From NCBI GenBank assembly GCA_937873495.1, contig CALMXZ010000010.1, positions 496,001 through 560,000 of the forward strand: DNA of 64,000 bases, given 5' to 3'. The position numbers and the translations under genes were made by a program. Under the pieces are notes generated by a model. That model saw only the letters and a program-made list of their open reading frames with translations, was not told the origin of the DNA and searched no databases. This stretch comes from an uncultured Trueperaceae bacterium (GTDB lineage Bacteria > Deinococcota > Deinococci > Deinococcales > Trueperaceae). The stretch's first letter is position 1. Each line of letters begins with the position of its first letter. Shown piece by piece: positions 1-64,000 of the stretch.

Positions 1-467
1 GCGACCGCGGCGATGATGACGCCGACCACGGTGTTGCCGCGCTTGACCCCGACCAGCCAGACGCTGAACGCCGAGAAGCCGATGATCATCGCAGAGGCGT
101 ACCACTTGACCCAGCCGGGTATGCCCTTGCCTGCCCGGTAGTCGCGGATGAGTGGCCCGATGACGCGATGGTTCAGGACCCAGTTGTAGAACCTGGGGCT
201 CGACTGGCCGAAGAACCACGTCGCGATCAGGAAGAACACGGTGCCGGGCATGCCGGGCACGATGTAGCCGACGATCCCGAGGCCCACCGCCACCAACCCA
301 GCCGCGACGAACACCGCCCGTAGCGCGGGGTTCTTGAAGATGCGCAGCTCGGCACTGTAGTCGACCCAGTCGGCACGGTGTCGGGGGTTAGCGGGCGCGC
401 CAGGTGCCGGCCGCGCCGGACTCGGCTCGTTCGGCTCCGGCTCTGGTGAGGAAGGCTGGACCGGCAT
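1..467 (-). CDS. DUF454 (YbaN-type) small membrane protein, 3' end cut by window edge
   Basis: The reading frame opens at ATG 467 and runs off the window start, giving 155 codons. A Pro/Glu-rich N-terminal stretch of about 30 residues precedes the hydrophobic core. The core carries LGIVGYIVPGMPGTVFFL followed by WFFGQSSPRFYNW, the typical DUF454/YbaN pattern of inner-membrane proteins of unknown function. A further membrane segment lies near the cut end. It points away from its neighbour pabC's terminus and shows no operon partner in the window. Family assignment rests on recognised motifs; no function is claimed. The C-terminus is outside the window. Confidence 0.72.
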   Translation of the reverse strand, partial: MPVQPSSPEPEPNEPSPARPAPGAPANPRHRADWVDYSAELRIFKNPALRAVFVAAGLVAVGLGIVGYIVPGMPGTVFFLIATWFFGQSSPRFYNWVLNHRVIGPLIRDYRAGKGIPGWVKWYASAMIIGFSAFSVWLVGVKRGNTVVGVIIAAV

Positions 468-555
468 CACTGACAGAGTGTACCCGTGCCGGACGGGCGG
501 GCGCGACGAGGTGCAGCCCGCTTCGAGGCGGGCGTCCGGGTCGCCGAGCGTTCGC

Positions 556-1215
556 TCACGGTTCGCTGCTCACCGCCACCATCCCGGGCGCCAACCGCGC
601 GCGGCGCAGGCCGCGCAGGGAGTTGCCGAGGTAGAACTCGCCCGCCTCGAGCTCGGCGAGGGTCACGTCACCCACCACGCAGCGGCCGGTGCCTAGCAAC
701 TCGCCGCGCAGCACGCCCGGCAGCGCGCCGGCGTCGACGGGCGGCGTGACCAGAGCGTCGCCGCGCCGCACGAACACGTTCGAGATGCCGCCTTCCGCCA
801 CCGCGCCGCGGCGGTTGAGGAACACGATGTCGGCGAGGCCGATGGCCTGCGCGCGGGCGGTGGCGAGGTCGTACAGCGCCCGCGCGGTCGTCTTGTGGCG
901 CCTGAGCGGATCGCTCTCGTCGACCAGCTCGAACGCCACGCCAACGGACACGACGGCGTCGGTGGCCGCGGGGAGCGGCGCCGTCGTCACGCCGGGAACA
1001 CCCGTGCGCGCCAGCAACAGGCGCACGCGCGCCGGCTCGCTGCGCTCCGCCACGGCCGCGGTGAGCGCGGCGCGGGCGCTCGCGGCGGAGAACGGGATGC
1101 CGAGGTAGCCCGCGGAACGGGCCAAGCGCGCCAGATGGGCGTCCAGCCGCGCGAAGCCGCCCGCGCCAGGCTCCCAGCGCAACGTCTCGAACGGTTCCGG
1201 TCCAGGTTCCTGCAT
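556..1215 (-). CDS. pabC: Aminodeoxychorismate lyase-like class IV aminotransferase
   Basis: PLP-dependent fold-type IV protein of 219 aa. It opens with FETLRW and ARLDAHLARL, as in PabC domains, including those fused to PabB. The PLP lysine is expected in the HKTTARALYD motif. FLNRRGAVAEGGISNVFV and the TPPVDAGALPGVLR segment are the usual cofactor and substrate loop signatures. PabC converts 4-amino-4-deoxychorismate to p-aminobenzoate for folate. I chose ATG 1215 over the open frame reaching 1353 because homology begins there and a TAGGCT -10 box lies 10 nt upstream. No pabA/pabB is nearby, so a branched-chain or D-amino acid aminotransferase is the alternative. Confidence 0.8.
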   Translation of the reverse strand: MQEPGPEPFETLRWEPGAGGFARLDAHLARLARSAGYLGIPFSAASARAALTAAVAERSEPARVRLLLARTGVPGVTTAPLPAATDAVVSVGVAFELVDESDPLRRHKTTARALYDLATARAQAIGLADIVFLNRRGAVAEGGISNVFVRRGDALVTPPVDAGALPGVLRGELLGTGRCVVGDVTLAELEAGEFYLGNSLRGLRRARLAPGMVAVSSEP

Positions 1216-1225
1216 GACTGAGCGC

Positions 1226-1231
1226 AGCCTA
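1226..1231 (-). promoter_or_regulatory. -10 box TAGGCT of pabC, near-leaderless
   Basis: TAGGCT ends 10 nt before ATG 1215, which would leave only a few nucleotides of leader. No Shine-Dalgarno sequence is visible. Confidence 0.45.
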
Positions 1232-1356
1232 TCCCGCCCGGAGGTCGCGCCCTGTGGTCGCGCCCGAGGTGGTGCCGGGCCGTCGCTTGGTGCGACAATG
1301 CCACGCGTGAAACCCGCCTTCATCGAGCAGCCCCCTCGCCGCACCCCGCACACCGC

Positions 1357-3279
1357 ATGATCGAGGCACGGGGCGTGAGGCCCCCGCCCAAGGCCCCAGA
1401 CACGTCGACGCCCATCTCGCTGCGTCAGCAGCTCCGCGACCTGCGCGCCACCCTCGGCCTCGTCCTCTCGGCCAGCCGCGCCTCGACGGTCGGCCTGGTC
1501 GCGCTGAGCGTCGTGCAGGCCCTCATGCCGGCCGCCAACCTGTGGGTCGCCAAGCTCCTCCTCGACGCGGTGGCGGCGGCCATCGGCGGTGAGTTCGGCT
1601 CTCCAGCGGAGGCCCTGAGCCGCATGCTCACGCTCCTGCTCATCCAGGTGGGCCTGACGGCCGTGACGAGCGCGCTCGGCACGTTCCAGCGTTCCACCCA
1701 GGAGCTCCTCGGCGACTCCCTCCAGAACCGCATCAGCCGCCTGATCCTCGCCAAGGCGTCGCAGCTCGAGATGGCGCAGTTCGAGGACCCCAAGAGCTAC
1801 GACGCGCTTCAGAACGCTTACCGCGAGGTCGGCTCGCGGCCGCTCGGGGTCTTCACGCAGGTCGTCTCGCTCGGGCAGTCGCTCCTGACCCTTGGCTCCG
1901 TCAGCGCCATCATGCTCCAGCTCGGCTGGGCGGTCGTGCCGCTGGTGCTAGTCGCCTCCGTGCCGAGCGTCATCGCGTCGTCGCGCTTCGGGACCGAGGG
2001 CTACCGCATGCTCAGGCGCTTCGCCGAGGACGCGCGGCGCCAGAACTACCTCGGCTCGCTCCTCACCAACGACCAGGCCGTCAAGGAGATCAGGCTCTTC
2101 GACTTCGGCGGCTACCTCATGGAGCGGTGGCAGGAGTACTACCTCAAGTTCAGGGCGCAGCTCGTGTCCATGATCAGGCGGCGGAGCGGGTGGGGGTTGG
2201 CGACGTCGCTCTTCTCCACCGGCATGGTGGGCACCGCTACCTACCTGGTGCTGAGGCGCGCGGCGGCCGGCCTCCTCACGGTCGGCGACTTCGGCATGTT
2301 CATCCAAGGCATCTCGCAGTTGCAGAGCCAGTTCGGGAACCTCCTGTCCGGCTTCAGCGGCATCTATCAGAACCTGCTCTACATGCGCAACCTGTTCGAG
2401 TTCCTCGAGCTCCCGACGAGCGGCGCCGAGGCCGGCGAGGAGTGGTCGGGGCCGATCACCGAGATCGAGTTCCGCGACGTCAGCTTCCGCTACCCGCTCA
2501 CGGAGAGCGACGTGCTCCACGGCGTGTCGTTCGTGGTGAGGAAGGGGGAGACGCTGGCGCTCGTCGGCGAGAACGGCGCTGGCAAGTCGACCATCGTGAA
2601 GCTCATGACGGCCCTCTACCGCCCGTCGCGCGGGCAAATTCTGGTGAACGGCCAGGACTCGGCGCGCTTCAGCGCCGCCAGCCTACGCGCCGAGATGAGC
2701 ACGGTGTTCCAGGACTTCGGCCAGTACCAGATGACGGTGCGCGAGAACATCGCTATCGGCAAGGTGGCGCGCGGCATGCCGCGCGGCGGCGAGGCCGCGC
2801 CGGAGCTCGACGAAGCCGTCCGCACCGCGGGCGAGCGCGCGGGCGCGGACGGCTTCGTCTCGAAGCTGCCCGCCGGCTACGACAACATGCTCGGTCGCTG
2901 GTTCGAGGGCGGCAGGCAGCTGTCGGGCGGCCAGTGGCAGCGCATCGCGCTGGCGCGCCTCTACTACCGCGGTGGTTCGGTGCTGATCTTCGACGAGCCA
3001 ACGAGCGCCCTCGACGCCGACGCCGAGTTCGAGGTCATCGAGACCTTGCGCGCGCAGGCTCGCGGCCGGATCGCCGTCGTCGTCTCGCACCGCTTCAGCA
3101 CCGTCAGGCTCGCGGAGCGCATCATCGTCCTGACCGCCGGTCACGTCACGGAGCGCGGCACGCACGAAGAGCTCTTGAGGTTGGGGGGCACGTACGCCCG
3201 GATGTTCACGCGGCAGGCGCGCGGCTACCTGGACGGTTACGGCACCACGGCGGCCGAGGTGGACGACCCCGTGGCATGA
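1357..3279 (+). CDS. ABC exporter, fused permease and ATPase
   Basis: A 640-aa half-transporter of the exporter type. The N-terminal ~330 residues hold several hydrophobic membrane helices. The nucleotide-binding domain follows from about residue 365, with Walker A GENGAGKST (~404), signature LSGGQWQRIALAR (~521), Walker B VLIFDEPTSALD (~541) and the switch His in VVSHRFST (~577). It should work as a dimer in the cytoplasmic membrane; the substrate (drug, lipid or peptide) cannot be told from sequence. The gene diverges from pabC. ATG 1357 is the first start; the N-terminus is Pro-rich before the first helix. No partner half-transporter is adjacent, so a homodimer is likely. Confidence 0.88.
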   Translation: MIEARGVRPPPKAPDTSTPISLRQQLRDLRATLGLVLSASRASTVGLVALSVVQALMPAANLWVAKLLLDAVAAAIGGEFGSPAEALSRMLTLLLIQVGLTAVTSALGTFQRSTQELLGDSLQNRISRLILAKASQLEMAQFEDPKSYDALQNAYREVGSRPLGVFTQVVSLGQSLLTLGSVSAIMLQLGWAVVPLVLVASVPSVIASSRFGTEGYRMLRRFAEDARRQNYLGSLLTNDQAVKEIRLFDFGGYLMERWQEYYLKFRAQLVSMIRRRSGWGLATSLFSTGMVGTATYLVLRRAAAGLLTVGDFGMFIQGISQLQSQFGNLLSGFSGIYQNLLYMRNLFEFLELPTSGAEAGEEWSGPITEIEFRDVSFRYPLTESDVLHGVSFVVRKGETLALVGENGAGKSTIVKLMTALYRPSRGQILVNGQDSARFSAASLRAEMSTVFQDFGQYQMTVRENIAIGKVARGMPRGGEAAPELDEAVRTAGERAGADGFVSKLPAGYDNMLGRWFEGGRQLSGGQWQRIALARLYYRGGSVLIFDEPTSALDADAEFEVIETLRAQARGRIAVVVSHRFSTVRLAERIIVLTAGHVTERGTHEELLRLGGTYARMFTRQARGYLDGYGTTAAEVDDPVA

Positions 3280-3340
3280 GCGCCGGGTAGGCCGTTCCTT
3301 CACGTACCGGCCTTGTCTAGGCGGATGCCGTAGACGTCAC

Positions 3341-3369
3341 TTGCTATGGGCTCGCCGCTGTCGTACTAT
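3341..3369 (+). promoter_or_regulatory. Promoter of the cold-shock gene
   Basis: TTGCTA (3341-3346), a 17-nt spacer, then TACTAT (3364-3369). Transcription from about 3376 would give a leader of roughly 100 nt before ATG 3480, which is usual for csp genes whose leaders act as cold thermosensors. Confidence 0.55.
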
Positions 3370-3479
3370 TCGAGGCGTTCCGGGAAAACCTGAAGGGTGT
3401 TTCCGAACAGGGCCTACGGGTCCGGAAATCGTGTGTCGGGCTCGGCCCCAAGCCAAGCACGACAGTTGGGAAATGGAAA

Positions 3480-3707
3480 ATGGCAACAGGCAAGGTCAAG
3501 TGGTTCAGCAGCGAGAAGGGCTTCGGCTTCATCGAACAGGGCGGCGGCCAGCCGGACGTCTTCGTTCACTTCTCCGCCATCCAGGGTGCGGGCTTCCGTA
3601 ACCTCAACGAAGGCGACGAAGTCTCCTTCGACGTCGAGCAGGGTAAGAAGGGCCTCCAGGCGGCCAACGTGGTCGTCACGGCCTCCACTGCCGGCGGTCG
3701 CTACTGA
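3480..3707 (+). CDS. csp: Cold-shock domain protein (CspA family)
   Basis: A 75-aa single-domain OB-fold protein. RNP1 is seen in KGFGFIEQ and RNP2 in DVFVHFSAI, with the usual GKVKWF start and NV end. It binds single-stranded RNA and DNA and acts as an RNA chaperone in the cytoplasm. Full family length, alone in its transcription unit: a promoter lies at 3341-3369, a ~100-nt leader follows, and a strong terminator closes it at 3733-3783. The leader may carry post-transcriptional control, but no specific fold is proven here. Confidence 0.95.
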
Positions 3708-3732
3708 GCTGAACGCTCATTAGCCTAAGAAC

Positions 3733-3783
3733 GGCGCCCGTGGCGATCCGTCCGGAAGGACGGCACCACGGGCGCCGCCTTTT
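3733..3783 (+). terminator. Rho-independent terminator of csp
   Basis: An 11-bp perfect stem (3733-3743 with 3766-3776) encloses a second stem CCGTCC/GGACGG capped by GGAA, and is followed by CGCCTTTT. Confidence 0.8.
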
Positions 3784-3798
3784 ATGCCGGCCCGGTAG

Positions 3799-3865
3799 CC
3801 GGTCGCGACCGGGTGGCGGTCGCGACCGCCACAGGGCTAGCGCCCGCCACCCGGTCGGCGACCGG
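3799..3865. repeat. Cluster of nested palindromes between convergent genes
   Basis: Three copies of a GGTCGCGACC-type palindrome lie in 67 nt: a perfect 14-mer at 3799-3812, a perfect 18-mer at 3814-3831, and CCGGTCG-G-CGACCGG at 3851-3865. A longer 11-bp arm pair (3809-3819 with 3844-3854) spans them. The cluster sits just downstream of the livF stop codon on the minus strand and past the csp terminator. It may end or protect the LIV transcript, or be a genome-wide REP-like element. Confidence 0.6.
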
Positions 3866-3871
3866 TGCCGC

Positions 3872-4708
3872 TCAGTTCCAGCGCCTGCGCCGCCGCCGCA
3901 CGTGCAGGCGCTGCTCGGCGCCGCCGGTGCGCACCCCAAGGTAGAACTCCTGCACGTTCTCGTTGGCCCGCAGCTCGGCCGCCGTGCCCTCCAGAACGAA
4001 GCGTCCGCCCTCCAGAACGTAGCCGTAGTCTGCGATGGCCAGCGCCTGGTTGGCGTTCTGCTCCACCAGCAGGATGCCCATCCCCTCACGGTTGATCTCG
4101 CGGATGACCCGGAAGATCTCCTCGACGAGCATGGGCGCGAGCCCAAGGCTCGGCTCGTCGAGCATGAGGAGCTTCGGGCGGCTCATCAGCGCCCTGGCGA
4201 TGGCGAGCATCTGCTGTTCGCCGCCCGAGAGGGTGCCGGAGTCCTGCTTGAGCCGCTCCGCCAAGCGGGGGAAGTACGTGAACATGCGCTCCAGGTCGGC
4301 GTTCACCGCGGCGCGGTCGCTGCGGTGGAAGGCGCCGAGGCGGAGGCTCTCGGCCACCGTCAGGTCGGGGAACATGCCGCGGTCCTCGACCACGTAGGCG
4401 ATGCCGGCTTGCGAGATGCGCTCCGTGTCGGAGCGCGTGACGTCCTTGCCCATCGCCCAGACGGTGCCTTTGCGCGGCTCGTCCTCCACCAGCCCCATGA
4501 TCGTCTTGAGCATGGTGCTCTTGCCGGCCCCGTTGGAGCCGAGCACGGCGACACAGGTGCCAGGCATGATGCTGAGCGACACGCCTTTGAGCACGCGCAA
4601 CTGCTTCTGGTAGCCGCTCTCGACCGTGCGTAGCTCCAGGAGGGGGCCGTCCGCGCCGCTGCCGGCCCGTATGCTCGGGGTCGAAGCGCTCGAGGACCGG
4701 TCGCTCAT
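3872..4708 (-). CDS. livF: Branched-chain amino acid-type ABC transporter ATPase LivF
   Basis: A 278-aa ATPase with Walker A GSNGAGKST (~57), signature LSGGEQQMLAIARAL, Walker B LLMLDEPSLGL and the LivF-type end VLEGTAAELRANENVQEFYLG. A ~20-residue Ser/Gly-rich N-terminal extension and an Arg-rich tail are additions to the usual ~235 aa. Its ATG overlaps the livG stop codon as ATGA, so translation is coupled. It pairs with LivG to power uptake through LivH/LivM. The substrate class (leucine-type or other amide or carboxylate) is not set by the ATPase; a neighbouring acyl-CoA synthetase gene leaves room for an organic acid. Confidence 0.9.
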   Translation of the reverse strand: MSDRSSSASTPSIRAGSGADGPLLELRTVESGYQKQLRVLKGVSLSIMPGTCVAVLGSNGAGKSTMLKTIMGLVEDEPRKGTVWAMGKDVTRSDTERISQAGIAYVVEDRGMFPDLTVAESLRLGAFHRSDRAAVNADLERMFTYFPRLAERLKQDSGTLSGGEQQMLAIARALMSRPKLLMLDEPSLGLAPMLVEEIFRVIREINREGMGILLVEQNANQALAIADYGYVLEGGRFVLEGTAAELRANENVQEFYLGVRTGGAEQRLHVRRRRRRWN

Positions 4709-5511
4709 GGCGCCGCCTCCCGGCCGGTGGCCTCGGGAGCCAGCTTGGTACTGCCGAGATAGGCCCGCACCACCGCGGGGTCGTCCTGGACGGCGCTCGG
4801 GGAGCCGTCCGCGATCTTCACCCCGTGATCGAGCACCACGACGCGGTCCGCGAGCCGGCTCACGACCCGCAGGTCGTGCTCGACCACGAGCATCGTGAGG
4901 TCGAGCTCGCGCCTGAGCCGGAGGAGCGTGACCATCATGTCGTCCTTCTCCTCCACCGTCATGCCGGCGGCCGGCTCATCAAGGAGCAGGAGCGTCGGTT
5001 CGGCCGCCAGCGCGCGCGCCACCTCGATGAGCTTCTGGACCCCGTACGGCAACGCCCCAACACGCTGGTCGCGGTACGCCTGCAGGTCGAGGAGGTCCAT
5101 GAGCTCCTCGGCGCGCCGCCGTTGGGCGACCTCGTCGCGCACCCAGCCGCGGGTGGAGAGCATGGCGGAGAACACGTTCGACCTGACGTGCAGGTGTCGT
5201 CCAAGCAACAGGTTGTCGAGGCACGTCAGCGACTTGAACAGCTCGATGTTCTGGAAGGAGCGCCCGATGCCCATGCGGGCGACCATGTGGGGGGCCGTGC
5301 CCGTGATGTCGGCTCCGCGCCACCTGACCGTGCCGGTGCGCGGTCGGTAGAAACCGCATATGACGTTGAAGAGACTGGTCTTGCCCGCGCCGTTCGGCCC
5401 GATGAGGGCAACGACCTCGCCGGACGCGATGCCGAGCGAGACGTCGGAGAGCGCGGTGAGCCCCCTGAAGGAGAGCGACACGTTCTCGAGAGCGAGCAGG
5501 TCGTTGGTCAC
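4705..5511 (-). CDS. livG: Branched-chain amino acid-type ABC transporter ATPase LivG
   Basis: A 268-aa ATPase with Walker A GPNGAGKTS (~38). It has the LivG-specific signature variant LPYGVQKLIEVARAL in place of LSGGQ, Walker B LLLLDEPAAGM, and the C-terminal DHGVKIADGSP region. It starts with GTG 5511. A stem-loop with a T-rich tail separates it from the binding-protein gene upstream, which should lower ATPase expression relative to the binding protein. It overlaps livF by 4 nt. It works as a heterodimer with LivF on the cytoplasmic face of the LivHM channel. Confidence 0.9.
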   Translation of the reverse strand: MTNDLLALENVSLSFRGLTALSDVSLGIASGEVVALIGPNGAGKTSLFNVICGFYRPRTGTVRWRGADITGTAPHMVARMGIGRSFQNIELFKSLTCLDNLLLGRHLHVRSNVFSAMLSTRGWVRDEVAQRRRAEELMDLLDLQAYRDQRVGALPYGVQKLIEVARALAAEPTLLLLDEPAAGMTVEEKDDMMVTLLRLRRELDLTMLVVEHDLRVVSRLADRVVVLDHGVKIADGSPSAVQDDPAVVRAYLGSTKLAPEATGREAAP

Positions 5512-5513
5512 GT

Positions 5514-5555
5514 CAAGAAGATAAGGGTGTGGGGCGCCATGAAGCGCCCCACACC
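5514..5555 (-). terminator. Hairpin between livK and livG (attenuating terminator)
   Basis: A 12-bp perfect inverted repeat (5526-5537 with 5544-5555, 6-nt loop) lies 10 nt past the livK stop. On the minus strand it is followed by CTTATCTTCTT. Partial termination or 3'-end protection here would favour the binding protein over the ATPases. Confidence 0.6.
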
Positions 5556-5565
5556 AGGCTGCTTG

Positions 5566-6744
5566 TTACAGCGAGAGCCAGTCGGAGACGGGCCGCAAGC
5601 CCTGAGGGGTCACCTGCAGGAGCATCACGGAGTTGTTGCCCTGGTAGCCGTCCTTGAACGAGAGGCTGTGGTACAGACCGGTGTCGTAACCGTCTATCCC
5701 CTTCAGCGCCTCCATGAACGACTCGCGCGTCAGGTCGCGGCCGGCGGCCTGCAGCGCCAGCACGGCCGGCTCGGCGAAGGCGATGCCCGCGAGCGCCCTG
5801 AACGGGTCGCGAGCGATCTCGGGGGCGTAGGCGACGATGATGTCGCGGTAGATCTGGTCGGCGATGGGATCGCCGTTGCCCTCGCCGACGATGACGCTCG
5901 GCAGGCGCAGGAACACGGAGAAGAGCGCGCCCTGCATGGCGGGGTTGGCCATCAGCGCCGGGTCGAGGAGGGTGACCGAGGCCAGCATCTGCGGCTTGTA
6001 GTCGAGGCGTTGGAACTCGCCGACCAGCGTGGCGGCGGCGCTCGGGTCGGAGAACATCAGCACGGCGTCGGCGCCGGAGCCGCGCAGGCGCAGCGCCTGG
6101 ACGCCCTGGTTGGTCGTGCCGCGCTCGTAGCTGACGCGGTCGCCGATGGTGACGTCGTAGCCGGCCGCCTGCAGGCGCGCCACCTCGGCTTCGAGGCCGC
6201 GGAGGCCTTCCTCGCCGTAGCCGTCGTTCTGGTAGAAGATCGCGATGTTCTTGCTGCCGAGGGTCTCGACGGCGTGACGCGTCATGAGCGTCGCCTCGAC
6301 CACGTAGTCGGTGAACGACGTGAAGATGAGGCCGTCCGACTGGTCCGTGAACACCACCGCGCCGGTGGCCGGCCCGACCCACGGCGTGCCTGCTCGCTTG
6401 ATGAGCGGCATGGCGGCCTGGCCGTTGGCCGTGCCGACGCCCGCCACGAACGCGAAGACGTTGTCGCGATCGATGAGCTCGCGCACGGCGCCGACGGTGC
6501 GGGCCGGGTCGTAGCCGTCGTCCCGCGAACTGAGCACGAGCTTGCGGCCGTTGATGCCGCCCTGGTCGTTGAGGTAGCGGAAGTACGCGTCGATGGCGAT
6601 GTTGACGGTGCCCCAGGCGGCGGCCGGGCCCGACTGCGGACCCCAGCTTCCGAAGAGGACCTCGGTGTCGGTTACGCCCGGATCGGCCGCCTGAGCGAAC
6701 GCCAGGACGGCGCCGAGCGTGACTAGGGCTAGAAGCCGCTTCAT
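5566..6744 (-). CDS. livK: ABC transporter periplasmic substrate-binding protein (LivK/type I fold)
   Basis: A 392-aa protein starting at ATG 6744, seven nucleotides behind an AAGGAG ribosome site. MKRLLALVTLGAVLAFAQAA is a Sec signal peptide. The mature protein begins with VTDTEVLFGSWGPQSGPAA, then ND-GGINGRKLVLSSRDDGYDPART, the usual type I periplasmic-binding pattern. GVGTANGQA and YEEGLRG-like segments follow. It delivers ligand to LivHM. The frame is open to 6810, but the signal peptide fixes the start. Ligand unknown; leucine-family amino acids, urea or aromatic acids are all possible in this family. Confidence 0.88.
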   Translation of the reverse strand: MKRLLALVTLGAVLAFAQAADPGVTDTEVLFGSWGPQSGPAAAWGTVNIAIDAYFRYLNDQGGINGRKLVLSSRDDGYDPARTVGAVRELIDRDNVFAFVAGVGTANGQAAMPLIKRAGTPWVGPATGAVVFTDQSDGLIFTSFTDYVVEATLMTRHAVETLGSKNIAIFYQNDGYGEEGLRGLEAEVARLQAAGYDVTIGDRVSYERGTTNQGVQALRLRGSGADAVLMFSDPSAAATLVGEFQRLDYKPQMLASVTLLDPALMANPAMQGALFSVFLRLPSVIVGEGNGDPIADQIYRDIIVAYAPEIARDPFRALAGIAFAEPAVLALQAAGRDLTRESFMEALKGIDGYDTGLYHSLSFKDGYQGNNSVMLLQVTPQGLRPVSDWLSL

Positions 6745-6864
6745 GTTGCTCCTTTCGTGTTCCCGTCTAGCGGGCAGTGAGGTGGTTCCTGACGTCCTCA
6801 AAGGTATCACGGGCCGGGAGCGGTGCTCGGGGTCGGCGCGCTGGTTCCGTGTAACGCGCTCGCG

Positions 6865-7749
6865 TCAGACGCGCTTGACGTCCGCCCTGCCGAGCAGCCC
6901 GTGGGGCCGGAGCACCAGGACGAGCACGACGACGAGGAAGGCGAACGACGCCTTGAACTCGAGCGAGACGTACAGGCCTACCAGCAGCTCGAGGATGCCG
7001 AGGATGTAGGCCCCCACCACCGCGCCGGGCAGTGAGTTCATGCCGCCTATGACGGCGGCGACGAATCCCTTGCTCAGCGGGTCGAGCATCATGTTGGGGT
7101 TGAGCAGCGTGGTCGGGGCGAAGAGGAGCGCCGCCGCGGCCGCGAGCACGGCCGCCGCCGCCCACGTGGCCATGAGGACCGTGCGCACGGGCAGCCCCAT
7201 CGCCTCGGCCACGTCCTCGCGCTGCGCGACGGCGCGCATGGCGACGCCGAGCTTCGTGAACGAGAGCAGGGCCCAGAGGGCCAACATCAGGACGACGCCG
7301 AGCAGCGACGTCACGATGGAGACGAGGCTCAGCGAGACGCCGCCGAACCGGAGGATCCTGTCGGCCACGACGGTCGGCACGAGCTTGTTGTCTGTGCCGA
7401 ACACGAGCGCGTCGAGGCCGCCGAGCGCGAGCGCGAGGCCGAGCGTCAGGATGAGGAGCCCGAGCTCGGTCTGGTTCTTGGCGGGCCTGACCAGGAGCAG
7501 GTAGACGAGCATCCCGATGGCGGCGGCGGCCACGAGCGCGAGCGGGAAGGCGAGCCCGAACGGCAGGCGGAGCTGGGTCAGGAGGGTGTACGCCACGAAA
7601 GTGCCGGCCACCCCAAGGTCGCCGTGGGCGAAGTTGAGTATGCGGGTCGTGCGGTAGAGGAGGACGAGGCCGAGGGCGACGAGCGCGTAGACGCTGCCGA
7701 TGCTCGCGCCGCTGACCAGCGCCTGCACGAACTGGTCGAGGCCGCTCAT
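6865..7749 (-). CDS. livH: ABC transporter permease LivH
   Basis: A 294-aa integral membrane protein. The N-terminus LVSGASIGSVYALVALGLVLLY and ILNFAHGDLGVAGTFVAY are LivH signatures. MRAVAQREDVAEAMGLP is the cytoplasmic coupling region, and GMNSLPGAVVGAYILGILE lies near the end. Start ATG 7749 has AAGGGG upstream. It forms the translocation channel with LivM, encoded 49 nt upstream in the same transcript. About 120 nt separates it from livK downstream. Confidence 0.92.
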   Translation of the reverse strand: MSGLDQFVQALVSGASIGSVYALVALGLVLLYRTTRILNFAHGDLGVAGTFVAYTLLTQLRLPFGLAFPLALVAAAAIGMLVYLLLVRPAKNQTELGLLILTLGLALALGGLDALVFGTDNKLVPTVVADRILRFGGVSLSLVSIVTSLLGVVLMLALWALLSFTKLGVAMRAVAQREDVAEAMGLPVRTVLMATWAAAAVLAAAAALLFAPTTLLNPNMMLDPLSKGFVAAVIGGMNSLPGAVVGAYILGILELLVGLYVSLEFKASFAFLVVVLVLVLRPHGLLGRADVKRV

Positions 7750-7798
7750 CGCGGTGCCCCTTGGCGGTGGCCGCGCGCCGCGTCTGAACGAGCGCGGC

Positions 7799-8776
7799 TC
7801 ATAGCGGCCACGACTTCCAGAACTGCTTGATCTTGAGCCAGCGACCGTACAGTCCGGCGGGCTCGAGCATCATGACGGCGATGACCACGGCTCCGAACGT
7901 CAGCTGCGACCAGGAGCGGAAGGTGGAGAGGACGAGGTCGAGCCCCGTGATGAAGCCGGCGCCCAACAGCGCGCCCGGCAGGAAGCCGAGGCCGCCGACG
8001 ACGGTCATGAGCAGGAACTTGATGGACAGCAGCAAGTTGAAGCCCTCAGGCGTGATGTAGCCGACCAGGGGGCCGTACAGGGCGCCCGCCAGGCCGGCGA
8101 CGGCGGCCGAGATGACGAACGCCAACGTCTTGTAACGCGCCAGCCCGATGCCGCTCATCTGCGCAGCGAGGTCGGCGTCGCGGGTGGCCCTGAACGCGCG
8201 CCCGACGTGCGAGCGCTCGAGGTTGAAGAGCATCCAGGTGACGAACCCCGCCAGGACGAGCACGAGGTAGTAGTACGCGCGGTCGCCGTAGAAGTCGATG
8301 CCGAGGATGACGGGCCGGTCGACGAGCGTGCCGGTCGAGGCGCCGACGAGGCGCCAGTTGGTGAGGATCTGCTGGATGGCGAGCCCGAAGCCCAGCGTCG
8401 CGATGGCGAGGTAGGGCCCCTCGAGCCGCAGCGACGGCACCCCGATCACCACCCCGAGGGCGGCCGAGACGAGCACGGCGGCGAGGACCGCCAGCAGGTA
8501 CGGGAAGCCGTGTTGCGTGGCTATCACGAAGACGTACGCGCCGGCCGCCAGGAACCCGGCGTGCCCAAGCGATACCTGGCCCGTCAGCCCGACGAGCACC
8601 GACAGGGAGAGGGCCACGAGCGCGTACACGAAGAACAGGGTCATGTTGTAGACGAGGTAACCCTTGACGAGGAACGGCAAGGCCACGAGCAGCGCGCCGG
8701 CCAGGCCGGCGACCACCCACGCCTGCGAGCCGCGGATGAGCCTCAGCTCGTGCTCGTAACGTTCACGGAAGAGCAC
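7799..8776 (-). CDS. livM: ABC transporter permease LivM
   Basis: A 325-aa membrane protein starting with GTG 8776 behind GGGAG. Recognised motifs are LSLSVLVGLTGQVSLGHAGF, the LRLEGPYLAIATLGFG segment and FRATRDADLAAQMSGIGLARYK (coupling helix), then a glycine-rich VVGGLGFLPGALLGAGFI. It partners LivH. It follows the acyl-CoA synthetase gene by about 60 nt on the same strand, so all seven minus-strand genes from fld to livF probably form one operon with internal promoters. Confidence 0.92.
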   Translation of the reverse strand: MLFRERYEHELRLIRGSQAWVVAGLAGALLVALPFLVKGYLVYNMTLFFVYALVALSLSVLVGLTGQVSLGHAGFLAAGAYVFVIATQHGFPYLLAVLAAVLVSAALGVVIGVPSLRLEGPYLAIATLGFGLAIQQILTNWRLVGASTGTLVDRPVILGIDFYGDRAYYYLVLVLAGFVTWMLFNLERSHVGRAFRATRDADLAAQMSGIGLARYKTLAFVISAAVAGLAGALYGPLVGYITPEGFNLLLSIKFLLMTVVGGLGFLPGALLGAGFITGLDLVLSTFRSWSQLTFGAVVIAVMMLEPAGLYGRWLKIKQFWKSWPL

Positions 8777-8838
8777 GGGCGCTCCCGACGGTGGAGCGCG
8801 AGGCGCCCGGGTGCGGCCGGCGGCCGGCGGCGCGGCGG

Positions 8839-10626
8839 TCAGACATACATCTCCTCGATCAAGTCCGAGTACTTGTTGGCGATGCTGGAGCGCTTCACCT
8901 TGAGGGTGGCAGTGACCTCGCCGTCCTCGTGGTAGAGCCGCTTGGGCAGGATGGCGAACTTCTTGATGGTCTCGACGCGCGCGAGCGTCGCGTTCACGCG
9001 CTGCACCTCGCCCTCGATCAGTTCGCGCACCTCGGGGTTGCTCGCCAGGTCCATGTAGGTCGAGTAGGAGAGCTGCCTCTCGGCCGCCCAGAACGTGACG
9101 TTGTCCTCGTCGAGCACGAGCAGCGCGGTGAGGTACTTGCGGCGGTCGCCGATGACGACGGCGTCGTTGATGTACGCGGACGACTTCAGCTGGTTCTCGA
9201 TCTTCTGCGGGGCGATGTTCTTGCCGCCCGCGGTGATGATGATGTCCTTCTTGCGGTCCGTTATGCGTAGTTGGCCGTCGTCGTCGAGCGCGCCGACGTC
9301 GCCAGTGTGCAGCCAGCCGCCCGCGAGCGCTTCCTCGGTGGCGGCCGGGTCCTTGTGGTAACCGAGGAAGTTGCCTGGGCTGCGGCTTAGGATCTCGCCG
9401 TCATCGGCCAGCTTGACCTCGACGCCCTTGAAGGGCAGCCCGATGGTGCCGAGCCGCCCGTCGCCGCGGTGGATGGCGATGATGCCGGTCGACTCCGTGA
9501 GGCCGAAGCCCTCGCGCACGTCGACCCCGAGGGCGCGGAAGTAGGCGAGGATGCCGGGCGCGATCGGCGCGGCGCCGGAGATGGCGATGCGCACCCTGTC
9601 GAGGCCGAGGCGCAGCCTGAGCAGCCGCAGCACCGCGAGCTGCGCCACCATGACCCCGAGCGGACTGCCCCCGCGGGCGGCTCCCAACGCCGCGCCGTAC
9701 GCCGCGCGCTTGATCGGGTTCGCGTCCTTCATGTGCAGCTCGACGAGCGAATGGAGCTTCTCCCAGATGCGCGGCACGGCGAAGAAGACCGTTGGCCGGA
9801 TCTCCTGCAGGTTGGTCAGCACGGTGTCGAGGTTCTCGGTGAACGACACGGTGTAGCCGAACCGCAGAGGGGCGGTCACGCTGATGAGCCGCTCGACGAT
9901 GTGCGAGAGGGGCAGGAAGGAGAGGAGCTCGTCGCGCTCCGACATGGGCACGGCGTCCGCCAGCGAGTCGACGGCCCACAGGAGGTTGGCGTGCGACAGC
10001 ATGGCGCCCTTGGGGTTGCCGGTCGTGCCGGACGTGTAGATGAAGAGGGCGACGTCGTCCGGCCGTATGGCGGCCAGGCGCGCCTCGACCGGCCCCGGAT
10101 CGGCCGCGTAGCGCTCCGCGCCAGCAGCGAGCGCCGCCTCCCAAGGGACGACGCCGGGCACGTCCTCCGGCTCGATCACGAGCACCCAACGCACGCTCTG
10201 GCACCCCTCGCGCACCGCTAGCCACTTCTCGAGCTGCTCGGCGTCCTCCAGGATGAGGCCGACCGAGTCGGAGTGGTTGACGTGATAAGCGAGCTGCTCC
10301 GGGCTGCTCGTAGTGTAGACGCCGACGGTGGCGCCGCCGGCGGTCTGGACCGCCAGGTCAGCGATGAGCCACTCCGGCCTGTTCTCGCATAGGACCGCCA
10401 CGCGCTCGCCCCGCTCGAGCCCGAGGTGGATCATCTCGCGCGCGAGGGCGTTGACGCGCCGCGCGTACTCCGCCCAGCTGATCCGTTCCCAGAGCCCGAG
10501 GCGCTTGACGCGTAGGGCCGTTCCTGGCTCGGCGGCCCGGGCCCGTAGGAGAGCGGGGACGCTGCGTGCATCAGGGCCGCCCCCCGGCACGGTCGCCTGG
10601 CGCGCGCTCACATGGGTGTCAGGCAT
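8839..10626 (-). CDS. Long-chain acyl-CoA synthetase (AMP-forming)
   Basis: A 595-aa member of the ANL superfamily. The P-loop YTSGTTGNPKGAMLSH, the LPLSHIVER motif, GFGLTEST and the hinge/FACS region GGWLHTGDVGALDDDG followed by RKKDIIITAGGKNIAP are all present, as is the catalytic-lysine region near the C-terminus. It activates a carboxylic acid as acyl-AMP and then acyl-CoA. The frame is open back to 11295, but homology begins at ATG 10626. That start lies inside the 3' end of fld (19-nt overlap), and TATAGT sits 9 nt before it. Linkage to a LIV-type importer suggests that the imported ligand may be the acid that is activated. Confidence 0.88.
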   Translation of the reverse strand: MPDTHVSARQATVPGGGPDARSVPALLRARAAEPGTALRVKRLGLWERISWAEYARRVNALAREMIHLGLERGERVAVLCENRPEWLIADLAVQTAGGATVGVYTTSSPEQLAYHVNHSDSVGLILEDAEQLEKWLAVREGCQSVRWVLVIEPEDVPGVVPWEAALAAGAERYAADPGPVEARLAAIRPDDVALFIYTSGTTGNPKGAMLSHANLLWAVDSLADAVPMSERDELLSFLPLSHIVERLISVTAPLRFGYTVSFTENLDTVLTNLQEIRPTVFFAVPRIWEKLHSLVELHMKDANPIKRAAYGAALGAARGGSPLGVMVAQLAVLRLLRLRLGLDRVRIAISGAAPIAPGILAYFRALGVDVREGFGLTESTGIIAIHRGDGRLGTIGLPFKGVEVKLADDGEILSRSPGNFLGYHKDPAATEEALAGGWLHTGDVGALDDDGQLRITDRKKDIIITAGGKNIAPQKIENQLKSSAYINDAVVIGDRRKYLTALLVLDEDNVTFWAAERQLSYSTYMDLASNPEVRELIEGEVQRVNATLARVETIKKFAILPKRLYHEDGEVTATLKVKRSSIANKYSDLIEEMYV

Positions 10627-11222
10627 CCTGACGCGACTATACCCGTCACCGACGCCGGCGACGGACCGGCCAGCTCGACCTCGTTGGCCAACTGCGCGCA
10701 CCAGACCCAGATGCGCGCGTCGGTCAGGTCGTGGTCGTTGTCCTGGTCGAGCGCGAGGCCGACGAAGTTGGTACCGCGCTGGGCGAGCGAGCCGGTGAAG
10801 CGGTAGCCGGCGGTCGACCACTCGCCGATCAGGGTGGCGCCCGCCGCCGTCACCGCCTTGGCGATGGCGTCGAGCGCGTCGAGGTAGGTGTCGGGGTAGC
10901 CCCGTGCGTCGCCGGTGCCGAACAGGGCGACGAGCTTGCCGCGCAGGTCGAGGCCGGCGAGCTCCGCGAGGTGCGCCTCCCAGTCGCTCGGCAGCTGGCC
11001 GATGTTCCACGTGCAGGAGCCGATGACGATCAGGTCCTGGTCCTCGAGCTCGGTGAGATCGAACCAGCCGGCGTCGCGGCACCGCACGTCGACGCCGAAC
11101 TCGGCGGCGAGGGCGTGGCTGACGGCCTCGGCCACCTCCTCGGTGGCGCCGAACATGGTGGCGTACACGACCGTCGCGCGTAGGTGGCGGCGCGGGGTGG
11201 GAGGGTTGGTCTCTGTCGTCAC
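10608..11222 (-). CDS. fld: Long-chain flavodoxin
   Basis: A 204-aa FMN protein. The phosphate loop is in VVYATMFGATEEVAEAV, the first FMN loop is GSCTWNIGQLP, and the second is FGTGDARGYPDTYLDA. The long-chain insertion region contains LALDQDNDHDLTDARI. Typical length is ~170 aa, so the C-terminus carries about 25 extra residues. It serves as a low-potential electron carrier; the partner is unknown. It is first in the minus-strand series that leads into the acyl-CoA synthetase and LIV genes. The central FMN loop GSCTWNIG has Trp at the position that normally stacks on the flavin. Confidence 0.85.
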   Translation of the reverse strand: MTTETNPPTPRRHLRATVVYATMFGATEEVAEAVSHALAAEFGVDVRCRDAGWFDLTELEDQDLIVIGSCTWNIGQLPSDWEAHLAELAGLDLRGKLVALFGTGDARGYPDTYLDALDAIAKAVTAAGATLIGEWSTAGYRFTGSLAQRGTNFVGLALDQDNDHDLTDARIWVWCAQLANEVELAGPSPASVTGIVASGCLTPM

Positions 11223-11324
11223 ACCCGGATGGTATGCCCGGCGGGCGCTCCGGAGCTTTGACCGCGGTCAACGCCCCGGTCAACGCCGCGCCCACCGCCG
11301 GCGCCCGACGGCGGTCGGACGGAC

Positions 11325-11330
11325 TAGGCT
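11325..11330 (+). promoter_or_regulatory. -10 box TAGGCT of larA-gntK, leaderless type
   Basis: TAGGCT ends 9 nt before ATG 11340. Confidence 0.5.
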
Positions 11331-11339
11331 ATTGAGGAC

Positions 11340-12671
11340 ATGGATGACTCCGATCGAAGACGAGCCGCCGCGGGCGTTCCCGCCACGGATCCCGGTCCGG
11401 CCGCCGGCCCGAGCGTCGCGCTCGCGGCCGAGGCCGGGGCCGTGCTGGACGAAGAGCAGGTGCTCGCCGCCCTCGCTGCCGGCCTCGCCGGCCGGTTCAC
11501 GAACCAGCGCGTCCTCGTCCTGATCCCTGACCACACGCGCACGGTGCCGCTCCCCCTCCTCTTCAGAGGTGCCATGCGCGCGCTGGACGACGCGGCGGCG
11601 GTCACGGTCATGGTCGCGCTCGGCACCCACGTGCCCTTGGACGACGCCCACCTCCTGCGTCTCGTCGGCCTCACCGCCGAGGAGAAGGCGCGCGACTACC
11701 CGCGGGTGCGCATCGTCAACCACGCTTGGTACGAGCCTGACACGCTCGTCAGCATCGGCACGCTCAGCCAGGCGCGCATCGAGGAGATCGCCGGGGCGCG
11801 CTGGCACCCGACGCTCGGCGGCGACGTGGACGTGCGCCTCAACCGCGCGGCCGTCGAGGCCGACCACGTGCTCATCCTCGGCCCCACTTTCCCGCACGAG
11901 GTCGTCGGCTACTCGGGCGGCGCCAAGTACCTGTTCCCCGGCATCAGCGGCCACGACATGATCAACGTCACCCACTGGCTCGGGGCGTTGGCGGGTGTCA
12001 GGGGCACCATCGGCATCAAACACACCCCTGTCAGGGACATGATCCATGCCGCCGCCGAGCTACTGCACACGCCGGTGACGCTCGCGGCGGTGGTCGTCGA
12101 GGGCAAGGACCTCGCCGGCGTGTTCATCGGCGAGCACGAACGCGCTTGGTCGGCGGCCGCCGACCTGTCGAGCGAGCGCCACGTGCGCTGGGTCGACCGT
12201 CCGTTCGACCGCGTGCTCTCCTGCGCCCCGCCCATGTACGAGGAGCTGTGGACGGCGGGCAAGGCCATGTACAAGCTCGAGCCGGCCCTGGCGGAAGGCG
12301 GCGAGTTGATCATCTACGCTCCGCACTTGAGCGAGGTCAGCGCGGTGCACGGGGAGCACATCGAGGCCATCGGCTACCACGTCCTGGAGTACTTCCTGAA
12401 GCAGTGGGACCGGTTCTCCGCCATACCGCTCGGTGTCCTGGCGCACTCGACGCACGTCAGGGGCGACGGTCGCTTCGAGGACGGCGTCGAGTACCCGCGC
12501 GCCAAGGTCACGCTCGCCTCGCGCATCCCGCCGGAGAAGTGCACCGCGCTGTCCCTCGGCTACCTCGACCCGGCCGGCATCGATCCGGCCGAGTGGATCG
12601 GCAGGGAAGACGAGGGCATCCTGTACGTCGCCAAGGCCGGTGAGACCCTCTACCGCCAGAAGGGCGGCTGA
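11340..12671 (+). CDS. larA: LarA-family nickel-dependent 2-hydroxyacid racemase/epimerase
   Basis: A 443-aa DUF2088/LarA protein. The N-terminal domain has VLVLIPDHTRTVP and the catalytic-type His in ALGTHVP (~97). The cofactor region FPHEVVGYSGGAKYLFPG (~185-202) holds the second His and the Lys that binds the nickel-pincer nucleotide in LarA. The family interconverts 2-hydroxyacid stereoisomers through hydride transfer. It is directly followed, with no gap, by gluconokinase. This points to a sugar acid such as D-gluconate (2-epimerisation with mannonate) as substrate rather than lactate; that is inference. LarB/LarC/LarE cofactor genes are not in the window. The first ~30 residues are Ala/Pro-rich and outside the domain. 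Confidence 0.85.
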   Translation: MDDSDRRRAAAGVPATDPGPAAGPSVALAAEAGAVLDEEQVLAALAAGLAGRFTNQRVLVLIPDHTRTVPLPLLFRGAMRALDDAAAVTVMVALGTHVPLDDAHLLRLVGLTAEEKARDYPRVRIVNHAWYEPDTLVSIGTLSQARIEEIAGARWHPTLGGDVDVRLNRAAVEADHVLILGPTFPHEVVGYSGGAKYLFPGISGHDMINVTHWLGALAGVRGTIGIKHTPVRDMIHAAAELLHTPVTLAAVVVEGKDLAGVFIGEHERAWSAAADLSSERHVRWVDRPFDRVLSCAPPMYEELWTAGKAMYKLEPALAEGGELIIYAPHLSEVSAVHGEHIEAIGYHVLEYFLKQWDRFSAIPLGVLAHSTHVRGDGRFEDGVEYPRAKVTLASRIPPEKCTALSLGYLDPAGIDPAEWIGREDEGILYVAKAGETLYRQKGG

Positions 12672-13235
12672 GTGGGGCACGCCGTGGTGGTCATGGGGGT
12701 GTCCGGGTCGGGGAAGAGCACCGTCGGCGCGGAGCTGGCGCGGCTCCTCGGCGCCCGCTTCGTCGACGGCGACGACCTTCACCCGCCCGCCAACCGCGCG
12801 AAGATGGCGGCGGGCACCCCGTTGACGGACGAGGACAGGTGGCCGTGGTTGGAACGCGTCAGGGAGACGCTGGCGGTCGGGTTGGCCGCCGCCGCGCCGG
12901 CGGACGCCGCGCCCGTCGCTGGAGGCGTGGTGGTGGCATGCAGCGCGCTGCGACGCGCCTACCGCGACCTCTTGCGCGGGGCCGGTCCGGGGGTCGGCTT
13001 CGTGTACCTGGAGGTCGCCAGAGCCGAGATCGAGGAGCGCCTCGGGCAGCGGCACGGCCACTTCTTCCCGCCCGCACTCGTCGCTTCCCAGTTCGCCACG
13101 CTCGAGGCGCCGTCGCCCGACGAGGAGCCGGACGTCATCGCGTTAGCGCCGCACGGCTCGGCCCGGGGTCAGGCGCTGGCCGCCCGGGACGCGCTCCTGC
13201 GCGCCGCGGAGCCCGCGAGCCAAGGGGCGAACTGA
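12672..13235 (+). CDS. gntK: Gluconokinase
   Basis: A 187-aa P-loop kinase starting with GTG 12672, directly after the larA stop (TGA-GTG). Walker A GVSGSGKST (~9), the gluconate-binding FVDGDDLHPPANRAKM, and GTPLTDEDRWPWL are diagnostic of the GntK family. ACSALRRAYRDLLR and RHGHFFPPALVASQFATLE match the lid and C-terminal regions. It phosphorylates D-gluconate to 6-phosphogluconate for the pentose phosphate or Entner-Doudoroff route. Coupled translation with larA suggests a two-step sugar-acid pathway. Confidence 0.92.
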   Translation: MGHAVVVMGVSGSGKSTVGAELARLLGARFVDGDDLHPPANRAKMAAGTPLTDEDRWPWLERVRETLAVGLAAAAPADAAPVAGGVVVACSALRRAYRDLLRGAGPGVGFVYLEVARAEIEERLGQRHGHFFPPALVASQFATLEAPSPDEEPDVIALAPHGSARGQALAARDALLRAAEPASQGAN

Positions 13236-13269
13236 CCGGCGGGGGTTAGGCCGGGACCAACAAGCGTCG

Positions 13270-13301
13270 GGGCGAGCGGGACCGAACGGTCCGGCTCGCC
13301 C
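13270..13301. terminator. Stem-loop between convergent gntK and HU genes
   Basis: GGGCGAGC (13270-13277) pairs with GCTCGCCC (13294-13301), with an inner GGACC/GGTCC stem. The run of six A that follows reads as T only on the minus strand, where it precedes the stem, so this is not a classical terminator for either gene. A small AAGAAG-TCG-CTTCTT stem before those T residues (minus strand, 13307-13325) may serve HU. Confidence 0.4.
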
Positions 13302-13336
13302 TCACGAAAAAAGAAGCGACTTCTTGGGGAAGACGC

Positions 13337-13705
13337 TTACTTCTTCTTGGCAGCCGCCTTGGCCGGGGCCTTCTTGGCGGTGGGCTTCTTGCCGCTCACG
13401 GTGTCCTTCAGGCTCTTGCCGGCCTTGAAGGCAGGGTACTGGCTCGCCGGGATCTTGATCTTCTCGGTCGTGCCGGGCTTGACGCCGGTGCGGGCCTTGC
13501 GCTTGCGGACCTCGAACGTGCCGAAGCCGGTGAGCGTGACCTTGTTGCCCTTGGAGATGCTGGAGGTCATGGAAGCGAGGAGCGAGTCCATCGTCTCCTT
13601 GACGGCCTTCTTGGACTGACCGGTGGCTTCCGCGACTTCGGCGACGAGGTCGGCTTTGCTTACGGTCTTGTCTGCCTTCTTGCTCGGGCTCTTAGCCTTA
13701 GCCAT
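13337..13705 (-). CDS. hup: HU-type nucleoid protein with Lys/Ala-rich C-terminal tail
   Basis: A 122-aa histone-like protein. ATG 13705 is 9 nt behind AAAGGAG; the longer open frame to 13831 is rejected. The HU core has SKADLVAEVAEATGQSKKAV, the [17 protein letters not shown] signature and beta-arm [20 protein letters not shown]. About 20 residues of Lys/Ala/Pro repeats follow the core, like the histone-H1-like tails of some actinobacterial HUs, and a short Lys-rich segment precedes it. It binds and bends DNA. A second HU gene lies at 61759-62085 with the basic extension at the other end. Confidence 0.93.
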   Translation of the reverse strand: MAKAKSPSKKADKTVSKADLVAEVAEATGQSKKAVKETMDSLLASMTSSISKGNKVTLTGFGTFEVRKRKARTGVKPGTTEKIKIPASQYPAFKAGKSLKDTVSGKKPTAKKAPAKAAAKKK

Positions 13706-13880
13706 GCGTGAGCTCCTTTCATGAACTCGCCGAGAGTATAGGGGATGGGGGGCGAGAAAATCCCTACACGTGGCGATGGGATAGGGGAAAAAGGCGCTCA
13801 TGTGGAAAACCTCACGTCGGATGGGCGTCAACCACCGGCCTCGGGGCCTTCCGACCTCCCCGCCAAGCCCTCCGAGACCG

Positions 13881-13886
13881 TACCTT
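13881..13886 (+). promoter_or_regulatory. -10 box TACCTT of the SLC13-type gene, leaderless type
   Basis: TACCTT ends 5 nt before ATG 13892. Confidence 0.4.
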
Positions 13887-13891
13887 GAGGC

Positions 13892-15760
13892 ATGACAGGC
13901 GCCGCCCTGACCGTCTTCCTGATCCTCGGCTGCGCCGTGGCGCTCTTCGTCTCCGACAGGGTGAGGCTCGACATGGTCGCGCTGCTCGTCGTCCTTGCCC
14001 TGATCCTGACGCGCACGCTCACGCCGCGCCAGGCGCTCGCCGGGTTCGCCGACCCGCTCGTGGTGATGATCGCCGGCCTCTTCGTCGTGTCCTTCGCCTT
14101 GGTCAACACCGGGTTGGCCGGGGCGCTTGGCAGGCTGCTCGGGCGCGTAGCCGGCCGCTCCGAGACCGGCATGGTGGTGGCGATCATGCTCGCGACCGGG
14201 CTCCTCTCCGGCTTCATGAGCTCCACCGGCACGGTGGCCGTCATGCTGCCGATCGCCGCCGCCATGGCGTGGCGGGCGAAGGTCAGCCCCAGCAGGCTCC
14301 TCATGCCGGTGGCGTACGCGGCGCTCGTCGGCGGCATGCTGACCCTGATCGCCACCCCGCCGAACCTGGTCGTCTCGCAGGTGCTCGAGGGCGCCGGCCG
14401 CGCGCCGTTCGGTTTCTTCAAGTTCACGCCGCTCGGGCTGGCGATGCTCGCGGTCGCCACGGCCTACATGGCTCTCCTGGGGCGGCGCCTGCTGCCGGCG
14501 GCCGCGCCGTCGACGCCAGGCGACACCGGGCCGGTCGGAGTGGACGACCTGAGCGTGGTGGCGGAGCGCTTCGGGCTCACCACCAGGCTCAAGCGGATGA
14601 CGCTCGCGCCCGGCTCACCCGTCATCGGCTCGAGCCTTGGGGCGCTCGCCTGGCCGGAGCGCCACGGCGTGCGGGTCCTGGCGGTCGATACGGAACCGGA
14701 AGCGGTGCGCAGCGGCCGCCGGTCACGCCGCCACCTCGGCCGCTCGAAGCGCCTGGGGCCGGCCACGGAGTTGAGCGAGGGCGACCGCGTGCTCCTGCAG
14801 GGCGGTCACACCGGTCTGGCCGCCGTCGCGGCGGAGGCGGGGGCCCCGCTCGAGACGGTCGACGCCCTCGAGGGCACCGTGCCTGCCAACCTCGCCTTCG
14901 CCGAGGTGCTCCTGACGCCGCGGTCGAGCTGGCTCGGCAGGACGCTCGCCGAGCTGCGCTTCCGCGAACGGTTCCGGGTCCAGGTGGTCGCTCTGCGGCG
15001 CGGCCAGGAGCAGGTCACTGAGGGCGGCGGCGGGCTGCGCCTGGCCGAGACGAGCTTGCGCTTCGGCGACACCCTACTCGTGCAGGGCACCCTGACGGCC
15101 ATCGCCAGGCTCGAGGGTGAGCGCCTCGACGCGGTGGTGCTCAGCGAGGCCGGCGGTGAGCGCCTGGCTCCCAAGCGACGCCTGGCGCCCGTCGCGGCCG
15201 CGATCATGCTGCTCATGCTCGTGAGCATGTCGGCCGGCTGGCTCGAGCCCGTCGTGGCCGTCGTGGTGGCGGCCGTGGCGCTCGTCGGCACCCGCTGCCT
15301 CTCGGCCGAGGAGGCGTACCGCTCCATCCAGTGGCAATCGGTGGTGCTCATCGCCGGCATGCTGCCGTTGGCGACGGCGTTCGAGTCGACCGGCGGCGTG
15401 CGGCTCGTCGCCGACGAGATGGTCGCAGCGTTCGGTGGCTCGGGCGAGCTGGTCCTGCTGGCCGGCATCTACCTCCTGACGGCGAGCCTCGGCCAGCTCA
15501 TGTCCAACACGGCCACCGCCGTGTTGATAGCCCCGATCGCCCTAAGCGCCGCCACCACGGTCGGGGTCGCGCCGGAAGGCGCGCTGATGATGGTGGCGCT
15601 CGCATCGGCGGCCTCGTTCTGCACGCCGATGGCGACGCCCGTCAACACGCTCGTCGTCGGGCCGGGCGCTTACCGCTTCGTCGACTTCCTGAGGGTCGGC
15701 CTGCCGCTCCAGCTCCTGATGGCGGCGGTCGGCCTAGCGCTCATCCCGTGGCTGTTCTAG
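13892..15760 (+). CDS. SLC13/DASS-type anion transporter with two TrkA-C domains
   Basis: A 622-aa membrane protein. The N-terminal half has about five helices with VMIAGLFVVSFALVNTG and a polar SSTGTVAVMLPIA loop, followed by ATPPNLVVS. A cytoplasmic insert (~residues 210-430) contains two TrkA-C (RCK-C) modules, recognisable from LAPGSPVIGSSL and RSSWLGRTLAELRFRERFRV. The C-terminal half repeats the transporter fold with SNTATAVLIAPIA. This architecture belongs to the divalent anion:sodium symporters (sulfate, dicarboxylates). The RCK-C domains may bind a nucleotide ligand. The substrate is not deducible. No neighbour is co-transcribed. Confidence 0.85.
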   Translation: MTGAALTVFLILGCAVALFVSDRVRLDMVALLVVLALILTRTLTPRQALAGFADPLVVMIAGLFVVSFALVNTGLAGALGRLLGRVAGRSETGMVVAIMLATGLLSGFMSSTGTVAVMLPIAAAMAWRAKVSPSRLLMPVAYAALVGGMLTLIATPPNLVVSQVLEGAGRAPFGFFKFTPLGLAMLAVATAYMALLGRRLLPAAAPSTPGDTGPVGVDDLSVVAERFGLTTRLKRMTLAPGSPVIGSSLGALAWPERHGVRVLAVDTEPEAVRSGRRSRRHLGRSKRLGPATELSEGDRVLLQGGHTGLAAVAAEAGAPLETVDALEGTVPANLAFAEVLLTPRSSWLGRTLAELRFRERFRVQVVALRRGQEQVTEGGGGLRLAETSLRFGDTLLVQGTLTAIARLEGERLDAVVLSEAGGERLAPKRRLAPVAAAIMLLMLVSMSAGWLEPVVAVVVAAVALVGTRCLSAEEAYRSIQWQSVVLIAGMLPLATAFESTGGVRLVADEMVAAFGGSGELVLLAGIYLLTASLGQLMSNTATAVLIAPIALSAATTVGVAPEGALMMVALASAASFCTPMATPVNTLVVGPGAYRFVDFLRVGLPLQLLMAAVGLALIPWLF

Positions 15761-15835
15761 CCGCGCCGCCGCCGCGACCTTGACGTGCCGGCGGCGCCGC
15801 GACCGCCCGTCCGTCCGAGCCCTTCGCCGGGCGCG

Positions 15836-18502
15836 CTACACCTGGACGGTCGTCGTCTTGCGGGGCACGTAGAGGCTGCCCTCCGTGACGGCGCCGACGG
15901 CGCCGGTCAGGCGTTCGTCCAGGAGCGCCGGTCGGAAGGCGCCCATGGCCGCGGCCGCCAGCGCGTCGGCGAACGCCGCCGTGACCGCCCGGACGGCCGC
16001 GGCGTCCTCGTGGACGAACTCCAGGCGGTAGTCGCGGATGCCAGCGCCCCACCAGGCGGCGAGATGCTTCGTGGCCACCTGCGCCTCGCCGCTGAAGACG
16101 GTGTTGCGACACCCGACGTCCGCGAGGACCGGATGCTCGCGCCCGCGCGCGTCCCGCAGGGCGAGGCGGTGCGTCTCGCACGGGTGACCGCAGTCGCGGA
16201 AGTCGTGCCCGTCGGACAGGAACCGGCAGAAGACGCAGTGCTCCGTGTGGAAGACGGGCAGGTGATGGTAGGCCATGACCTCGATGGCCTCGCCCCCCAC
16301 GGCGGCGGCCAGCTCGGCGACCTGCCTGCCGTTGAGGTCGTGGCCCGGGGCGATGCTGGTCAACCCGAGGGCCAGGTAGGCGTCGGCCGAGCCGGCGTTG
16401 GTGACGTTCAAGCTGAAGTCGCCGTGCAGCTCGGGGCGCTCGTCGGCGTTCAGACGCGCGAGGTCGTGGAGCAACCCGCCGGAGCGCACGAGGATGCCGG
16501 CCCCGAGACCGAGGAGGAACCGCACGACGTTCTGCTCCGCCGGCTTCAGGATGCGGGGCGAGGCGACGCGGACCGCGATCCCCGCGTCGTGCGCGCGTTC
16601 CACGGACGGCCTGAGGCCGTACAGCTCGAGGTAGTCGAGGGTGACGCTAGCGATGGGTAGGGCGGCCGAGCGGTCGGCGACGGCCTCCAACGCGGCTTCT
16701 AGCTGCTCCGGCGTGCGCACGAGGAGGTGCAGCCTGCCGTCGACGAGCCGGCCGGCGCGCACGCCCGGCGCCACGCGCGCGGCGTGCTCATCGGGTCGGG
16801 TCGCGCGCGACCCGACCGGCGGCGGCGCATGCTCGGCCCAGGGCGGCGTGGCGGCCGTAAGCGCGGAGCGACCGCCGACCACGTCCAGCCGCGCCGCCTG
16901 CAGGCGTTCGACCAGCTCGCGCCGCAGCCGGTTCAGCTCGCTGACGGGCACGAACGGCTCGCCGGCGGCGGTGAGGCTCAGCTCGCCCAGATGGTAAGGC
17001 GTGCCGCCCAGCCGCCCGAGCTGGCGCCGCGCCTGCTCGAGGTCGAGGCCATGGCGCGTGGCGGCGGCCAGGGGCGCGCTCGCGGTGATGGACGCGCTCG
17101 CTTCGCCGCGCGGGCCGACGGTGCGGCCCGTGACCGCCAGGGGCGCGCCGACATTGGCGCTAACCTCGAGGTGCAGCGGCCGCGTGTACAGGGGCTCCGC
17201 GGCGCTCAGGTAGGGCCGCGCCTTGGCGCCGAGGTCGGGATCGTGGGTGCGCCACAGCCAGTCGCCCGGCGCTACGCGGGCGAGGTCGACGCTGCCGCGG
17301 AGGAACGCCAGCTTCACCTCGTCGTCGCCGGCCGGCTCGGCGCGTACGACGGGGCCGCCCTCCTCGCGCTCCTCTGGGCTGCGGCGGTGAGCCGCGTCGA
17401 AGACCATCCCGTCGCCGGGCTTGACGGCGACGCCGCCGGCCGACACCGGCCCACTGCTGCCGCCGGCCGGCCCGGCCCCGGCGGTGAGCCGCACCCTGAC
17501 GCCGTCGGGTTCGACCGCCGCCACCTCGCCTACCTTCACCCCGCGGTGGCGCGGCGCGCGCCCCACGACGACCCGCTGGTGGTCGGTGCCCTGCATGAAC
17601 CAGGGTCCGAGCCCCCGCGAGTAGACCTGCTCAAGGTCGCGCTCTTCCGCCGCGCCGATCCGCGGCGGACGGGCCGCGGCGCACGCGTCGAGCGCTTCGC
17701 GGTACGCCGCGGTGGTGAGGGCGACGTAGTCGGAGTCCTTGTAGCGCCCCTCGATCTTCAGGCAGCTCACCCCGATCCGCGCCAGCTCGGGCACCTGGTG
17801 GAGCGCGTACAGGTCGCCGGGGGAGAGGAGGTAGCGGTGCTCGCCGAGATCGCGCCTCTCCCCGTCGACGAGGAGGTCGTACGCCAGGCGGCAGGCTTGG
17901 GCGCACTGGCCCCGGTTGGCGCTCCGGCCACCCCACGCTTCGCTCGAGAAGCACTGCCCGGAGTAGGACACGCACAGCGCCCCGTGGACGAAGACTTCCA
18001 GCTCGACGTCCGTGGCCTGGCGCACGCGCGCGATGTCGGTCAGGCTCAGCTCGCGGCCGAGGACGACCCGGTTGCAGCCGAAGGAGCGCGCCAGCTCAGC
18101 GCCCTGGGCGCTGGTGATCGACATCTGGGTGGACCCGTGCACCTCGACGTCTGGCGCCACCTCGCGCGCGAGCGCGGCGGCGGCGACGTCCTGGACGATC
18201 ACGGCGTCGACCCCGGCGCCGCCGAGCGCTTCGAGGGCGCGTCTCGCCGCCGCCAGCTCGTCGTCGAAGACCAACGTGTTGAAGGTGACGTAACCGCGCA
18301 CGGCGCGGCCGTGCAGCTCGCGCATCACGTCAGGCACCTCGTCGAGCGTGAACCCGACCTTCGAGCGGGCGCTGAAGTGACCGAGGCCGAAGTAGACGGC
18401 GTCGGCCCCGGCCTCCACGGCGGCGCGCAACTGCGGCCAGTGGCCCGCCGGGCTCATCAGTTCGGGTACGCTCGTCCTCGTGCCGGCCTCTCGGTCTGCC
18501 AT
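15836..18502 (-). CDS. U32 family protein with two U32-like halves (RlhA/YhbU type)
   Basis: An 888-aa protein starting at ATG 18502. The N-terminal U32 domain (~12-330) has ELMSPAGHWPQLRAAVEAGADAVYFGL and the Cys-rich stretch CVSYSGQCFSSEAWGG followed by NRGQCAQACR. The middle resembles DUF3656, and from ~550 a second U32-like half ends in a Cys cluster around HTEHCVFCRFLSDGHDFRDC. Despite the peptidase name, characterised members hydroxylate RNA (RlhA on 23S rRNA, TrhP on tRNA) and use Cys-bound Fe-S. An RNA-modification role is therefore more likely than proteolysis. It is longer than E. coli RlhA (about 650 aa) because of the C-terminal half. TACCAT sits 9 nt before the start. Confidence 0.8.
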   Translation of the reverse strand: MADREAGTRTSVPELMSPAGHWPQLRAAVEAGADAVYFGLGHFSARSKVGFTLDEVPDVMRELHGRAVRGYVTFNTLVFDDELAAARRALEALGGAGVDAVIVQDVAAAALAREVAPDVEVHGSTQMSITSAQGAELARSFGCNRVVLGRELSLTDIARVRQATDVELEVFVHGALCVSYSGQCFSSEAWGGRSANRGQCAQACRLAYDLLVDGERRDLGEHRYLLSPGDLYALHQVPELARIGVSCLKIEGRYKDSDYVALTTAAYREALDACAAARPPRIGAAEERDLEQVYSRGLGPWFMQGTDHQRVVVGRAPRHRGVKVGEVAAVEPDGVRVRLTAGAGPAGGSSGPVSAGGVAVKPGDGMVFDAAHRRSPEEREEGGPVVRAEPAGDDEVKLAFLRGSVDLARVAPGDWLWRTHDPDLGAKARPYLSAAEPLYTRPLHLEVSANVGAPLAVTGRTVGPRGEASASITASAPLAAATRHGLDLEQARRQLGRLGGTPYHLGELSLTAAGEPFVPVSELNRLRRELVERLQAARLDVVGGRSALTAATPPWAEHAPPPVGSRATRPDEHAARVAPGVRAGRLVDGRLHLLVRTPEQLEAALEAVADRSAALPIASVTLDYLELYGLRPSVERAHDAGIAVRVASPRILKPAEQNVVRFLLGLGAGILVRSGGLLHDLARLNADERPELHGDFSLNVTNAGSADAYLALGLTSIAPGHDLNGRQVAELAAAVGGEAIEVMAYHHLPVFHTEHCVFCRFLSDGHDFRDCGHPCETHRLALRDARGREHPVLADVGCRNTVFSGEAQVATKHLAAWWGAGIRDYRLEFVHEDAAAVRAVTAAFADALAAAAMGAFRPALLDERLTGAVGAVTEGSLYVPRKTTTVQV

Positions 18503-18511
18503 CGCGTAGCG

Positions 18512-18517
18512 ATGGTA
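18512..18517 (-). promoter_or_regulatory. -10 box TACCAT of the U32 gene, leaderless type
   Basis: TACCAT (overlapping TATACC) ends 9 nt before ATG 18502 on the minus strand. Confidence 0.35.
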
Positions 18518-18548
18518 TAGCAACGGCGCCGCGGCTCTGCCCGGTCAG

Positions 18549-18578
18549 TTGTCATCCCGGCCCCTTTTCCGCTACAAT
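18549..18578 (+). promoter_or_regulatory. Promoter of rplU-rpmA-obg
   Basis: TTGTCA (18549-18554), an 18-nt spacer, then TACAAT (18573-18578). The leader would be about 105 nt, long enough for autoregulation; no known L21-leader fold was recognised. Confidence 0.6.
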
Positions 18579-18689
18579 GCCAGTTCTGGTATCGGGCCGC
18601 CGCGCCAAGCGGAGGGTCCGGTGCGAAGCGTTCAGATGGCGTGGGCCTGCTAGCGTCGCTTAGCGTGCCGCGGGCCGGAGGTCGAGAAG

Positions 18690-18995
18690 ATGTTCGCAAT
18701 CGTTGAAGCGGGTGGCAAGCAGTATCGCGTGGCGGAAGGCGACGTGCTACAGGTTGAGAAGATCGCGGCCGAGCCCGGTGCCACCGTGGAGCTGCCCGTC
18801 TTGCTCATCGGCGGCGAGACCGTCAAGGTCGGCGCCCCGCACGTGGCTGGTGCCAGCGTCACCGCCGAGGTCGTCGGTCATGGGCGCGGCGAGAAGATCC
18901 ATATCTACAAGTTCAAGGCCAAGGCCAACTATCGTCGCCACACGGGCCATAGGCAAGAGTTCACCAGCGTGCGGATCACGGGCATCCGCGGCTGA
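18690..18995 (+). CDS. rplU: 50S ribosomal protein L21
   Basis: A 101-aa protein with [14 protein letters not shown], the L21 start, and [19 protein letters not shown] near the end, full family length. It binds 23S rRNA in the large subunit. It opens the conserved rplU-rpmA-obg series, is preceded by a consensus-like promoter and a ~105-nt leader, and its stop is 21 nt before rpmA. Confidence 0.97.
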
Positions 18996-19016
18996 GGCGA
19001 CGAGGAGAGGCTCGAG

Positions 19017-19301
19017 ATGGCACATAAGAAAGGCGTCGGTAGCACCCGCAACGGACGCGACTCCGCTTCCCAGCGCCTGGGCGTCAAGCGGTTCGACGGC
19101 CAGGTCGTCCTCGCCGGCAACATTCTGGTGCGGCAGCGCGGCACGCGCTTCCACCCCGGCCGCAACGTCGGCGTCGGTTCCGACTTCACGCTCTTCGCCC
19201 TGCGCGACGGCGTGGTGCGCTTCCACGACAAGGGCGCCAAGGGCCGCTTCGTCAGCATCGAGGCGAACGCCGGCGGCTCCGACGCGGTGGCGGCGGACTG
19301 A
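19017..19301 (+). CDS. rpmA: 50S ribosomal protein L27
   Basis: A 94-aa protein. [20 protein letters not shown] is the L27 N-terminus that reaches the peptidyl-transferase centre. The mature-type N-terminus starts directly, with no Firmicutes-type cleaved leader. [14 protein letters not shown] and GRFVSIE complete the family pattern. GAGGAGAGG upstream of the ATG is the ribosome site. The C-terminal ~8 residues are Ala/Gly-rich. Confidence 0.97.
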
Positions 19302-19397
19302 GCGTCCTCGGGCGCCTCGCGGCGCTTCGCATGGTCAAGACGATCGACTTTAGGCGCGGCTCCTGAAGGGGGCCGCGTTCTCGTTGGAGCGAAGCTG

Positions 19398-20840
19398 ATG
19401 GCTTTCAGGGACGTCCTGGACATCGAGGTGCACGGCGGCAAGGGCGGTGACGGCGGCCTGTCGTTCATGCGCCTCAAGTACATACCGAAGGGCGGCCCGG
19501 ACGGCGGGCACGGCGGTAGGGGCGGCTCGGTCCTGCTGCGCGCGGTGGACGACATCACGTCGCTCGACCGGCTCGTGGGCCGCACCAACTTCAAGGCCCA
19601 GGTCGGCCAGCAGGGCGAGGGCCGCAACAAGGCCGGCTTGGGCGGCGACGACCTCTGGATCGACGTGCCCGTCGGCACGCTGGCCACCGATCGCGAGACG
19701 GGCGAACTCGTAGCCGACCTGGTCGAGGTTGGGCAGACGGCCGTCGTCGCCGCCGGCGGCATCGGCGGGCGCGGCAACTCGACGTTCGCGACGAGCACGA
19801 GGCGCGCCCCGCGCTTCGCCGAGAAGGGGGCTCCCGGCGTCAGCCGCAGGCTGCGCCTCGAGCTGCGCACCATCGCGGACGTCGGTCTCGTCGGCTACCC
19901 CAACGCCGGCAAGTCGAGCCTCCTGGCCGCGCTCTCGAACTCCAAGCCGGCCATCGCCTCCTACCCGTTCACGACGCTCAGCCCGAACCTGGGCGTCGTC
20001 GACCTGGACATGCGGCGCCTCACCATGGCGGACATCCCCGGCATCATCGAGGACGCCCACAAAGGCAAGGGCCTCGGCCTCGAGTTCCTGCGGCACATCT
20101 CCCGCACCCGCCTCCTGGTCTTCGTGCTCGACGTCTCCGACGCCCCGGCCAGGACGCTCGCCGCCCTGCGCTTCGAGCTGGGCGAGTACGACCCCGAACT
20201 GCTAGAGCGACCCGCCCTGCTCGTGTTCAACAAGACGGACCTGGTGACGCCGGACGAGCTGGCGTTGGTCGAGACCGAGTTCGACGCCGTCGCCATGCCC
20301 TTCGTCGCCGTCTCCGCCCTGGACGGCGTCGGGCTCGACGACCTCAAGGAGCGCCTGTTCGAGCTGTTGCCGCCGCGCCCGAGGCCCGTGGCCGAGACGG
20401 CGGCGCCCCGCGTGAAGCTCGACCCGGTGGTCGTCAGGCGCGACATGTCCGGCACGGGCTGGGTCGTGACCGGCAGCGAGCTCGAGGCCGTCGTCGCGCG
20501 CTTCGATCCCGCCAACCCCCAGGCGGTCGCCTACCTGCAGCACACGTTCAAGGGGCAGGGCGTCAACCAGCTGCTCAAGCAGGCCGGCGCGCGTTCCGGC
20601 GACGAGGTGCAGATCGGGGGCGCGATCTTCGATTACTTCGACGACACCGCCGCGGAGCCGGCCGTGCCCTCGCAAGCCGACGCAGATAGAGCAGGCAAGC
20701 GCTACCTCGAAGGGCTGGAGGGGCCGGACGGCGACGAGTACGAGGGCGATGAGTACGCCGCTGACGGGCTCACCGACGACGAAGTCGCGGAGGAAGAGCC
20801 CGCAGCCGACGAGGACGAGGACGGCCCGGCCGGGGCCTGA
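19398..20840 (+). CDS. obg: Obg family GTPase
   Basis: A 480-aa protein with three domains. The glycine-rich Obg fold comes first ([27 protein letters not shown]). The G domain has G1 [11 protein letters not shown] (~166), DIPG (~212) and NKTD (~279). The OCT domain (~350-430) follows, with [17 protein letters not shown]. The last ~45 residues are very acidic (Glu/Asp-rich), an extension seen in several high-G+C lineages. Obg acts in 50S assembly and stress or (p)ppGpp response. It is third in the ribosomal protein series. Confidence 0.96.
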
Positions 20841-20884
20841 TAGGCGGTCGCCTAGACCCTACCTGCCCGCGTTCGGGCGCATGC

Positions 20885-20924
20885 TAACTTCACGTCAACG
20901 CCGCCCCGCCGCCAAAGCGGGGCG
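20885..20924 (+). promoter_or_regulatory. Possible promoter -10 and leader hairpin of yqeK
   Basis: TAACTT (20885-20890) is followed by an 8-bp stem CGCCCCGC/GCGGGGCG (20902-20909 with 20917-20924), which has no T-run. A GAGGAGAAC ribosome site and TTG start come 5-15 nt later. It may be a 5' stabilising stem for the yqeK-trpF series. No clear -35 box. Confidence 0.35.
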
Positions 20925-20938
20925 ATAACGAGGAGAAC

Positions 20939-21568
20939 TTGAGACCTAGCTCCGACCACGCGACCTCGCCAAGCCCGCGGCGGGCCGAGGCGCCTTGCGA
21001 CGACCCTCTCGTCGCCCCTTACTGCCGTCTGGTGCGCGCAGCGGTCACGGAAGAGCGCTTCGGGCACATCCTGCGCGTCGCGCAGACCGCGCTCGCCATA
21101 GGCAAGTCGAACGGCTTCTCTGACGAGGAGCTCGAGGAGGTGGCGCTCGCCGCCGTTCTGCACGACGCGGCCCGCGACATGCGCGACGAGCAGCTCAAGC
21201 ACCTCGCGCCGCCGGAGTGCGAGCTGGAAGCCGAGCACCCCATCGTCCTGCACGGCCGCGCGGCTCGCACGCTGGCCGAACGGTGGGGGGTGACGGACGA
21301 GGTGGTGCTCGAGGCGGTGGAAGGGCACGTCTTCGGCGTGCCGGACGGCCACATGGTCGGCATGAGCGTCTACGTCGCCGACGTGTGCGAGCCGGGCCGC
21401 GGCGTCAACGACGACCTCAGGGAGCTGGCCATGCTCGACCTCGGAGCGGCCTACCGCCAGGCCGTCGCGTCGAAGGTGGAGTACTTGCGCCGCACTGGCA
21501 AGCCCGTTCATCACGCCACCTTGGCGGCCTACCACAGCTTCTCGTCGGCGGGGCGGCATGACGCGTAG
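20939..21568 (+). CDS. yqeK: YqeK-type HD-domain bis(5'-nucleosyl)-tetraphosphatase
   Basis: A 209-aa HD protein. ERFGHILRVAQTALAI supplies the first His, LHDAARDM the HD pair, and HPIVLHGRAARTLAERWG with AVEGHVFG the remaining metal ligands of the YqeK family. Members hydrolyse Ap4A symmetrically to ADP. The start is TTG 20939 behind GAGGAG; the first ~25 residues are unstructured and Pro/Arg-rich. It is followed by LCP, rsfS, yraN and trpF with overlapping ends. The yqeK-rsfS pairing is a common bacterial arrangement; nadD, often the third partner, is absent. Confidence 0.88.
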   Translation: MRPSSDHATSPSPRRAEAPCDDPLVAPYCRLVRAAVTEERFGHILRVAQTALAIGKSNGFSDEELEEVALAAVLHDAARDMRDEQLKHLAPPECELEAEHPIVLHGRAARTLAERWGVTDEVVLEAVEGHVFGVPDGHMVGMSVYVADVCEPGRGVNDDLRELAMLDLGAAYRQAVASKVEYLRRTGKPVHHATLAAYHSFSSAGRHDA

Positions 21569-22859
21569 ACGGGCACGCCTGCTCTCGCTCCTCGGCATCC
21601 TGGTGGCGGTCGTCGGGTTGGCGGGTTACTGGCTCACGCGCGACGTCGACCGCAAGGCGCTAAGCGACGACCAGCGCCGCCTGATCGGCCTGCAGGACGA
21701 CGAGTTCCACGCCAGCTTCCTGGTCGCCGGTCGTGACGTCGTCTACAACGGCACCTCCACGCCCGTGTACGGGGCGAACGGCGAGATCGTCGCCTGGAAC
21801 TTCCGCGGCTACCACGGCGTGGAAGGGACCCTGACGGACACCATCCTCTACGTGGACGTCCAGGGCACCGACATCTCGGTCGTCGCCATCCCCCGTGACC
21901 TCTGGCTGACGGCCGAGGTCGCCAGGATCAACTCCATGTACAGCTGGTACGGCGCTCAGGGGCTCCTGGAGCACGTCGAGGCCATCCTCGGCGTTCCCAT
22001 CGACTACTACGTGATCATCAAGCTCGACATCTTCCAGAACCTCGTCGACGCCCTCGGCGGCGTGGTGGTCGACGTGCCGTACCGCATGGACTACGACGAC
22101 AACGTCGGCAACCTGCACATCCACTTCCCGGCCGGCCCGCGCCTCATGAACGGCGAGGACGCCGCCAAGTTCGTCCGTTTCCGCCATTCGCTGCGCGGCG
22201 ACATCGACAGGATCGACAACGTCAAGCGGCTCGCTTACGCGCTGCTCCAGAAGGTGAAGGAGCTGAACGTGCGCGCCGTCACCAAGGTGCCGGAGCTGAT
22301 GGACACGTTCTTCAGCGACGTCGAGACGAACGCGACCGTCAGCATCGCGCGCGAGCTCGTCCAGCGCGTTGGGGGCCTCGTCCTGGCCAACACCGCCACC
22401 CTGCCCAACTACGAGAAGGAGGGCGGTGTGCCGGGCGTCGTGTACTACGACCCCGCGGCGGTCAACGCCTTCATGGCCGCCACGTTCGGCGGTGAGGCCC
22501 GCACGTTCAAGGAGGCGCCCGAAGCAACGCTCCTCGTGACCGACAGCAGCGGCCAGCCCGGGGCGCTCGACTGGTACGTCGACCACCTCCTTGCCCTCGG
22601 CGTGCCAGAGGCCAACATCATCACGCGTAGCGGCTCTGCCGGCGACCAGTCGCCAACGCGCCTCCTCGCCACGCTCGCCTCGTGGGAGGACGCCGACTAC
22701 TACGCGGATATGCTCAACGTCGGCAAACAGCAGATCGACCGCTTCTCACCCGTCCAACGGCGTTCCGTGCAGCTAGAGCTCGTGCTGGGCGCCGACGCCA
22801 TGACCAGGACGTCCATGAGGACCGACTCGACCGTAGCCAGCGTCGCCGCTGGCGAATGA
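21558..22859 (+). CDS. LytR-CpsA-Psr (LCP) family cell-wall ligase
   Basis: A 433-aa membrane-anchored protein. One N-terminal helix lies near residues 7-24 and the LCP domain follows outside the membrane. TDTILYVDV, VAIPRDLWLT and the Arg-rich RFRHSLRGDIDRIDNVKRL are the pyrophosphate-lipid and metal-binding motifs. A LytR_C-type domain (~310-410) contains LLVTDSSGQPG. LCP enzymes transfer lipid-linked polymers to peptidoglycan. ATG 21558 lies 11 nt inside yqeK and the stop overlaps rsfS by ATGA, so it is translationally coupled on both sides. Confidence 0.9.
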   Translation: MTRRRARLLSLLGILVAVVGLAGYWLTRDVDRKALSDDQRRLIGLQDDEFHASFLVAGRDVVYNGTSTPVYGANGEIVAWNFRGYHGVEGTLTDTILYVDVQGTDISVVAIPRDLWLTAEVARINSMYSWYGAQGLLEHVEAILGVPIDYYVIIKLDIFQNLVDALGGVVVDVPYRMDYDDNVGNLHIHFPAGPRLMNGEDAAKFVRFRHSLRGDIDRIDNVKRLAYALLQKVKELNVRAVTKVPELMDTFFSDVETNATVSIARELVQRVGGLVLANTATLPNYEKEGGVPGVVYYDPAAVNAFMAATFGGEARTFKEAPEATLLVTDSSGQPGALDWYVDHLLALGVPEANIITRSGSAGDQSPTRLLATLASWEDADYYADMLNVGKQQIDRFSPVQRRSVQLELVLGADAMTRTSMRTDSTVASVAAGE

Positions 22860-23266
22860 CAAGTGCCAGGCGGGCAGCCGCCGGAGGGATCTTGACGAGA
22901 GAACAGCACCGGGAGGCCGAGGGCCTGCCAGACGGCGTGCAGACGATAGTCGACGCCCTCGACGACAAGCGCGCGGTCGACATCAGCGTCCTCGACCTGA
23001 GGAGCGTGTCCAGTACGCTCGACTGCTTCATCGTGGCAAGCGGCGAGTCCAGTCTCCAGCTCAGGGCGTTGGAAGAGGAGGTGCTCGTGCGCTGCAAGGC
23101 GGAGGGCCGGTTGGCGCGCGGCGTCGAAGGGCCGTCCGAGCGGTGGGTGCTCATCGACTACGGCCCCGTCGTCGTCCACCTGATGAGCCCGGAGGCCCGC
23201 GACTTCTACGACCTCGAGGGCCTCTGGGCCGACGCCGAGCGCGTGGAAGTGACGCCGAGCAGATGA
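22856..23266 (+). CDS. rsfS: Ribosomal silencing factor RsfS
   Basis: A 136-aa protein beginning at ATG 22856, overlapping the LCP stop as ATGA; the longer open frame from 22682 is rejected. DISVLDLRSVSSTLDCFIVASGES, shown here in part as STLDCFIVASG, plus WVLIDYGPVVVHLM and FYDLEGLW are RsfS/DUF143 hallmarks. It binds L14 and blocks subunit joining in starvation. About 25 residues precede the conserved domain. The next gene overlaps again by 4 nt. Confidence 0.94.
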   Translation: MTSARRAAAGGILTREQHREAEGLPDGVQTIVDALDDKRAVDISVLDLRSVSSTLDCFIVASGESSLQLRALEEEVLVRCKAEGRLARGVEGPSERWVLIDYGPVVVHLMSPEARDFYDLEGLWADAERVEVTPSR

Positions 23267-23622
23267 ACGGCGCGCGCCCCGAGCGGCATTGGGCCGAGGC
23301 GGCGGCGCGCGATCACCTCGAGCAGCTCGGCTACCGCCACCTCGCGAGCAACTACCGCTTACGCGGCGGCGAGCTCGACCTCGTCATGGAGGACGGGCCC
23401 GTCATCGTCGTGGTCGAGGTCAAGCAGCGCAAGGACGCACGCTTCGGGCACCCGCTCGAGGCGATCGACGCCCGCAAGCTCCGGCGGCTCAGGCGCGCCG
23501 CCCTGCACTTCGCGCAGGCCGCCGGCGGAAGGCCGGACGCGCGGCTGCGCCTCGACGCCGTCGTCGTGCTCGGGGACGAGGGCGGTTACAGCCTGCGGCA
23601 CGTACGCGACGTGGGATGGTGA
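23263..23622 (+). CDS. YraN/UPF0102 endonuclease-fold protein
   Basis: A 119-aa protein from ATG 23263 (ATGA overlap with rsfS). ERHWAEAAARDHLEQLGYR, NYRLRGGELDLVMED and VVVEVKQRKDARFGHP give the E-x(n)-E..D..EVK pattern of a PD-(D/E)XK nuclease fold. The family is near-universal and its biological function is not settled. It is often next to rnhB or ribosomal genes; here it sits between rsfS and trpF. The open frame back to 23143 is a read-through of another frame. Confidence 0.9.
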   Translation: MNGARPERHWAEAAARDHLEQLGYRHLASNYRLRGGELDLVMEDGPVIVVVEVKQRKDARFGHPLEAIDARKLRRLRRAALHFAQAAGGRPDARLRLDAVVVLGDEGGYSLRHVRDVGW

Positions 23623-24278
23623 GCATGCCGGCGCGCGCGCTCGGGCGGCGAGGGTCGGTGCGGGTGAAGGTCTGCGGCATCACGTCCGCCGCCGACGCCC
23701 TGGTGGCCGAGGCGGCGGGGGCCGACGCCGTCGGCCTGATCTTCGCTCCTGGCTCCAAGCGGTACGTGACGCCGGCGGTGGCGGCGCAGATCTGCTCTGC
23801 GCTCGGCCCGTTCATAGCGCGCATCGGCGTGTTCGTCGACGCCGACCTCGCTGAAGTCGTCGACCTGGTCCGCGGCCTGCGACTGACGGGCGTCCAGCTC
23901 CACGGCGGCGAGCCGGCCGCCTACGCCCGCGAGGTGGCCAAGGCGACGAAGGTCCTGCGCGCCGTCCCCTTCACCCCCGGGCTCACGCCGTCCGACCTCG
24001 CCGACTACGGAGCCGACGCCGTTCTGCTCGACGCCGCCACGCCCGGTTCCGGCCTCCCGTTCGCCTGGGATGCCGCCGCTCCAGCCTGGCGCGGCTGGCC
24101 GCGGCTCGTGCTGGCCGGCGGCCTGACACCCACCAACGTCGCCGCGGCGGTACGGGCTCTTGAGCCGTACGGCGTCGACGTCGCGAGCGGGGTGGAGGCG
24201 CGCCCCGGCGTCAAGGACCCCGAGGCCGTCAGTGCGTTCGTGATGGCCGCCAAGGGCGCGAGCGCGTCCGCGGCCTAG
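23616..24278 (+). CDS. trpF: Phosphoribosylanthranilate isomerase
   Basis: About 220 aa, TIM barrel. VRVKVCGITSAADAL supplies the catalytic Cys. Also seen are AVGLIFAPGSKRYVTP, LTGVQLHGGE, the catalytic-Asp strand AVLLDAATPGSG and the phosphate-binding LAGGLTPTNVA and GVDVASGVEARPGVKD. It catalyses the Amadori rearrangement in tryptophan synthesis. The possible starts 23616 (ATG), 23619 (GTG, overlapping the yraN stop) and 23625 (ATG) differ only in a non-conserved N-terminus. No other trp gene is near, so it is a stray trpF in a ribosome-linked series. Confidence 0.94.
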   Translation: MVSMPARALGRRGSVRVKVCGITSAADALVAEAAGADAVGLIFAPGSKRYVTPAVAAQICSALGPFIARIGVFVDADLAEVVDLVRGLRLTGVQLHGGEPAAYAREVAKATKVLRAVPFTPGLTPSDLADYGADAVLLDAATPGSGLPFAWDAAAPAWRGWPRLVLAGGLTPTNVAAAVRALEPYGVDVASGVEARPGVKDPEAVSAFVMAAKGASASAA

Positions 24279-24720
24279 GGGGGCTTCCGGCACGCCGCCT
24301 ACGCGGTTCAATGGGTGTGCGCCCGGTGCATACGACGCGCCGACTCATGCAGTGGTTGGACCGGAGAAGCGCCGCTTGACCCCTAGCCCCGTGTTCATCG
24401 GGCTAACGGAGTTATCCACAAAGAGGACCGGTTCTCCACAGGCTTGTGGACAAGCGGCGGGCGCGCAACCGCCCCTGCGCCGGCCGCCCGATGAGCACGA
24501 GACGTTTGCAAAGTTCGCGTGCCTGACGGCATCTCTCGGAGTCGCCCCACACCCGCCCCGCCCTACCAGTCGAAGAGGGTGCTTGTCAAGGCTTCCGGGT
24601 TATCCACAGACCTTGCCCCTATTGCCACATGCGCGACCTCGGCGCAGGACTGCACGGCCGCGCCCAGGTAGTACGCTAGCTTCGAGAGATTCGCTAGCAC
24701 CATCGTCCTGGGAGGCGAAC
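24279..24720. other. Gene-free stretch with DnaA boxes
   Basis: 442 nt between trpF and the cupin gene without a credible coding region; the open frame starting at 24352 lacks protein-like features until 24721. It holds four DnaA-box-like nonamers between 24412 and 24608. Near the cupin start, two CGCTAGC copies lie 11 nt apart, at about 24674 and 24692. No hairpin terminator with T-run was seen after trpF. Confidence 0.6.
24412..24608. promoter_or_regulatory. DnaA-box cluster (candidate origin or DnaA-regulatory site)
   Basis: Perfect TTATCCACA occurs at 24412-24420 and 24600-24608. TTGTCCACA is read on the minus strand at 24445-24453, and TTCTCCACA (one mismatch) lies at 24432-24440. Such AT-containing nonamers are rare by chance in DNA of this base composition. 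dnaA and dnaN are not in the window, and no clearly AT-rich unwinding element stands out, so oriC, a DnaA-titration site or a DnaA-regulated promoter are all possible. Confidence 0.6.
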
Positions 24721-25029
24721 GTGAAGACGGTAACGATCAGCGGAGCCAGGCGCTTCTCGCTCGAGTCCGTGCAGCGCCGTACCTTGTTGGAGGAGGCGGA
24801 GCTGCTCGTCGAGCTCATCTGCTTCGAGGCCGGACAGGGTGAGGAACCGAGCAGCCCGGCCGGGAGCGTCGTCTACCAGGTCCTGGAAGGCGAGGCGCTC
24901 GTGCGCTCCGGAGGCGCGACCACCCGCCTCGGCAAGGGCAAGCTGCTGAGCTTGGCTGCCGGCACCGAGCACACGCTCGAGAACGCGGGCGGCGGCCTGT
25001 TGGTGGTGCTCGCGACCTCGGCGCGGTGA
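24721..25029 (+). CDS. Small cupin-domain protein
   Basis: A 102-aa single cupin beginning at GTG 24721, 5 nt after GGGAGG. Beta-barrel motifs are seen in LLVELICFEAGQGEE, VVYQVLEGEALVRSGG and GKLLSLAAGTEHTLEN. The metal-binding His/Glu set is incomplete: the first cupin motif lacks the usual HxH (AGQGEEPSS), and only the His of the second motif (GTEHTL) is kept. A metal-dependent activity is therefore doubtful. The stop overlaps the following carboxyltransferase start as GTGA, which suggests a coupled pair. Function unknown. Confidence 0.72.
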   Translation: MKTVTISGARRFSLESVQRRTLLEEAELLVELICFEAGQGEEPSSPAGSVVYQVLEGEALVRSGGATTRLGKGKLLSLAAGTEHTLENAGGGLLVVLATSAR

Positions 25030-26807
25030 GCGCCGGCCGCCGTTCCGCGGGGCAACGTACCGCCGCGCAGCGTGCCGCGAAGCAGCGTTCCGCCGGGCGC
25101 GGGCCGGGCGCGGCGGGGCACGCTGGGCAAGCCGGACCGGCAGGGCTGGGCGAAGGCATAGCGCTGGAGAAGCGCCGCGCGGCGCCCTTCCACACCAACA
25201 AGCGCGCCTGGGCCGAGGAGCGGGAGCGCCTGAGCGCGCAGCGCGGCACCATCGCGCTGGGCGGTGGCGCCACCGCCGTCGCCAGGCAGCACGCCAAGGG
25301 CCGCTTGACGGCCCGGGAGCGGATCGCGCGCCTCCTCGACGAGGGCGCTGGGTTCGACGAGCTCATGACGTTCGCGGGCTTCGGTATGTACGCCGAGGAG
25401 GGCGGCGCGCCGGCCGGCGGCGTGGTCGCCGGCATCGGCACGGTGGCCGGGCGCGACTGGATGGTCATCGCCAACGACGCGACCGTCAAGGCCGGAGCGT
25501 TCTTCCCGATAACGGCCAAGAAGGTCATCCGCGCCCAGACGATCGCGTACGAGAACCGCATCCCGACCGTCTACCTCGTCGACTCGGCGGGCGTGTACCT
25601 GCCCATGCAGGACGAGATCTTCCCCGATCAGGACGACTTCGGCCGCGTGTTCTACCTGAACGCCCGCATGAGCGCGGCTGGTATCCCGCAGCTCGCGGCG
25701 ATCATGGGCAACTGCGTGGCGGGCGGCGCCTACCTGCCCGTCATGTGCGACACGCTCGTCATGACGGAGGGTTCCGGCCTCTACCTGGCCGGCCCGGCGC
25801 TCGTGCGCGCCGCCATCGGCCAGCAGGTGGAGAGCGAGGAGCTCGGCGGCGCTGCCATGCACGCCGCGACCTCTGGCACGGTCGACTTCAAGGAGCCCGA
25901 CGACGACCACGCCATCTGGCGTTTGAGACGCCTCGCCGCGACCTACGCGGAGCGGCCGCAGGCGCGCTGGGCGGCGGGGCGCAAGCCCGCGGTGGCGCCA
26001 CGCTTCGACGGGGACGAGCTGGCCGGCATCCTCCCCGTGGACGGCGGTACGCAGACCTACGACGTCAGGCAGGTGCTCGCGCGGCTGCTCGACGGTTCGG
26101 AGCTGGACGAGTTCAAACGCGACTACGGACCGACCCTCGTGACCGGCTGGGGGCGCATCGGCGGCTACGCCGTCGGGGTCGTCGCCAACCAGAAGCTGGT
26201 CGTCAAACGCTCCGGCCGCCTGGAGGTCGGGGGCGTGATCTACGCCGACGCCGCCGACAAGGCGGCCCGGTTCGTCCTCGACTGCAACCAGGCCGGCGTG
26301 CCGATCGTCTTCCTCCACGACGTCAACGGTTTCATGGTGGGCCGCGAGAGCGAGCACGAAGGGATCATCAGGCGCGGCGCCAAGCTCGTCAGCGCGGTGA
26401 GCAACAGCGTCGTGCCGCGGATCAGCGTGATCATGGGAGGCTCGTACGGGGCCGGCCACTACGCCATGAGCGGCAAGGCGTACGCCCCGCGCTTCATCTT
26501 CGCCTTGCCGAGCGCCCGCTACAGCGTGATGGGTGCCCAGCAGGCCGCCGCTACGATCATGGACATCCAGGCCGCGCGCCTCGCGCGTTCTGGCGCCGAG
26601 CCGGACGATGCCACGCTGGCGGAGCTGTACGAGCGTGTCAAGGCCGACTACGTCGCCGCCACGGGCATCCGCTACGGCGCCGCCAGGCTCTGGGTCGACG
26701 AGGTCGTGCTGCCGGAGGAGCTACGCGCGCGGCTCGTCCGCGCGCTCGACGCTTGCGCGACGGACACGCAAGCCGGCGAGATGCGCCTCGGCGTGTTCCA
26801 GACCTGA
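25026..26807 (+). CDS. Biotin-dependent acyl-CoA carboxylase, carboxyltransferase subunit
   Basis: A 593-aa protein of the AccD-type/MccB-like carboxyltransferase family. The N-lobe has FHTNKRAWAEERERL, GRLTARERIARLLDEG, VYLVDSAGVYLPMQ and NCVAGGAYLPVM. The C-lobe has VVANQKLVVKRSGRLEVGG, FLHDVNGFMVG and VIMGGSYGAGHYAMSG. It transfers CO2 from carboxybiotin to an acyl-CoA; overall it looks closest to methylcrotonyl- or geranyl-CoA carboxylases. The first ~45 residues are a low-complexity Arg/Ala/Gln/Gly stretch, so the true start may lie further in. The GTG start overlaps the cupin stop. No biotin carboxylase or carrier gene is present in the window. Confidence 0.88.
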   Translation: MSAGRRSAGQRTAAQRAAKQRSAGRGPGAAGHAGQAGPAGLGEGIALEKRRAAPFHTNKRAWAEERERLSAQRGTIALGGGATAVARQHAKGRLTARERIARLLDEGAGFDELMTFAGFGMYAEEGGAPAGGVVAGIGTVAGRDWMVIANDATVKAGAFFPITAKKVIRAQTIAYENRIPTVYLVDSAGVYLPMQDEIFPDQDDFGRVFYLNARMSAAGIPQLAAIMGNCVAGGAYLPVMCDTLVMTEGSGLYLAGPALVRAAIGQQVESEELGGAAMHAATSGTVDFKEPDDDHAIWRLRRLAATYAERPQARWAAGRKPAVAPRFDGDELAGILPVDGGTQTYDVRQVLARLLDGSELDEFKRDYGPTLVTGWGRIGGYAVGVVANQKLVVKRSGRLEVGGVIYADAADKAARFVLDCNQAGVPIVFLHDVNGFMVGRESEHEGIIRRGAKLVSAVSNSVVPRISVIMGGSYGAGHYAMSGKAYAPRFIFALPSARYSVMGAQQAAATIMDIQAARLARSGAEPDDATLAELYERVKADYVAATGIRYGAARLWVDEVVLPEELRARLVRALDACATDTQAGEMRLGVFQT

Positions 26808-26888
26808 GGTTCCAGCGCGCCGCGCGGCGCGGAAGCGCCGGCACTAGGCGTGAGCCTACTGGCTGCGCGACCGTACCGGGTTAGCCGC

Positions 26889-26894
26889 TAGACT
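26889..26894 (+). promoter_or_regulatory. -10 box TAGACT of the vWA gene, leaderless type
   Basis: TAGACT ends 8 nt before ATG 26903. Confidence 0.5.
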
Positions 26895-26902
26895 GCACCT
26901 CG

Positions 26903-28759
26903 ATGGCGTTCCTCGTGCCCCAGGCTCTCTGGTTGCTGGCGTTGCTGCCGGTGGTGGTCGCCCTGCACTTCCTGCGGGCGCGCCGCAGGCGGCGCGACGT
27001 GGCGGCACTGTTCCTCTGGCGCAGGGCCCAGGCGAGCGTCGCGCGCAGGCGGCGCTTCTCTCCCAGCTGGCTCCTGGTGCTGCAGCTCCTGTTCGTGGCG
27101 GCGGCGGCCGTCGGGCTGGCCAGGCCGTACGCGAAGGGCGCGGAGTCGGGGGCGCTCGTGGTGGTCATCGACGCTTCCGCCAGCATGGCGGCGCGCTTCG
27201 AGGGCGGCACGCGGCTCGCCGCGGCGGTGGAAGCCGCCCGCGCCCGGCTCAGGACGACCGGACCCGTCGCGCTCGTCCGCGCCGGCCTGGCGCCCCGCCT
27301 GCTTGCCCCCCTGGCCGCCGACGAGCGCGAGCGCGCCGCCGCCTTGGGTTCGTTGCGAGCGGGCGACGCGTCGGCCGACCTCCTCGCGGCCGTCGACCTC
27401 GGCACGAGCCTCCTGCCAGGCGCCGAGGTAGTCGTGTACACGGACCGCCAAGCAACGCTCGGCAGGGCGCAGGTCGTGCTCGTCGGAGCCACCGGGTCGT
27501 CCGAGCCGGACAACGTCGGCATCGCCGCGTTCGACGTCGGGGTGGGCGAGGCGTTCGTCGCCCTCGTGGCGAGCGGTCGTCGGCCCGCCGAGGCCACGGT
27601 CGGGCTCTTCGCCGACGGGGTCGAACTTGCCCGGAGCTCGCTCCTCGTGCCGGGTGGGGGCACGGCCGCGGTTACGTTCCCGCTGCTCGCGGACGTAGCC
27701 GAGGGGTCGGGGGTGCTCGAGGCCCGCATCCTCGCCCCGGCCGACGATGTGCTGCCCCTCGACGACGTCGCCTTCGCCGGACGCCGCGCGCTCACGGTCG
27801 TCACCGACGACCTGTACGCTCCGCTCTTGCGCGCCCTCAACGCCGTACCGGGCGTGGCCGTCTACGGCGCCGTAGACGCCGTCGGTCGGCCCGCCGACCT
27901 TCACGTGCTCACCCGCCACTTGGCGGACGAGGCGGCCATCGCCGCGCTCCCGCCCGGCAACTACCTCCTGTTCCAACCCGCGGCCCAGACCCCCGTTTAC
28001 CACGTCGTCCGCGACTTCGACCGCGCGGCCGAGGTCATGCGCTTCGTCGACCTGCACGACGTGCTCGTCGGGCTCGACCCTCTGCGCGCGCGGTGGGAGG
28101 ACGCCTCCGCCGCGCCGCCGGAGACGGGGGGCGCCCAGGGCGTGTCCGAGCCCGGCGCGCCGAGCGCGCCGTGGCGCGTCCTGGCCAGGACCGACGACCT
28201 CACCGCCCTGCTGCGCACCAGGCGCACCGATGCGGGAGCCGTGCTGCAGTTCGCCTTCCACCCGAGCCAGTCCGACCTGGTGCTGAGGCCCGCGTTCCCG
28301 GCACTGCTCGCCAACTGGGTCGGTTCGCTCGACGTCACGCCCCGCGTGCGCCTCGGCGAGGCCCTGCCCGGCGGCGCGGTGGTCCTCGAGCCAGGCGTCT
28401 ACCCGCTCGACGTCGGTTCGGAGCTCGGTTCGGAGGCCGCGTCGTCGAGCGCGAGCGCCCGGGGCGCCGTGGCGCTCGCCTCGCTGCTCGCCCCGAACGA
28501 GTCGCGCCTCGGCGCCGAGGCGGCGTCGGGCGAGGCTGCCGACACCGGCCTTGGCCAGGGTGCGGTCGGCGCGGCGGAGGGCCCAGCTGGAGCGCTCGAC
28601 GACCAGGCCGCCGGCCGGTCGTCGCCCACCCCACTCGTCATCGGCCTGATCGCTGCGGCGCTTGCGGCGCTGCTGGTGGAGTGGTGGCTCTACGCCGGTT
28701 CACGCAACGTCCGTTCCCGCGAGGGCACGCGCAGACGGTTGGTAGGCTGGCGGGCGTGA
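26903..28759 (+). CDS. BatA-type protein with double-transmembrane N-terminus and vWA-like domain
   Basis: A 618-aa protein. The N-terminal BatA segment has FLVPQALWLLALLPVVVALHFLRARRRRRDV and a second helix WLLVLQLLFVAAAAVGLARP, written here in pieces of the full motif. A vWA-like domain follows with the start of a MIDAS motif (VVIDASASM). The middle part is extracytoplasmic, and a last helix lies near LVIGLIAAALAALLVEWWLY. Members are called aerotolerance-operon-like, and a scaffold role is likely. It overlaps rodA by GTGA. Residues ~500-560 are a low-complexity Gly/Ala/Ser/Glu linker. Confidence 0.8.
   Translation: MAFLVPQALWLLALLPVVVALHFLRARRRRRDVAALFLWRRAQASVARRRRFSPSWLLVLQLLFVAAAAVGLARPYAKGAESGALVVVIDASASMAARFEGGTRLAAAVEAARARLRTTGPVALVRAGLAPRLLAPLAADERERAAALGSLRAGDASADLLAAVDLGTSLLPGAEVVVYTDRQATLGRAQVVLVGATGSSEPDNVGIAAFDVGVGEAFVALVASGRRPAEATVGLFADGVELARSSLLVPGGGTAAVTFPLLADVAEGSGVLEARILAPADDVLPLDDVAFAGRRALTVVTDDLYAPLLRALNAVPGVAVYGAVDAVGRPADLHVLTRHLADEAAIAALPPGNYLLFQPAAQTPVYHVVRDFDRAAEVMRFVDLHDVLVGLDPLRARWEDASAAPPETGGAQGVSEPGAPSAPWRVLARTDDLTALLRTRRTDAGAVLQFAFHPSQSDLVLRPAFPALLANWVGSLDVTPRVRLGEALPGGAVVLEPGVYPLDVGSELGSEAASSSASARGAVALASLLAPNESRLGAEAASGEAADTGLGQGAVGAAEGPAGALDDQAAGRSSPTPLVIGLIAAALAALLVEWWLYAGSRNVRSREGTRRRLVGWRA
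28743..28748 (+). promoter_or_regulatory. -10 box TAGGCT inside the vWA gene, before rodA
   Basis: TAGGCT ends 7 nt before GTG 28756, so rodA may also have its own leaderless transcript besides coupling to the gene upstream. Confidence 0.35.
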
Positions 28760-29817
28760 CGAGAGTCGACCTCGCCCTACCGTTCGTCACCCTGCTGATC
28801 ATCACGGTCGGGCTCTTCACCCTCTTCAGCGCCGCCCCGAGCGACGAGTTCATGCGTCAGGTCGTCTTCCTTGGCGCGAGCGTCGTCGTGATAGGCGCGA
28901 CCTTGTGGGCAGGCAAGACCAGAGTCCTGCGGCTCACCCCGTACGTCTACGTGGCCAGCCTCGGCCTCCTCGCCCTGACCTTCCTGATAGGCACGGAAGT
29001 CAACGGCGCGAAGTCGTGGCTCTACCTCGGTCCGCTGCCGGGCTTCCAACCGTCCGAGCTGGCGAAGCTGGCGCTCATCCTCGTCCTCGCCCAGACCCTC
29101 CACGAGCGCCCCATCCGGCGGTTGCAGGACTACGTGCGTGTGGCGGTGTTGGCGCTGCCGCCCATCGGGCTCGTCCTGATCGAGCCCGACCTCGGCAGCG
29201 CGCTGGTGCTCGTCGCCATCACGGCCGGTGTCGTCCTCGTCAGGGGGTTGCCGTGGCGCCACCTCGTCCTCGGGGTACTGCTCGTCGGCATCGCGGTGCC
29301 GACCGTGGTGCTCCCGAACCTGAAACCCCATCAGGTCGAGCGCCTCGTCTCGTTCGCCGACCCGTACCGCGACCCGCAAGGCACGGGCTACCAGGTGATC
29401 CAGTCCACCATCGCCGTGGGGTCCGGCGGCCTCCTTGGCAAGGGGTACCGCGCCGGCACCCAGTCGCAGCTCGGCTTCATCCCGTACCGCCAGACGGACT
29501 TCATCTTCCCGGTCCTCGCCGAGGAGGGGGGCTTCGTCGCCTCTGTCGGCCTGCTCGTGCTCTACGGCCTGCTCTTCTGGCGGCTCCTCGCCATGGCGGC
29601 CGAGTGTCCGTTCGAGCGCGACCAGCTGCTGATCGCCGGGGTGGTGGTCCTCATCGGTTTCCAGGTCCTCGTCAACATCGGCGTGACGTTGGGGGTGGCG
29701 CCCGTGACGGGCATCACCTTGCCGCTCATCTCGTACGGCGGCACCAGCCTCCTCAGCACGCTCGTGGCGCTGACGTTCGCCTGGGTCGTCTATCGCGACC
29801 GCTTCGTGGACTGGTGA
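28756..29817 (+). CDS. rodA: RodA-type peptidoglycan glycosyltransferase (SEDS family)
   Basis: A 353-aa multi-pass membrane protein. GAKSWLYLGPLPGFQPSELAK, LALPPIGLVLIEPDLGSALV, GTGYQVIQSTIAVGSGGLLG and GTQSQLGFIPYRQTDFIF are SEDS signatures, the last in its RodA form. ISYGGTSLLSTLVALTF ends the protein. RodA polymerises lipid II for cell elongation. It starts at GTG 28756, overlapping the vWA gene stop. The partner class B penicillin-binding protein is not adjacent. Confidence 0.92.
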   Translation: MTRVDLALPFVTLLIITVGLFTLFSAAPSDEFMRQVVFLGASVVVIGATLWAGKTRVLRLTPYVYVASLGLLALTFLIGTEVNGAKSWLYLGPLPGFQPSELAKLALILVLAQTLHERPIRRLQDYVRVAVLALPPIGLVLIEPDLGSALVLVAITAGVVLVRGLPWRHLVLGVLLVGIAVPTVVLPNLKPHQVERLVSFADPYRDPQGTGYQVIQSTIAVGSGGLLGKGYRAGTQSQLGFIPYRQTDFIFPVLAEEGGFVASVGLLVLYGLLFWRLLAMAAECPFERDQLLIAGVVVLIGFQVLVNIGVTLGVAPVTGITLPLISYGGTSLLSTLVALTFAWVVYRDRFVDW

Positions 29818-29927
29818 GCCGGGAGCCCCGGCCCGTGGCGTGGGCCGCTGCGGGGTCGTCGGCCTCGTCACGGCGCTCGTCCCCGCGCCAAGACTGTGAA
29901 GCTACGGCGCGGCGCGCGCCGTTCTGC

Positions 29928-29933
29928 TAACTT
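29928..29933 (+). promoter_or_regulatory. -10 box TAACTT of the DUF59 gene, leaderless type
   Basis: TAACTT ends 7 nt before ATG 29941. The 11-mer GCTAACTTCAC recurs upstream of yqeK at 20883-20893. Confidence 0.45.
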
Positions 29934-29940
29934 CACGAGT

Positions 29941-30342
29941 ATGAAGAGCAGCGACGATACTACCGCCGCCCCGGTCGGGGTCGGCGAGGGGGTTGGGCAG
30001 GCCGTCGGCCCGGACCAGGCGGGCACCGAGGCGCTACGCGCGCAGGTGCTGGAAGCGCTCAAGGTCGTTCACGACCCCGAGATCCCCGTCAACATCGTTG
30101 ACCTCGGCCTGGTCTACGACCTCGAGATCGACGGGCAAGGGAACGTGAGCATCGAGATGACCCTCACGAGCATGGGCTGCCCCGTCCAAGACCTGATCCA
30201 ATCGGACACCGAGCTGGCCGCCATGAAGGTCGACGGGGTGAACTCCGTGAGCGTCGACTTCGTCTGGTCGCCGCCCTGGAGCCCCGCCAAGATGACGGAC
30301 GACGGCAAGAAGCAGATGCGCATGTTCGGCTTCAACGTCTGA
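29941..30342 (+). CDS. MIP18/DUF59 family protein (SufT/PaaD-like, Fe-S maturation)
   Basis: A 133-aa protein. After a ~30-residue variable start come VVHDPEIPVNIVDLGLVYDL and the reactive-Cys motif TSMGCPVQDLI, then VDFVWSPPWSPAKMTDDGKK. This is the DUF59 domain found in SufT and PaaD, which help insert Fe-S clusters into target proteins. It is monocistronic and converges on ctaA, with only 20 nt between the stop codons. SufT is the more likely role since no phenylacetate genes are near. Confidence 0.88.
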   Translation: MKSSDDTTAAPVGVGEGVGQAVGPDQAGTEALRAQVLEALKVVHDPEIPVNIVDLGLVYDLEIDGQGNVSIEMTLTSMGCPVQDLIQSDTELAAMKVDGVNSVSVDFVWSPPWSPAKMTDDGKKQMRMFGFNV

Positions 30343-30365
30343 GGCGGCGGTTCGCGCCGCGCTCA
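30340..30365. terminator. Stem-loop spanning both stop codons of convergent genes
   Basis: GCGGCG (30344-30349) pairs with CGCCGC (30355-30360), extended by TGAG/CTCA at the outer ends. The two stop codons of the DUF59 gene and ctaA fall in the stem. No T-run is present. Confidence 0.35.
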
Positions 30366-31481
30366 GGCGGCCGGGCGGGCACGGCTGACGTCGTGCAACC
30401 ACGCCAGCCAGACGCCGAAGAGCAGGAGCGCCATGGCCTGATGCATGGCCGCGAGCCAGACGGGTACGAAGGCCAGCAGCGTCGCGATCCCGAGGCCGGC
30501 CTGCACGAGGACGGCCGCGAGGAGCGCCGTCGCCATGGCGCGGTGCCGCCCACCGTTCCCTCGCGCCGCCGGGCGCCAGGCCGCGCCGAACAGGCCGAGC
30601 GCGATCAGCAGGAGTAGCGCGGGTAACGTCCGGTGCAGCCACTGCACCGTCGCGATGTTGTCGAGCAGGTTGCGTAGCGGCGGCTCGAGGCGCCAAGCGG
30701 CGGGCGGCAGCCAACCCCCCGCCATGCGCGGCCAGGTGTTGAACGCCAGCCCGGCATCGAGGCCCGCGACGAACGCGCCGTACATCACCTGGACCACGAG
30801 CAGGACGCCGAACACGACGAGCCAGACGCGCACGCGCGCGGTCCAGCGCCAGGCAGAGCGGCCGCGCACCAGGATGCCGGGCCACAGGTCGACCGCCGTC
30901 CATAGGCACACCCCGAAGATGGCGAACGCCAGCAGCAGGTGCGCCGCCAGGCGTTCGTGGGCGACGCTGGGGCGGTCGACCAGGCCGCTGGCTACCATCA
31001 CCCAGCCCATCAGGCCCTGCAGGGCGCCGAGGCCGAACAGGACGAGCAGGCGCCGGAGCAGCGGGCCCCGCAGGTAGCCGCGGGCCAGGAACAGTAGGAA
31101 CGGCACCAGGAACACCACGCCGATGACGCGCGCGAGGAGGCGGTGCGCGTACTCCCAGTAGAAGATGAAGCGGTACTCGGCGAGCGTCATGTCGGGCCGC
31201 AGCTGCTGGTACTCGGGGAAGCGCTTGTAGGCGTCGAACGCCTCCTGCCACTGCGCCTCGCCGACGGGCGGGAAGACGCCCATGAGCGGCGCCCACTCTA
31301 CGATCGACAGCCCCGACTGCGTGAGGCGCGTGATGCCGCCGACCACCAGCATGGCGAACGTCAGGAGCGCCCCGCTTAGGAGCCACCATGTCAGCCGCCG
31401 TCGTCGCGGCGCGCTCAACTCGGCGCCCAGCGCGGGCGCGGCGTGCGCTTCCGGCGGTTGACCGCGGTCGATCCGGTTCAT
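30363..31481 (-). CDS. ctaA: Heme A synthase (COX15/CtaA type)
   Basis: A 372-aa protein with eight predicted membrane helices. Heme-ligand histidines lie in YWEYAHRLLAR, VAHERLAAHLLLA, QWLHRTLPALLL and AAMHQAMALLL. GGITRLTQSGLSIVEWAP and FNTWPRMAGGW are further family marks. It lacks the Cys pair of the Bacillus type and matches the COX15-like (type 2) form. It oxidises the C8 methyl of heme O to make heme A for cytochrome aa3-type oxidase. No ctaB or oxidase genes are near. TAGAGT sits 7 nt before ATG 31481. Confidence 0.93.
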   Translation of the reverse strand: MNRIDRGQPPEAHAAPALGAELSAPRRRRLTWWLLSGALLTFAMLVVGGITRLTQSGLSIVEWAPLMGVFPPVGEAQWQEAFDAYKRFPEYQQLRPDMTLAEYRFIFYWEYAHRLLARVIGVVFLVPFLLFLARGYLRGPLLRRLLVLFGLGALQGLMGWVMVASGLVDRPSVAHERLAAHLLLAFAIFGVCLWTAVDLWPGILVRGRSAWRWTARVRVWLVVFGVLLVVQVMYGAFVAGLDAGLAFNTWPRMAGGWLPPAAWRLEPPLRNLLDNIATVQWLHRTLPALLLLIALGLFGAAWRPAARGNGGRHRAMATALLAAVLVQAGLGIATLLAFVPVWLAAMHQAMALLLFGVWLAWLHDVSRARPAA

Positions 31482-31488
31482 CTGGCCA

Positions 31489-31494
31489 ACTCTA
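31489..31494 (-). promoter_or_regulatory. -10 box TAGAGT of ctaA, leaderless type
   Basis: TAGAGT ends 7 nt before ATG 31481 on the minus strand. Confidence 0.45.
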
Positions 31495-31645
31495 CTTCGC
31501 CCGACGGGCGCCGCTCGGCCGGGCGGCGGCCGGCGCGAGAACAGCCGCCCGGAGCGGCAGGCCCGCGCGGGCGTGCCGGGGGCGCTAACTCCGCCCCTCC
31601 CGCCCGGAGTGACCTTTCCGCTAGGGTGGGGCGACGATCGCGGGC

Positions 31646-31651
31646 TAGCGT
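31646..31651 (+). promoter_or_regulatory. -10 box TAGCGT of the unknown gene at 31659
   Basis: TAGCGT ends 7 nt before GTG 31659; it is the main reason for choosing that start. Confidence 0.4.
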
Positions 31652-31658
31652 TTCCGCC

Positions 31659-32354
31659 GTGGCTTTCTGGCGGGCCAAGGACCGCGACCTACGTGAGCGG
31701 GAGTGGCGGGCGTTCGCCGACGCCTTCGAGCTCGAACCGGCGCCGGCGTTGGCCGAGCCGCTCCGCGAGGACCTCGACCTGGGGCCGGGCGCGTTCGCAA
31801 GCGTCTACGAGTTGGTGCGTCCCGGTCAGCCCGACGTCGTGGTGTTCGAGCAGGCCAACGATCGCGAGGGGCCGGCTGGCACCGCGACGGGGCTGCGCAT
31901 CGGGGTGGTGGTGCGCTCGAGCGTCGAGCACTCCGCCGTCTCGCTCAGGGCCAGCGCCAAACGACACAAGGTGCTCGAGGGGTTGGTGGCCGGGCGTTCC
32001 GGCGCGCAGCGCCTCGACGGGGCGTCCGACCCCGAGTTCGACGCGGCGGTGAGCGTCTACGCGCGCGAGGTGAACGAGGCCGCGGCGCTCCTCACCCGGG
32101 CGGTAAGGACGGTGCTGGCGCGGCTCTTGCGCGAGGCGGACGAGGTGGTGGCCTCGGCCACCGCCAGCCGAGCCGAGGGGAGCGTGCCACGCCACGCCAA
32201 CGGCGCCGCGCCGAGCGTCGCGATCGGACCGCGCAACCTCTACCTGGCCCTCGAGGTCGGGGTGCCGTTCGAGCTCGACGCCCTTGGCGTCCTCATGGCC
32301 GACCTCCTCAGCCTTCACGTCGCCCTGCTCAGCGCTTCGAACCGCGAGCGCTGA
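31659..32354 (+). CDS. Conserved-looking protein of unknown function
   Basis: A 231-aa protein that I do not recognise. The open frame begins at 31443, but the part before 31659 is low-complexity, while GTG 31659 has a -10 box 7 nt upstream and yields VAFWRAKDRDLREREWRAF. The sequence is mixed alpha/beta with strands around VVVFEQAND and LRIGVVVRSS, a helical middle (AVSVYAREVNEAAALLTRAVRTVLARL) given here only in outline, and a C-terminal amphipathic region. No signal peptide or membrane helix. It sits divergent from ctaA and convergent with rlmH. A real gene by codon bias and promoter placement; function unknown. Confidence 0.65.
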   Translation: MAFWRAKDRDLREREWRAFADAFELEPAPALAEPLREDLDLGPGAFASVYELVRPGQPDVVVFEQANDREGPAGTATGLRIGVVVRSSVEHSAVSLRASAKRHKVLEGLVAGRSGAQRLDGASDPEFDAAVSVYAREVNEAAALLTRAVRTVLARLLREADEVVASATASRAEGSVPRHANGAAPSVAIGPRNLYLALEVGVPFELDALGVLMADLLSLHVALLSASNRER

Positions 32355-32405
32355 AGCGTCGGGCGAGGGTGGCGGCGCTGGGCGCCGTTCCGACCTTATG
32401 AGCGC

Positions 32406-32864
32406 TCAGCCGCGGTGGTACGGGTGGCCGGCCCGCAGCGTCTCGATCCGGTAGAGCTGCTCGATGACGACGAGCCGCGCCAGGTCGTGCGGGAAGGTCA
32501 ACGGGGAGAGACTCCACGACTCCGCGACCGCCGCGCGGAGCTCGGGTCCGTGGCCCTCCGCCCCGCCTACGAGGATGGTGACCTGACTGACGCCCCGGTT
32601 CTCGAGCGCGCTAACCCGGTGCGCCAGGCCGTGCGTGTCGAACGCCTTCCCGCGCTCGTCGAGCGCCACGGCCAACCCCTCCACCTTGGCGAGCAGGGCC
32701 GCGCCCTCGGCGAGCCGCGTCGCGCCCGCGTCGGCCCCATGTCCTTCGCGTACCTCGCGCATCTCGCAGGCCGCCAAGGGAGCGATGCGCTTCAGGTAGT
32801 GCCCGCAGGCCTCGCGGTAGAAGGCGGACTTGAGCTTGCCGACGGCGACGACGCGGTAGCGCAC
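32406..32864 (-). CDS. rlmH: 23S rRNA pseudouridine-1915 N3-methyltransferase
   Basis: A 152-aa SPOUT methyltransferase. The knot region LVGGAEGHGPELRA and the C-terminal LVVIEQLYRIETLRAGHPYHR are diagnostic of RlmH (YbeA). VAVGKLKSAFYREACGHYLKRI is the usual N-terminus. It methylates pseudouridine 1915 in helix 69 of 23S rRNA on assembled ribosomes. It starts with GTG 32864, 7 nt past the thyX stop, so the two are probably co-transcribed. Confidence 0.93.
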   Translation of the reverse strand: MRYRVVAVGKLKSAFYREACGHYLKRIAPLAACEMREVREGHGADAGATRLAEGAALLAKVEGLAVALDERGKAFDTHGLAHRVSALENRGVSQVTILVGGAEGHGPELRAAVAESWSLSPLTFPHDLARLVVIEQLYRIETLRAGHPYHRG

Positions 32865-32871
32865 CGCCGCC

Positions 32872-33822
32872 TCAGCCCGCCGCCTCGCCGGCCCGGGGCT
32901 CTGGCGCGCCGCCCGTCGTGTCGTTCGCCGCGCCGGCGTCGGCGCGCGCGGGGGCGCCACCGGTCGCGCGCGCGCCAAGCGGTCCGAGCTTGCGCGTCAA
33001 TTCGTCTCGCCGCGTGGCGCGCAGCCCGCTGGCGGCGAGGGCCTCCTCGAGGCGGACGGGGTCGAGCGCCGCGCGCAGGACGTCCAGCTCCGAGCGCGAG
33101 AAGGAGCGCCCGTGCAGCTCGTGCTCCTCGAAGGCCGCGTACGCCAGCGGGGCGACCGCCTGCGCGATCCGCGCCATGACGTCGCCGTAGGCCCGGATCT
33201 CGTACTGGGCGTGCCAGTCGAGCCGTAGCCTCAGGAAGTGGAACAGGTTGTTGAGGTCGATCTGCCAGTACATCTCGGTGTAGAGGCTCAACGGCAGGTT
33301 CACCCTCGCCAGCTCGCGGGCGATGTCGTCCTCCAGCAGGTCCTCGTACTCCGCGTACGTGCGCTCCTGGCCGGAGCGCAGCACCGAGATCACGCGCTCA
33401 CGCAGCTCCTCCGGCACGTCGCGCCCGTCGCCGCCCTGGCGGTTGCGCTTGTCCTGGAACCGCACCTCGTGCGGGCCGGGGACGTAGAACTCGTCGCGCA
33501 TGACGGAGTAGCGCCCGCTGATCTCGTTCAGACGCGCCGTGCGGTGGCGGATCCACTGCCTCGCCACGAAGATGGGCAGCTTCACATGGAAGGTGAGGAT
33601 GACCTGCTCGAACGGGCTGGTATGCCGGTTGCGCAGCAGGTAGTCGATGAGGGCGCCGTCCTCGCGCACGGTCTTCGTGCCGTCTCCGTAGGAGACGCGG
33701 GCGGCCTGGACGATGCGCGCGTCGCCGCCAAGGTAGTCGACCAGGCGCACGAAGCCGTGATCCAGAACCCCGAACTCCTGATCTATGAGCGCTTCCGCTT
33801 CGGGAACGGTGATCCGGGCCAT
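32872..33822 (-). CDS. thyX: Flavin-dependent thymidylate synthase
   Basis: A 316-aa protein. The ThyX motif reads RHRTARLNEISGRYS, and RNRHTSPFEQVILTFHVKLPIFVARQWIRH is recognised around it in part. LNNLFHFLRLRLDWHAQYEIR completes the FAD/dUMP-binding core. It makes dTMP from dUMP with methylene-tetrahydrofolate and FAD. About 60 C-terminal residues (Ala/Gly/Pro-rich, from ~255) exceed the usual ~220-260 aa and look disordered. A TATCGT box lies 8 nt before ATG 33822. Confidence 0.95.
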   Translation of the reverse strand: MARITVPEAEALIDQEFGVLDHGFVRLVDYLGGDARIVQAARVSYGDGTKTVREDGALIDYLLRNRHTSPFEQVILTFHVKLPIFVARQWIRHRTARLNEISGRYSVMRDEFYVPGPHEVRFQDKRNRQGGDGRDVPEELRERVISVLRSGQERTYAEYEDLLEDDIARELARVNLPLSLYTEMYWQIDLNNLFHFLRLRLDWHAQYEIRAYGDVMARIAQAVAPLAYAAFEEHELHGRSFSRSELDVLRAALDPVRLEEALAASGLRATRRDELTRKLGPLGARATGGAPARADAGAANDTTGGAPEPRAGEAAG

Positions 33823-33830
33823 GGGGTCAG

Positions 33831-33836
33831 ACGATA
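33831..33836 (-). promoter_or_regulatory. -10 box TATCGT of thyX, leaderless type
   Basis: TATCGT ends 8 nt before ATG 33822 on the minus strand. Confidence 0.45.
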
Positions 33837-34004
33837 CCAGGTGCTCCAGAGGCGGGGCGGAGGAGCCGGGGGCGCCAAGCGGCGCCTGCGGCCGGCCGCC
33901 GCCGGTCTCCCTCTCATGAGGCGGGCATGAGTGGCGGCATTCACGAACGGGGGATTTGCCCGTCGGGAAGGCAGCAACGCCCTCTCATCCAGGCCACATG
34001 CGCC

Positions 34005-34034
34005 TTGACACGCGCTCTACCCGCGTGGTCTAAT
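34005..34034 (+). promoter_or_regulatory. Strong promoter of slpA
   Basis: Perfect TTGACA (34005-34010), an 18-nt spacer, then TCTAAT (34029-34034). It gives an slpA leader of about 200 nt, fitting a very highly expressed envelope gene. Confidence 0.7.
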
Positions 34035-34038
34035 CCCC

Positions 34039-34131
34039 ATGGACCTGTGTCGTCCGTGGCCGCACTGGAAGGAGGTGCTACCTTTTGAACCGGCCAGGGA
34101 AGAGCAGGAACCCAGTGAGCGACGCGAGTGA
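34039..34131 (+). CDS. Possible leaderless leader-peptide ORF upstream of slpA
   Basis: A 30-codon frame whose ATG lies 4 nt behind the TCTAAT box, at or next to the expected transcription start. The peptide begins MDLCRPWPHWKEVLPFEP and ends at TGA 34129-34131. No family is recognised. It could be translated as a leaderless leader peptide that affects slpA expression, or be chance. It overlaps another short frame in the +1 register. Confidence 0.25.
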   Translation: MDLCRPWPHWKEVLPFEPAREEQEPSERRE

Positions 34132-34174
34132 TAACGGCGCGAGACCGGCGAGGAAACTCGGACACTCCCGGTGA
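34085..34174 (+). CDS. Possible second leader ORF with perfect Shine-Dalgarno
   Basis: TTG 34085 lies 8 nt after AAGGAGGT (34069-34076), the strongest ribosome site in the window. The frame has 29 codons and ends at TGA 34172-34174. Composition is Arg/Ser/Asn-rich with no known family. The ribosome site also faces ACCTTTT nearby, so a small hairpin could mask it. Confidence 0.2.
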   Translation: MNRPGKSRNPVSDASDNGARPARKLGHSR

Positions 34175-34241
34175 CCAGCGCCCGCAGGCTCGTGAAGCGC
34201 ACTGCGCAAGGAGACTTCACCAGTTCAAGGGGTAAGAATTC

Positions 34242-37046
34242 ATGAAGAAGCTAATCATCACGCTCCTGGCGGCGATCACGGCCAGCGGCGCCTTCGCTCA
34301 GTACTCGTTCCCGGACATCCCGGCGAACCACTGGGCCGGCGACGCCGTCGACCGCATCTCCAGCCTCGGCATCGTCATCGGCTTCCCCGACGGAACCTTC
34401 CGTGGCAACGAAGCCTTCACGCGTTACCAAGCCGCTCTCGTTGTCAGCCGCCTGCTTGACGTCATCAATGACAACCTCAACTCGGCGCTCGCGCTCACCC
34501 AGGCTGACGTCGACTCGCTGCGCAACGCCGTGCAAGAGCTCGCCTCTGACGTCGCTGCCCAGGGCGTGAGGCTGTCCGCCGCCGAGAGCGCCATCGCCGG
34601 CCTCTCCGACGACGTGACCGCCAACACCGCGCGCCTCGACGACCTGGAAGCCGCCCTCGCCGGCGGTGGCGTCGATCCCGCGGTCCTCCGCGATCTGCAG
34701 AACCAGATCGCCTCGCAGCGTGTCGCCCTCGACACGGCGCAGGCCCAGGCCGACGCCGCCGCTGCTCGCGCTGACGCCGCCTACAGCCTGGCCAACCAGG
34801 CCAACACGCTCGGCCGTCAGAACGCCGACGACATCGCCGCCCTCAACCGCGCCCTCCAGCTCCTCCAAGCTGACGTGGCCGGCCTCAAGGGTGGTTCGTC
34901 CGCCGGCGGCACCGCCGCCCCGGTCGATCTCTCGGCCGTGAACAGCGCCATCGAGCGCAACCGTTCGGACATCGCGAACATCCGCGAGTTCGTCCTCCTC
35001 ATCCGCAGCAACCAGATCGCCATTCGCGACCGCGTCTCGGCCCTGGAAGCTTCGGACGCCGCCCAGAACGCTGCCATCGCGGACCTCCAAGGCCGCGTCG
35101 CCGCGCTCGAAACGAACCCCCTCGGGATCTCGGGCAGCATCTCGGTCACGTACTACGTCGGCCGCGTCATCGGCCAGGAGTTCGACGTCGACCGCGCGTA
35201 CGGCCTGAACAACCTGCGCAACATGGGCGCGTCGGTCTTCTCGTCCGGCGCAGCCGAACTCGACGGCGACCGTAGCGGCACCCGCAACTACCGCACGGAA
35301 GTCGGCGAAGTCGCTCAGGACCGTCACGACATCGAGCACGTCCCCGGCTCCGCGACCGCCATCCTCGACCTGAGCTTCGCCACGAAGTTCGGCTTCGATG
35401 GTCAGGGCAGCCCCAACAAGCTCAACAGCTTCAGCGGCGTCCTCTCCATCGCGATGGATGACCAGCGCGTCACCGGCCCCGTCGTCCTCAACTCCGAGCC
35501 CTCCCTGCGTTGGTTCGAAGTTCGCAAGTTCATGACGACGTTCGAACCCATCGGCGCCGTGCCGCTCACCTTCTCGTTCGGCACGAACGTCGAGACGAGC
35601 TTCACCCCGTACGTCGTCGCCACCGACGACCCGGGCTTCGTCGCCACCATCGGCGCGCCCAGCTTCCTCGCCTTCCTCAACCCTGGCATCACGGCCGTCT
35701 ACGTCAGCAGGAACGACGCTACGGACGCGAACTACAACCAGGAGTGGTACGGCAACTACCTGCGCGGCGTCCGTCTGACGATCAGCCCCCTCGAGGGCCT
35801 GACGCTCGGCGGCAGCTTCGCTCAGTACGCTGAACGCGCCGGCGACAAGGACGACTACCTCGCCGACAACCAGCAGCTCACGGTCTGGGGCGTCGACGGC
35901 AGCCTCTCGCTGTCCATCTTCGACCTCGGCTTCGAGTGGGCCAACGGCTCCGGCGGCGCTACGGCCGAGTCCGTCCTCTACGCCACGCTCGACGTCGATA
36001 CCGCTGGTATCCCGATCCTCTCGAGCCTCGGTGCCAACTACCGCAGCATCAGCGACGCCTGGACCTCCAACGGCTACGACCTCGGCGCCGACGCCGATGC
36101 CTTCCCGTTCGTGGAAGACCAGAGCGGCTTCGGCGTGAACGCCGGCCTCAGCCTGTTCATCGTCGACCTGAGCGCGTACTTCGACTCCTACGGCACGGTC
36201 GCTGGCGACAGCGCCATGTCCTTCGGTGTCGACGCCACGGCTAACCTGTTCGCGGGCTTCAGCCTCGGCGGCTGGTACCACTCGGCCTCCGTCAACGGCA
36301 CGACCGTCGACGACCTCCGCACGTACGTCGATGCCAACGAGGCCGCTGTGGCCCTCGCCGGCGCCGACATCGAGCGCGACAACAACTACAACACCGGCTT
36401 CGGTGTCACGCTCAAGCATGACGGCGCTGCCTCCAACGCCCTCATCAAGGGCCTGAACATCTCGGCCGGCTACTCGCAGACCGAAGCGGACTTCAGCAAG
36501 ACGACCCTGTTCGTTGACGCCGACTACAGGCTCAACGTCTCGATCCTCTCGCTGACCCCGTACGTCGGCTACCGCATGGTCAACGACGCCGACGCCGGCA
36601 CGGATGACACCACCACGCTCCGCGTTGGCACGGGTCTCTCCACCACGCCGCTCGACGTCTACACCAAGCCCAGCCTGATCGCTGCGGTCAACTACCGCAA
36701 CACCGATCACAGCGACGCGGCCGTCTACACGGCGAGCGAGCTGCAGTGGAGCGTTGGCCTCGTCCTGAACGAGTTCATCTTCGACCACAGCACCCTCACC
36801 GCCAAGTACGGCAGCTGGACCGGCACCAACATCAACAACGCGACGAACACTCGCGGCGCTGGTGACGGGGCCACGGACATCAGCGCTGGTGACGTCAACG
36901 GCACCGGCACGCAGTCCGTCTCCGGCTACGAACTCATCTGGAACTACTACGACCTCGAGTTCGCCTACGGCACCTACGAGAACAACAACAACGGTGTCGC
37001 CTCCTCGGCTCAGGCCTTCCAGATCAGCTACACCGTCACCTTCTAA
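34242..37046 (+). CDS. slpA: SlpA-type S-layer/outer-membrane protein (SLH, coiled coil, beta-barrel)
   Basis: A 934-aa exported protein. The signal peptide is MKKLIITLLAAITASGAFAQ. One SLH domain follows (~20-80; FPDIPANHWAGDAVDRISSLG and GFPDGTFRGNEAFTRYQ). A long alpha-helical/coiled-coil stalk (~85-300) comes next, then a beta-strand-rich C-terminal part ending in YTVTF with terminal Phe, as in outer-membrane barrels. The SLH domain binds pyruvylated secondary cell-wall polymer, so the protein tethers the outer membrane to peptidoglycan, as in Thermus and Deinococcus SlpA. Codon choice is strongly biased, with few rare codons, consistent with high expression. Strong promoter, long leader and strong terminator flank it. 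Confidence 0.93.
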   Translation: MKKLIITLLAAITASGAFAQYSFPDIPANHWAGDAVDRISSLGIVIGFPDGTFRGNEAFTRYQAALVVSRLLDVINDNLNSALALTQADVDSLRNAVQELASDVAAQGVRLSAAESAIAGLSDDVTANTARLDDLEAALAGGGVDPAVLRDLQNQIASQRVALDTAQAQADAAAARADAAYSLANQANTLGRQNADDIAALNRALQLLQADVAGLKGGSSAGGTAAPVDLSAVNSAIERNRSDIANIREFVLLIRSNQIAIRDRVSALEASDAAQNAAIADLQGRVAALETNPLGISGSISVTYYVGRVIGQEFDVDRAYGLNNLRNMGASVFSSGAAELDGDRSGTRNYRTEVGEVAQDRHDIEHVPGSATAILDLSFATKFGFDGQGSPNKLNSFSGVLSIAMDDQRVTGPVVLNSEPSLRWFEVRKFMTTFEPIGAVPLTFSFGTNVETSFTPYVVATDDPGFVATIGAPSFLAFLNPGITAVYVSRNDATDANYNQEWYGNYLRGVRLTISPLEGLTLGGSFAQYAERAGDKDDYLADNQQLTVWGVDGSLSLSIFDLGFEWANGSGGATAESVLYATLDVDTAGIPILSSLGANYRSISDAWTSNGYDLGADADAFPFVEDQSGFGVNAGLSLFIVDLSAYFDSYGTVAGDSAMSFGVDATANLFAGFSLGGWYHSASVNGTTVDDLRTYVDANEAAVALAGADIERDNNYNTGFGVTLKHDGAASNALIKGLNISAGYSQTEADFSKTTLFVDADYRLNVSILSLTPYVGYRMVNDADAGTDDTTTLRVGTGLSTTPLDVYTKPSLIAAVNYRNTDHSDAAVYTASELQWSVGLVLNEFIFDHSTLTAKYGSWTGTNINNATNTRGAGDGATDISAGDVNGTGTQSVSGYELIWNYYDLEFAYGTYENNNNGVASSAQAFQISYTVTF

Positions 37047-37087
37047 GGAACGGCTAGCTGCCCCGGCGTAAGCCGGAAGTAGTAAAC

Positions 37088-37119
37088 AAGAGGCCCCGCG
37101 CAAGCGGGGCCTCTTACTT
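37088..37119 (+). terminator. Rho-independent terminator of slpA
   Basis: A 12-bp perfect stem (37088-37099 with 37104-37115) capped by a GCAA tetraloop and followed by ACTTTT. Confidence 0.88.
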
Positions 37120-37203
37120 TTGGCCCGGGGTAGGCGGTCGAGGCGCGTGGCCGTCGGCGCGCCGGGAGGCGCTACCAGGCGACCGGGCCGGGCGGACCGG
37201 CGC

Positions 37204-38085
37204 TCAGGCGCGCACGGGTAGGGCGCCGGCGCGCAACGTCACCTCGTAGACGGCGACGGTCGGGAGGAGCTCACCGTCGGCGTGGGCCGGGCGCGGCTCC
37301 GACCACTCGACGCGCACGGCGGCGCCTCGGTGGAGCGCCACGGCGGGGTGGCCGAGGTGCTTGGCCCGTAGCACCTTGGGCAGCAGTCCGAGGGCGCCGG
37401 CGCGCCCGACCTTCCCAGCGATCACGACATCGAGCTGGCCGTCGTCGGGCCGTGCCGCCGGTGCGAACACGAAGCTGCCACCGGAGCGCGGCCCGTTCTG
37501 CGACGTGACGAGCAGCGCGGGTCCGTCGTGGACCAGCACGCCGTCGACGAACACGCGCGCGTGCGGTTCGCTCAGGCGGGCCAACGAGACGAGCACCGAG
37601 TAGAGGTAACCGGAGAACCCCTTGAGGAAGCGCGGCGAGCTCCTGACGCGCTCCGCGACCTCGGCGTCGAAGCCCGTGCCTACGGCGTTGAAGAACGGCT
37701 CCCCGTTGACGGTCCCGAGATCGACCAGGCGCGGCTCGGCGTCGAGCAGGCGCTGCAACGCGCCCTGGAGGTCGTCCCGCGGCAAGCCGAGGCTGAAGGC
37801 GAAGTCGTCGCCGGAGCCCAAGGGGAGGATGCCTAGGGTGCGGCCGCCAGTCGAGCCGTCCCGCAGCAGCCCCTTGGCCACCTCGTGCACGGTCCCGTCG
37901 CCGCCGATGGCGACGACGACCGAGCCGGGGGGCGTGGCGGCGGCGAGCTCCGTCGCGTGCCCCGCGCACCTCGTCGTGTGCAGCGTGTACGGCACGCCGC
38001 GCTCGTCGAGGAGCGCGAGCGCCGCCGCCAGGGCGGCCTTGGCGCGGCCTTTGCCCGCGGCAGGGTTGAAGACGAGCTGCAGCAC
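37204..38085 (-). CDS. Diacylglycerol kinase-family lipid kinase
   Basis: A 293-aa protein starting at GTG 38085. VFNPAAGKGRAKAAL, VVAIGGDGTVHEVAKGL and ILPLGSGDDFAFSLGLP are the DAGK catalytic motifs (the usual GTxNDFAR is GSGDDFAF). VGTGFDAEVAER and SQNGPRSGGSFVFAP match the C-terminal beta-sandwich. It probably phosphorylates diacylglycerol or another lipid alcohol (YegS/DgkB group). TAGAAT lies 11 nt upstream and faces the promoter of the divergent gene. The open frame to 38265 overlaps the neighbour's promoter and is rejected. Confidence 0.87.
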   Translation of the reverse strand: MLQLVFNPAAGKGRAKAALAAALALLDERGVPYTLHTTRCAGHATELAAATPPGSVVVAIGGDGTVHEVAKGLLRDGSTGGRTLGILPLGSGDDFAFSLGLPRDDLQGALQRLLDAEPRLVDLGTVNGEPFFNAVGTGFDAEVAERVRSSPRFLKGFSGYLYSVLVSLARLSEPHARVFVDGVLVHDGPALLVTSQNGPRSGGSFVFAPAARPDDGQLDVVIAGKVGRAGALGLLPKVLRAKHLGHPAVALHRGAAVRVEWSEPRPAHADGELLPTVAVYEVTLRAGALPVRA

Positions 38086-38096
38086 GTTCGCGCTAG

Positions 38097-38134
38097 ATTC
38101 TACACGTCGGGCAGGGCGGGGACGGCGGTACACT
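38097..38134. promoter_or_regulatory. Back-to-back -10 boxes of divergent genes
   Basis: TAGAAT (38102-38097, minus) serves the lipid kinase and TACACT (38129-38134, plus), 6 nt before ATG 38141, serves the hexapeptide protein. The 55 nt between start codons must hold both promoters, so they probably compete. Confidence 0.5.
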
Positions 38135-38140
38135 CGCCGC

Positions 38141-38806
38141 ATGTTCGACCCCTCCCAGCTCTTCGACATCACGCGCCTGCCGGCGGAACTGGCCGACCTG
38201 TTGGACTGCGAGCTTGCCTGGGAGGCTCTCGCGCGCTTGGACGCGCTAGGGGAGCGCATAGGCAACGAGCGCCTCGGCAGCGTTCATCCGACGGCCGTGG
38301 TGGAAGGCCCGCTGACCATCCGGGAAGGGGCCGAGGTCGGCCCGCACGCGTACCTGACGGGGCCGGTCTACCTGTTCCCCGGGGCGAAGGTGGGCCACGG
38401 CGCCTTCCTCCGCGGCCCCGTGGTGTTGGGGCCCGGCGCGCACGTGGGCCACGCCACGGAGGTGAAGCGGTCCGTGTTCCTCGGCGGGGCGAAGGCGCCG
38501 CACTTCAACTACGTCGGCGACAGCGTCGTCGGCCACGACGTCAACCTCGGCGCCGGCGTCAAGCTCGCGAACTTCAAGACGTTCGGAAGCGCCATCAGCG
38601 TGGGCGGCGCGGCCACAGGGCTGCGCAAGCTGGGCTCCATCCTGGGAGACGGCGTGAGCATCGGCTGCAACGCCGTCCTGGCGCCCGGGACGGTCGTCGG
38701 ACCCCGCACGATCATCTACCCGGGGGCCTCGGCTGGCGGCATCGTGCCGGGAGACAGCGTGGTCAAGTACCGCTCCGAGCTGGAGATCGCCCCGAGGCGC
38801 GCTTGA
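38141..38806 (+). CDS. Left-handed beta-helix (hexapeptide repeat) protein, GlmU C-terminal-like
   Basis: A 221-aa protein. After ~45 helical residues come hexapeptide repeats (VHPTAVVEGPLTIREGAEVG, GAHVGHATEVKRSVFLGG) and KAPHFNYVGDSVVGHDVNLGAG, which closely follow the acetyltransferase domain of GlmU including the acetyl-CoA/His region. The nucleotidyltransferase domain is absent. It may acetylate a sugar amine or another acceptor, or be a stand-alone sugar-phosphate acyltransferase; the substrate is not known. Leaderless start with a -10 box 6 nt upstream. The next gene follows after ~13 nt. Confidence 0.78.
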   Translation: MFDPSQLFDITRLPAELADLLDCELAWEALARLDALGERIGNERLGSVHPTAVVEGPLTIREGAEVGPHAYLTGPVYLFPGAKVGHGAFLRGPVVLGPGAHVGHATEVKRSVFLGGAKAPHFNYVGDSVVGHDVNLGAGVKLANFKTFGSAISVGGAATGLRKLGSILGDGVSIGCNAVLAPGTVVGPRTIIYPGASAGGIVPGDSVVKYRSELEIAPRRA

Positions 38807-38819
38807 CGGCGGTGGCGAC

Positions 38820-39533
38820 CTGATCCCGCTGCGAGACCGGAACCCGCGCAGCGCCCTGCCGTACGTCACGTGGGCGCTGGTGGTGGCGAACGTCGTCGTC
38901 TACCTTTACCAGGCCTCGCTCGGCACCGGGCTGGCGGGCCTACGCTTCGTGTTCGACAACGGCTTCGTGCCGGCGCGCCTGGTGGCCGAGCCGCTCGCCG
39001 CGTGGCCCACGCTGGTCACGTACGCGTTCCTGCACGGGGGCCTGGCGCACCTGCTCGGGAACATGCTCTTCCTGTTCGTCTTCGGCGATAACGTCGAGGA
39101 CAGGCTCGGTCACCTGCGCTACGCGCTCTTCTACGCCGGCGGCGCGGCGATCGCCGCGCTCGTGCACGGCCTCCTCGGCGGCGACCCCCGCACCCCGCTC
39201 GTCGGCGCCTCGGGCGCCATAAGCGCCGTCCTGGGCGCTTACATAGTCATCTACCCCCAGCAGCGCGTGCAGACCCTCATCCCGGGCCTCATCGCCCCGT
39301 GGCTGTTCCTCAGGCTCTTCTCCCGGCAAGCGCCCTGGTACGCGCCGTGGCTGCCGGCCTGGGCGTACATCGGCTTCTGGGCCGCCATGCAGGGGCTGTC
39401 GGTGCTGACGGACGGCAGCTCGACCGGCGAGGGCGTCGCGTGGTGGGCGCACATTGGCGGCTTCGCCTTCGGGATGACGGTGGCCAACGTGAACGCCCGC
39501 CGCGAACGGCGGGCGGACGTGCCTGGGGTCTGA
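38820..39533 (+). CDS. Rhomboid family intramembrane serine protease
   Basis: A 237-aa membrane protein with six or seven helices. Catalytic Ser is in VGASGAISAVLGAY and catalytic His in AHIGGFAFGM; the HGGLAHLLGNMLFLFVFG loop is the conserved L1/TM2 region. It cleaves membrane proteins within the bilayer. The first ATG/GTG/TTG in frame is GTG 38880, but the upstream codons read LIPLRDRNPRSALPYVTWAL, the typical rhomboid N-terminus. The start is therefore probably CTG 38820, with GGTGG 4 nt before it. Co-transcribed with the hexapeptide gene. Confidence 0.87.
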   Translation: MIPLRDRNPRSALPYVTWALVVANVVVYLYQASLGTGLAGLRFVFDNGFVPARLVAEPLAAWPTLVTYAFLHGGLAHLLGNMLFLFVFGDNVEDRLGHLRYALFYAGGAAIAALVHGLLGGDPRTPLVGASGAISAVLGAYIVIYPQQRVQTLIPGLIAPWLFLRLFSRQAPWYAPWLPAWAYIGFWAAMQGLSVLTDGSSTGEGVAWWAHIGGFAFGMTVANVNARRERRADVPGV

Positions 39534-39547
39534 TCCCGGCTGGGCGC

Positions 39548-40081
39548 TCAGTTGGCCGGCTCGATCAACCCGTAATCGCCGTCGTCGCGCAGGTAGATGA
39601 CGCTGACGAGGTCGGTCTCGACGTTGCGGAAGAGGAAGAAACCGTGGCCTAGCGCCTCCATCTGGACGGCGGCGTCCTCGGGCGCCATGGGGCGCAGCAC
39701 GTGGCGCTTGACGCGCGACACGCGCGGCGCGCGCTCCTCCGCCTCGGTCTCCTCGGGCAGCGGGATGCTCTCGCCGCGCTGCGCGATGAGGCGACCCTTG
39801 AAGCGCTTGAGCTGCCGCTCGAGCTTGGCCATGACGAGGTCGACGGCGGCGTACGTGTCCAGCGCGCGCTCTTCGGCCCGGATGATGCCGCCAGGGACGT
39901 TGAGCTGCACCTCGACCTTGGCGGGGTTGGCGGCGTTCTCGCTGGTGTCGTAACCCATGACCACGCTGGCGTCGATGATCTGGTCGAAGTAACGATCGAG
40001 TCGGGCCAGCTTGTCCTCGGCGTACTGACGCATGGCGTCGGTCACTTCGATGTTGCGACCCATCAGCTTGTAGATGTTCAT
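39548..40081 (-). CDS. hpf: Ribosome hibernation promoting factor, long form
   Basis: A 177-aa protein with AAGGGAG before ATG 40081. The N-terminal domain has MNIYKLMGRNIEVTDAMRQY, VEVQLNVPGGIIRAEERALD and YAAVDLVMAKLERQLKRFKGR. After a linker, the C-terminal dimerisation domain has VSRVKRHVLRPMAPEDAAVQME and LGHGFFLFRN. Long HPF dimerises 70S ribosomes into inactive 100S particles in slow growth. Converges on the rhomboid gene with 14 nt between. Confidence 0.95.
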   Translation of the reverse strand: MNIYKLMGRNIEVTDAMRQYAEDKLARLDRYFDQIIDASVVMGYDTSENAANPAKVEVQLNVPGGIIRAEERALDTYAAVDLVMAKLERQLKRFKGRLIAQRGESIPLPEETEAEERAPRVSRVKRHVLRPMAPEDAAVQMEALGHGFFLFRNVETDLVSVIYLRDDGDYGLIEPAN

Positions 40082-40280
40082 GTAGCTCCCTTCGGGCGAA
40101 CCTACCGCTCCTGGCAGTAGCCTTCAGGCCGCCTTACCCCCTGGACGCCGGTGGTGGCTGCCGCAGCCGCGCTAGCGCCCGGGAAGTCATTTTACCATCA
40201 CGCCGCGGATCGGCCGGACGTGGCTAGGCGGAGACCGGTGCCGTGTAGGCCGCGCTAAACCCCACAACCCCGGACGGTGG

Positions 40281-40286
40281 TATCGT
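40281..40286 (+). promoter_or_regulatory. -10 box TATCGT of the HxlR gene, leaderless type
   Basis: TATCGT ends 7 nt before GTG 40294. Confidence 0.4.
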
Positions 40287-40293
40287 CGTTGAC

Positions 40294-40728
40294 GTGGTGA
40301 GTCGGAGCGAGGCTGTCGGCGGTCGTGCCGCCGATGCGAGTGCAGGGCGCGGCGCGTCTATCAGGCGCTGCGCGGCCGGTTCCGCCATCGAGATCCTTCA
40401 GGAGAAGTGGGTCCTGCACATAGTGCACGCGTTGCTCGGTGGCTCGCGCTGCTTCAACGAGCTGGGGCGCGATGTCGGAGGCTGCAACCCGACCACCCTG
40501 GCGCACCGCCTCGCCCGTCTCGAGGGCGTCGGGGTGATCCGCAAGGAAGTGCTCCACGACGACGCTCACGCCGCCGGCCTGCCGCGCTGCAGCTACGAGC
40601 TCACCGATGCCGGTAGGGAGCTGCAGGAAGTCATAGACGCCATCCGGGTATGGGCCGTCGCCCATCTCGGAACGTCTGAGCCGAACGGCGATCCCGGTTA
40701 CTTCGACGGCGACGCCGGCCGCACCTGA
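40294..40728 (+). CDS. HxlR-family winged-helix regulator
   Basis: A 144-aa protein starting at GTG 40294. The winged-helix core reads EILQEKWVLHIVHALLGGSRCFNEL, recognised in part, with PTTLAHRLARLEGVGVIRKEV and CSYELTDAGREL as wing and C-terminal helix. The N-terminal Cys typical of redox-sensing HxlR members is present at RRCAAGSA. The first ~25 residues are Ala/Arg-rich and variable. Its target is not evident: hpf is divergent but ~200 nt away, and the min genes converge. Confidence 0.85.
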   Translation: MVSRSEAVGGRAADASAGRGASIRRCAAGSAIEILQEKWVLHIVHALLGGSRCFNELGRDVGGCNPTTLAHRLARLEGVGVIRKEVLHDDAHAAGLPRCSYELTDAGRELQEVIDAIRVWAVAHLGTSEPNGDPGYFDGDAGRT

Positions 40729-40868
40729 CGCTGCCGATCGTAGGCGGCCGCTCCGGCCCGCGCCCCGCCTGTGCTTTGCTCTGAGCCGCGCTTGCCCGGA
40801 CTAGCGTTTCCGCGGCCTGAGCCCCCTTACGACCCCTGGCGCTTACTTATCCGTCTAACCCTTGCCGC

Positions 40869-41612
40869 CTAGCGCTTGCCGGGCCTGCCGACCTGCCGCG
40901 CCTCGTTCAACTCGCGCCTCAGGCGTTCGATGCTCGCGCGCAGCTCGCGGTTCTCGTTGCGCAGCGCCTCGTTCTCGCGGATCAGCGACTCGCGCTCGGC
41001 CCTGGCGAGGTGGGCCTGCGCCACTTGGGCCTGCGCGGCGTTGGGCTGCGCGGCGGCCCCGCCCGCCACCACGTCCGAGGACCCCGGCGCGGCGGGTCGC
41101 GTGGGGTGGGGCGGTGGAAGGGGCAGACGCTCCAGCGCCTCCTCCAACACGAGGGTCGTGGCGAGCCGGGGCTGGTCGGCCCGCTTCCGGCCAGAACCGC
41201 CCTGCTGCAGTAGTCGCAGCGCGCGCTCCTTCAGGTTCTTGTCGCCCAGCGGCCGGGGCAGGAGCAGGTCGACCTGTGCCTCTTCCGCTCGCCGCCTCGT
41301 GCGTTGCGAGAGGCCAAGGCCCGCGTCAGCTTCCGTCGTCAGGATGACCGGGACGTGCGCGAGGCGCACGACCCGCTTGACGCGCGAGACGAGCGCGTAG
41401 CCGTCCAGGTCGGGCAGGTCGGCGGCCGCGATGATCAGGTCCGGGGTGTTGGCCTTCAGGTACTCGAGCGCGGCCCTGGCGCTGGCCGCGCGCGCCAGGT
41501 GGAAGCGGGGGTCCGAGAGGAGGACATCCACGAGTTGGAGCTGCAGGTCGTCCGCCTCTGCCACGAGCACGGCGAACGCGGGGCGGTCGCTTGCCATCTC
41601 TCCCGCGGTCAT
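40869..41612 (-). CDS. Degenerate response-regulator receiver with coiled-coil tail, downstream of minDE
   Basis: A 247-aa protein. The N-terminal ~125 residues form a receiver-like domain (LVAEADDLQLQLVDVLL; DLIIAAADLPDLDGYALVSRVK; PVILTTEADAG). The phosphoacceptor Asp position is Ala (IIAAADLPDLDG against the usual ..LLD..LP..DG), and the Lys near LLPRPLG is Arg. Phosphorylation is thus unlikely. A Pro/Ala linker follows, then a coiled coil (~205-240; ESLIRENEALRNENRELR). ATG 41612 lies 10 nt after the minE stop behind GAGGGAG, so it is part of the minD-minE transcript. A Min-related scaffold role is inference. Confidence 0.75.
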   Translation of the reverse strand: MTAGEMASDRPAFAVLVAEADDLQLQLVDVLLSDPRFHLARAASARAALEYLKANTPDLIIAAADLPDLDGYALVSRVKRVVRLAHVPVILTTEADAGLGLSQRTRRRAEEAQVDLLLPRPLGDKNLKERALRLLQQGGSGRKRADQPRLATTLVLEEALERLPLPPPHPTRPAAPGSSDVVAGGAAAQPNAAQAQVAQAHLARAERESLIRENEALRNENRELRASIERLRRELNEARQVGRPGKR

Positions 41613-41622
41613 GCGCTCTCCC

Positions 41623-41862
41623 TCAGCCGCGCTGGACGGGCAGGTTCGCGACCAGCACGACGCGCTCGCCCTGCTGTTCGACCTTCACGTCGAGGTCGCT
41701 GCCGTCGGAGGGGAAGTACTTCTTGATCACCGTCATGAGCTCGCGCTTCAGCGCGTCCATGTTGCCGGGCGAGAGCTTGGCGCGGTCGTAGGACAGGACG
41801 AGCTTCAGGCGGTCCTTGAGCTGGTCCTTGCTCTTGCGCCTGCCGAAGAGCCCCTGGAACAT
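41623..41862 (-). CDS. minE: Cell division topological specificity factor MinE
   Basis: A 79-aa protein. The N-terminal membrane/MinD-binding part MFQGLFGRRKSKDQLKDRLK and DRAKLSPGNMDALKRELMTVIKKYF match MinE, and the C-terminal topological domain ends with VVLVANLPV. It stimulates MinD ATPase and drives its release from the membrane, placing the division site. The ATG overlaps the minD stop (TGATG). minC is not adjacent. Confidence 0.94.
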   Translation of the reverse strand: MFQGLFGRRKSKDQLKDRLKLVLSYDRAKLSPGNMDALKRELMTVIKKYFPSDGSDLDVKVEQQGERVVLVANLPVQRG

Positions 41863-42668
41863 CAGTTGCCTCCGAAGAAGCGCCTGAGGGCGGCCAGGAA
41901 GCCGGTCGGCTGGTCGAACGAGGGGTAGGGCACATCCTCGCCGCGGATGCGCTGCGCGATGTCGCGGAAGGCGGCGCCGGCGGCCAGCTTCGGGCTCTCC
42001 TCCAACGAGGCGGGGTTGCCGATGTTGGTGCTGACCAGGATGCGCTCGTCCTCGGGGACGATGCCGATGAGCTTCACACCCAGGATCTCGAGGACGTCGT
42101 TCACCTCGAGCATGTCGCCACGCTTCACCATCTCGGGGCGGAGCCGGTTGACGATCAGCCGGACCTCGGTGATCTCGCGGGCCTCGAGCAGGCCGATGAT
42201 GCGGTCGGCGTCGCGGACGCTCGAGACCTCGGGGTTGACGACCACGAGGGCGCCCTGGGCCGCGCTCGCTGCCGTCTGGAAGCCGGACTCGATGCCCGCG
42301 GGGCTGTCGATGAGGACGCGGTCGAAGCCTTCCTCCAGGAGCGCCTGGACGGCGTCCTTCATGCGGTCCTCGGAGAGCGCCGACTTGTCGCGCGTCTGTG
42401 AGGCGGCCAGCAGGTGCAGCGTGTCGACGCGCTTGTCGCGGATGATGGCCTGCCTGAGCTTGCAGCGGCCCTCGAAGACGTCGATCAGGTCGTAGACGAC
42501 CCGGCCTTCCAAGCCCATGACGACGTCGAGGTTGCGCAGGCCGACGTCGGTGTCGATGACGCAGACCTTCTCTCCCAAACGCGCCAGCGCCGCGCCGACG
42601 TTAGCGGTGGTGGTGGTCTTGCCTACGCCGCCCTTTCCGGACGTCACCACGATGGCTTTGGCGTTCAC
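41862..42668 (-). CDS. minD: Septum site-determining ATPase MinD
   Basis: A 268-aa protein starting with GTG 42668, ten nt behind GGAGG. It has the deviant Walker A SGKGGVGKTTTTANVG (~9), VCVIDTDVGLRNLDVVMGLE, and VLIDSPAGIESGF. The C-terminal amphipathic membrane-targeting helix is GFLAALRRFFGG. MinD binds the membrane as an ATP dimer and recruits partners for division-site control. The frame extends to 42710 but homology starts at VNAKAIVVTSG. First gene of minD-minE-pseudoreceiver. Confidence 0.96.
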   Translation of the reverse strand: MNAKAIVVTSGKGGVGKTTTTANVGAALARLGEKVCVIDTDVGLRNLDVVMGLEGRVVYDLIDVFEGRCKLRQAIIRDKRVDTLHLLAASQTRDKSALSEDRMKDAVQALLEEGFDRVLIDSPAGIESGFQTAASAAQGALVVVNPEVSSVRDADRIIGLLEAREITEVRLIVNRLRPEMVKRGDMLEVNDVLEILGVKLIGIVPEDERILVSTNIGNPASLEESPKLAAGAAFRDIAQRIRGEDVPYPSFDQPTGFLAALRRFFGGN

Positions 42669-42754
42669 AGTTTCCGATCCTCCAAGGGGGTTGTTACCTC
42701 GGTGGAGCATACCATCAGGCTATGAGGGGCCAATGGCTGCGGCCGGTCGCCGCT

Positions 42755-45028
42755 TCACGCCGGGGTCAGCCCCGAGAACTTGAGCAGGAGGCGCTTGGCG
42801 CCCGCCTGCTCGAACACCACGGTCACCTCTGCCTTGGCCCCCTGGCCGCTCACGCCCACGACGGTGCCGACCCCGAACTTGGGGTGCCTGACGCGCTCAC
42901 CGCCGCGCACGCTCAAACCCCCCGCGGTCGAGGGCGCGTCCGAGGCCTGGGCGCCGCCCCTGGCTTGCGCTCCCGCCTGCGCGCCGACCACCGGTGGTTT
43001 CCAGACGGTGCGTGAGAACTTGCCGGCATCCTGCAAGGGCTCCAGCTTCCGTCCGAACACGTCCGTCTCCATGAGGAGGTCGGGGGACAGGTCCTCCAGG
43101 AAGCGGCTCGGGCGCGCGGGCTCCGTGCGTCCGAACGTGAGGCGCGCCTCGCAGTGCACCAGGTAGAGCTCGTCCTGAGCGCGCGTGACGCCGACGTACA
43201 GCAGCCGCCGCTCCTCCTCGATCTCCGGCAGGGAGCCGACGGAGCTGCGGTGGGGTATGAGGTTCTCCTCCATGCCGACGAGGAACACGATGGGGAACTC
43301 CAACCCCTTGGCGTTGTGGAGCGTCATGAGCGTGACGGCGTCGTCCACCGTCTCGCCGTTGACGGCCTCGACGGCGCGGTCGTCGTTGCTGCCGAGCAGC
43401 GCGGCCTCGTCCAGGAACTCGGCGATGCTCCCGCCCTGCTCCTCCTGCCATTCGGTGACGGCCGACAACAGCTCCTCGAGGTTCTCGATGCGCCCCTCCG
43501 CCTCGTGCGTGCCCTCGCGCTTCAGCGCCTCCACGTAGCCGGTGGCGTCGTAGACGAACTTGAGGAAGCTGGCGGCCGGCAGCTCGTCGGCCGCCGCGGC
43601 GAGGTCGTCCATCAGCTGCACGAACTCGGCGACGCGCTTGGCGCCGGGCGTGCCGGCGAGGACGGCGTCCGCCGCCCGGCAGGCCGCCGAGAAGGGGCGG
43701 CCGTTGCGGCCCGCCCACGCGACGAGGCGCTCCTCGCTAGTGCCGCCGATGCCCCGCTTCGGCCGCCCGATGACCCGCCGCCACGCCACGTCGTCCGCCG
43801 GGTTGAGGGCGGCGCGCGCGTAGGCGAGCGCGTCCTTGACCTCGCGGCGCTCGTAGAAGCCGACGCCGCCCACGATGCGGGCCGGGATCGAGGCGCGCCT
43901 CAGCGCCTCCTCGAGCACGCGCGACTGCGAGTTCGTGCGGTAGAGGACGGCGAAGTCCTGGTAGTCGAGCGTGCGCTCGGCGCGCAGCCGTTCGATCGTG
44001 CGGGCCACGAAGTCGGCCTCGGCGTGATGGTCGGCCGCGCGGTAGAGCCGCACCTTCTCGCCCTCGGCCTTCACGGGCTTCAAGCTCTTCTCGATGCGGC
44101 CCTGGTTCTGCCCGATGACGGCGTTGGCGAGCTTGAGCACGCTGCCGACCGAGCGGTAGTTGAGCTCGAGCCGGTAGACGGCTGCGTCCGGGTAGTCCTG
44201 GCGGAAGTCGAGGATGTTGCGGACGTCGGCGCCGCGGAAGGCGTAGATGCTCTGGTCGGGGTCGCCGACGACCATGAGGTTGCCGTAGGTGTCGGCCAGC
44301 AGGTTCGTCAGACGGTACTGGGAAGCGTTCGTGTCCTGGTACTCGTCCACGTGGATGAAGACCGCGCGCTGCTGCACGCGCTCCAGCACGTCGCGGTGCG
44401 TCTCGAACAGCTCGACCGTGCGCCCGAGGATGTCGTTGAAGTCGACGGCGTTGGCGCCCGTCAGGCGCGCCTGGTAGCGCCTGAAGACCTCCTCGACGAG
44501 CTCGACGCGCAAGCCGGAGACGAGCGGACCCCAGACGCGCTGCGCCTGGTCGCCGAACGTCTCCGCCGTCCAGAGGTTGGACTTGGCGCGGTCGATCACG
44601 GCGCGCAACGCGCGGGGGTTCGCCTCGCTCAGGCCCTGGACCGTCCCGAGGATCTCCTTGAGGAGGTCGAGCTGGTCGCCGTCGTCGTAGATCGCGAAGC
44701 CGCTCCTCAGTCCGATCCTGTCGCCGTACATGCGCAGGACGCGCAGGCACGCGGAGTGGAACGTGCTCACCCAGAGGTCGCGGCCCGGCGGGCCGATGAG
44801 GTGCTCGACGCGCTCGCGCAGCTCGCCCGCCGCCTTGTTCGTGAACGTGACGGCGAGTACCTGCTGGGGCAGCACCCCGTGCTCGCCGAGGAGGTAGGCG
44901 ATGCGGTGGACCACCGTGCGCGTCTTGCCCGAACCGGCCCCCGCCAGGACGAGGGCGGGGCCGTCGTAGTGCACTACGGCGCGGCGCTGTTCCTCGTTCA
45001 GTGTGGCTAGGAGCTCCTCATGCGGCAC
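42755..45028 (-). CDS. pcrA: UvrD/PcrA-type superfamily 1 DNA helicase
   Basis: A 757-aa helicase. Q motif LNEEQRRAV, Walker A LAGAGSGKTRT, motif Ia AVTFTNKAAGE, motif II VDEYQDTN, motif III VGDPDQSIYAFRGA, motif V LMTLHNAKGLEFP, and motif VI YVGVTRAQDELYL are all present. It unwinds DNA 3' to 5' in nucleotide excision and replication repair. The C-terminal ~60 residues hold a PcrA-type Tudor-like end (RHPKFGVGTVVGVSGQG). Start GTG 45028, with TATGCT 8 nt upstream; the open frame to 45184 is not used. Overlap with uvrA's repair pathway is functional only; the genes are distant. Confidence 0.94.
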   Translation of the reverse strand: MPHEELLATLNEEQRRAVVHYDGPALVLAGAGSGKTRTVVHRIAYLLGEHGVLPQQVLAVTFTNKAAGELRERVEHLIGPPGRDLWVSTFHSACLRVLRMYGDRIGLRSGFAIYDDGDQLDLLKEILGTVQGLSEANPRALRAVIDRAKSNLWTAETFGDQAQRVWGPLVSGLRVELVEEVFRRYQARLTGANAVDFNDILGRTVELFETHRDVLERVQQRAVFIHVDEYQDTNASQYRLTNLLADTYGNLMVVGDPDQSIYAFRGADVRNILDFRQDYPDAAVYRLELNYRSVGSVLKLANAVIGQNQGRIEKSLKPVKAEGEKVRLYRAADHHAEADFVARTIERLRAERTLDYQDFAVLYRTNSQSRVLEEALRRASIPARIVGGVGFYERREVKDALAYARAALNPADDVAWRRVIGRPKRGIGGTSEERLVAWAGRNGRPFSAACRAADAVLAGTPGAKRVAEFVQLMDDLAAAADELPAASFLKFVYDATGYVEALKREGTHEAEGRIENLEELLSAVTEWQEEQGGSIAEFLDEAALLGSNDDRAVEAVNGETVDDAVTLMTLHNAKGLEFPIVFLVGMEENLIPHRSSVGSLPEIEEERRLLYVGVTRAQDELYLVHCEARLTFGRTEPARPSRFLEDLSPDLLMETDVFGRKLEPLQDAGKFSRTVWKPPVVGAQAGAQARGGAQASDAPSTAGGLSVRGGERVRHPKFGVGTVVGVSGQGAKAEVTVVFEQAGAKRLLLKFSGLTPA

Positions 45029-45036
45029 GGTTGCCG

Positions 45037-45042
45037 AGCATA
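45037..45042 (-). promoter_or_regulatory. -10 box TATGCT of the helicase gene, leaderless type
   Basis: TATGCT ends 8 nt before GTG 45028 on the minus strand and supports this start. Confidence 0.5.
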
Positions 45043-45174
45043 ACCCGGTCGCTCGCCGTGCCCGGAGGAGGGGGAGACGTCGCGGCGCCGACCGCCGGCA
45101 CGCGCTGACGCCGCCGGGCTCCCGGCCTGAACGGCCGGGTCCACCCCGCCGGACCGGTCGGAGCGGACGGGGTG

Positions 45175-45180
45175 TAGGCT
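45175..45180 (+). promoter_or_regulatory. -10 box TAGGCT of the HAD-like gene, leaderless type
   Basis: TAGGCT ends 9 nt before ATG 45190. Confidence 0.5.
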
Positions 45181-45189
45181 GCACCCAGC

Positions 45190-45849
45190 ATGCACGCTGC
45201 CTGCTTCGGGCTGGACGGCACGTTGGGTCGCTACGCCGCGGACTTCGGCGACTACGCCGCCTGGCTGCGCAACGAGCTCGCCCTCCACCAATGCGACATG
45301 AACGCGTTCGCCATGGCCCTGTCCGAGGAGACGAGGCGCGACGGCCCCTTGAGCCTCGCCCTGGCTCTCGGGCGGGTCCTCGACCGGCTGCAGCAACGCC
45401 GCCCGGCCGACCTAGACGGGGTAGCGCGGACCGCGGTGTCCGTGTACGCCGCCGATTACCGGCCCCTGCCCGGCGCCGAGGCGGCGCTGGCCGCGCTCGA
45501 CGCCCGCGGGGTGAGGCTGGCGCTGGTGACGGACGGTCCGGACGACCTGCAGCGCGCCGCGCTGGCCGCGACGGGCCTGGCGAGGTACTTCCGCGCCGTC
45601 ATCGTGTCCGGCGACCCGGACGTCGCCGCGCGCATGCCCGCCCCGCGCCAGTACGACCTCGCTTGCGCCGGCCTCGAGAGCGCCCCGGCCAGCACGTTCA
45701 TGGTGGGATGCGACCCTGACGTCGACGTGGGCGGCGCCGTCGCCTTCGGCATGCGGGCGGTGCTCGTCGGCCGCGGCGGCGGCACGGTGCCGGCCGGGGT
45801 GCTCGTCGCCGCCGACCTGGCGGGTGCGGTGCGCGCGCTAGGGGCATGA
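45190..45849 (+). CDS. HAD-superfamily protein lacking the nucleophile Asp (pseudo-HAD)
   Basis: A 219-aa protein with a complete HAD fold pattern: motif I position FGLDGTL, cap helices, motif II LALVTDGPDD, and motif IV VGCDPDVDVGGAVAFGM. The nucleophile Asp of FDLDGT is Gly (codon GGG, two changes from GAC, so a single read error does not explain it). The motif III Lys seems to be Arg (ARMPAPRQYDLA, against KPxP). A phosphatase using the classic aspartyl-phosphate chemistry is therefore unlikely; binding or regulatory function is possible. Clean leaderless start. First in the plus-strand series leading to the cyclase gene. Confidence 0.78.
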   Translation: MHAACFGLDGTLGRYAADFGDYAAWLRNELALHQCDMNAFAMALSEETRRDGPLSLALALGRVLDRLQQRRPADLDGVARTAVSVYAADYRPLPGAEAALAALDARGVRLALVTDGPDDLQRAALAATGLARYFRAVIVSGDPDVAARMPAPRQYDLACAGLESAPASTFMVGCDPDVDVGGAVAFGMRAVLVGRGGGTVPAGVLVAADLAGAVRALGA

Positions 45850-45898
45850 CGGCTAGAAAGCGCTGCGTGCCGGGCGCGCCGCGCCTCGTGCTCGAAGG

Positions 45899-45904
45899 TA
45901 GAAT
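45899..45904 (+). promoter_or_regulatory. -10 box TAGAAT of the unknown gene at 45911
   Basis: TAGAAT ends 6 nt before ATG 45911. It may also drive the cyclase gene downstream. Confidence 0.55.
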
Positions 45905-45910
45905 GAGCGC

Positions 45911-46300
45911 ATGACAGAGAAGGACATGGCGTTCTACCAGGCCTGGGCCGACCTGCTCGAGTGGATGCGCGAGTACGCGGCCGAGCACGAGGGCGTCCGG
46001 TTCGTGAAGCAGGCCGACTTCACCGACTACATCTACCGCATGGCCCGCCCTTACGACCTCCCGACCACCATCCTCTCGGCGAGCCTCTCGAACGACCACG
46101 ACGAGCCCATCCTGCTCGCGTCGGCCAGCCAGCGCGCCTCAGTCTTCAAGGAGGTCGTGCTGCACCCCTTCGAATCGCACGTCTACCGGAAGCTGGCGTT
46201 GGCGAAGGACGGTTCGGGTCTGAGCGAAGGGCCGCGGCGCTTCACCAAGGAGGCGCTCTACCGCCTCGGTGACGAGCTGTTCGCGGTGGCGCTAGCCTGA
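45911..46300 (+). CDS. Small protein of unknown function upstream of the cyclase gene
   Basis: A 129-aa soluble protein that I do not recognise. It begins MTEKDMAFYQAWADLLEWMR, then KQADFTDYIYRMARPYDLP, a strand-rich centre (TTILSASLSNDHDEPILLASA) mentioned in outline, and ends in a helix with FTKEALYRLGDELFAVALA. No signal, membrane helix or catalytic motif. Composition is balanced rather than low-complexity, and the -10 box 6 nt before ATG supports expression. Its stop overlaps the likely CTG start of the cyclase gene, so the two are probably translationally coupled. Confidence 0.7.
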   Translation: MTEKDMAFYQAWADLLEWMREYAAEHEGVRFVKQADFTDYIYRMARPYDLPTTILSASLSNDHDEPILLASASQRASVFKEVVLHPFESHVYRKLALAKDGSGLSEGPRRFTKEALYRLGDELFAVALA

Positions 46301-49300
46301 CCGACCTGCTGGGCGCGCTCGGCGCCTACCTGCCGGAGGATCGCTTGGCCGAGCTGGGTGGCGGCCCGGCGGTCCCCGAGAGGAGCCGCGGCGCCGTCCT
46401 GTTCGCCGACGTCGCCGGCTTCACCGCCCTGACCACCAGCCTGGCCGAGCTGTTCGGCCCACGGCGCGGGGCGGAGGAAGTCCCCGTCTACCTGAACCGC
46501 CTGTACGAGGCGCTGATCGGCGAGGTGCACGCCCGCTCCGGCAGCGTCATCGGCTTCGCCGGGGACGCCATCACGTGCTGGTTCCCCGGCGACGACGGTC
46601 ACGCCGCCGTGGCGTGCGGCGTCGCCATGCAGGCCGCCATGGCCCCCTTCGCCGCCCTTCGCATAGGCGGCGCGCGCGCCACGACCACCGTCGCCCTCGA
46701 GGTCAAGGTCGCGGTCAGTTGCGGAACGGCGCGGCGCTTCAGGGTGGGGGACGAGGCCGTGCAGCTTATCGACGTCATCGCCGGCGACCCCGTGGCCGAG
46801 CTCGAGGCCCTCAACGACGCGTCCGCCAAGGGTCAGGTCGTGCTCAGCGCCGCCGTGGCGGCGGCCGTAGGTGACGCGGCGCTGCTGAGCCCGCTCGACC
46901 GCCCGACCGCGCCCGCCGGCGCCATGACGCTCCGTGCGCCGAGCGATCCGGTCGTTGGAGGGCGGCGCGACACGCCTGCGCTAGCAGGCGCACACTCTCC
47001 GGCGACCCTCGCTGAGCACGCCCCCGCCGAGGATGAGCTCGGCCGCTGGCTGCTGCCGACGGTGAAGAGGCGGCTGAGCGCGGGTGGGGGAGACTTCCTC
47101 ACGGAGCTGCGTCCGGTGGCGGCGCTGTTCCTCGCCTTCGCAGGCATCGACATGGCGCACGACGAGGAGGCCGGCGCGAAGCTCGACCTGCTCGTGCGCC
47201 GCGTCCAGCAGGGCGTGACCGAGTACGGGGGCGACATGCTGCAGCTCACCACCGGCGACAAGGGCACGTACCTCTACGCCGCGTTCGGCGCCCCGGTGGC
47301 GCACGAGGACGACGTGGCCCGCTGCGCCGCCGCCGCCCTCGAGCTGCGCGAGGCCCTCCTGGGGCTCCCGTTCGTCGAGGAGCTGAAGATCGGCCTCGGC
47401 TACGGCACCGCGCGCACGGGGGCGTACGGCTCGGCGGCGCGCCGCACGTACGGCGCGCTCGGGCGCGGCACGAACATGGCGGCGCGCATGATGAGCGCCG
47501 CGCCCCACGCCGGCATCTACGTGAGCGGCGCCTTCGCGGAGGCGCTCGTGGGCGGCTTCGACCTGCGGCCGCTCGACGGCGTGGTCGTGAAGGGCAGCGC
47601 TACGCCCGTGGCGGCCTTCGAACTCGAGGGCCGGTCGGCGGTCGCCCGCCGGGGGCGGGCCGAGGCCACCGGCCGAGCGCTGGTGGGCCGGGCCACGGAG
47701 CTGGCGGCCATCTCGTCCGGCATAGCGGAGGCGGCGGCGGGCCGCGGCGGCGTGATCCAGGTGGTGGCAGAGGCCGGGCTTGGCAAGTCCGAGCTGCTGG
47801 TGCGCGCGCTGCACGGCGCCAGGGACGTGCGCGTCGTCGGCGGCGCCTGCCAGGCCTTCGGGCGCACGGCGCCTTACCAGCTCTGGAAGGGTGTGTTCCG
47901 GCAACTGCTCGGGTTGGAGGCCGCCGCTGCCGCGGGGGAGCGCCTGCCGGGTCTCGAGGCGGCCTTGGCCGCCGTCGATCCCGCCCTCGTCGACCAGGCC
48001 GACCTGTTGGCTCCGCTGCTCGACCTCCCCACCCCGCCCGCCGGGGGCTACCAGGCGTCCGACGCCGAGGAGCGCAACGCCAGGCGGCTCGCCCTGCTCC
48101 TCAACCTCTTCCGCCACGCGGCGCGAGCCTCGGCGCGGCGCGGCATGACCCTCGTGCTCCTGCTCGAGGACCTCCATTGGCTCGACCCCGCCTCCGCCGA
48201 CCTACTCGCCGAGCTCGCCCTGAGCGTGCCCAGCCTGCCGGTCCTGGTGCTCACGTCTGCCAGGCCGCGGGACGACGGGCGGGCCGGCGTCGTCGGCGAG
48301 GTGCCTGGCGCGCGGGTCTTGCGGTTGGGGCCACTGGACGAGCAGGCTGCGCTCGCGGTCGTGGCCGCCCGGTTGGCCGAGGCGGGGCAGGCCGTCCGGC
48401 TGAGCGACGAGCTGGCGGTGCGGATCGTGGAGCGCTCCGCCGGCAACCCCTTCTACTTGGGCGAACTGCTGACCGACCTCCTGCAGCGGGCGGCGCCGGC
48501 CGGCGGAGGCCTCGACCTGACCGACCTGGCGGAGCTGCCCACCAGCCTCCACAGCCTCATCCTCGGGCGCCTGGATCGCCTGGAGCTAGCTGCGCAGATG
48601 AGCCTCAAGGTGGCGAGCGTCGTAGGCAAGCAGTTCCGGGTCGGTTGGGTGAGCGCTTGCCAAGGCGCCGCCGACGAGCTGGCCGCCGCCGCTTTCGTGG
48701 CTACCGACCAGGCCGGCCTGACCGAGCGCATCCTCGCCGAACCGCCCACGCACGCCTTCAACCACGCCATCACGCGCGACGTCACTTACGACAGCCTCTC
48801 CAACGCCACCCGCCTGCAACTGCACACGCGGCTCGGCCGGTTCATCGAGCAGCACGTCGCAGGCGCATCGGAGCCGAACCTCGACCTGCTCGCGTACCAC
48901 TTCGCGCTCGGCGACGACACCGCCAAGGCGCGCCACTACCTGCGGGCCGCCGGCGCCGCGGCCAAGGCCGCCTACGCCAACGAGGCCGCGATCGACTACT
49001 TCGAGCGGCTGCTCGCACTGCAGGACGGCGCCGAGCGCTTGCCGACGCTGCTGGAGCTCGGTGAGGTCATGACCTTCGTCGGCTCTTACGGCGCGGCGGA
49101 GGAGCGACTCGAGGCGGCGGCGGCGTTGGCGGCCGGCATGGGGGAGCGGCTGAGCGAGGCCGCCGCGCTGCGGCTCCTCGGCGAGCTCTACGAGCGCCAA
49201 GGCGATCACGGTCGGGCCAGAGCGCGCCTCGAGGGCGCCGCGCGGCTGTGCCGTGAGCTCGGCGACGGCGCGGAGCTGACCCGCGTTCTCCTGGCGCTCG

Positions 49301-50106
49301 GCGGGAACGTGCTGTGGCACCTGGGCGTCTACGACGAAGCGGAAGCGCTCCTCGCGGAGGCGGAGGCGTTGGCGCGCGCGGCAGGCGACGCGCGCGCGGC
49401 GGCGAGGGCGCTGCACGGCACGGCGAACATCCACCTCTACCGTGGCGAGGCCGGGGCCGCGGAGGCCGCGTTCCTCGCCAGCCTCGAGCTGCGCAGGGGA
49501 GCCGGCGACGATTACGGTGTCGCCAACGCGCTCAACAACTTAGCGATCGTCTCGGCCAACGCCGGCGACGGCGCTCGCGCTGAGGAGCTGTTCGCCGAGA
49601 GCCTCCTGATACGGCAGCGCCTTGGCGACGTGGCCGGCGTGGCCGTGGCCCTCAACAACCTCGGTTACATGGTGGCCGAGCGCGGCGACCTTACCGGCGC
49701 GCGGGCGCTGTACGAGCAGAGCCTCTCTTCCAGGCGCGAGCTTGGCGACCGGCTCGGCTTGGCCATCTCGCTCAACAACCTCGCCGGGTTGGTGGCGCGC
49801 CTCGGCGCGACCGAGGAGGCAAGGCACCTCTACCTGGAGAGCGTCGGGCTCGCGAGCGCCATCGACAACCGCCGGGAGACCGCTACCGCGCTGGCCGGGT
49901 TGGCGAGCGTGGTGGCGGAGGACACGGACGCTGCCCGCATGGCGCTCGCGGGCGAGCTGCTCTTCGAGCGCATCGGCGCCGCGGTGGACGAGGACGTGCG
50001 GGCCGCCATCGCGACCGGCAAGGCGCGTGGGCGGCGCTCTGACGTTCCGGCCGGGCTCGCGGACGGGCCGCTTACCGACGTCGTCGCCTGGGCGCTACGC
50101 GGCTAG
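46297..50106 (+). CDS. Soluble-adenylyl-cyclase-like protein: two class III cyclase domains, AAA ATPase, TPR
   Basis: About 1269 aa. Cyclase domain 1 (~30-200) keeps both metal Asp (LFADVAGFT; GFAGDAITCWF) but lacks the transition-state Asn/Arg. Cyclase domain 2 (~270-440) lacks the first metal Asp (ALFLAFAGID) but has GDKG and GRGTNMAARM with Asn and Arg. Together they could form one active site, as in animal soluble adenylyl cyclase, which shares the cyclase-cyclase-NTPase-TPR layout. The AAA domain has Walker A AEAGLGKSELL (~491) and Walker B LVLLLEDLHWLD (~620). TPR repeats cover ~890-1230. The adenine-selecting Lys is not obvious, so ATP or GTP use is open. Start: TTG 46345 has GGAGG 5 nt upstream. 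The family-typical AYLPEDRL lies before it, so CTG 46297, overlapping the previous TGA, is preferred. Confidence 0.82.
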   Translation: MTDLLGALGAYLPEDRLAELGGGPAVPERSRGAVLFADVAGFTALTTSLAELFGPRRGAEEVPVYLNRLYEALIGEVHARSGSVIGFAGDAITCWFPGDDGHAAVACGVAMQAAMAPFAALRIGGARATTTVALEVKVAVSCGTARRFRVGDEAVQLIDVIAGDPVAELEALNDASAKGQVVLSAAVAAAVGDAALLSPLDRPTAPAGAMTLRAPSDPVVGGRRDTPALAGAHSPATLAEHAPAEDELGRWLLPTVKRRLSAGGGDFLTELRPVAALFLAFAGIDMAHDEEAGAKLDLLVRRVQQGVTEYGGDMLQLTTGDKGTYLYAAFGAPVAHEDDVARCAAAALELREALLGLPFVEELKIGLGYGTARTGAYGSAARRTYGALGRGTNMAARMMSAAPHAGIYVSGAFAEALVGGFDLRPLDGVVVKGSATPVAAFELEGRSAVARRGRAEATGRALVGRATELAAISSGIAEAAAGRGGVIQVVAEAGLGKSELLVRALHGARDVRVVGGACQAFGRTAPYQLWKGVFRQLLGLEAAAAAGERLPGLEAALAAVDPALVDQADLLAPLLDLPTPPAGGYQASDAEERNARRLALLLNLFRHAARASARRGMTLVLLLEDLHWLDPASADLLAELALSVPSLPVLVLTSARPRDDGRAGVVGEVPGARVLRLGPLDEQAALAVVAARLAEAGQAVRLSDELAVRIVERSAGNPFYLGELLTDLLQRAAPAGGGLDLTDLAELPTSLHSLILGRLDRLELAAQMSLKVASVVGKQFRVGWVSACQGAADELAAAAFVATDQAGLTERILAEPPTHAFNHAITRDVTYDSLSNATRLQLHTRLGRFIEQHVAGASEPNLDLLAYHFALGDDTAKARHYLRAAGAAAKAAYANEAAIDYFERLLALQDGAERLPTLLELGEVMTFVGSYGAAEERLEAAAALAAGMGERLSEAAALRLLGELYERQGDHGRARARLEGAARLCRELGDGAELTRVLLALGGNVLWHLGVYDEAEALLAEAEALARAAGDARAAARALHGTANIHLYRGEAGAAEAAFLASLELRRGAGDDYGVANALNNLAIVSANAGDGARAEELFAESLLIRQRLGDVAGVAVALNNLGYMVAERGDLTGARALYEQSLSSRRELGDRLGLAISLNNLAGLVARLGATEEARHLYLESVGLASAIDNRRETATALAGLASVVAEDTDAARMALAGELLFERIGAAVDEDVRAAIATGKARGRRSDVPAGLADGPLTDVVAWALRG

Positions 50107-50239
50107 GCCGGGCGCCGGAGGTGGCGTCTGCGCCACGCGCCGCCAGGCGAAGCAGTATCTTGAAGCGCTGGATAATCTGGCGGACGACCGGGGTGGCGCA
50201 TGCCTGGCCCCTGCCGCCCGGTCGGCTGGAGGGCCCTTG
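50107..50239. other. Short intergenic stretch before the subtilase gene
   Basis: A GATAAT sequence near 50172 could be a -10 box but lacks a -35 partner. No terminator hairpin was found after the cyclase gene, so read-through is possible. Confidence 0.3.
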
Positions 50240-52171
50240 ATGGCTGGTGCAGACCTTCTGAAGCGTCGTCGTATGCGGGCATGGCGTCTGGGCGGACGGC
50301 TGCTCGCCCTCACAATGTTGCTGGTCCTCGTGTCGTGCCAGACGGCGCCGCCGCCCACCCCCGCCGCCGACCCCGAGTTCGATCAGGCCGCCGAGCTGGA
50401 GGCCTTGAACCTGCCCGTCAACGAGGCGTTGCGAGTGCGGTTCCTGCCTCCGCTCGCCAAGAAGGTCCCGACGGGCGACTTCGTCAGCGGCCTCGATCTG
50501 GAGATCAAGTTCTTCAACGTCGACCCCGTGACGGGCGTCGCGAGCGGCTCGGCGCTCAGCGGAACTTTGTCGACCGCGAAGCGCACCATCGCGTCCCAAC
50601 GCGACACCTACGCCACCATCTGGCTGGCGCTCGGCACGACCCTCGACCGCAAGGCGAGCCAGTACCTGCGGGCGGAGATCAGGACGGCGGGCGCTGGGAA
50701 CTCACCCGTGTGCAACGGCGGGTCTCAGGCCTGCCTCGGCTACCTCGACATCTTCGCGTTCAAAGGCCTCTTCCTTGGTCGCCAGAACGTGCCGGACGGC
50801 TTCGTGCCCGTCCCGTCCGTGCTCGGCGTGCTCCCCATCGGCTTCAAGGTCCTGCCGCAGGCGGCGCCGCCGGTCGAAGGCCCGCCCCCGGCCACGCTCG
50901 GCGAGCTGACGAGCCTCTCGGGTGGCATGTTCGACGAGCAGGCCGGCAACTGCGCGTCGTCGTTCCTCACGCGTCCCGGTCAGGGCCTGCAGGCGGTGGG
51001 GGCCGGGCTGCAGGCCGTCGGCGCCGTCGGCGGGCTGTTCCAAGGGCAGACGAGCAGCTTCAACGGCACCCTGGTCACGCCGGCGCAGGTCGCCGCCGAG
51101 CTGGACCAGCAGTTCTCCGTGGCGGGGAGCAGCGCGCGCTCCGTCATCCTCGTCGTCGACGACTTCAGCAACGGCTACGAGCTCCCGGCCGCCGTCTTCC
51201 AACCGGGCGCCGACCTCTCCGCCCTGACCGGACAGATCTCGCACGGCGCCCTCGTCTTGCATCACATCCTCGAGACCGCCAACCTGTTGGACGACAGCTA
51301 CCCGCTCGGCGCCGATTACGCGACGCCGGGAGGCTACTTCGACGGCCAGCCGTACTACGGCTTCGGCTTCAACGGCGTCGAGTTCTTCGTCCAGGCCGTG
51401 AACGCCGGCCAGTTCGACACGGACACGATCGCGGACAAGATCCGCGCGGCGATGCTGTACTACGGTGTCGGCGCGGGCGAGGCGAGCAACATGGTCGTGA
51501 ACATGAGCTTCGCCGTCGTGCCGTGCAGCGTGCTGCACGACTACGCCTCCACCACGGGGCTGGCCACCTTCCAGGACTACCTCGGCGCCCTGGCCGCGCA
51601 GAACCGCGTCGGTGCCCAGTACGTCGGTGAGTTGGACCAGCTCGTCTCGACCCCGGTCGATCTGGGCGGCGACCCGCTCCTCGCCTTCATCGACTGCCCG
51701 CTGCCGAGCCCGGACTGGGAACGGTGCGATGGCGGCGTCGGGACGGGTAGCGCGGTCGTCGACAAGCTCTTCATGGTGGCGTCGTCCGGCAACTACGGTA
51801 ACGGCTACCCGCTCTACCCGGCCGCCGCCGCGAACGTCATCAGCGTCGGCTCCCTCGCGGCCGTCGCGGGGGGCGGGTACTCCGCGGCGAGCTACTCTAA
51901 CCTGGCGGAGGTCGCGGCGCCGGGGGGCCTCTTCGAACTGGCGTCCGGGGGCGGTAGCACCGTCGCGTACGCGGGCACCTCGTTCGCGGCGCCGGTGGTC
52001 AGCCTCTTCCTCGGCATCGACAACATGACCCACCAGCCGCGCTGCTATGGCCCGAACCTCGACGAGCGGGAAGCGCCCGGCATGGCGTACGGCGGTACAG
52101 ACATGCTGCCGTTCTACGGGCCGTTCGGTACCCCGAGCGCCCTGGCCTACTACTGCCCACGCCCCGGCTGA
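50240..52171 (+). CDS. Subtilisin-like (S8) serine protease lipoprotein
   Basis: A 643-aa exported protein. The signal peptide RLLALTMLLVLVSCQ ends in a lipobox with Cys near 34, so it is a lipoprotein. The catalytic triad is inferred as Asp in VILVVDDFSNG (~305), His in ISHGALVLHHI (~333) and Ser in YAGTSFAAPVV (~577), with the oxyanion Asn in VVNMSFAVV (~418). A ~250-residue N-terminal region before the protease domain is unlike the usual I9 propeptide and resembles no domain I know. HGALVLHH departs from the standard HGTHVAG. ATG 50240 follows GGAGG. The next gene starts 9 nt after its stop, so protease and transporter are co-transcribed. Confidence 0.8.
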   Translation: MAGADLLKRRRMRAWRLGGRLLALTMLLVLVSCQTAPPPTPAADPEFDQAAELEALNLPVNEALRVRFLPPLAKKVPTGDFVSGLDLEIKFFNVDPVTGVASGSALSGTLSTAKRTIASQRDTYATIWLALGTTLDRKASQYLRAEIRTAGAGNSPVCNGGSQACLGYLDIFAFKGLFLGRQNVPDGFVPVPSVLGVLPIGFKVLPQAAPPVEGPPPATLGELTSLSGGMFDEQAGNCASSFLTRPGQGLQAVGAGLQAVGAVGGLFQGQTSSFNGTLVTPAQVAAELDQQFSVAGSSARSVILVVDDFSNGYELPAAVFQPGADLSALTGQISHGALVLHHILETANLLDDSYPLGADYATPGGYFDGQPYYGFGFNGVEFFVQAVNAGQFDTDTIADKIRAAMLYYGVGAGEASNMVVNMSFAVVPCSVLHDYASTTGLATFQDYLGALAAQNRVGAQYVGELDQLVSTPVDLGGDPLLAFIDCPLPSPDWERCDGGVGTGSAVVDKLFMVASSGNYGNGYPLYPAAAANVISVGSLAAVAGGGYSAASYSNLAEVAAPGGLFELASGGGSTVAYAGTSFAAPVVSLFLGIDNMTHQPRCYGPNLDEREAPGMAYGGTDMLPFYGPFGTPSALAYYCPRPG

Positions 52172-52179
52172 GGTCGAGG

Positions 52180-54492
52180 ATGCAGCACGAGGAGCCCCTC
52201 GCGGCCGCGAGCGGCAGGGCGGCAGTGGAGCGCGCCGCGGCCAGGGACGGTGCCGCCGAGGGCCGTGCCGTGCCCGAGGGCCGCGCCGTGGCCGCCGGCC
52301 ACGCGCTGTCCGTAGCCTGGCTCGTGCAGAACACGAGCGTCGGGCTGGTCCTCGGCGCTCTGGCGATCACCATGGACATCTCGCTGGCCGCCCTCCTGTA
52401 CGGCGGCCAGCCCGAGTACCTCGGGCGCGGCATCGGGCTCGTGTTGCTGGGTGGGGTGATGCTCCCGCTGGTGGTCACGCTCCTCACCTCCCTGCCCGGG
52501 ATCTTCGCCAACGCCCAGGATGCGCCCGCCGCCGTGCTCGGCGCCCTGGCGGCGGTGCTCGGCACGCAGCTCGTGGCCGGAGCGCCGCTCGCCGGCGAGG
52601 AGCGGTTCTTCACCATGGTCGCCATCGCGGCCTGCACGGCCCTGGCGACCGGCGTCGTGTTCATGCTGTTCGGCTTCTTCCGCCTCGGCAGCCTGGTGCG
52701 CTACTTGCCGTACCCGGTGCTCGGCGGCTTCATGGCCGGCACGGGTTGGCTCCTCCTCACCGGCGGGGTGGGCGTCATGTCCGGCATCAGGCCGAGCCTG
52801 CACTACCTCACGGACCTGCTGGCGACCGACATGCTCGTGCTGTGGGTGCCCGGCGTGGCGCTCGCCGTCACCCTGTTGGTGCTCACGCGCCTCCACCGTC
52901 ACTTCCTCGTCTGGCCCGCCACGATGCTGCTCGTCACCATCGGCTTCTACGTCGTCATGGCGCTCACGGGCGGCGACGTCGAGGCCTGGCGTGCGCGGGG
53001 CCTCCTGCTCGGACCGTTCCCCGCCGGCTCGCTGCTGGCGCCCTTCAAGGCCGCCGAGCTGCAGGCGGTGCAGTGGGACGTCGTCCTGGACCACCTGCCT
53101 ACCATCGCCTCCGCGATACTCATCTCCTTGATCGCGCTGCTGCTGAACGCCATCGGCGTCGAGCGCGTGACGGGGCGCAAGGGCGACCTCAACCGCGAGC
53201 TCCGCGCCGCCGGCCTCGGCAACCTACTGTCGGGCGGCCTCGGCGGCGCCCCCGGTTACCAGAGCCTGAGCTTCTCGACGTTCAACTTCACGGCGGGCAC
53301 GGGCTCCCGCTACGCGCCCCTCGTGGCCGTCGGTGCCATGGCCGCGTGCCTCCTGTTCGGCGCCGGGGTCGTCGCGCTGGTGCCGAAGGCGGTGGTGGGC
53401 GGCCTGCTGGCGTACTTCGGCCTCAAGTTCCTGCATCAGTGGCTCTACGAGGCGCTCTTCGAGCTGCCGCTTAGCGAGTACCTCGTGGTGGTGGCCATCC
53501 TCGCGGTCATCGTCGTGGCGGGCGTGCTGCCGGGTGTCGGGGTCGGCCTCGTCCTCACCGTCGTCCTGTTCGTAATCAGCTCGAGCCGCACGGACGCCGT
53601 CAGGTACGCGTTGGGCGGCGCCGACCTGCGTTCGCGCGTGACGCGCAGCGCGGCGGAACTGGCGCGCCTCGCCGAGCACGGCGGCGAGCTCATGGTCGTG
53701 CAACTCCAGGGGTTCCTGTTCTTCGGCACGGCCACCGCGCTCCTCGAACGCCTCGAGCGCCGCGTGCGCTCCGGACCGGCCGTGCGATCGGTCATCCTCG
53801 ACTTCTCGCGCGTGTCCGGGGTCGACGCCACCGGCCTGGCGACGATCGAGGACGTCTTCAAGCTCGGCGAGAACTCCGGGTTCGAGCTCCTGCTCAGCGC
53901 GGTGCCGGAGCGCCTCTACGGGCGCCTCGCTCGGGGACGCAAGGGCGGTAAGGGCGACGCGGGCGCGGCGCCCCGTTTCGCCAGGCTCGACGCCGCGTTG
54001 GAGCACGCCGAGGAGCGCCTGCTGGAGCGCTGGGACGGGAAGCGCGACGTGCGGGGCACCGAGGTGGACGCCGTCGCCTACTACTCCGCCACCGGCTTCG
54101 CCTTCGCCGACCTGCTGCCGTACCTGAGCCGCCGGGAGCTGCGCGCCGGCGAGGTGCTCATCCATAAGGGCGACAAGGCGGACGAGCTCTACTTCCTGGT
54201 CGAGGGCCAGATGACGGCGGTGGCGGAGGGCGGTGACGGCGCCGCCACGCGCCTGGAGACCCTGCGCTCGGGTGGGCTGCTCGGGGAGCTGGGGTTCTAC
54301 CGCGGTGGCCTGCGCAGCGCCACCGTCCGCGCCGACCGCGAGTCGACGCTGCTCGTGCTCGACGATGGGGCCCTGGCGAGGCTGACGGCCGAGGCGCCCG
54401 CGTTGGCAGCCGACCTGCACCGTCAGGTGGCGCGGCTCATGGCGGGCCGGGTGCTGCACTTGATGGCGGCCGTCGACGCGTTGGAGCGCTAG
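52180..54492 (+). CDS. SulP anion transporter with STAS and cyclic-nucleotide-binding domains
   Basis: A 770-aa protein. After ~45 variable residues come about 12 helices of the SulP fold (to ~470), including GFMAGTGWLLLTGGVGVMSG and LSGGLGGAPGYQSLSFS. The STAS domain (~500-600) has VVQLQGFLFFGTATALLERL and VILDFSRVSGVDATGLATIED. The C-terminal cNMP domain (~643-765) has LRAGEVLIHKGDKADELYFLVEG and the phosphate-binding-cassette-like GELGFYRGGLRSATV with its Arg. Transport of sulfate, bicarbonate or another anion is possible. Control by cAMP/cGMP is suggested by the cNMP domain and by the cyclase gene upstream. Its TAG stop overlaps the stop of the convergent gene through a CTAG. Confidence 0.88.
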   Translation: MQHEEPLAAASGRAAVERAAARDGAAEGRAVPEGRAVAAGHALSVAWLVQNTSVGLVLGALAITMDISLAALLYGGQPEYLGRGIGLVLLGGVMLPLVVTLLTSLPGIFANAQDAPAAVLGALAAVLGTQLVAGAPLAGEERFFTMVAIAACTALATGVVFMLFGFFRLGSLVRYLPYPVLGGFMAGTGWLLLTGGVGVMSGIRPSLHYLTDLLATDMLVLWVPGVALAVTLLVLTRLHRHFLVWPATMLLVTIGFYVVMALTGGDVEAWRARGLLLGPFPAGSLLAPFKAAELQAVQWDVVLDHLPTIASAILISLIALLLNAIGVERVTGRKGDLNRELRAAGLGNLLSGGLGGAPGYQSLSFSTFNFTAGTGSRYAPLVAVGAMAACLLFGAGVVALVPKAVVGGLLAYFGLKFLHQWLYEALFELPLSEYLVVVAILAVIVVAGVLPGVGVGLVLTVVLFVISSSRTDAVRYALGGADLRSRVTRSAAELARLAEHGGELMVVQLQGFLFFGTATALLERLERRVRSGPAVRSVILDFSRVSGVDATGLATIEDVFKLGENSGFELLLSAVPERLYGRLARGRKGGKGDAGAAPRFARLDAALEHAEERLLERWDGKRDVRGTEVDAVAYYSATGFAFADLLPYLSRRELRAGEVLIHKGDKADELYFLVEGQMTAVAEGGDGAATRLETLRSGGLLGELGFYRGGLRSATVRADRESTLLVLDDGALARLTAEAPALAADLHRQVARLMAGRVLHLMAAVDALER

Positions 54493-55529
54493 CCGGCCAG
54501 CTCCTCGGCCAAGCGCCGGCCGAGCGCCTCCGCGAGCGTGGCGGCGCGGAGGAAGCCGCGGCCCCCCAACGCGCCGAGCACGTGGACGTTGCGCGTCAGG
54601 CGCCGCGCCACCGGCTCGCCCGACGGGCGCTTGGCCCGCGCGCCCACCCAGTGCCGCGCCACGTGCGCCCCGGCCACGCCGGGCACCTGCCAGGCCAGCG
54701 CGGCCTGGAGGGGGTGGTCGCCGACTACGACCGAGCCGACCTGCGCCTGGACGGGCGCATGACCGCCCGTGACGTAGACCTCGGCCATGCCGGCGGGGCC
54801 GACCGGCCCGAACGCCGCGACGATCGCGCCGGCGAGAGGGTAGGGCGCCGCGACCGGCGCGTCGAGGACGAGCGCCTCACCCCACACCGTCTCGAACGTC
54901 GGCTGGCGGAGGCCAGGGCGCGTCGCGGCGCCGGTGCATAGGACCGCCTTGCGAGCGGCGATGGTGCCACGCTCGGTCGTCGCGTTCACTCCCGTGACGT
55001 ACTCGCTCAGGCCGCCGACGTCGACGCCGCGCAGCGTCCGGCCGCCGGCCGCGGCCGCGGCCGCCTCGAGCGCCCCGAGGAGCGCGGCCGGTCGCACCCA
55101 GCCGCCGCGCTCGACGAGCATGGCGCCGAACGGAGCGTGGTAGACGGGATCGACAGCGGTCGGCTCGAGCCACATCGTGTCCGGCAGGCGCTGCCAGGCG
55201 CGCGCCTGGCGAGGGTTGTCTGCGATGCGCAGCACGCCGCTCCGCGCCGCCCCCGGGTCGAGGTCGGCCGCCTCGAGTTCGCTCACGAGGTTCCAGAAGG
55301 CCGCCAGGCCCTCCTGGTCGGCGAGCGACGCTCGGCCGCTGCGGCCACGGTTGGGGTTGAGGAGCGCGGCGGGGACGCTGGAGGCGCCCGCCGCGCCTTC
55401 CGCCCCGGCGTCGACGAGCAGCGAGCTCACGCCGGAGCGCGCGAGGCAGTAGTGCAAGGTGGCGCCCGCGATGCCGCCGCCGATCACGAGCACGTCGGCG
55501 CCCCGGTCCGCGGCGCCCCGGACCGTCAC
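54489..55529 (-). CDS. mnmC: FAD-dependent cmnm5(s2)U34 oxidoreductase (MnmC C-terminal domain as separate gene)
   Basis: A 346-aa D-amino-acid-oxidase-fold flavoprotein. The dinucleotide motif VLVIGGGIAGATLHYCLARSG opens it, and SSVPAALLNPNRGR, TVWGEALVLDAP and GALGGRGFLRAATLAEALG follow. In gammaproteobacteria this domain is fused behind a methyltransferase as MnmC and removes the carboxymethyl group from cmnm5U34 of tRNA. Here the methyltransferase is the separate gene just upstream, with GTG 55529 overlapping its stop (GTGA). This places the two in the same order as in the fused enzyme. Glycine oxidase-like activity is the alternative. Confidence 0.82.
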   Translation of the reverse strand: MTVRGAADRGADVLVIGGGIAGATLHYCLARSGVSSLLVDAGAEGAAGASSVPAALLNPNRGRSGRASLADQEGLAAFWNLVSELEAADLDPGAARSGVLRIADNPRQARAWQRLPDTMWLEPTAVDPVYHAPFGAMLVERGGWVRPAALLGALEAAAAAAGGRTLRGVDVGGLSEYVTGVNATTERGTIAARKAVLCTGAATRPGLRQPTFETVWGEALVLDAPVAAPYPLAGAIVAAFGPVGPAGMAEVYVTGGHAPVQAQVGSVVVGDHPLQAALAWQVPGVAGAHVARHWVGARAKRPSGEPVARRLTRNVHVLGALGGRGFLRAATLAEALGRRLAEELAG

Positions 55530-56245
55530 GGGGCCACCGGCCGGCGCGCGACCAGGACCTCGCGTTTGCCGCCCGCCGGTCCGGGCACCTTGGCGACCAC
55601 CAGGCCTTCGGCGGCGAGCGCCCGGCGCACGGCTCCGGCGACGCAGAAGCTGACCAGCCTGCCACCGGGCTTGAGCAGGCGCGCCAGGCGGGCGAGGAAC
55701 GCGCCCGACCAGAGCTCCGGTGCGTTCGCCGGGCCGAAGGAGTCGTGGTACACGGCGTCCGCCTGCCGACGCCCGCCGGCCTCCCACGCCGCCGACAGGG
55801 CGTCGCCGACGAACAGCTCCAACCTGACGCGGTCGTGCTCGAAAGTGTGCCAGCCGGCCGGCACGGTCGCGCCGAGACCGGCGCGCCAGGCGAGCAGGGC
55901 CTCGGGTAGGCGCGATGGGGCCAGCAGGTCGGCGTAGCGCAGCTCGCGCAGCGTGGCGGCGCTCGGCGGCGCCAGCTCCAGCGCCCGGTAGCGCAGCGCG
56001 GCGCCGCCCGCCACGGCGGCGGCCGCGCTCACGAGGAAGTTGAGGCCGGTGCCGAAGCCGACCTCGAGCACGTCAGTGTCAGAGCCGACCGCGAGGCGCG
56101 CCGCGGCGCCGCTGCCGCCTAAGTAGACGCTGCGCGCCTCGCTGAGGGCGCCGTGGAGCGATTTGTACGACTCACCGGTAGTGGAGGCGAGGGTACGGGA
56201 ACCGTCGGCCGTCACGACCACCGCCGGTCCGCGCACGTCCGTCAT
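55526..56245 (-). CDS. mnmD: tRNA nm5(s2)U34 methyltransferase (MnmD / MnmC N-terminal domain)
   Basis: A 239-aa class I methyltransferase starting at ATG 56245. VTADGSRTLASTTGESYKSLHGA is the MnmC/MnmD substrate region. The SAM motif is VLEVGFGTGLNFLV, and YHDSFGPANAPELWS carries the catalytic Asp region. It methylates nm5U34 to mnm5U34 in the tRNA wobble position. It is the first of a two-gene unit with the oxidoreductase; the 4-nt overlap looks like a split of the fused MnmC. The open frame extends upstream to 58060 without homology and is ignored. Confidence 0.88.
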   Translation of the reverse strand: MTDVRGPAVVVTADGSRTLASTTGESYKSLHGALSEARSVYLGGSGAAARLAVGSDTDVLEVGFGTGLNFLVSAAAAVAGGAALRYRALELAPPSAATLRELRYADLLAPSRLPEALLAWRAGLGATVPAGWHTFEHDRVRLELFVGDALSAAWEAGGRRQADAVYHDSFGPANAPELWSGAFLARLARLLKPGGRLVSFCVAGAVRRALAAEGLVVAKVPGPAGGKREVLVARRPVAP

Positions 56246-56350
56246 GGCGAACTCACCCGGCGATGCTACCGCCTCGCCATGGCGCGGTGTTCTCACCATG
56301 TCGGGCGCTAGACTTGGAACGTCCGGCTGGGCCGGGCAGAATACGAGAAG

Positions 56351-57310
56351 ATGCTGCGTTTCCTCCAGCTCGCCGGTGAAGCCGTCGCGAACACGTACCG
56401 GGCCGTTGCCGACTGGGTGTCGGCCGCGCTCGGCGGCTCGTCGGACCCGACCGCCTGGACCGCGACCGCCTGGTCGGCGGCCGGCCTCGTGCTCCTGCTC
56501 GTCGTCCTCGTGTGTCTGCTGGTCGTGGCGGCCAGGCGCCGCAGGCGCCGCGGTCTCGTGCCCGAGATGATGGTGTCCCACGGCGAGGTCATGCTGGTCG
56601 GGGAGTCGGGCGATGGAGCGGCGGCCGGCAACGGCTTGGGCGCGCGCCTGCAGGCGCCCGCCGACGGCAAGTTCCTGTTGAAGCTCGCCCTCAGCAACCT
56701 GAACCCATACCCGGTGCAGCTGCTCGAGCTCGCGGTGCGCGCGGCGCGCGGCGGGTTGCCCGTCGTCGCCGAGGCGGGCGCCGTCGTGCCGCCCAACGGC
56801 GCGGTCGACGTGGCCGCCGATCTCTTCGGCCTGCCTGGCGACGACGGGGTCGTCGAGCTCTACCTCTACACCAACAAGCTCACGGCCAGGACCTTCAGGC
56901 TGTCGGCGCCCCTCGAATGGGAGCCGTGGGCGAGGCGCTACCGCGTGAAGGCGCTCGAGGGGCGCACCGAGGTCGCCAGGACGCTCGCGTCCGAGGACCG
57001 CCGGCGCTTCGAGGGGCTGGAGTACGCGCGCGAGCGGCGGCGGGAGAAGCGGGCGGCTTTCGCCAGGGTCGCGCGGGAGCGGGCGGAGGGCCTCAGGCGC
57101 CAGGTGGACGGCTACCGGGCCACCCGGGCGGAGCGCGACCGCCCGGCCGCCGCGCATCGGCCGGCGTCCGGCGGCGCGCCCACCGTGAACGGAGCGCAGA
57201 CGGCCCTCGACGACCCCGTCCCTCCCCCCGCCGCCGGGCCTGCGCCGGGTTCGCAGGTGCCCCAGGACGTCCCCGCCAAGAGCGGCCTGCGCTTCCCGGA
57301 CGAGTTCTAG
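56351..57310 (+). CDS. Membrane-anchored protein of unknown function
   Basis: A 319-aa protein that I do not recognise. One strong helix (~40-62, AWSAAGLVLLLVVLVCLLVV) is followed by a stop-transfer ARRRRRRG, which puts the C-terminal part in the cytoplasm. A strand-rich domain (~70-190) includes KFLLKLALSNLNPYPVQLLEL. An Arg/Glu-rich helical stretch (~210-260) and a Pro/Ala-rich tail follow. No enzymatic motif. ATG 56351 lies behind ACGAGAAG and a TAGACT box further up at ~56309. It sits divergent from mnmD and before menC with 78 nt spacing. Confidence 0.65.
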   Translation: MLRFLQLAGEAVANTYRAVADWVSAALGGSSDPTAWTATAWSAAGLVLLLVVLVCLLVVAARRRRRRGLVPEMMVSHGEVMLVGESGDGAAAGNGLGARLQAPADGKFLLKLALSNLNPYPVQLLELAVRAARGGLPVVAEAGAVVPPNGAVDVAADLFGLPGDDGVVELYLYTNKLTARTFRLSAPLEWEPWARRYRVKALEGRTEVARTLASEDRRRFEGLEYARERRREKRAAFARVARERAEGLRRQVDGYRATRAERDRPAAAHRPASGGAPTVNGAQTALDDPVPPPAAGPAPGSQVPQDVPAKSGLRFPDEF

Positions 57311-57388
57311 GGTCGTGCCCCTCGCTGCCGCCCGGCACGCCGGTTCCTGGGGTGCCGGCGGCATATGCTGGGCGGCCGGAGGCACCTC

Positions 57389-58501
57389 ATGAAGATCGAA
57401 CGCGTGGAACTGCGCGCCCTGGCGGTAGACATCAAGTTCCGTTTCGAGACCAGCTTCGGCGTCGAACGCGACCTGCACAAGGTCCTGCTCGTCCTGCATT
57501 CGGGCGGGCTGGAAGGTTACGGAGAGGTGACCGCCAACCGCGTCCCCGGCTACAGCTATGAGACGGCGGCCGTGGCCTGGACGGCCCTCGAGGAGTACGT
57601 CCTGCCGCGCGTCGTCGGGCGCGACTTCCAGACGCCCGCGCAGCTGTTGGCCGCCATCTCCGGCATACGGGGCCACAACATGGCGGTGGCGGCTCTGGAG
57701 ACGGCGTTCTGGGACCTGCAGGCCAAGTCCGCCGGGCTGCCGCTCTGGCGCCTCCTTGGCGGCGCGCGCGAGACCATCGAGGTCGGCGCCTCGCTCGGCA
57801 TCCAAGCGACGACGGAGGCGACGGTGGCCGAAGCCGAGCGGCACGTCGCGGAAGGTTACAAGCGCCTCAAGTTCAAGATCAAGCCGGGCTGGGACGTCGT
57901 TCCTCTCCGCGCCGTCCGGGACGCGCTGCCTGACACGCACTTGACGGTCGACGCCAACAGCGCCTACCGGCTGACCGACGCCCGCTTGTTCCGCGAGCTC
58001 GACGAGCTCGGCCTCGACTACATCGAGCAGCCGCTGGCCTTCGACGACCTCGTCGACCACGCCAAGCTTCAGTCACTGCTCCTCACCCCCATCTGCCTCG
58101 ACGAGTCCGTGCACTCCGCCGCCGACGCCCGCAAGGGGCTGGCGTTGGACGCGGGCCGCGTCATCAACGTCAAGCTCGGGCGCGTGCGCGGCCACCTGGA
58201 AGCGCGCCGCGTGCACGACGTCGCCCTCGCCTTCGGCGCGCCCGTGTGGTGCGGTGGCATGCTCGAGCTCGGGGTGGGCCGCGCGCACAACCTGCACATG
58301 AGCACGCTCGAGAACTACACGCTCCCCGGCGATACCGCCAGCGCCAGCCGCTACTGGGGCGATGACGACATCGTCGAGCAGCGGCTCGACGCCGTCGACG
58401 GCGTCCAGCGCCTGCCGAGCGACGGCCCCGGCCTTGGCGTCACCCTACGTCAGGACCTGGTCGACCGGTTCACCGTGCGGCGCCACGTCGCCCAGGGCTG
58501 A
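57389..58501 (+). CDS. menC: o-Succinylbenzoate synthase / N-acylamino acid racemase family
   Basis: A 370-aa enolase-superfamily enzyme with GGAGG before ATG 57389. The Lys pair is in YKRLKFKIKPGWD. Metal ligands are Asp in LTVDANSAYR, Glu in YIEQPLAFDD and Asp in ICLDESVHS; the second catalytic Lys is in INVKLGRVRG. The set matches the OSBS/NAAAR branch best known from Deinococcus and Amycolatopsis. It dehydrates SHCHC to o-succinylbenzoate in menaquinone synthesis, or racemises N-acyl amino acids. Its last 57 nt overlap the 3' end of ndh on the other strand. Menaquinone is the likely partner of that NDH-2, which makes the pairing sensible. Confidence 0.88.
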   Translation: MKIERVELRALAVDIKFRFETSFGVERDLHKVLLVLHSGGLEGYGEVTANRVPGYSYETAAVAWTALEEYVLPRVVGRDFQTPAQLLAAISGIRGHNMAVAALETAFWDLQAKSAGLPLWRLLGGARETIEVGASLGIQATTEATVAEAERHVAEGYKRLKFKIKPGWDVVPLRAVRDALPDTHLTVDANSAYRLTDARLFRELDELGLDYIEQPLAFDDLVDHAKLQSLLLTPICLDESVHSAADARKGLALDAGRVINVKLGRVRGHLEARRVHDVALAFGAPVWCGGMLELGVGRAHNLHMSTLENYTLPGDTASASRYWGDDDIVEQRLDAVDGVQRLPSDGPGLGVTLRQDLVDRFTVRRHVAQG

Positions 58502-59800
58502 CGGCGCGGGCTCGGCCTCCCACGTGTCCGGCCGCTGCGTGAGGATCAGGCGCGCGTGGCGGTCGTACGTCAGGTACTCGTAGGCCCAACTGAAGAGGGC
58601 GGAGAAGCGGTTGCGGAAGCCCGGCAGGTAGACGAGGTGCAAGAAGAGCCAGCCGAGCCACCCGAGGAAGCCGCGCAGCTTCAGGCCGAGCAGGGCGGGG
58701 GAGAGTTCGGCCACGCCGGCGTTGCGCCCGATGATGGCCATGCTGCCGAGGTCGTGGTACCTGAACGGCTCGGACGGCCGCCCTTGCAGGCGGCGCACGA
58801 TGGCGCGCGCCACGTGCTTGCCCCCCTGGATGGCCACCTGCGCCACCTGGGGTAGGAGCTTGCCGTCCGGGCCCTGGGCGCCGGCCACGTCGCCGACCGC
58901 GAAGAGCTCCGGGTGCCCGGGCAGGCTGAGGTCCGGTTCGACCGTGAGGCGCCAACCCCGTTGCAGCGCCTTGCCGATGCTCTCGGCCAGCACCTCGCCG
59001 ACCGGGTGGGCGCGCACGCCGGCGGCCCACACGACCGTCTCGGTCGGGATGACCTCGCCGGAGCGCAGGACCACGGCGTCGGCGCGCACCTCCGCGACGG
59101 TGGAGCCGAGCCGTACGTCGACGCCGCGGCGGCGCAGCACACGCTCCGCGTAGCGTTGCGAGCCGGCGCTGAAGGTGGGCAGCACGGCCGTGCCGGCCTC
59201 CACGACCACGACGCGCGCCAGGCGCAGGTCGAGTTCTGGGTAGTCGGCGCCGAGGACGCGGTCGAACAGTTCGACGAGCGCTCCGGCCATCTCGACGCCC
59301 GTCGGGCCGCCCCCGACCACGACGACGGTCAGGGCGCCGCGCTCGACGCTGCGCGGGTCGGTCGCCGCCGCCTCGAAGCGCCCGAGGACGTGAGAGCGCA
59401 GCGCGTCGGCCTTCTCCAGGCTCTTGAGCACGAAGGCGTTCTCGCGCACGCCCGGCGTGCCGAAGTCGTGGTACACGGCGCCGGCGGCTACCACCAGGTA
59501 GTCGTAGCCGATGCGCTCGCCGTCTTGGAGCACAACCTCCTTGGCCGCGGGGTCGAAGCCGACGACGTCGCCTTGCCTGAAGCGGAAGTTGGCCTGGCGC
59601 CTGAAGATGCCGCGCACCTGGTAAGCGATGTCGCCGCTGTCGAGCGCCGCCGTGGCCACCTGGTATAGGAGCGGCTGGAAGGTGTGGTAGTTGTTCCGGT
59701 CGATGAGCAGGACGTCGACCGGGGTGTGCGCCAGTCGTTTGGCCGCGTGCAGGCCTCCGAAGCCGGCACCGATGATCACCACGCGCGGACGGCTGGGCAT
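58445..59800 (-). CDS. ndh: Type II NADH:quinone oxidoreductase
   Basis: A 451-aa flavoprotein starting at ATG 59800 (AAGGTGG 6 nt upstream; the GTG at 59809 is less likely). The FAD motif is VVIIGAGFGGLHAAKRLA, followed by NNYHTFQPLLYQVAT (the NDH-2 mark), the NADH motif VVVVGGGPTGVEMAGAL and LFAVGDVAGAQG. A hydrophobic end near GFLGWLGWLFLHLVYLPGFRN ties it to the membrane. It transfers electrons from NADH to menaquinone without pumping protons. The ~100-nt leader and a Rex-like operator at 59896-59913 suggest redox control. The 3' end overlaps menC antisense. Confidence 0.94.
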   Translation of the reverse strand: MPSRPRVVIIGAGFGGLHAAKRLAHTPVDVLLIDRNNYHTFQPLLYQVATAALDSGDIAYQVRGIFRRQANFRFRQGDVVGFDPAAKEVVLQDGERIGYDYLVVAAGAVYHDFGTPGVRENAFVLKSLEKADALRSHVLGRFEAAATDPRSVERGALTVVVVGGGPTGVEMAGALVELFDRVLGADYPELDLRLARVVVVEAGTAVLPTFSAGSQRYAERVLRRRGVDVRLGSTVAEVRADAVVLRSGEVIPTETVVWAAGVRAHPVGEVLAESIGKALQRGWRLTVEPDLSLPGHPELFAVGDVAGAQGPDGKLLPQVAQVAIQGGKHVARAIVRRLQGRPSEPFRYHDLGSMAIIGRNAGVAELSPALLGLKLRGFLGWLGWLFLHLVYLPGFRNRFSALFSWAYEYLTYDRHARLILTQRPDTWEAEPAPSALGDVAPHGEPVDQVLT

Positions 59801-59895
59801 GACCGCCACCTTTCGAGGGACACGTCCTTGCGCCGTCTGGGCGCGTGGACGCCGTGCCGCCGGCGGGTGCCGGTCCGGCCCGGGACGAACGTCCC

Positions 59896-59913
59896 TTGTG
59901 AAAGATTGTACAA
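59896..59913 (-). promoter_or_regulatory. Rex-like operator overlapping the ndh -10 box
   Basis: The 18-mer TTGTGAAAGATTGTACAA matches the Rex consensus TTGTGAA-N4-TTCACAA at 12 of 14 specified positions (first half perfect, two mismatches in the second). Read on the minus strand it contains TACAAT (59910-59905), a good -10 for ndh. Its AT-rich composition stands out. Rex represses ndh-like genes when NADH is low in other bacteria. No rex gene is in the window and no clear -35 box is seen. Confidence 0.5.
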
Positions 59914-59947
59914 GCTTTGCCGCCGCGGCGAGCGCCTAGGCGTACAC

Positions 59948-59986
59948 GGACGGCCGGGCCGGGCCGTTGCCTGCCGCCGGCCGTCC
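59948..59986. repeat. Inverted repeat downstream of sdaAA
   Basis: GGACGGCCGG (59948-59957) pairs with CCGGCCGTCC (59977-59986), 19-nt loop. It is placed to act as a terminator for the sda operon, but no T-run is seen. Confidence 0.35.
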
Positions 59987-60046
59987 GCCGCGCTATCGGT
60001 TGGCGGGCGCGTTGGCGCCGGCGCCTACACGGTGCTCAGCTCGCGC

Positions 60047-60889
60047 TCAGCGCGCCATCTTCAGGGCGATGCGACGCCCGGTCGGCGTGTCGGCGAGGCC
60101 GCCCTCGCCCGTCTCCCTCAGCTCCGGCGGGAGCATGCGACCTACCGCGGCCATGGCGTACACGACCTCGTCGGGCGGGATGAACGACTCGACCCCGGCG
60201 AGGGCGAGCTGCGCGGCGGATACCGCGTGCACGGCGTAGAAAGCGTTGCGGGAGACGCACGGCACCTCGACGTAACCCCCCACCGGGTCGCACACGAGGC
60301 CGATGGTGTTCATGAGGGCCTGGGCGGCGGCGTGCACGCACGCGCGGGCCGTGCCGCCGAGCAACTCGGTGACGGCCGCGGCCGCCATGGCCGCGCTCGA
60401 GCCGATCTCGGCCTGGCAGCCGCCGGTCGAGCCGGCGATGAACATGCTCTTGCTGATGACCTGGCCGATGCCGGCGGCCAGGACGAGGGGCATCACGAGG
60501 TCGGAGTCGTCGATGCCGAGGTGGTCGGCGACGCCGATGAGCGCGCCAGGCACGGTGCCGGCGCTGCCGGCCGTCGGCGCGGCGACGATGCGGCCCATGC
60601 GCGCGTTCTCCTCGTTCACGGCCATGGCGTACGCCTGTACGCGTTTGAGGAGCGGCGCACCGAGGGCGTCAGGCGCGTCGTTGAGGGTCTTGGCGTTCCA
60701 GCCCACCATGCCGGTGCGGCTGGGCGCCGTGCTGGAGAGGCCGCGGCGGATGGAGTCGCGCATCTCGCCGACCCGTCCGAGCATGGTGGTGAGGAGGTGG
60801 CTCCTGGCGGCCGCATCGTCGCCGAGGTCGTCCTGCAGGACGAGGTCGGACGCCTTGCCTTGGTAGACCATGATGTCAGCTAGCGTCAT
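60047..60889 (-). CDS. sdaAA: L-serine ammonia-lyase, alpha (iron-sulfur) subunit
   Basis: A 280-aa protein. The cluster-binding Cys residues lie in [34 protein letters not shown] (which holds two). [28 protein letters not shown]-like text ([11 protein letters not shown]) and the [17 protein letters not shown] end complete the SdaA signature. With SdaAB it forms an oxygen-sensitive [4Fe-4S] enzyme that converts L-serine to pyruvate and ammonia. ATG 60889 overlaps the sdaAB stop as ATGA. This is the two-subunit form typical of Gram-positives. Confidence 0.94.
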
Positions 60890-61620
60890 CGCGCATCTCC
60901 GTTCACGGGCGCGCCTGCTGCCGCGGGCGCCTCCGCTGGGGCGGCCGTGTCGCCTGCCATGACCGCCGGCAGCTGCCGCAGCCAGTGGATGTACGGCAGG
61001 CTGCTCAGGTAAGTGACCGCGTAATCGGCGAGGGGGCGGTCGATCTCCATCGACAGCATGGCGTGCCCGCCGCGCCGCTGACGGGCGGAGAACGCCGTGG
61101 CGATGTTGCCCTGGTCGTCGGCAACGACGCTGGCGACACGGGCGATGACGCCCGGCCTGTCCGTGTGCAGCGCCAGCAGCGCGTGATAGGCGCCGCTCAC
61201 CTGGACGTCGAAGCCGTTGACCTGGCTGACGCGCACGAACCCCGCGCCGAGGCTCGAGCCGAGGACCGACACGTTGGCGCCGTCGCCGCCGGCGCTCAAC
61301 TCCATCAGGACGCTGTTCGGGTGGATGTCGCCGAGGTCGGCGGTCGTGAACTCGTACGCCAGACCGGCCGCCGCCGCGTGCTCGAACGCGTCGCGGATGC
61401 GCTCGTCGTCCGGGTAGTAGCCGAGGGTACCGGCCACGAGCGCGAGGTCGGTGCCGTGGCCCTTGGCGGTCTTGGCGAAAGAGCCGTGCAGCACGAAGCG
61501 GGCGTGGCGAGGCTCGGCGCCGAGCACGTTGCGCGCGAGGAGCGCCAGGCGGCAGGCACCCGCGGTGTGCGAACTGGAGGGTCCGACCATGACGGGCCCG
61601 ATCTGATCGAGGAGCGACAT
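60886..61620 (-). CDS. sdaAB: L-serine ammonia-lyase, beta subunit (ACT domain)
   Basis: A 244-aa protein. [21 protein letters not shown] is the SdaB hallmark, followed by [21 protein letters not shown]. The C-terminal ACT domain (~150-225) reads [21 protein letters not shown] and [23 protein letters not shown] (given in part). ACT domains here usually bind serine. First gene of the two-gene operon; TACACT lies 9 nt before ATG 61620. About 15 low-complexity residues end the protein. Confidence 0.94.
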
Positions 61621-61629
61621 GCGTCCTCA

Positions 61630-61635
61630 AGTGTA
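61630..61635 (-). promoter_or_regulatory. -10 box TACACT of sdaAB-sdaAA, leaderless type
   Basis: TACACT ends 9 nt before ATG 61620 on the minus strand. Confidence 0.5.
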
Positions 61636-61686
61636 CTCGCGCCCACGTGAGGAACGCGTGCCGCTCGGACGCTGTGAGAAACACGA

Positions 61687-61727
61687 CGAGTGGGGCCGCG
61701 GCCAACCGTCGGCCGCGGCCCCACTCG
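61687..61727 (-). terminator. Very strong hairpin downstream of the second HU gene
   Basis: A 17-bp perfect stem (61687-61703 with 61711-61727) and 7-nt loop, then TCGTGTTT on the minus strand. It lies 32 nt past the HU stop and upstream of sdaAB's promoter. The T-tract is short. Confidence 0.7.
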
Positions 61728-61758
61728 CCGGCAGGCGCCGGTCGGGGGACCGACCGGG

Positions 61759-62085
61759 CTAGCGCTTGGCCTTGTCCTTGAGGCCCTTGCCCGCCTTGAA
61801 GGCCGGGTACTTGCCGGCCGGGATCTTGATCTTCTCGGTCGTGCCGGGCCGCACGCCGGTCCGAGCCTTGCGGTCGCGCACCTCGAAGGTGCCGAAGCCG
61901 GTCAGCTGAACTTTCGCCCCCTTGTCGAGGTGGCCGCTGATCTTGCCGAGCATGCCGTCCAGGACGGCTTTCACGGCGGCCTTCGATGCGCCCTTCCCGT
62001 CCGCGACGCCCTTGATCAGGTCGGCTTTCGACACGGACTTGGACTTCGACGGCTTCGACTTCGCCTGGGCCTTGGCTTTCGCCAT
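61759..62085 (-). CDS. hup: HU-type nucleoid protein with Lys-rich N-terminal extension
   Basis: A 108-aa HU paralogue. ATG 62085 follows AAGGAGGAC. A basic 17-residue start ([15 protein letters not shown]) precedes [20 protein letters not shown] and [17 protein letters not shown], then [20 protein letters not shown]. It differs from the HU at 13337-13705, which has its basic tail at the C-terminus. The Deinococcus radiodurans HU also carries an N-terminal Lys-rich extension. Monocistronic, ended by a very strong hairpin. Confidence 0.93.
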
Positions 62086-62254
62086 GCTGTCCTCCTTGAG
62101 ATCCGCTGCTTTTTTGGGAGGCACTTTAGCAGACGGCGCGGGTGTGGGCAACGCGCGCCGCCACGCCCGCGGCGGAGCGCGCGTGCGCCGGGGCGCGGTT
62201 CGCCGGCGGGCGCGCCGTCACGTCAGGCTTCGCAGCGCCGTGCTCGCGCCGATC

Positions 62255-62887
62255 TCAGGCGCCGCCGTGCCGCTCTTCACCAGGCGGCAGCAGCGCGGCG
62301 ATCTCCCGCATCACGGTCAGCGTCAGCTCGGACGCGTCGTCCCGCGTGCGGCCGACGGCCGCGAGCGGTGGCCCGAACGCGACCCTGAACTTGCCGTTCT
62401 CCCGCCAGATGGCGGCGGGCAGGAGCTGCGTGCCGGCGCGCTGGGCGAGGAAGGCGGCGCCGTCCAGGGCGGCGGCGCCACCGGCGTTGCGCGTGCCCTG
62501 CACGAAGATGCCGATGGCCCTTCCCTCCTTGAGGCGCCGCAGCGCCTCCTTGATGGCGCCGATGTCCTGCCCCTCCCGGTCGACGGGGAACGCGCGCAGG
62601 CCGCGCATGACGGCGCGGGTGAGGGGCTTGACGAACAGCTCCTTCTTTGCCATGAACTCGAGCCTCCGGTTGATGGAGACGCCGACGATGGGCGGGTCCC
62701 AGCTGCTCTCGTGGTTGCAGGCGACCACGAGCCCGACGCCCTGCGGCACGTTCTCGAGCCCGGTGACCCGCAGGCCGCGGAACAGCCGGGCGTAAGTGCG
62801 CACCGCCCAGATGGCGGTCGGCATGAACCACCCCGGCGAGAGGAGCCACTCCAGGAAGCCGCGGCGTTGCTTAGGGCGTTCGGACAT
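62255..62887 (-). CDS. plsC: 1-acyl-sn-glycerol-3-phosphate acyltransferase family
   Basis: A 210-aa membrane-associated acyltransferase. Motif I NHESSWDPPIVG (HxxxxD form), motif II near FMAKKELF, motif III GIFVQGTRN (in place of the common FPEGTR) and motif IV LLPAAIW are all seen. It would add the second fatty acyl chain to lysophosphatidic acid. Start ATG 62887 (MSERPKQRRGF); the open frame to 63145 overlaps the upstream membrane gene. The EGTR-to-QGTR change is unusual, since the Glu contributes to glycerol-phosphate binding, so another acyl acceptor is possible. Confidence 0.85.
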   Translation of the reverse strand: MSERPKQRRGFLEWLLSPGWFMPTAIWAVRTYARLFRGLRVTGLENVPQGVGLVVACNHESSWDPPIVGVSINRRLEFMAKKELFVKPLTRAVMRGLRAFPVDREGQDIGAIKEALRRLKEGRAIGIFVQGTRNAGGAAALDGAAFLAQRAGTQLLPAAIWRENGKFRVAFGPPLAAVGRTRDDASELTLTVMREIAALLPPGEERHGGA

Positions 62888-62895
62888 CCCGGAGC

Positions 62896-63486
62896 TCAGC
62901 GGAGGCGCTCGGCCGAGCGCGGCCGCTCGGCGGGCTGGCGTGGACCGCCTTGCGGGTCGCGGCGGGGGTCGGCGATGCGCGGCGCGTCGCCGTCCGGCGC
63001 GGCGCGGGCCTCCCGCCGCCGGTCGAGGAAGAGCGAGACGAGCACGCCGAGCGCCGCCACGAGCAGGTGCAGGGCTATCCAGGCGCCTTCGCTGACGTGC
63101 CACGGGAGCGACACCTCGAAGAGCGGCTTCTTGGAGAGCTGCCACGACACGACGGCCGGCGCGACGAGCAGGACGGGCGAGAGGACGAGCGCCCCGTAGC
63201 GCCAGCCGAACTCGAGCCCGAGCATGGCGAGCAGGTTGCCGCTCAGAACGATGGGGAGCATGACGAGCCAGTCAGGGTCGCCGCCGATGAGCCCGAACGG
63301 GGGCGCGAGCAGGGCGCACAGGTAAGCGACGGGCATGCCGGCGGCGGAGAAGCCCAGGTAGGCCGAGAGCACTATCCCGAGGCTCCTGAACACGGCCGGC
63401 ATGGGCGCCACGGCGCAGACGATCGCGGCCAGGACGAAGAAGACCCCGGCGAAGAGGCGTTGGGGCATGGGCGCTCTCCGGATCAC
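62896..63486 (-). CDS. Multi-pass membrane protein of unknown function, coupled to uvrA
   Basis: A 196-aa protein with about five hydrophobic helices ([73 protein letters not shown]) and an Arg/Asp/Pro-rich cytoplasmic tail of ~40 residues. GTG 63486 overlaps the uvrA stop as GTGA; ATG 63468 is the alternative start. No family recognised. It lies between uvrA and plsC on one strand, with 8 nt to plsC, so the three are likely co-transcribed. Confidence 0.7.
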
Positions 63487-64000
63487 GCGGCGCTCTTCCG
63501 GACGGCCGCCCGTACCTCCGGCACGTGCAGGAGGAACTGGCCCGTCGAGCTGGCCTCGTTGGCCGCCACCTCCTCCGGCGTGCCGACCGCCACGATGGTG
63601 CCGCCGCGGGCGCCCCCGTCGGGCCCGAGGTCGATGATCCAGTCGGCCGTCTTGATCACGTCGAGGTTGTGCTCGATCACGACGAGCGTGTTGCCGGCGT
63701 CGACGAGGCGGTGGAGGACCTCGAGGAGCTTCCGCGTGTCGTCGAAGTGCAGGCCGGTGGTCGGCTCGTCAAGGATGTAGAGCGTCTGGCCCGTGCCGCG
63801 GCGCCCCAGCTCGCTGGCGAGCTTGACCCGCTGCGCCTCGCCGCCCGAGAGGGTGGGCGACGGCTGGCCGATCTTGAGGTAGCCGAGGCCGACGTCCTGC
63901 ATGAGCTGTAGCTTACGCGCTATGGCCGGGATGTTCTCGAAGAACTCCAACCCCTCGTCCGTCGTCATGTTGAGCACCTCGGCGATGGACTTGCCCCGGA
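63483..64000 (-). CDS. uvrA: Excinuclease ABC subunit A, C-terminal part (5' end outside window)
   Basis: The last ~172 residues of UvrA. The second ATPase domain shows [39 protein letters not shown] (ABC signature in the middle), [15 protein letters not shown] and [21 protein letters not shown]. UvrA recognises bulky DNA lesions with UvrB in nucleotide excision repair. The frame continues past the window edge on the minus strand. The stop at 63483 overlaps the next gene. Confidence 0.95.

What the first reader, a model, noticed from the sequence alone, without database searches (positions are those of the whole stretch)
46297..50106. Bacterial protein with the layout of animal soluble adenylyl cyclase and two complementary half-active cyclase domains
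Seen: two class III cyclase domains, an AAA domain with Walker A and B, and TPR repeats in one ~1270-aa chain. Domain 1 keeps both metal-binding Asp (FADVAGFT, AGDAI) but not the Asn/Arg pair. Domain 2 has the Asn/Arg pair (GRGTNMAARM) but has lost the first Asp (FLAFAGID). Known: in animal sAC and tmAC, C1 and C2 contribute these same residues to a single site. Inference: the protein is a pseudo-heterodimeric cyclase gated by its AAA/TPR part.
Basis: partly seen in the sequence, partly recalled or inferred. Interest (0 to 1): 0.75.

Follow-up and report, generated by a model that had tools for sequence, protein, structure and literature searches.

The report
Bacterial soluble-adenylyl-cyclase-like protein with local effector
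This bacterial gene encodes a cousin of the animal "soluble adenylyl cyclase", an enzyme whose two half-sites are split between two domains; that layout was already known from other bacteria, but here the gene is repeatedly found beside proteins that can bind such an enzyme's product, which suggests a compact local signalling unit.

Summary
The gene (46297-50106 +) encodes two class III cyclase domains, a STAND-type AAA_16 NTPase and TPRs. A profile of the family hits human soluble adenylyl cyclase (sAC, 4clf) across both domains in one stretch (E 1.3e-45). In 44 bacterial sequences from many lineages the reciprocal losses are almost invariant: both metal Asp in C1 44/44, Asn and Arg in C2 43/44 and 44/44, first C2 Asp never present. 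So one composite active site is well supported by sequence; my structure prediction failed (pLDDT 37). The layout is not new: two-domain sAC-like cyclases were reported in Chloroflexus in 2004.

What differs: (1) the bicarbonate residues of mammalian sAC are absent (K95 is Gly, R176 is Glu); (2) the base-reading pair is Gln/Gly, not Lys/Thr, so the substrate is uncertain; (3) in Deinococcota the gene is linked to cyclic-nucleotide effectors (SulP-STAS-CNB in the window; patatin-CNB, paired PycTM or stand-alone CNB elsewhere) in 6 of 8 genomes tested, and, in six loci, to a lipoprotein family seen only in sACL genomes. Best reading: a STAND/TPR-gated nucleotidyl cyclase feeding a locally encoded CNB effector. 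Activity, substrate and gating are untested.

The parts
46297..50106 (+). sAC-like cyclase gene (sACL): C1-C2-STAND NTPase-TPR, 1269 aa, likely CTG start overlapping nqo15 stop
46378..46941 (+). C1 cyclase domain (aa 28-215), keeps both metal Asp (D38, D90)
47080..47637 (+). C2 cyclase domain (aa 262-447), keeps N393/R397, lacks first metal Asp (A280)
47242..47244 (+). Q316, at the adenine-recognition Lys334 position of human sAC; invariant Gln in the 11 sequences of A1
47452..47454 (+). G386, at the Thr405 position of human sAC; invariant Gly in the 11 sequences of A1
47680..48249 (+). STAND-type NTPase (AAA_16): Walker A 492-498, Walker B LLLEDLHWLD 621-630; GNPF motif further on at aa 716-719
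49012..49896 (+). TPR array (TPR_12, TPR_10, MalT-like); limits approximate
45911..46300 (+). nqo15 (NADH-quinone oxidoreductase chain 15), overlaps sACL start by 4 bases
50240..52171 (+). subtilase (Peptidase_S8) with lipobox-like leader (LLVLVSC); second gene of the conserved cassette
52180..54492 (+). SulP-STAS anion transporter with C-terminal cyclic-nucleotide-binding domain (CNB 54130-54390); starts 8 bases after the S8 gene

Best explanation
The protein is a sAC-type, single-chain, pseudo-heterodimeric class III nucleotidyl cyclase. C1 supplies the two metal Asp and C2 supplies the Asn/Arg pair to one productive site; the second site is dead. The C-terminal STAND NTPase plus TPR array most likely acts as a sensor switch that holds the cyclase off until a ligand binds (inferred). 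The cyclic nucleotide is most likely read locally by the CNB domain of the SulP-STAS transporter encoded two genes downstream, in the same probable operon, so that the sensed signal changes anion transport (inferred from conserved linkage). The substrate is probably ATP but cannot be assigned, because the base-reading pair is Gln/Gly. Direct activation by bicarbonate through the mammalian site is unlikely, because both of its basic residues are missing.
For: Profile match to human sAC over C1 and C2 in one stretch, E 1.3e-45, against 2.1e-24 for the best single-domain cyclase. Reciprocal residues in 44 sequences: D47 44/44, D99 44/44, N412 43/44, R416 44/44, C2 first Asp 0/44. STAND hallmarks and TPR. 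The cassette sACL + S8 lipoprotein + SulP-STAS-CNB is also together in another genus (G082, 50/38/42% identity) where the rest of the neighbourhood differs. CNB domains lie within about 4 kb of the sACL gene in 6 of 8 Deinococcota genomes, against about 1 CNB per 310 kb, with different effector types: SulP, patatin, CRP-like, stand-alone CNB. The SulP CNB passes Pfam's cut-off and keeps the GE...RSA phosphate-binding motif.
Against: No usable structure and no activity data. In 30 loci fetched from other lineages only two had a CNB gene nearby (confirmed), so the linkage is lineage-specific. G098 and G102 have no CNB gene in the regions fetched. The genome has seven other CNB matches and one other class III cyclase gene, so the product need not act only on SulP.
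Confidence: 0.6

Rival explanations
1. A Pycsar-like defence system: the STAND/TPR part senses infection, the cyclase makes a cyclic mononucleotide (possibly cUMP or cCMP), and a neighbouring effector damages the membrane or metabolism.
For: PF18967 PycTM above cut-off occurs in only 2 of 111 genomes of the phylum; both carry sACL, and all four copies lie within about 4 kb of it. A patatin with two CNB domains adjoins sACL in G038. The base-reading pair is non-canonical. Clade A PycC enzymes also carry two cyclase domains (PMC11224242).
Against: No PycTM in the window's own genome. Window neighbours are housekeeping or ordinary genes and the tested flanking genes hit no PADLOC model. PycC models hit the protein only weakly (1e-9, part of one domain). 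I know of no SulP transporter that acts as an abortive-infection effector.
Confidence: 0.2
2. A conventional bicarbonate- or pH-responsive adenylyl cyclase like mammalian sAC or the reported Chloroflexus enzyme, making a global cAMP pool for CRP-type regulators.
For: Same catalytic layout by profile. A Chloroflexus sAC-like cyclase was reported bicarbonate-responsive (review PMC11006738). The genome encodes several other CNB proteins.
Against: K95 is Gly and R176 is Glu here; R176 is Arg in none of the 44 bacterial sequences. Neutralising these residues removes bicarbonate response in human sAC (PMC12867704). The adenine-reading Lys and Thr are both replaced.
Confidence: 0.15
3. Both cyclase domains are catalytically dead and serve as a nucleotide- or ligand-binding module for the STAND protein.
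For: Q316 and G386 replace the usual base-reading residues; C1 is too divergent for Pfam.
Against: All metal, Asn and Arg positions are kept in all Deinococcota sequences and in nearly all 44, and the PPi-contacting Lys144 is Lys or Arg in 40 of 44.
Confidence: 0.05

Closest known systems
Mammalian soluble adenylyl cyclase (ADCY10)
   Same: C1-C2 order, the same split of catalytic residues, DKG loop in C2, an LRPV-type strand before C2, NTPase after the catalytic core (the last from PMC6023465)
   Different: K95 to Gly, R176 to Glu, K334 to Gln, T405 to Gly. Similarity of the C-terminal part to ADCY10 was not tested (no full-length chain among the PDB hits)
Chloroflexus aurantiacus sAC-like cyclases (Kobayashi, Buck and Levin 2004)
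   Same: Bacterial two-domain sAC-like cyclase with a long C-terminal part (details from memory; the paper is cited in PMC11006738, but is not held)
   Different: Sequences could not be compared here; bicarbonate response was reported there and is not expected here
Pycsar pyrimidine cyclases (PycC; clade A has two cyclase domains)
   Same: Class III cyclase; CNB or PycTM partners encoded near related loci
   Different: Only weak partial matches to PycC models; the published PycC base-reading residues differ; the STAND/TPR part is an addition
TOMM system kinase/cyclase fusion (TIGR03903)
   Same: C2 through TPR aligns, 158 bits
   Different: Far below the 706-bit cut-off; the match starts in C2 and no kinase domain was found in this protein
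Sperm sAC with the CNB-bearing exchanger sNHE (SLC9C1)
   Same: A sAC-type cyclase coupled to an ion transporter that carries a CNB domain (PMC6660944)
   Different: An analogy only: the transporter here is SulP, not a Na+/H+ exchanger

Membership tests
sAC-type class III cyclase (catalytic core) | C1 and C2 in one chain, aligning to sAC across both | tested here: met
   E 1.3e-45, profile positions 28-438 to residues 37-469
sAC-type class III cyclase (catalytic core) | Metal Asp pair only in C1; Asn/Arg pair in C2 | tested here: met
sAC-type class III cyclase (catalytic core) | Adenine-recognition Lys334 and Thr405 in C2 | tested here: not met
   Gln and Gly; some other bacterial members keep Lys/Thr
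sAC-type class III cyclase (catalytic core) | Bicarbonate residues K95 and R176 (mammalian sAC; often lost in non-mammals, PMC12867704) | tested here: not met
   Gly and Glu
sAC-type class III cyclase (catalytic core) | Head-to-tail C1-C2 dimer | tested here: inconclusive
   prediction failed, pLDDT 37; inferred from homology to 4clf
sAC-type class III cyclase (catalytic core) | Cyclic nucleotide production from ATP | not testable with these tools
   needs a biochemical assay
STAND NTPase | Walker A, Walker B with the HWxD extension, GNP motif, superstructure repeats | tested here: met
Pycsar | Pyrimidine cyclase PycC by family model | tested here: inconclusive
   weak partial hits, 1e-9 and 3e-4
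Pycsar | Adjacent PycTM or PycTIR effector | tested here: not met
   no PycTM in the window genome and no TIR gene among the neighbours scanned; PycTM pairs are near sACL in G023 and G038
TOMM kinase/cyclase TIGR03903 | Score above the curated cut-off | tested here: not met
   158 against 705.75 bits

The most novel reading that the evidence does not exclude
In Deinococcota, two-domain sAC-like STAND/TPR cyclases with a Gln/Gly base pocket are the signal generators of a previously undescribed modular signalling system. A surface lipoprotein partner (a small conserved lipoprotein, or a subtilase lipoprotein) and exchangeable local cNMP effectors (SulP-CNB transporter, NTE-type patatin-CNB, PycTM pairs, stand-alone CNB) make up the rest, and the messenger may not be cAMP.
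Probability: 0.3. Interest if true: 0.75.

Novelty: new variant of a known kind. Interest (0 to 1): 0.5.

Why it matters
Animal sAC is thought to have a bacterial origin (PMC6023465), and the role of its C-terminal NTPase part is poorly understood. A bacterial group in which a sAC-like cyclase is encoded next to its probable effector gives a small, testable system for asking what the STAND/TPR part senses and what the product does. The pairing with a CNB-bearing SulP transporter recalls the sAC-sNHE pair of animal sperm. The PycTM and patatin-CNB neighbours raise a link, not shown here, between sAC-like cyclases and Pycsar-type signalling.

Tried and rejected
A scan of viral contigs found no relative. 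The single genome-contig scan, made with one sequence, found one close relative. Membership of TIGR03903 was rejected on its cut-off. The idea that the ~540-aa genes upstream of several homologues are one common partner was tested and rejected: they belong to unrelated families. The idea that every bacterial sACL has a CNB neighbour was rejected: outside Deinococcota only two of 30 fetched loci had one. The Chloroflexus paper and the human sAC structure paper are not held.

Full report
Observation. The gene at 46297-50106 (+) is real: open frame, changes against a relative concentrated at third codon positions, 127/127/295, and full-length homologues. The domain content is as stated. C1 is missed by Pfam but recovered by alignment to human sAC and to C2.

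Catalytic residues. The best PDB relative by sequence is human sAC; a profile of 11 Deinococcota sequences aligns to it over both domains in one stretch at 1.3e-45, while single-domain cyclases score 2.1e-24 or worse. Using the sAC residue table in PMC12867704, the window has the D47 and D99 equivalents in C1 (D38, D90), the PPi-contacting K144 (K137), and N412 and R416 in C2 (N393, R397). Thr405 as an adenine contact is from my own knowledge. Over 44 sequences the two C1 Asp are 44/44, R416 44/44, N412 43/44, and the C2 first Asp 0/44. This is strong evidence for one composite site per chain across the whole group. Head-to-tail pairing is inferred from homology to 4clf; my prediction failed.

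What differs from sAC. K95 is Gly in all Deinococcota sequences and R176 is Glu or Ala; R176 is Arg in none of the 44. These two residues bind bicarbonate in human sAC and their neutralisation removes the response (PMC12867704), so the mammalian mechanism is not expected. Caveat: a Chloroflexus member was reported bicarbonate-responsive (PMC11006738). The base-reading positions K334 and T405 are Gln and Gly, invariantly in the Deinococcota set, while many other bacterial members have Lys/Thr. Published pyrimidine cyclases use yet other residues (PMC11224242), so the substrate cannot be assigned.

Context. Upstream is nqo15. Downstream are a subtilase with a lipobox-like leader (50240-52171) and, 8 bases on, a SulP-STAS transporter with a C-terminal cNMP-binding domain (52180-54492). 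The three genes sit together in two congeners and in G082, of another genus, where surrounding genes differ. In more distant Deinococcota homologues the neighbours change but keep the theme: NTE-type patatin with two CNB domains plus two PycTM genes (G038), two PycTM genes and a CRP-like CNB gene (G023), a stand-alone CNB gene (G084), a CNB gene at the contig end (G101). CNB domains average one per 310 kb in these genomes; six of eight sACL genomes have one within about 4 kb (binomial 7e-9 for 4 kb and 8e-8 for 6 kb flanks under independence; shared ancestry makes this optimistic). PycTM above cut-off occurs in only two of 111 genomes of the phylum, both beside sACL.

A lipoprotein family. Six loci carry, just downstream and convergent, a lipobox protein of one family with no Pfam match in the members scanned. 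At E below 1e-10 the family occurs in only these six genomes of 111, all with sACL (hypergeometric 2e-7), and each of the six has its best-scoring copy beside sACL. In the window clade a subtilase lipoprotein holds the downstream slot. Its role is unknown; a sensor or envelope partner is a guess.

Mechanism. Shown by sequence: a complete composite active site, STAND NTPase motifs, TPRs, conserved linkage to cNMP effectors. Inferred: catalysis, gating by NTPase/TPR, and local action of the product on SulP. A Pycsar-like defence role is a rival, stronger for the PycTM loci than for the window, which has no PycTM and ordinary neighbours.

Known or new. Two-domain sAC-like bacterial cyclases are known (Kobayashi, Buck and Levin 2004), two-domain PycC exists, and a putative NTPase after the sAC core is noted in reviews (PMC6023465). 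The linkage to CNB and PycTM effectors and to the lipoprotein family, and the Gln/Gly pocket, I did not find described in the open-access library searched; subscription papers, including the original Pycsar and Chloroflexus papers, could not be read.

Noticed in passing
L063:7083-7634+, L064:11952-12509-, L065:6267-7085+, L066:15386-16027+, L067:12476-13258-, L040:3826-4503-: A small lipoprotein family with no Pfam match in the members scanned, found in only six of 111 genomes of the phylum at E below 1e-10, all carrying the sAC-like gene, with the best copy beside it.
   Followed up: partly
L063:3618-4799-, L064:6785-7811-: Pairs of PycTM (Pycsar effector) genes near the sAC-like cyclase in two genera; the only above-cut-off PycTM genes in 111 genomes of the phylum.
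   Followed up: partly
G000:C11:476660-477163 (L068): The only other class III cyclase gene found in this genome: a single-domain cyclase with an N-terminal Cys motif and an ATPase-like C-terminal part, 705 aa open frame.
   Followed up: no
L047:4848-9041: A Leptospira borgpetersenii plasmid gene annotated only as a cyclase-domain protein has the same C1-C2-NTPase layout with all composite-site residues.
   Followed up: partly
L101-L130: The base-reading pair varies widely among bacterial sAC-like proteins (Lys/Thr, Arg/Thr, Gln/Gly, Ser/Ser, Gly/Thr and others), which hints at different substrates.
   Followed up: no
window 34242-37046: SlpA-type S-layer protein with an SLH domain.
   Followed up: no
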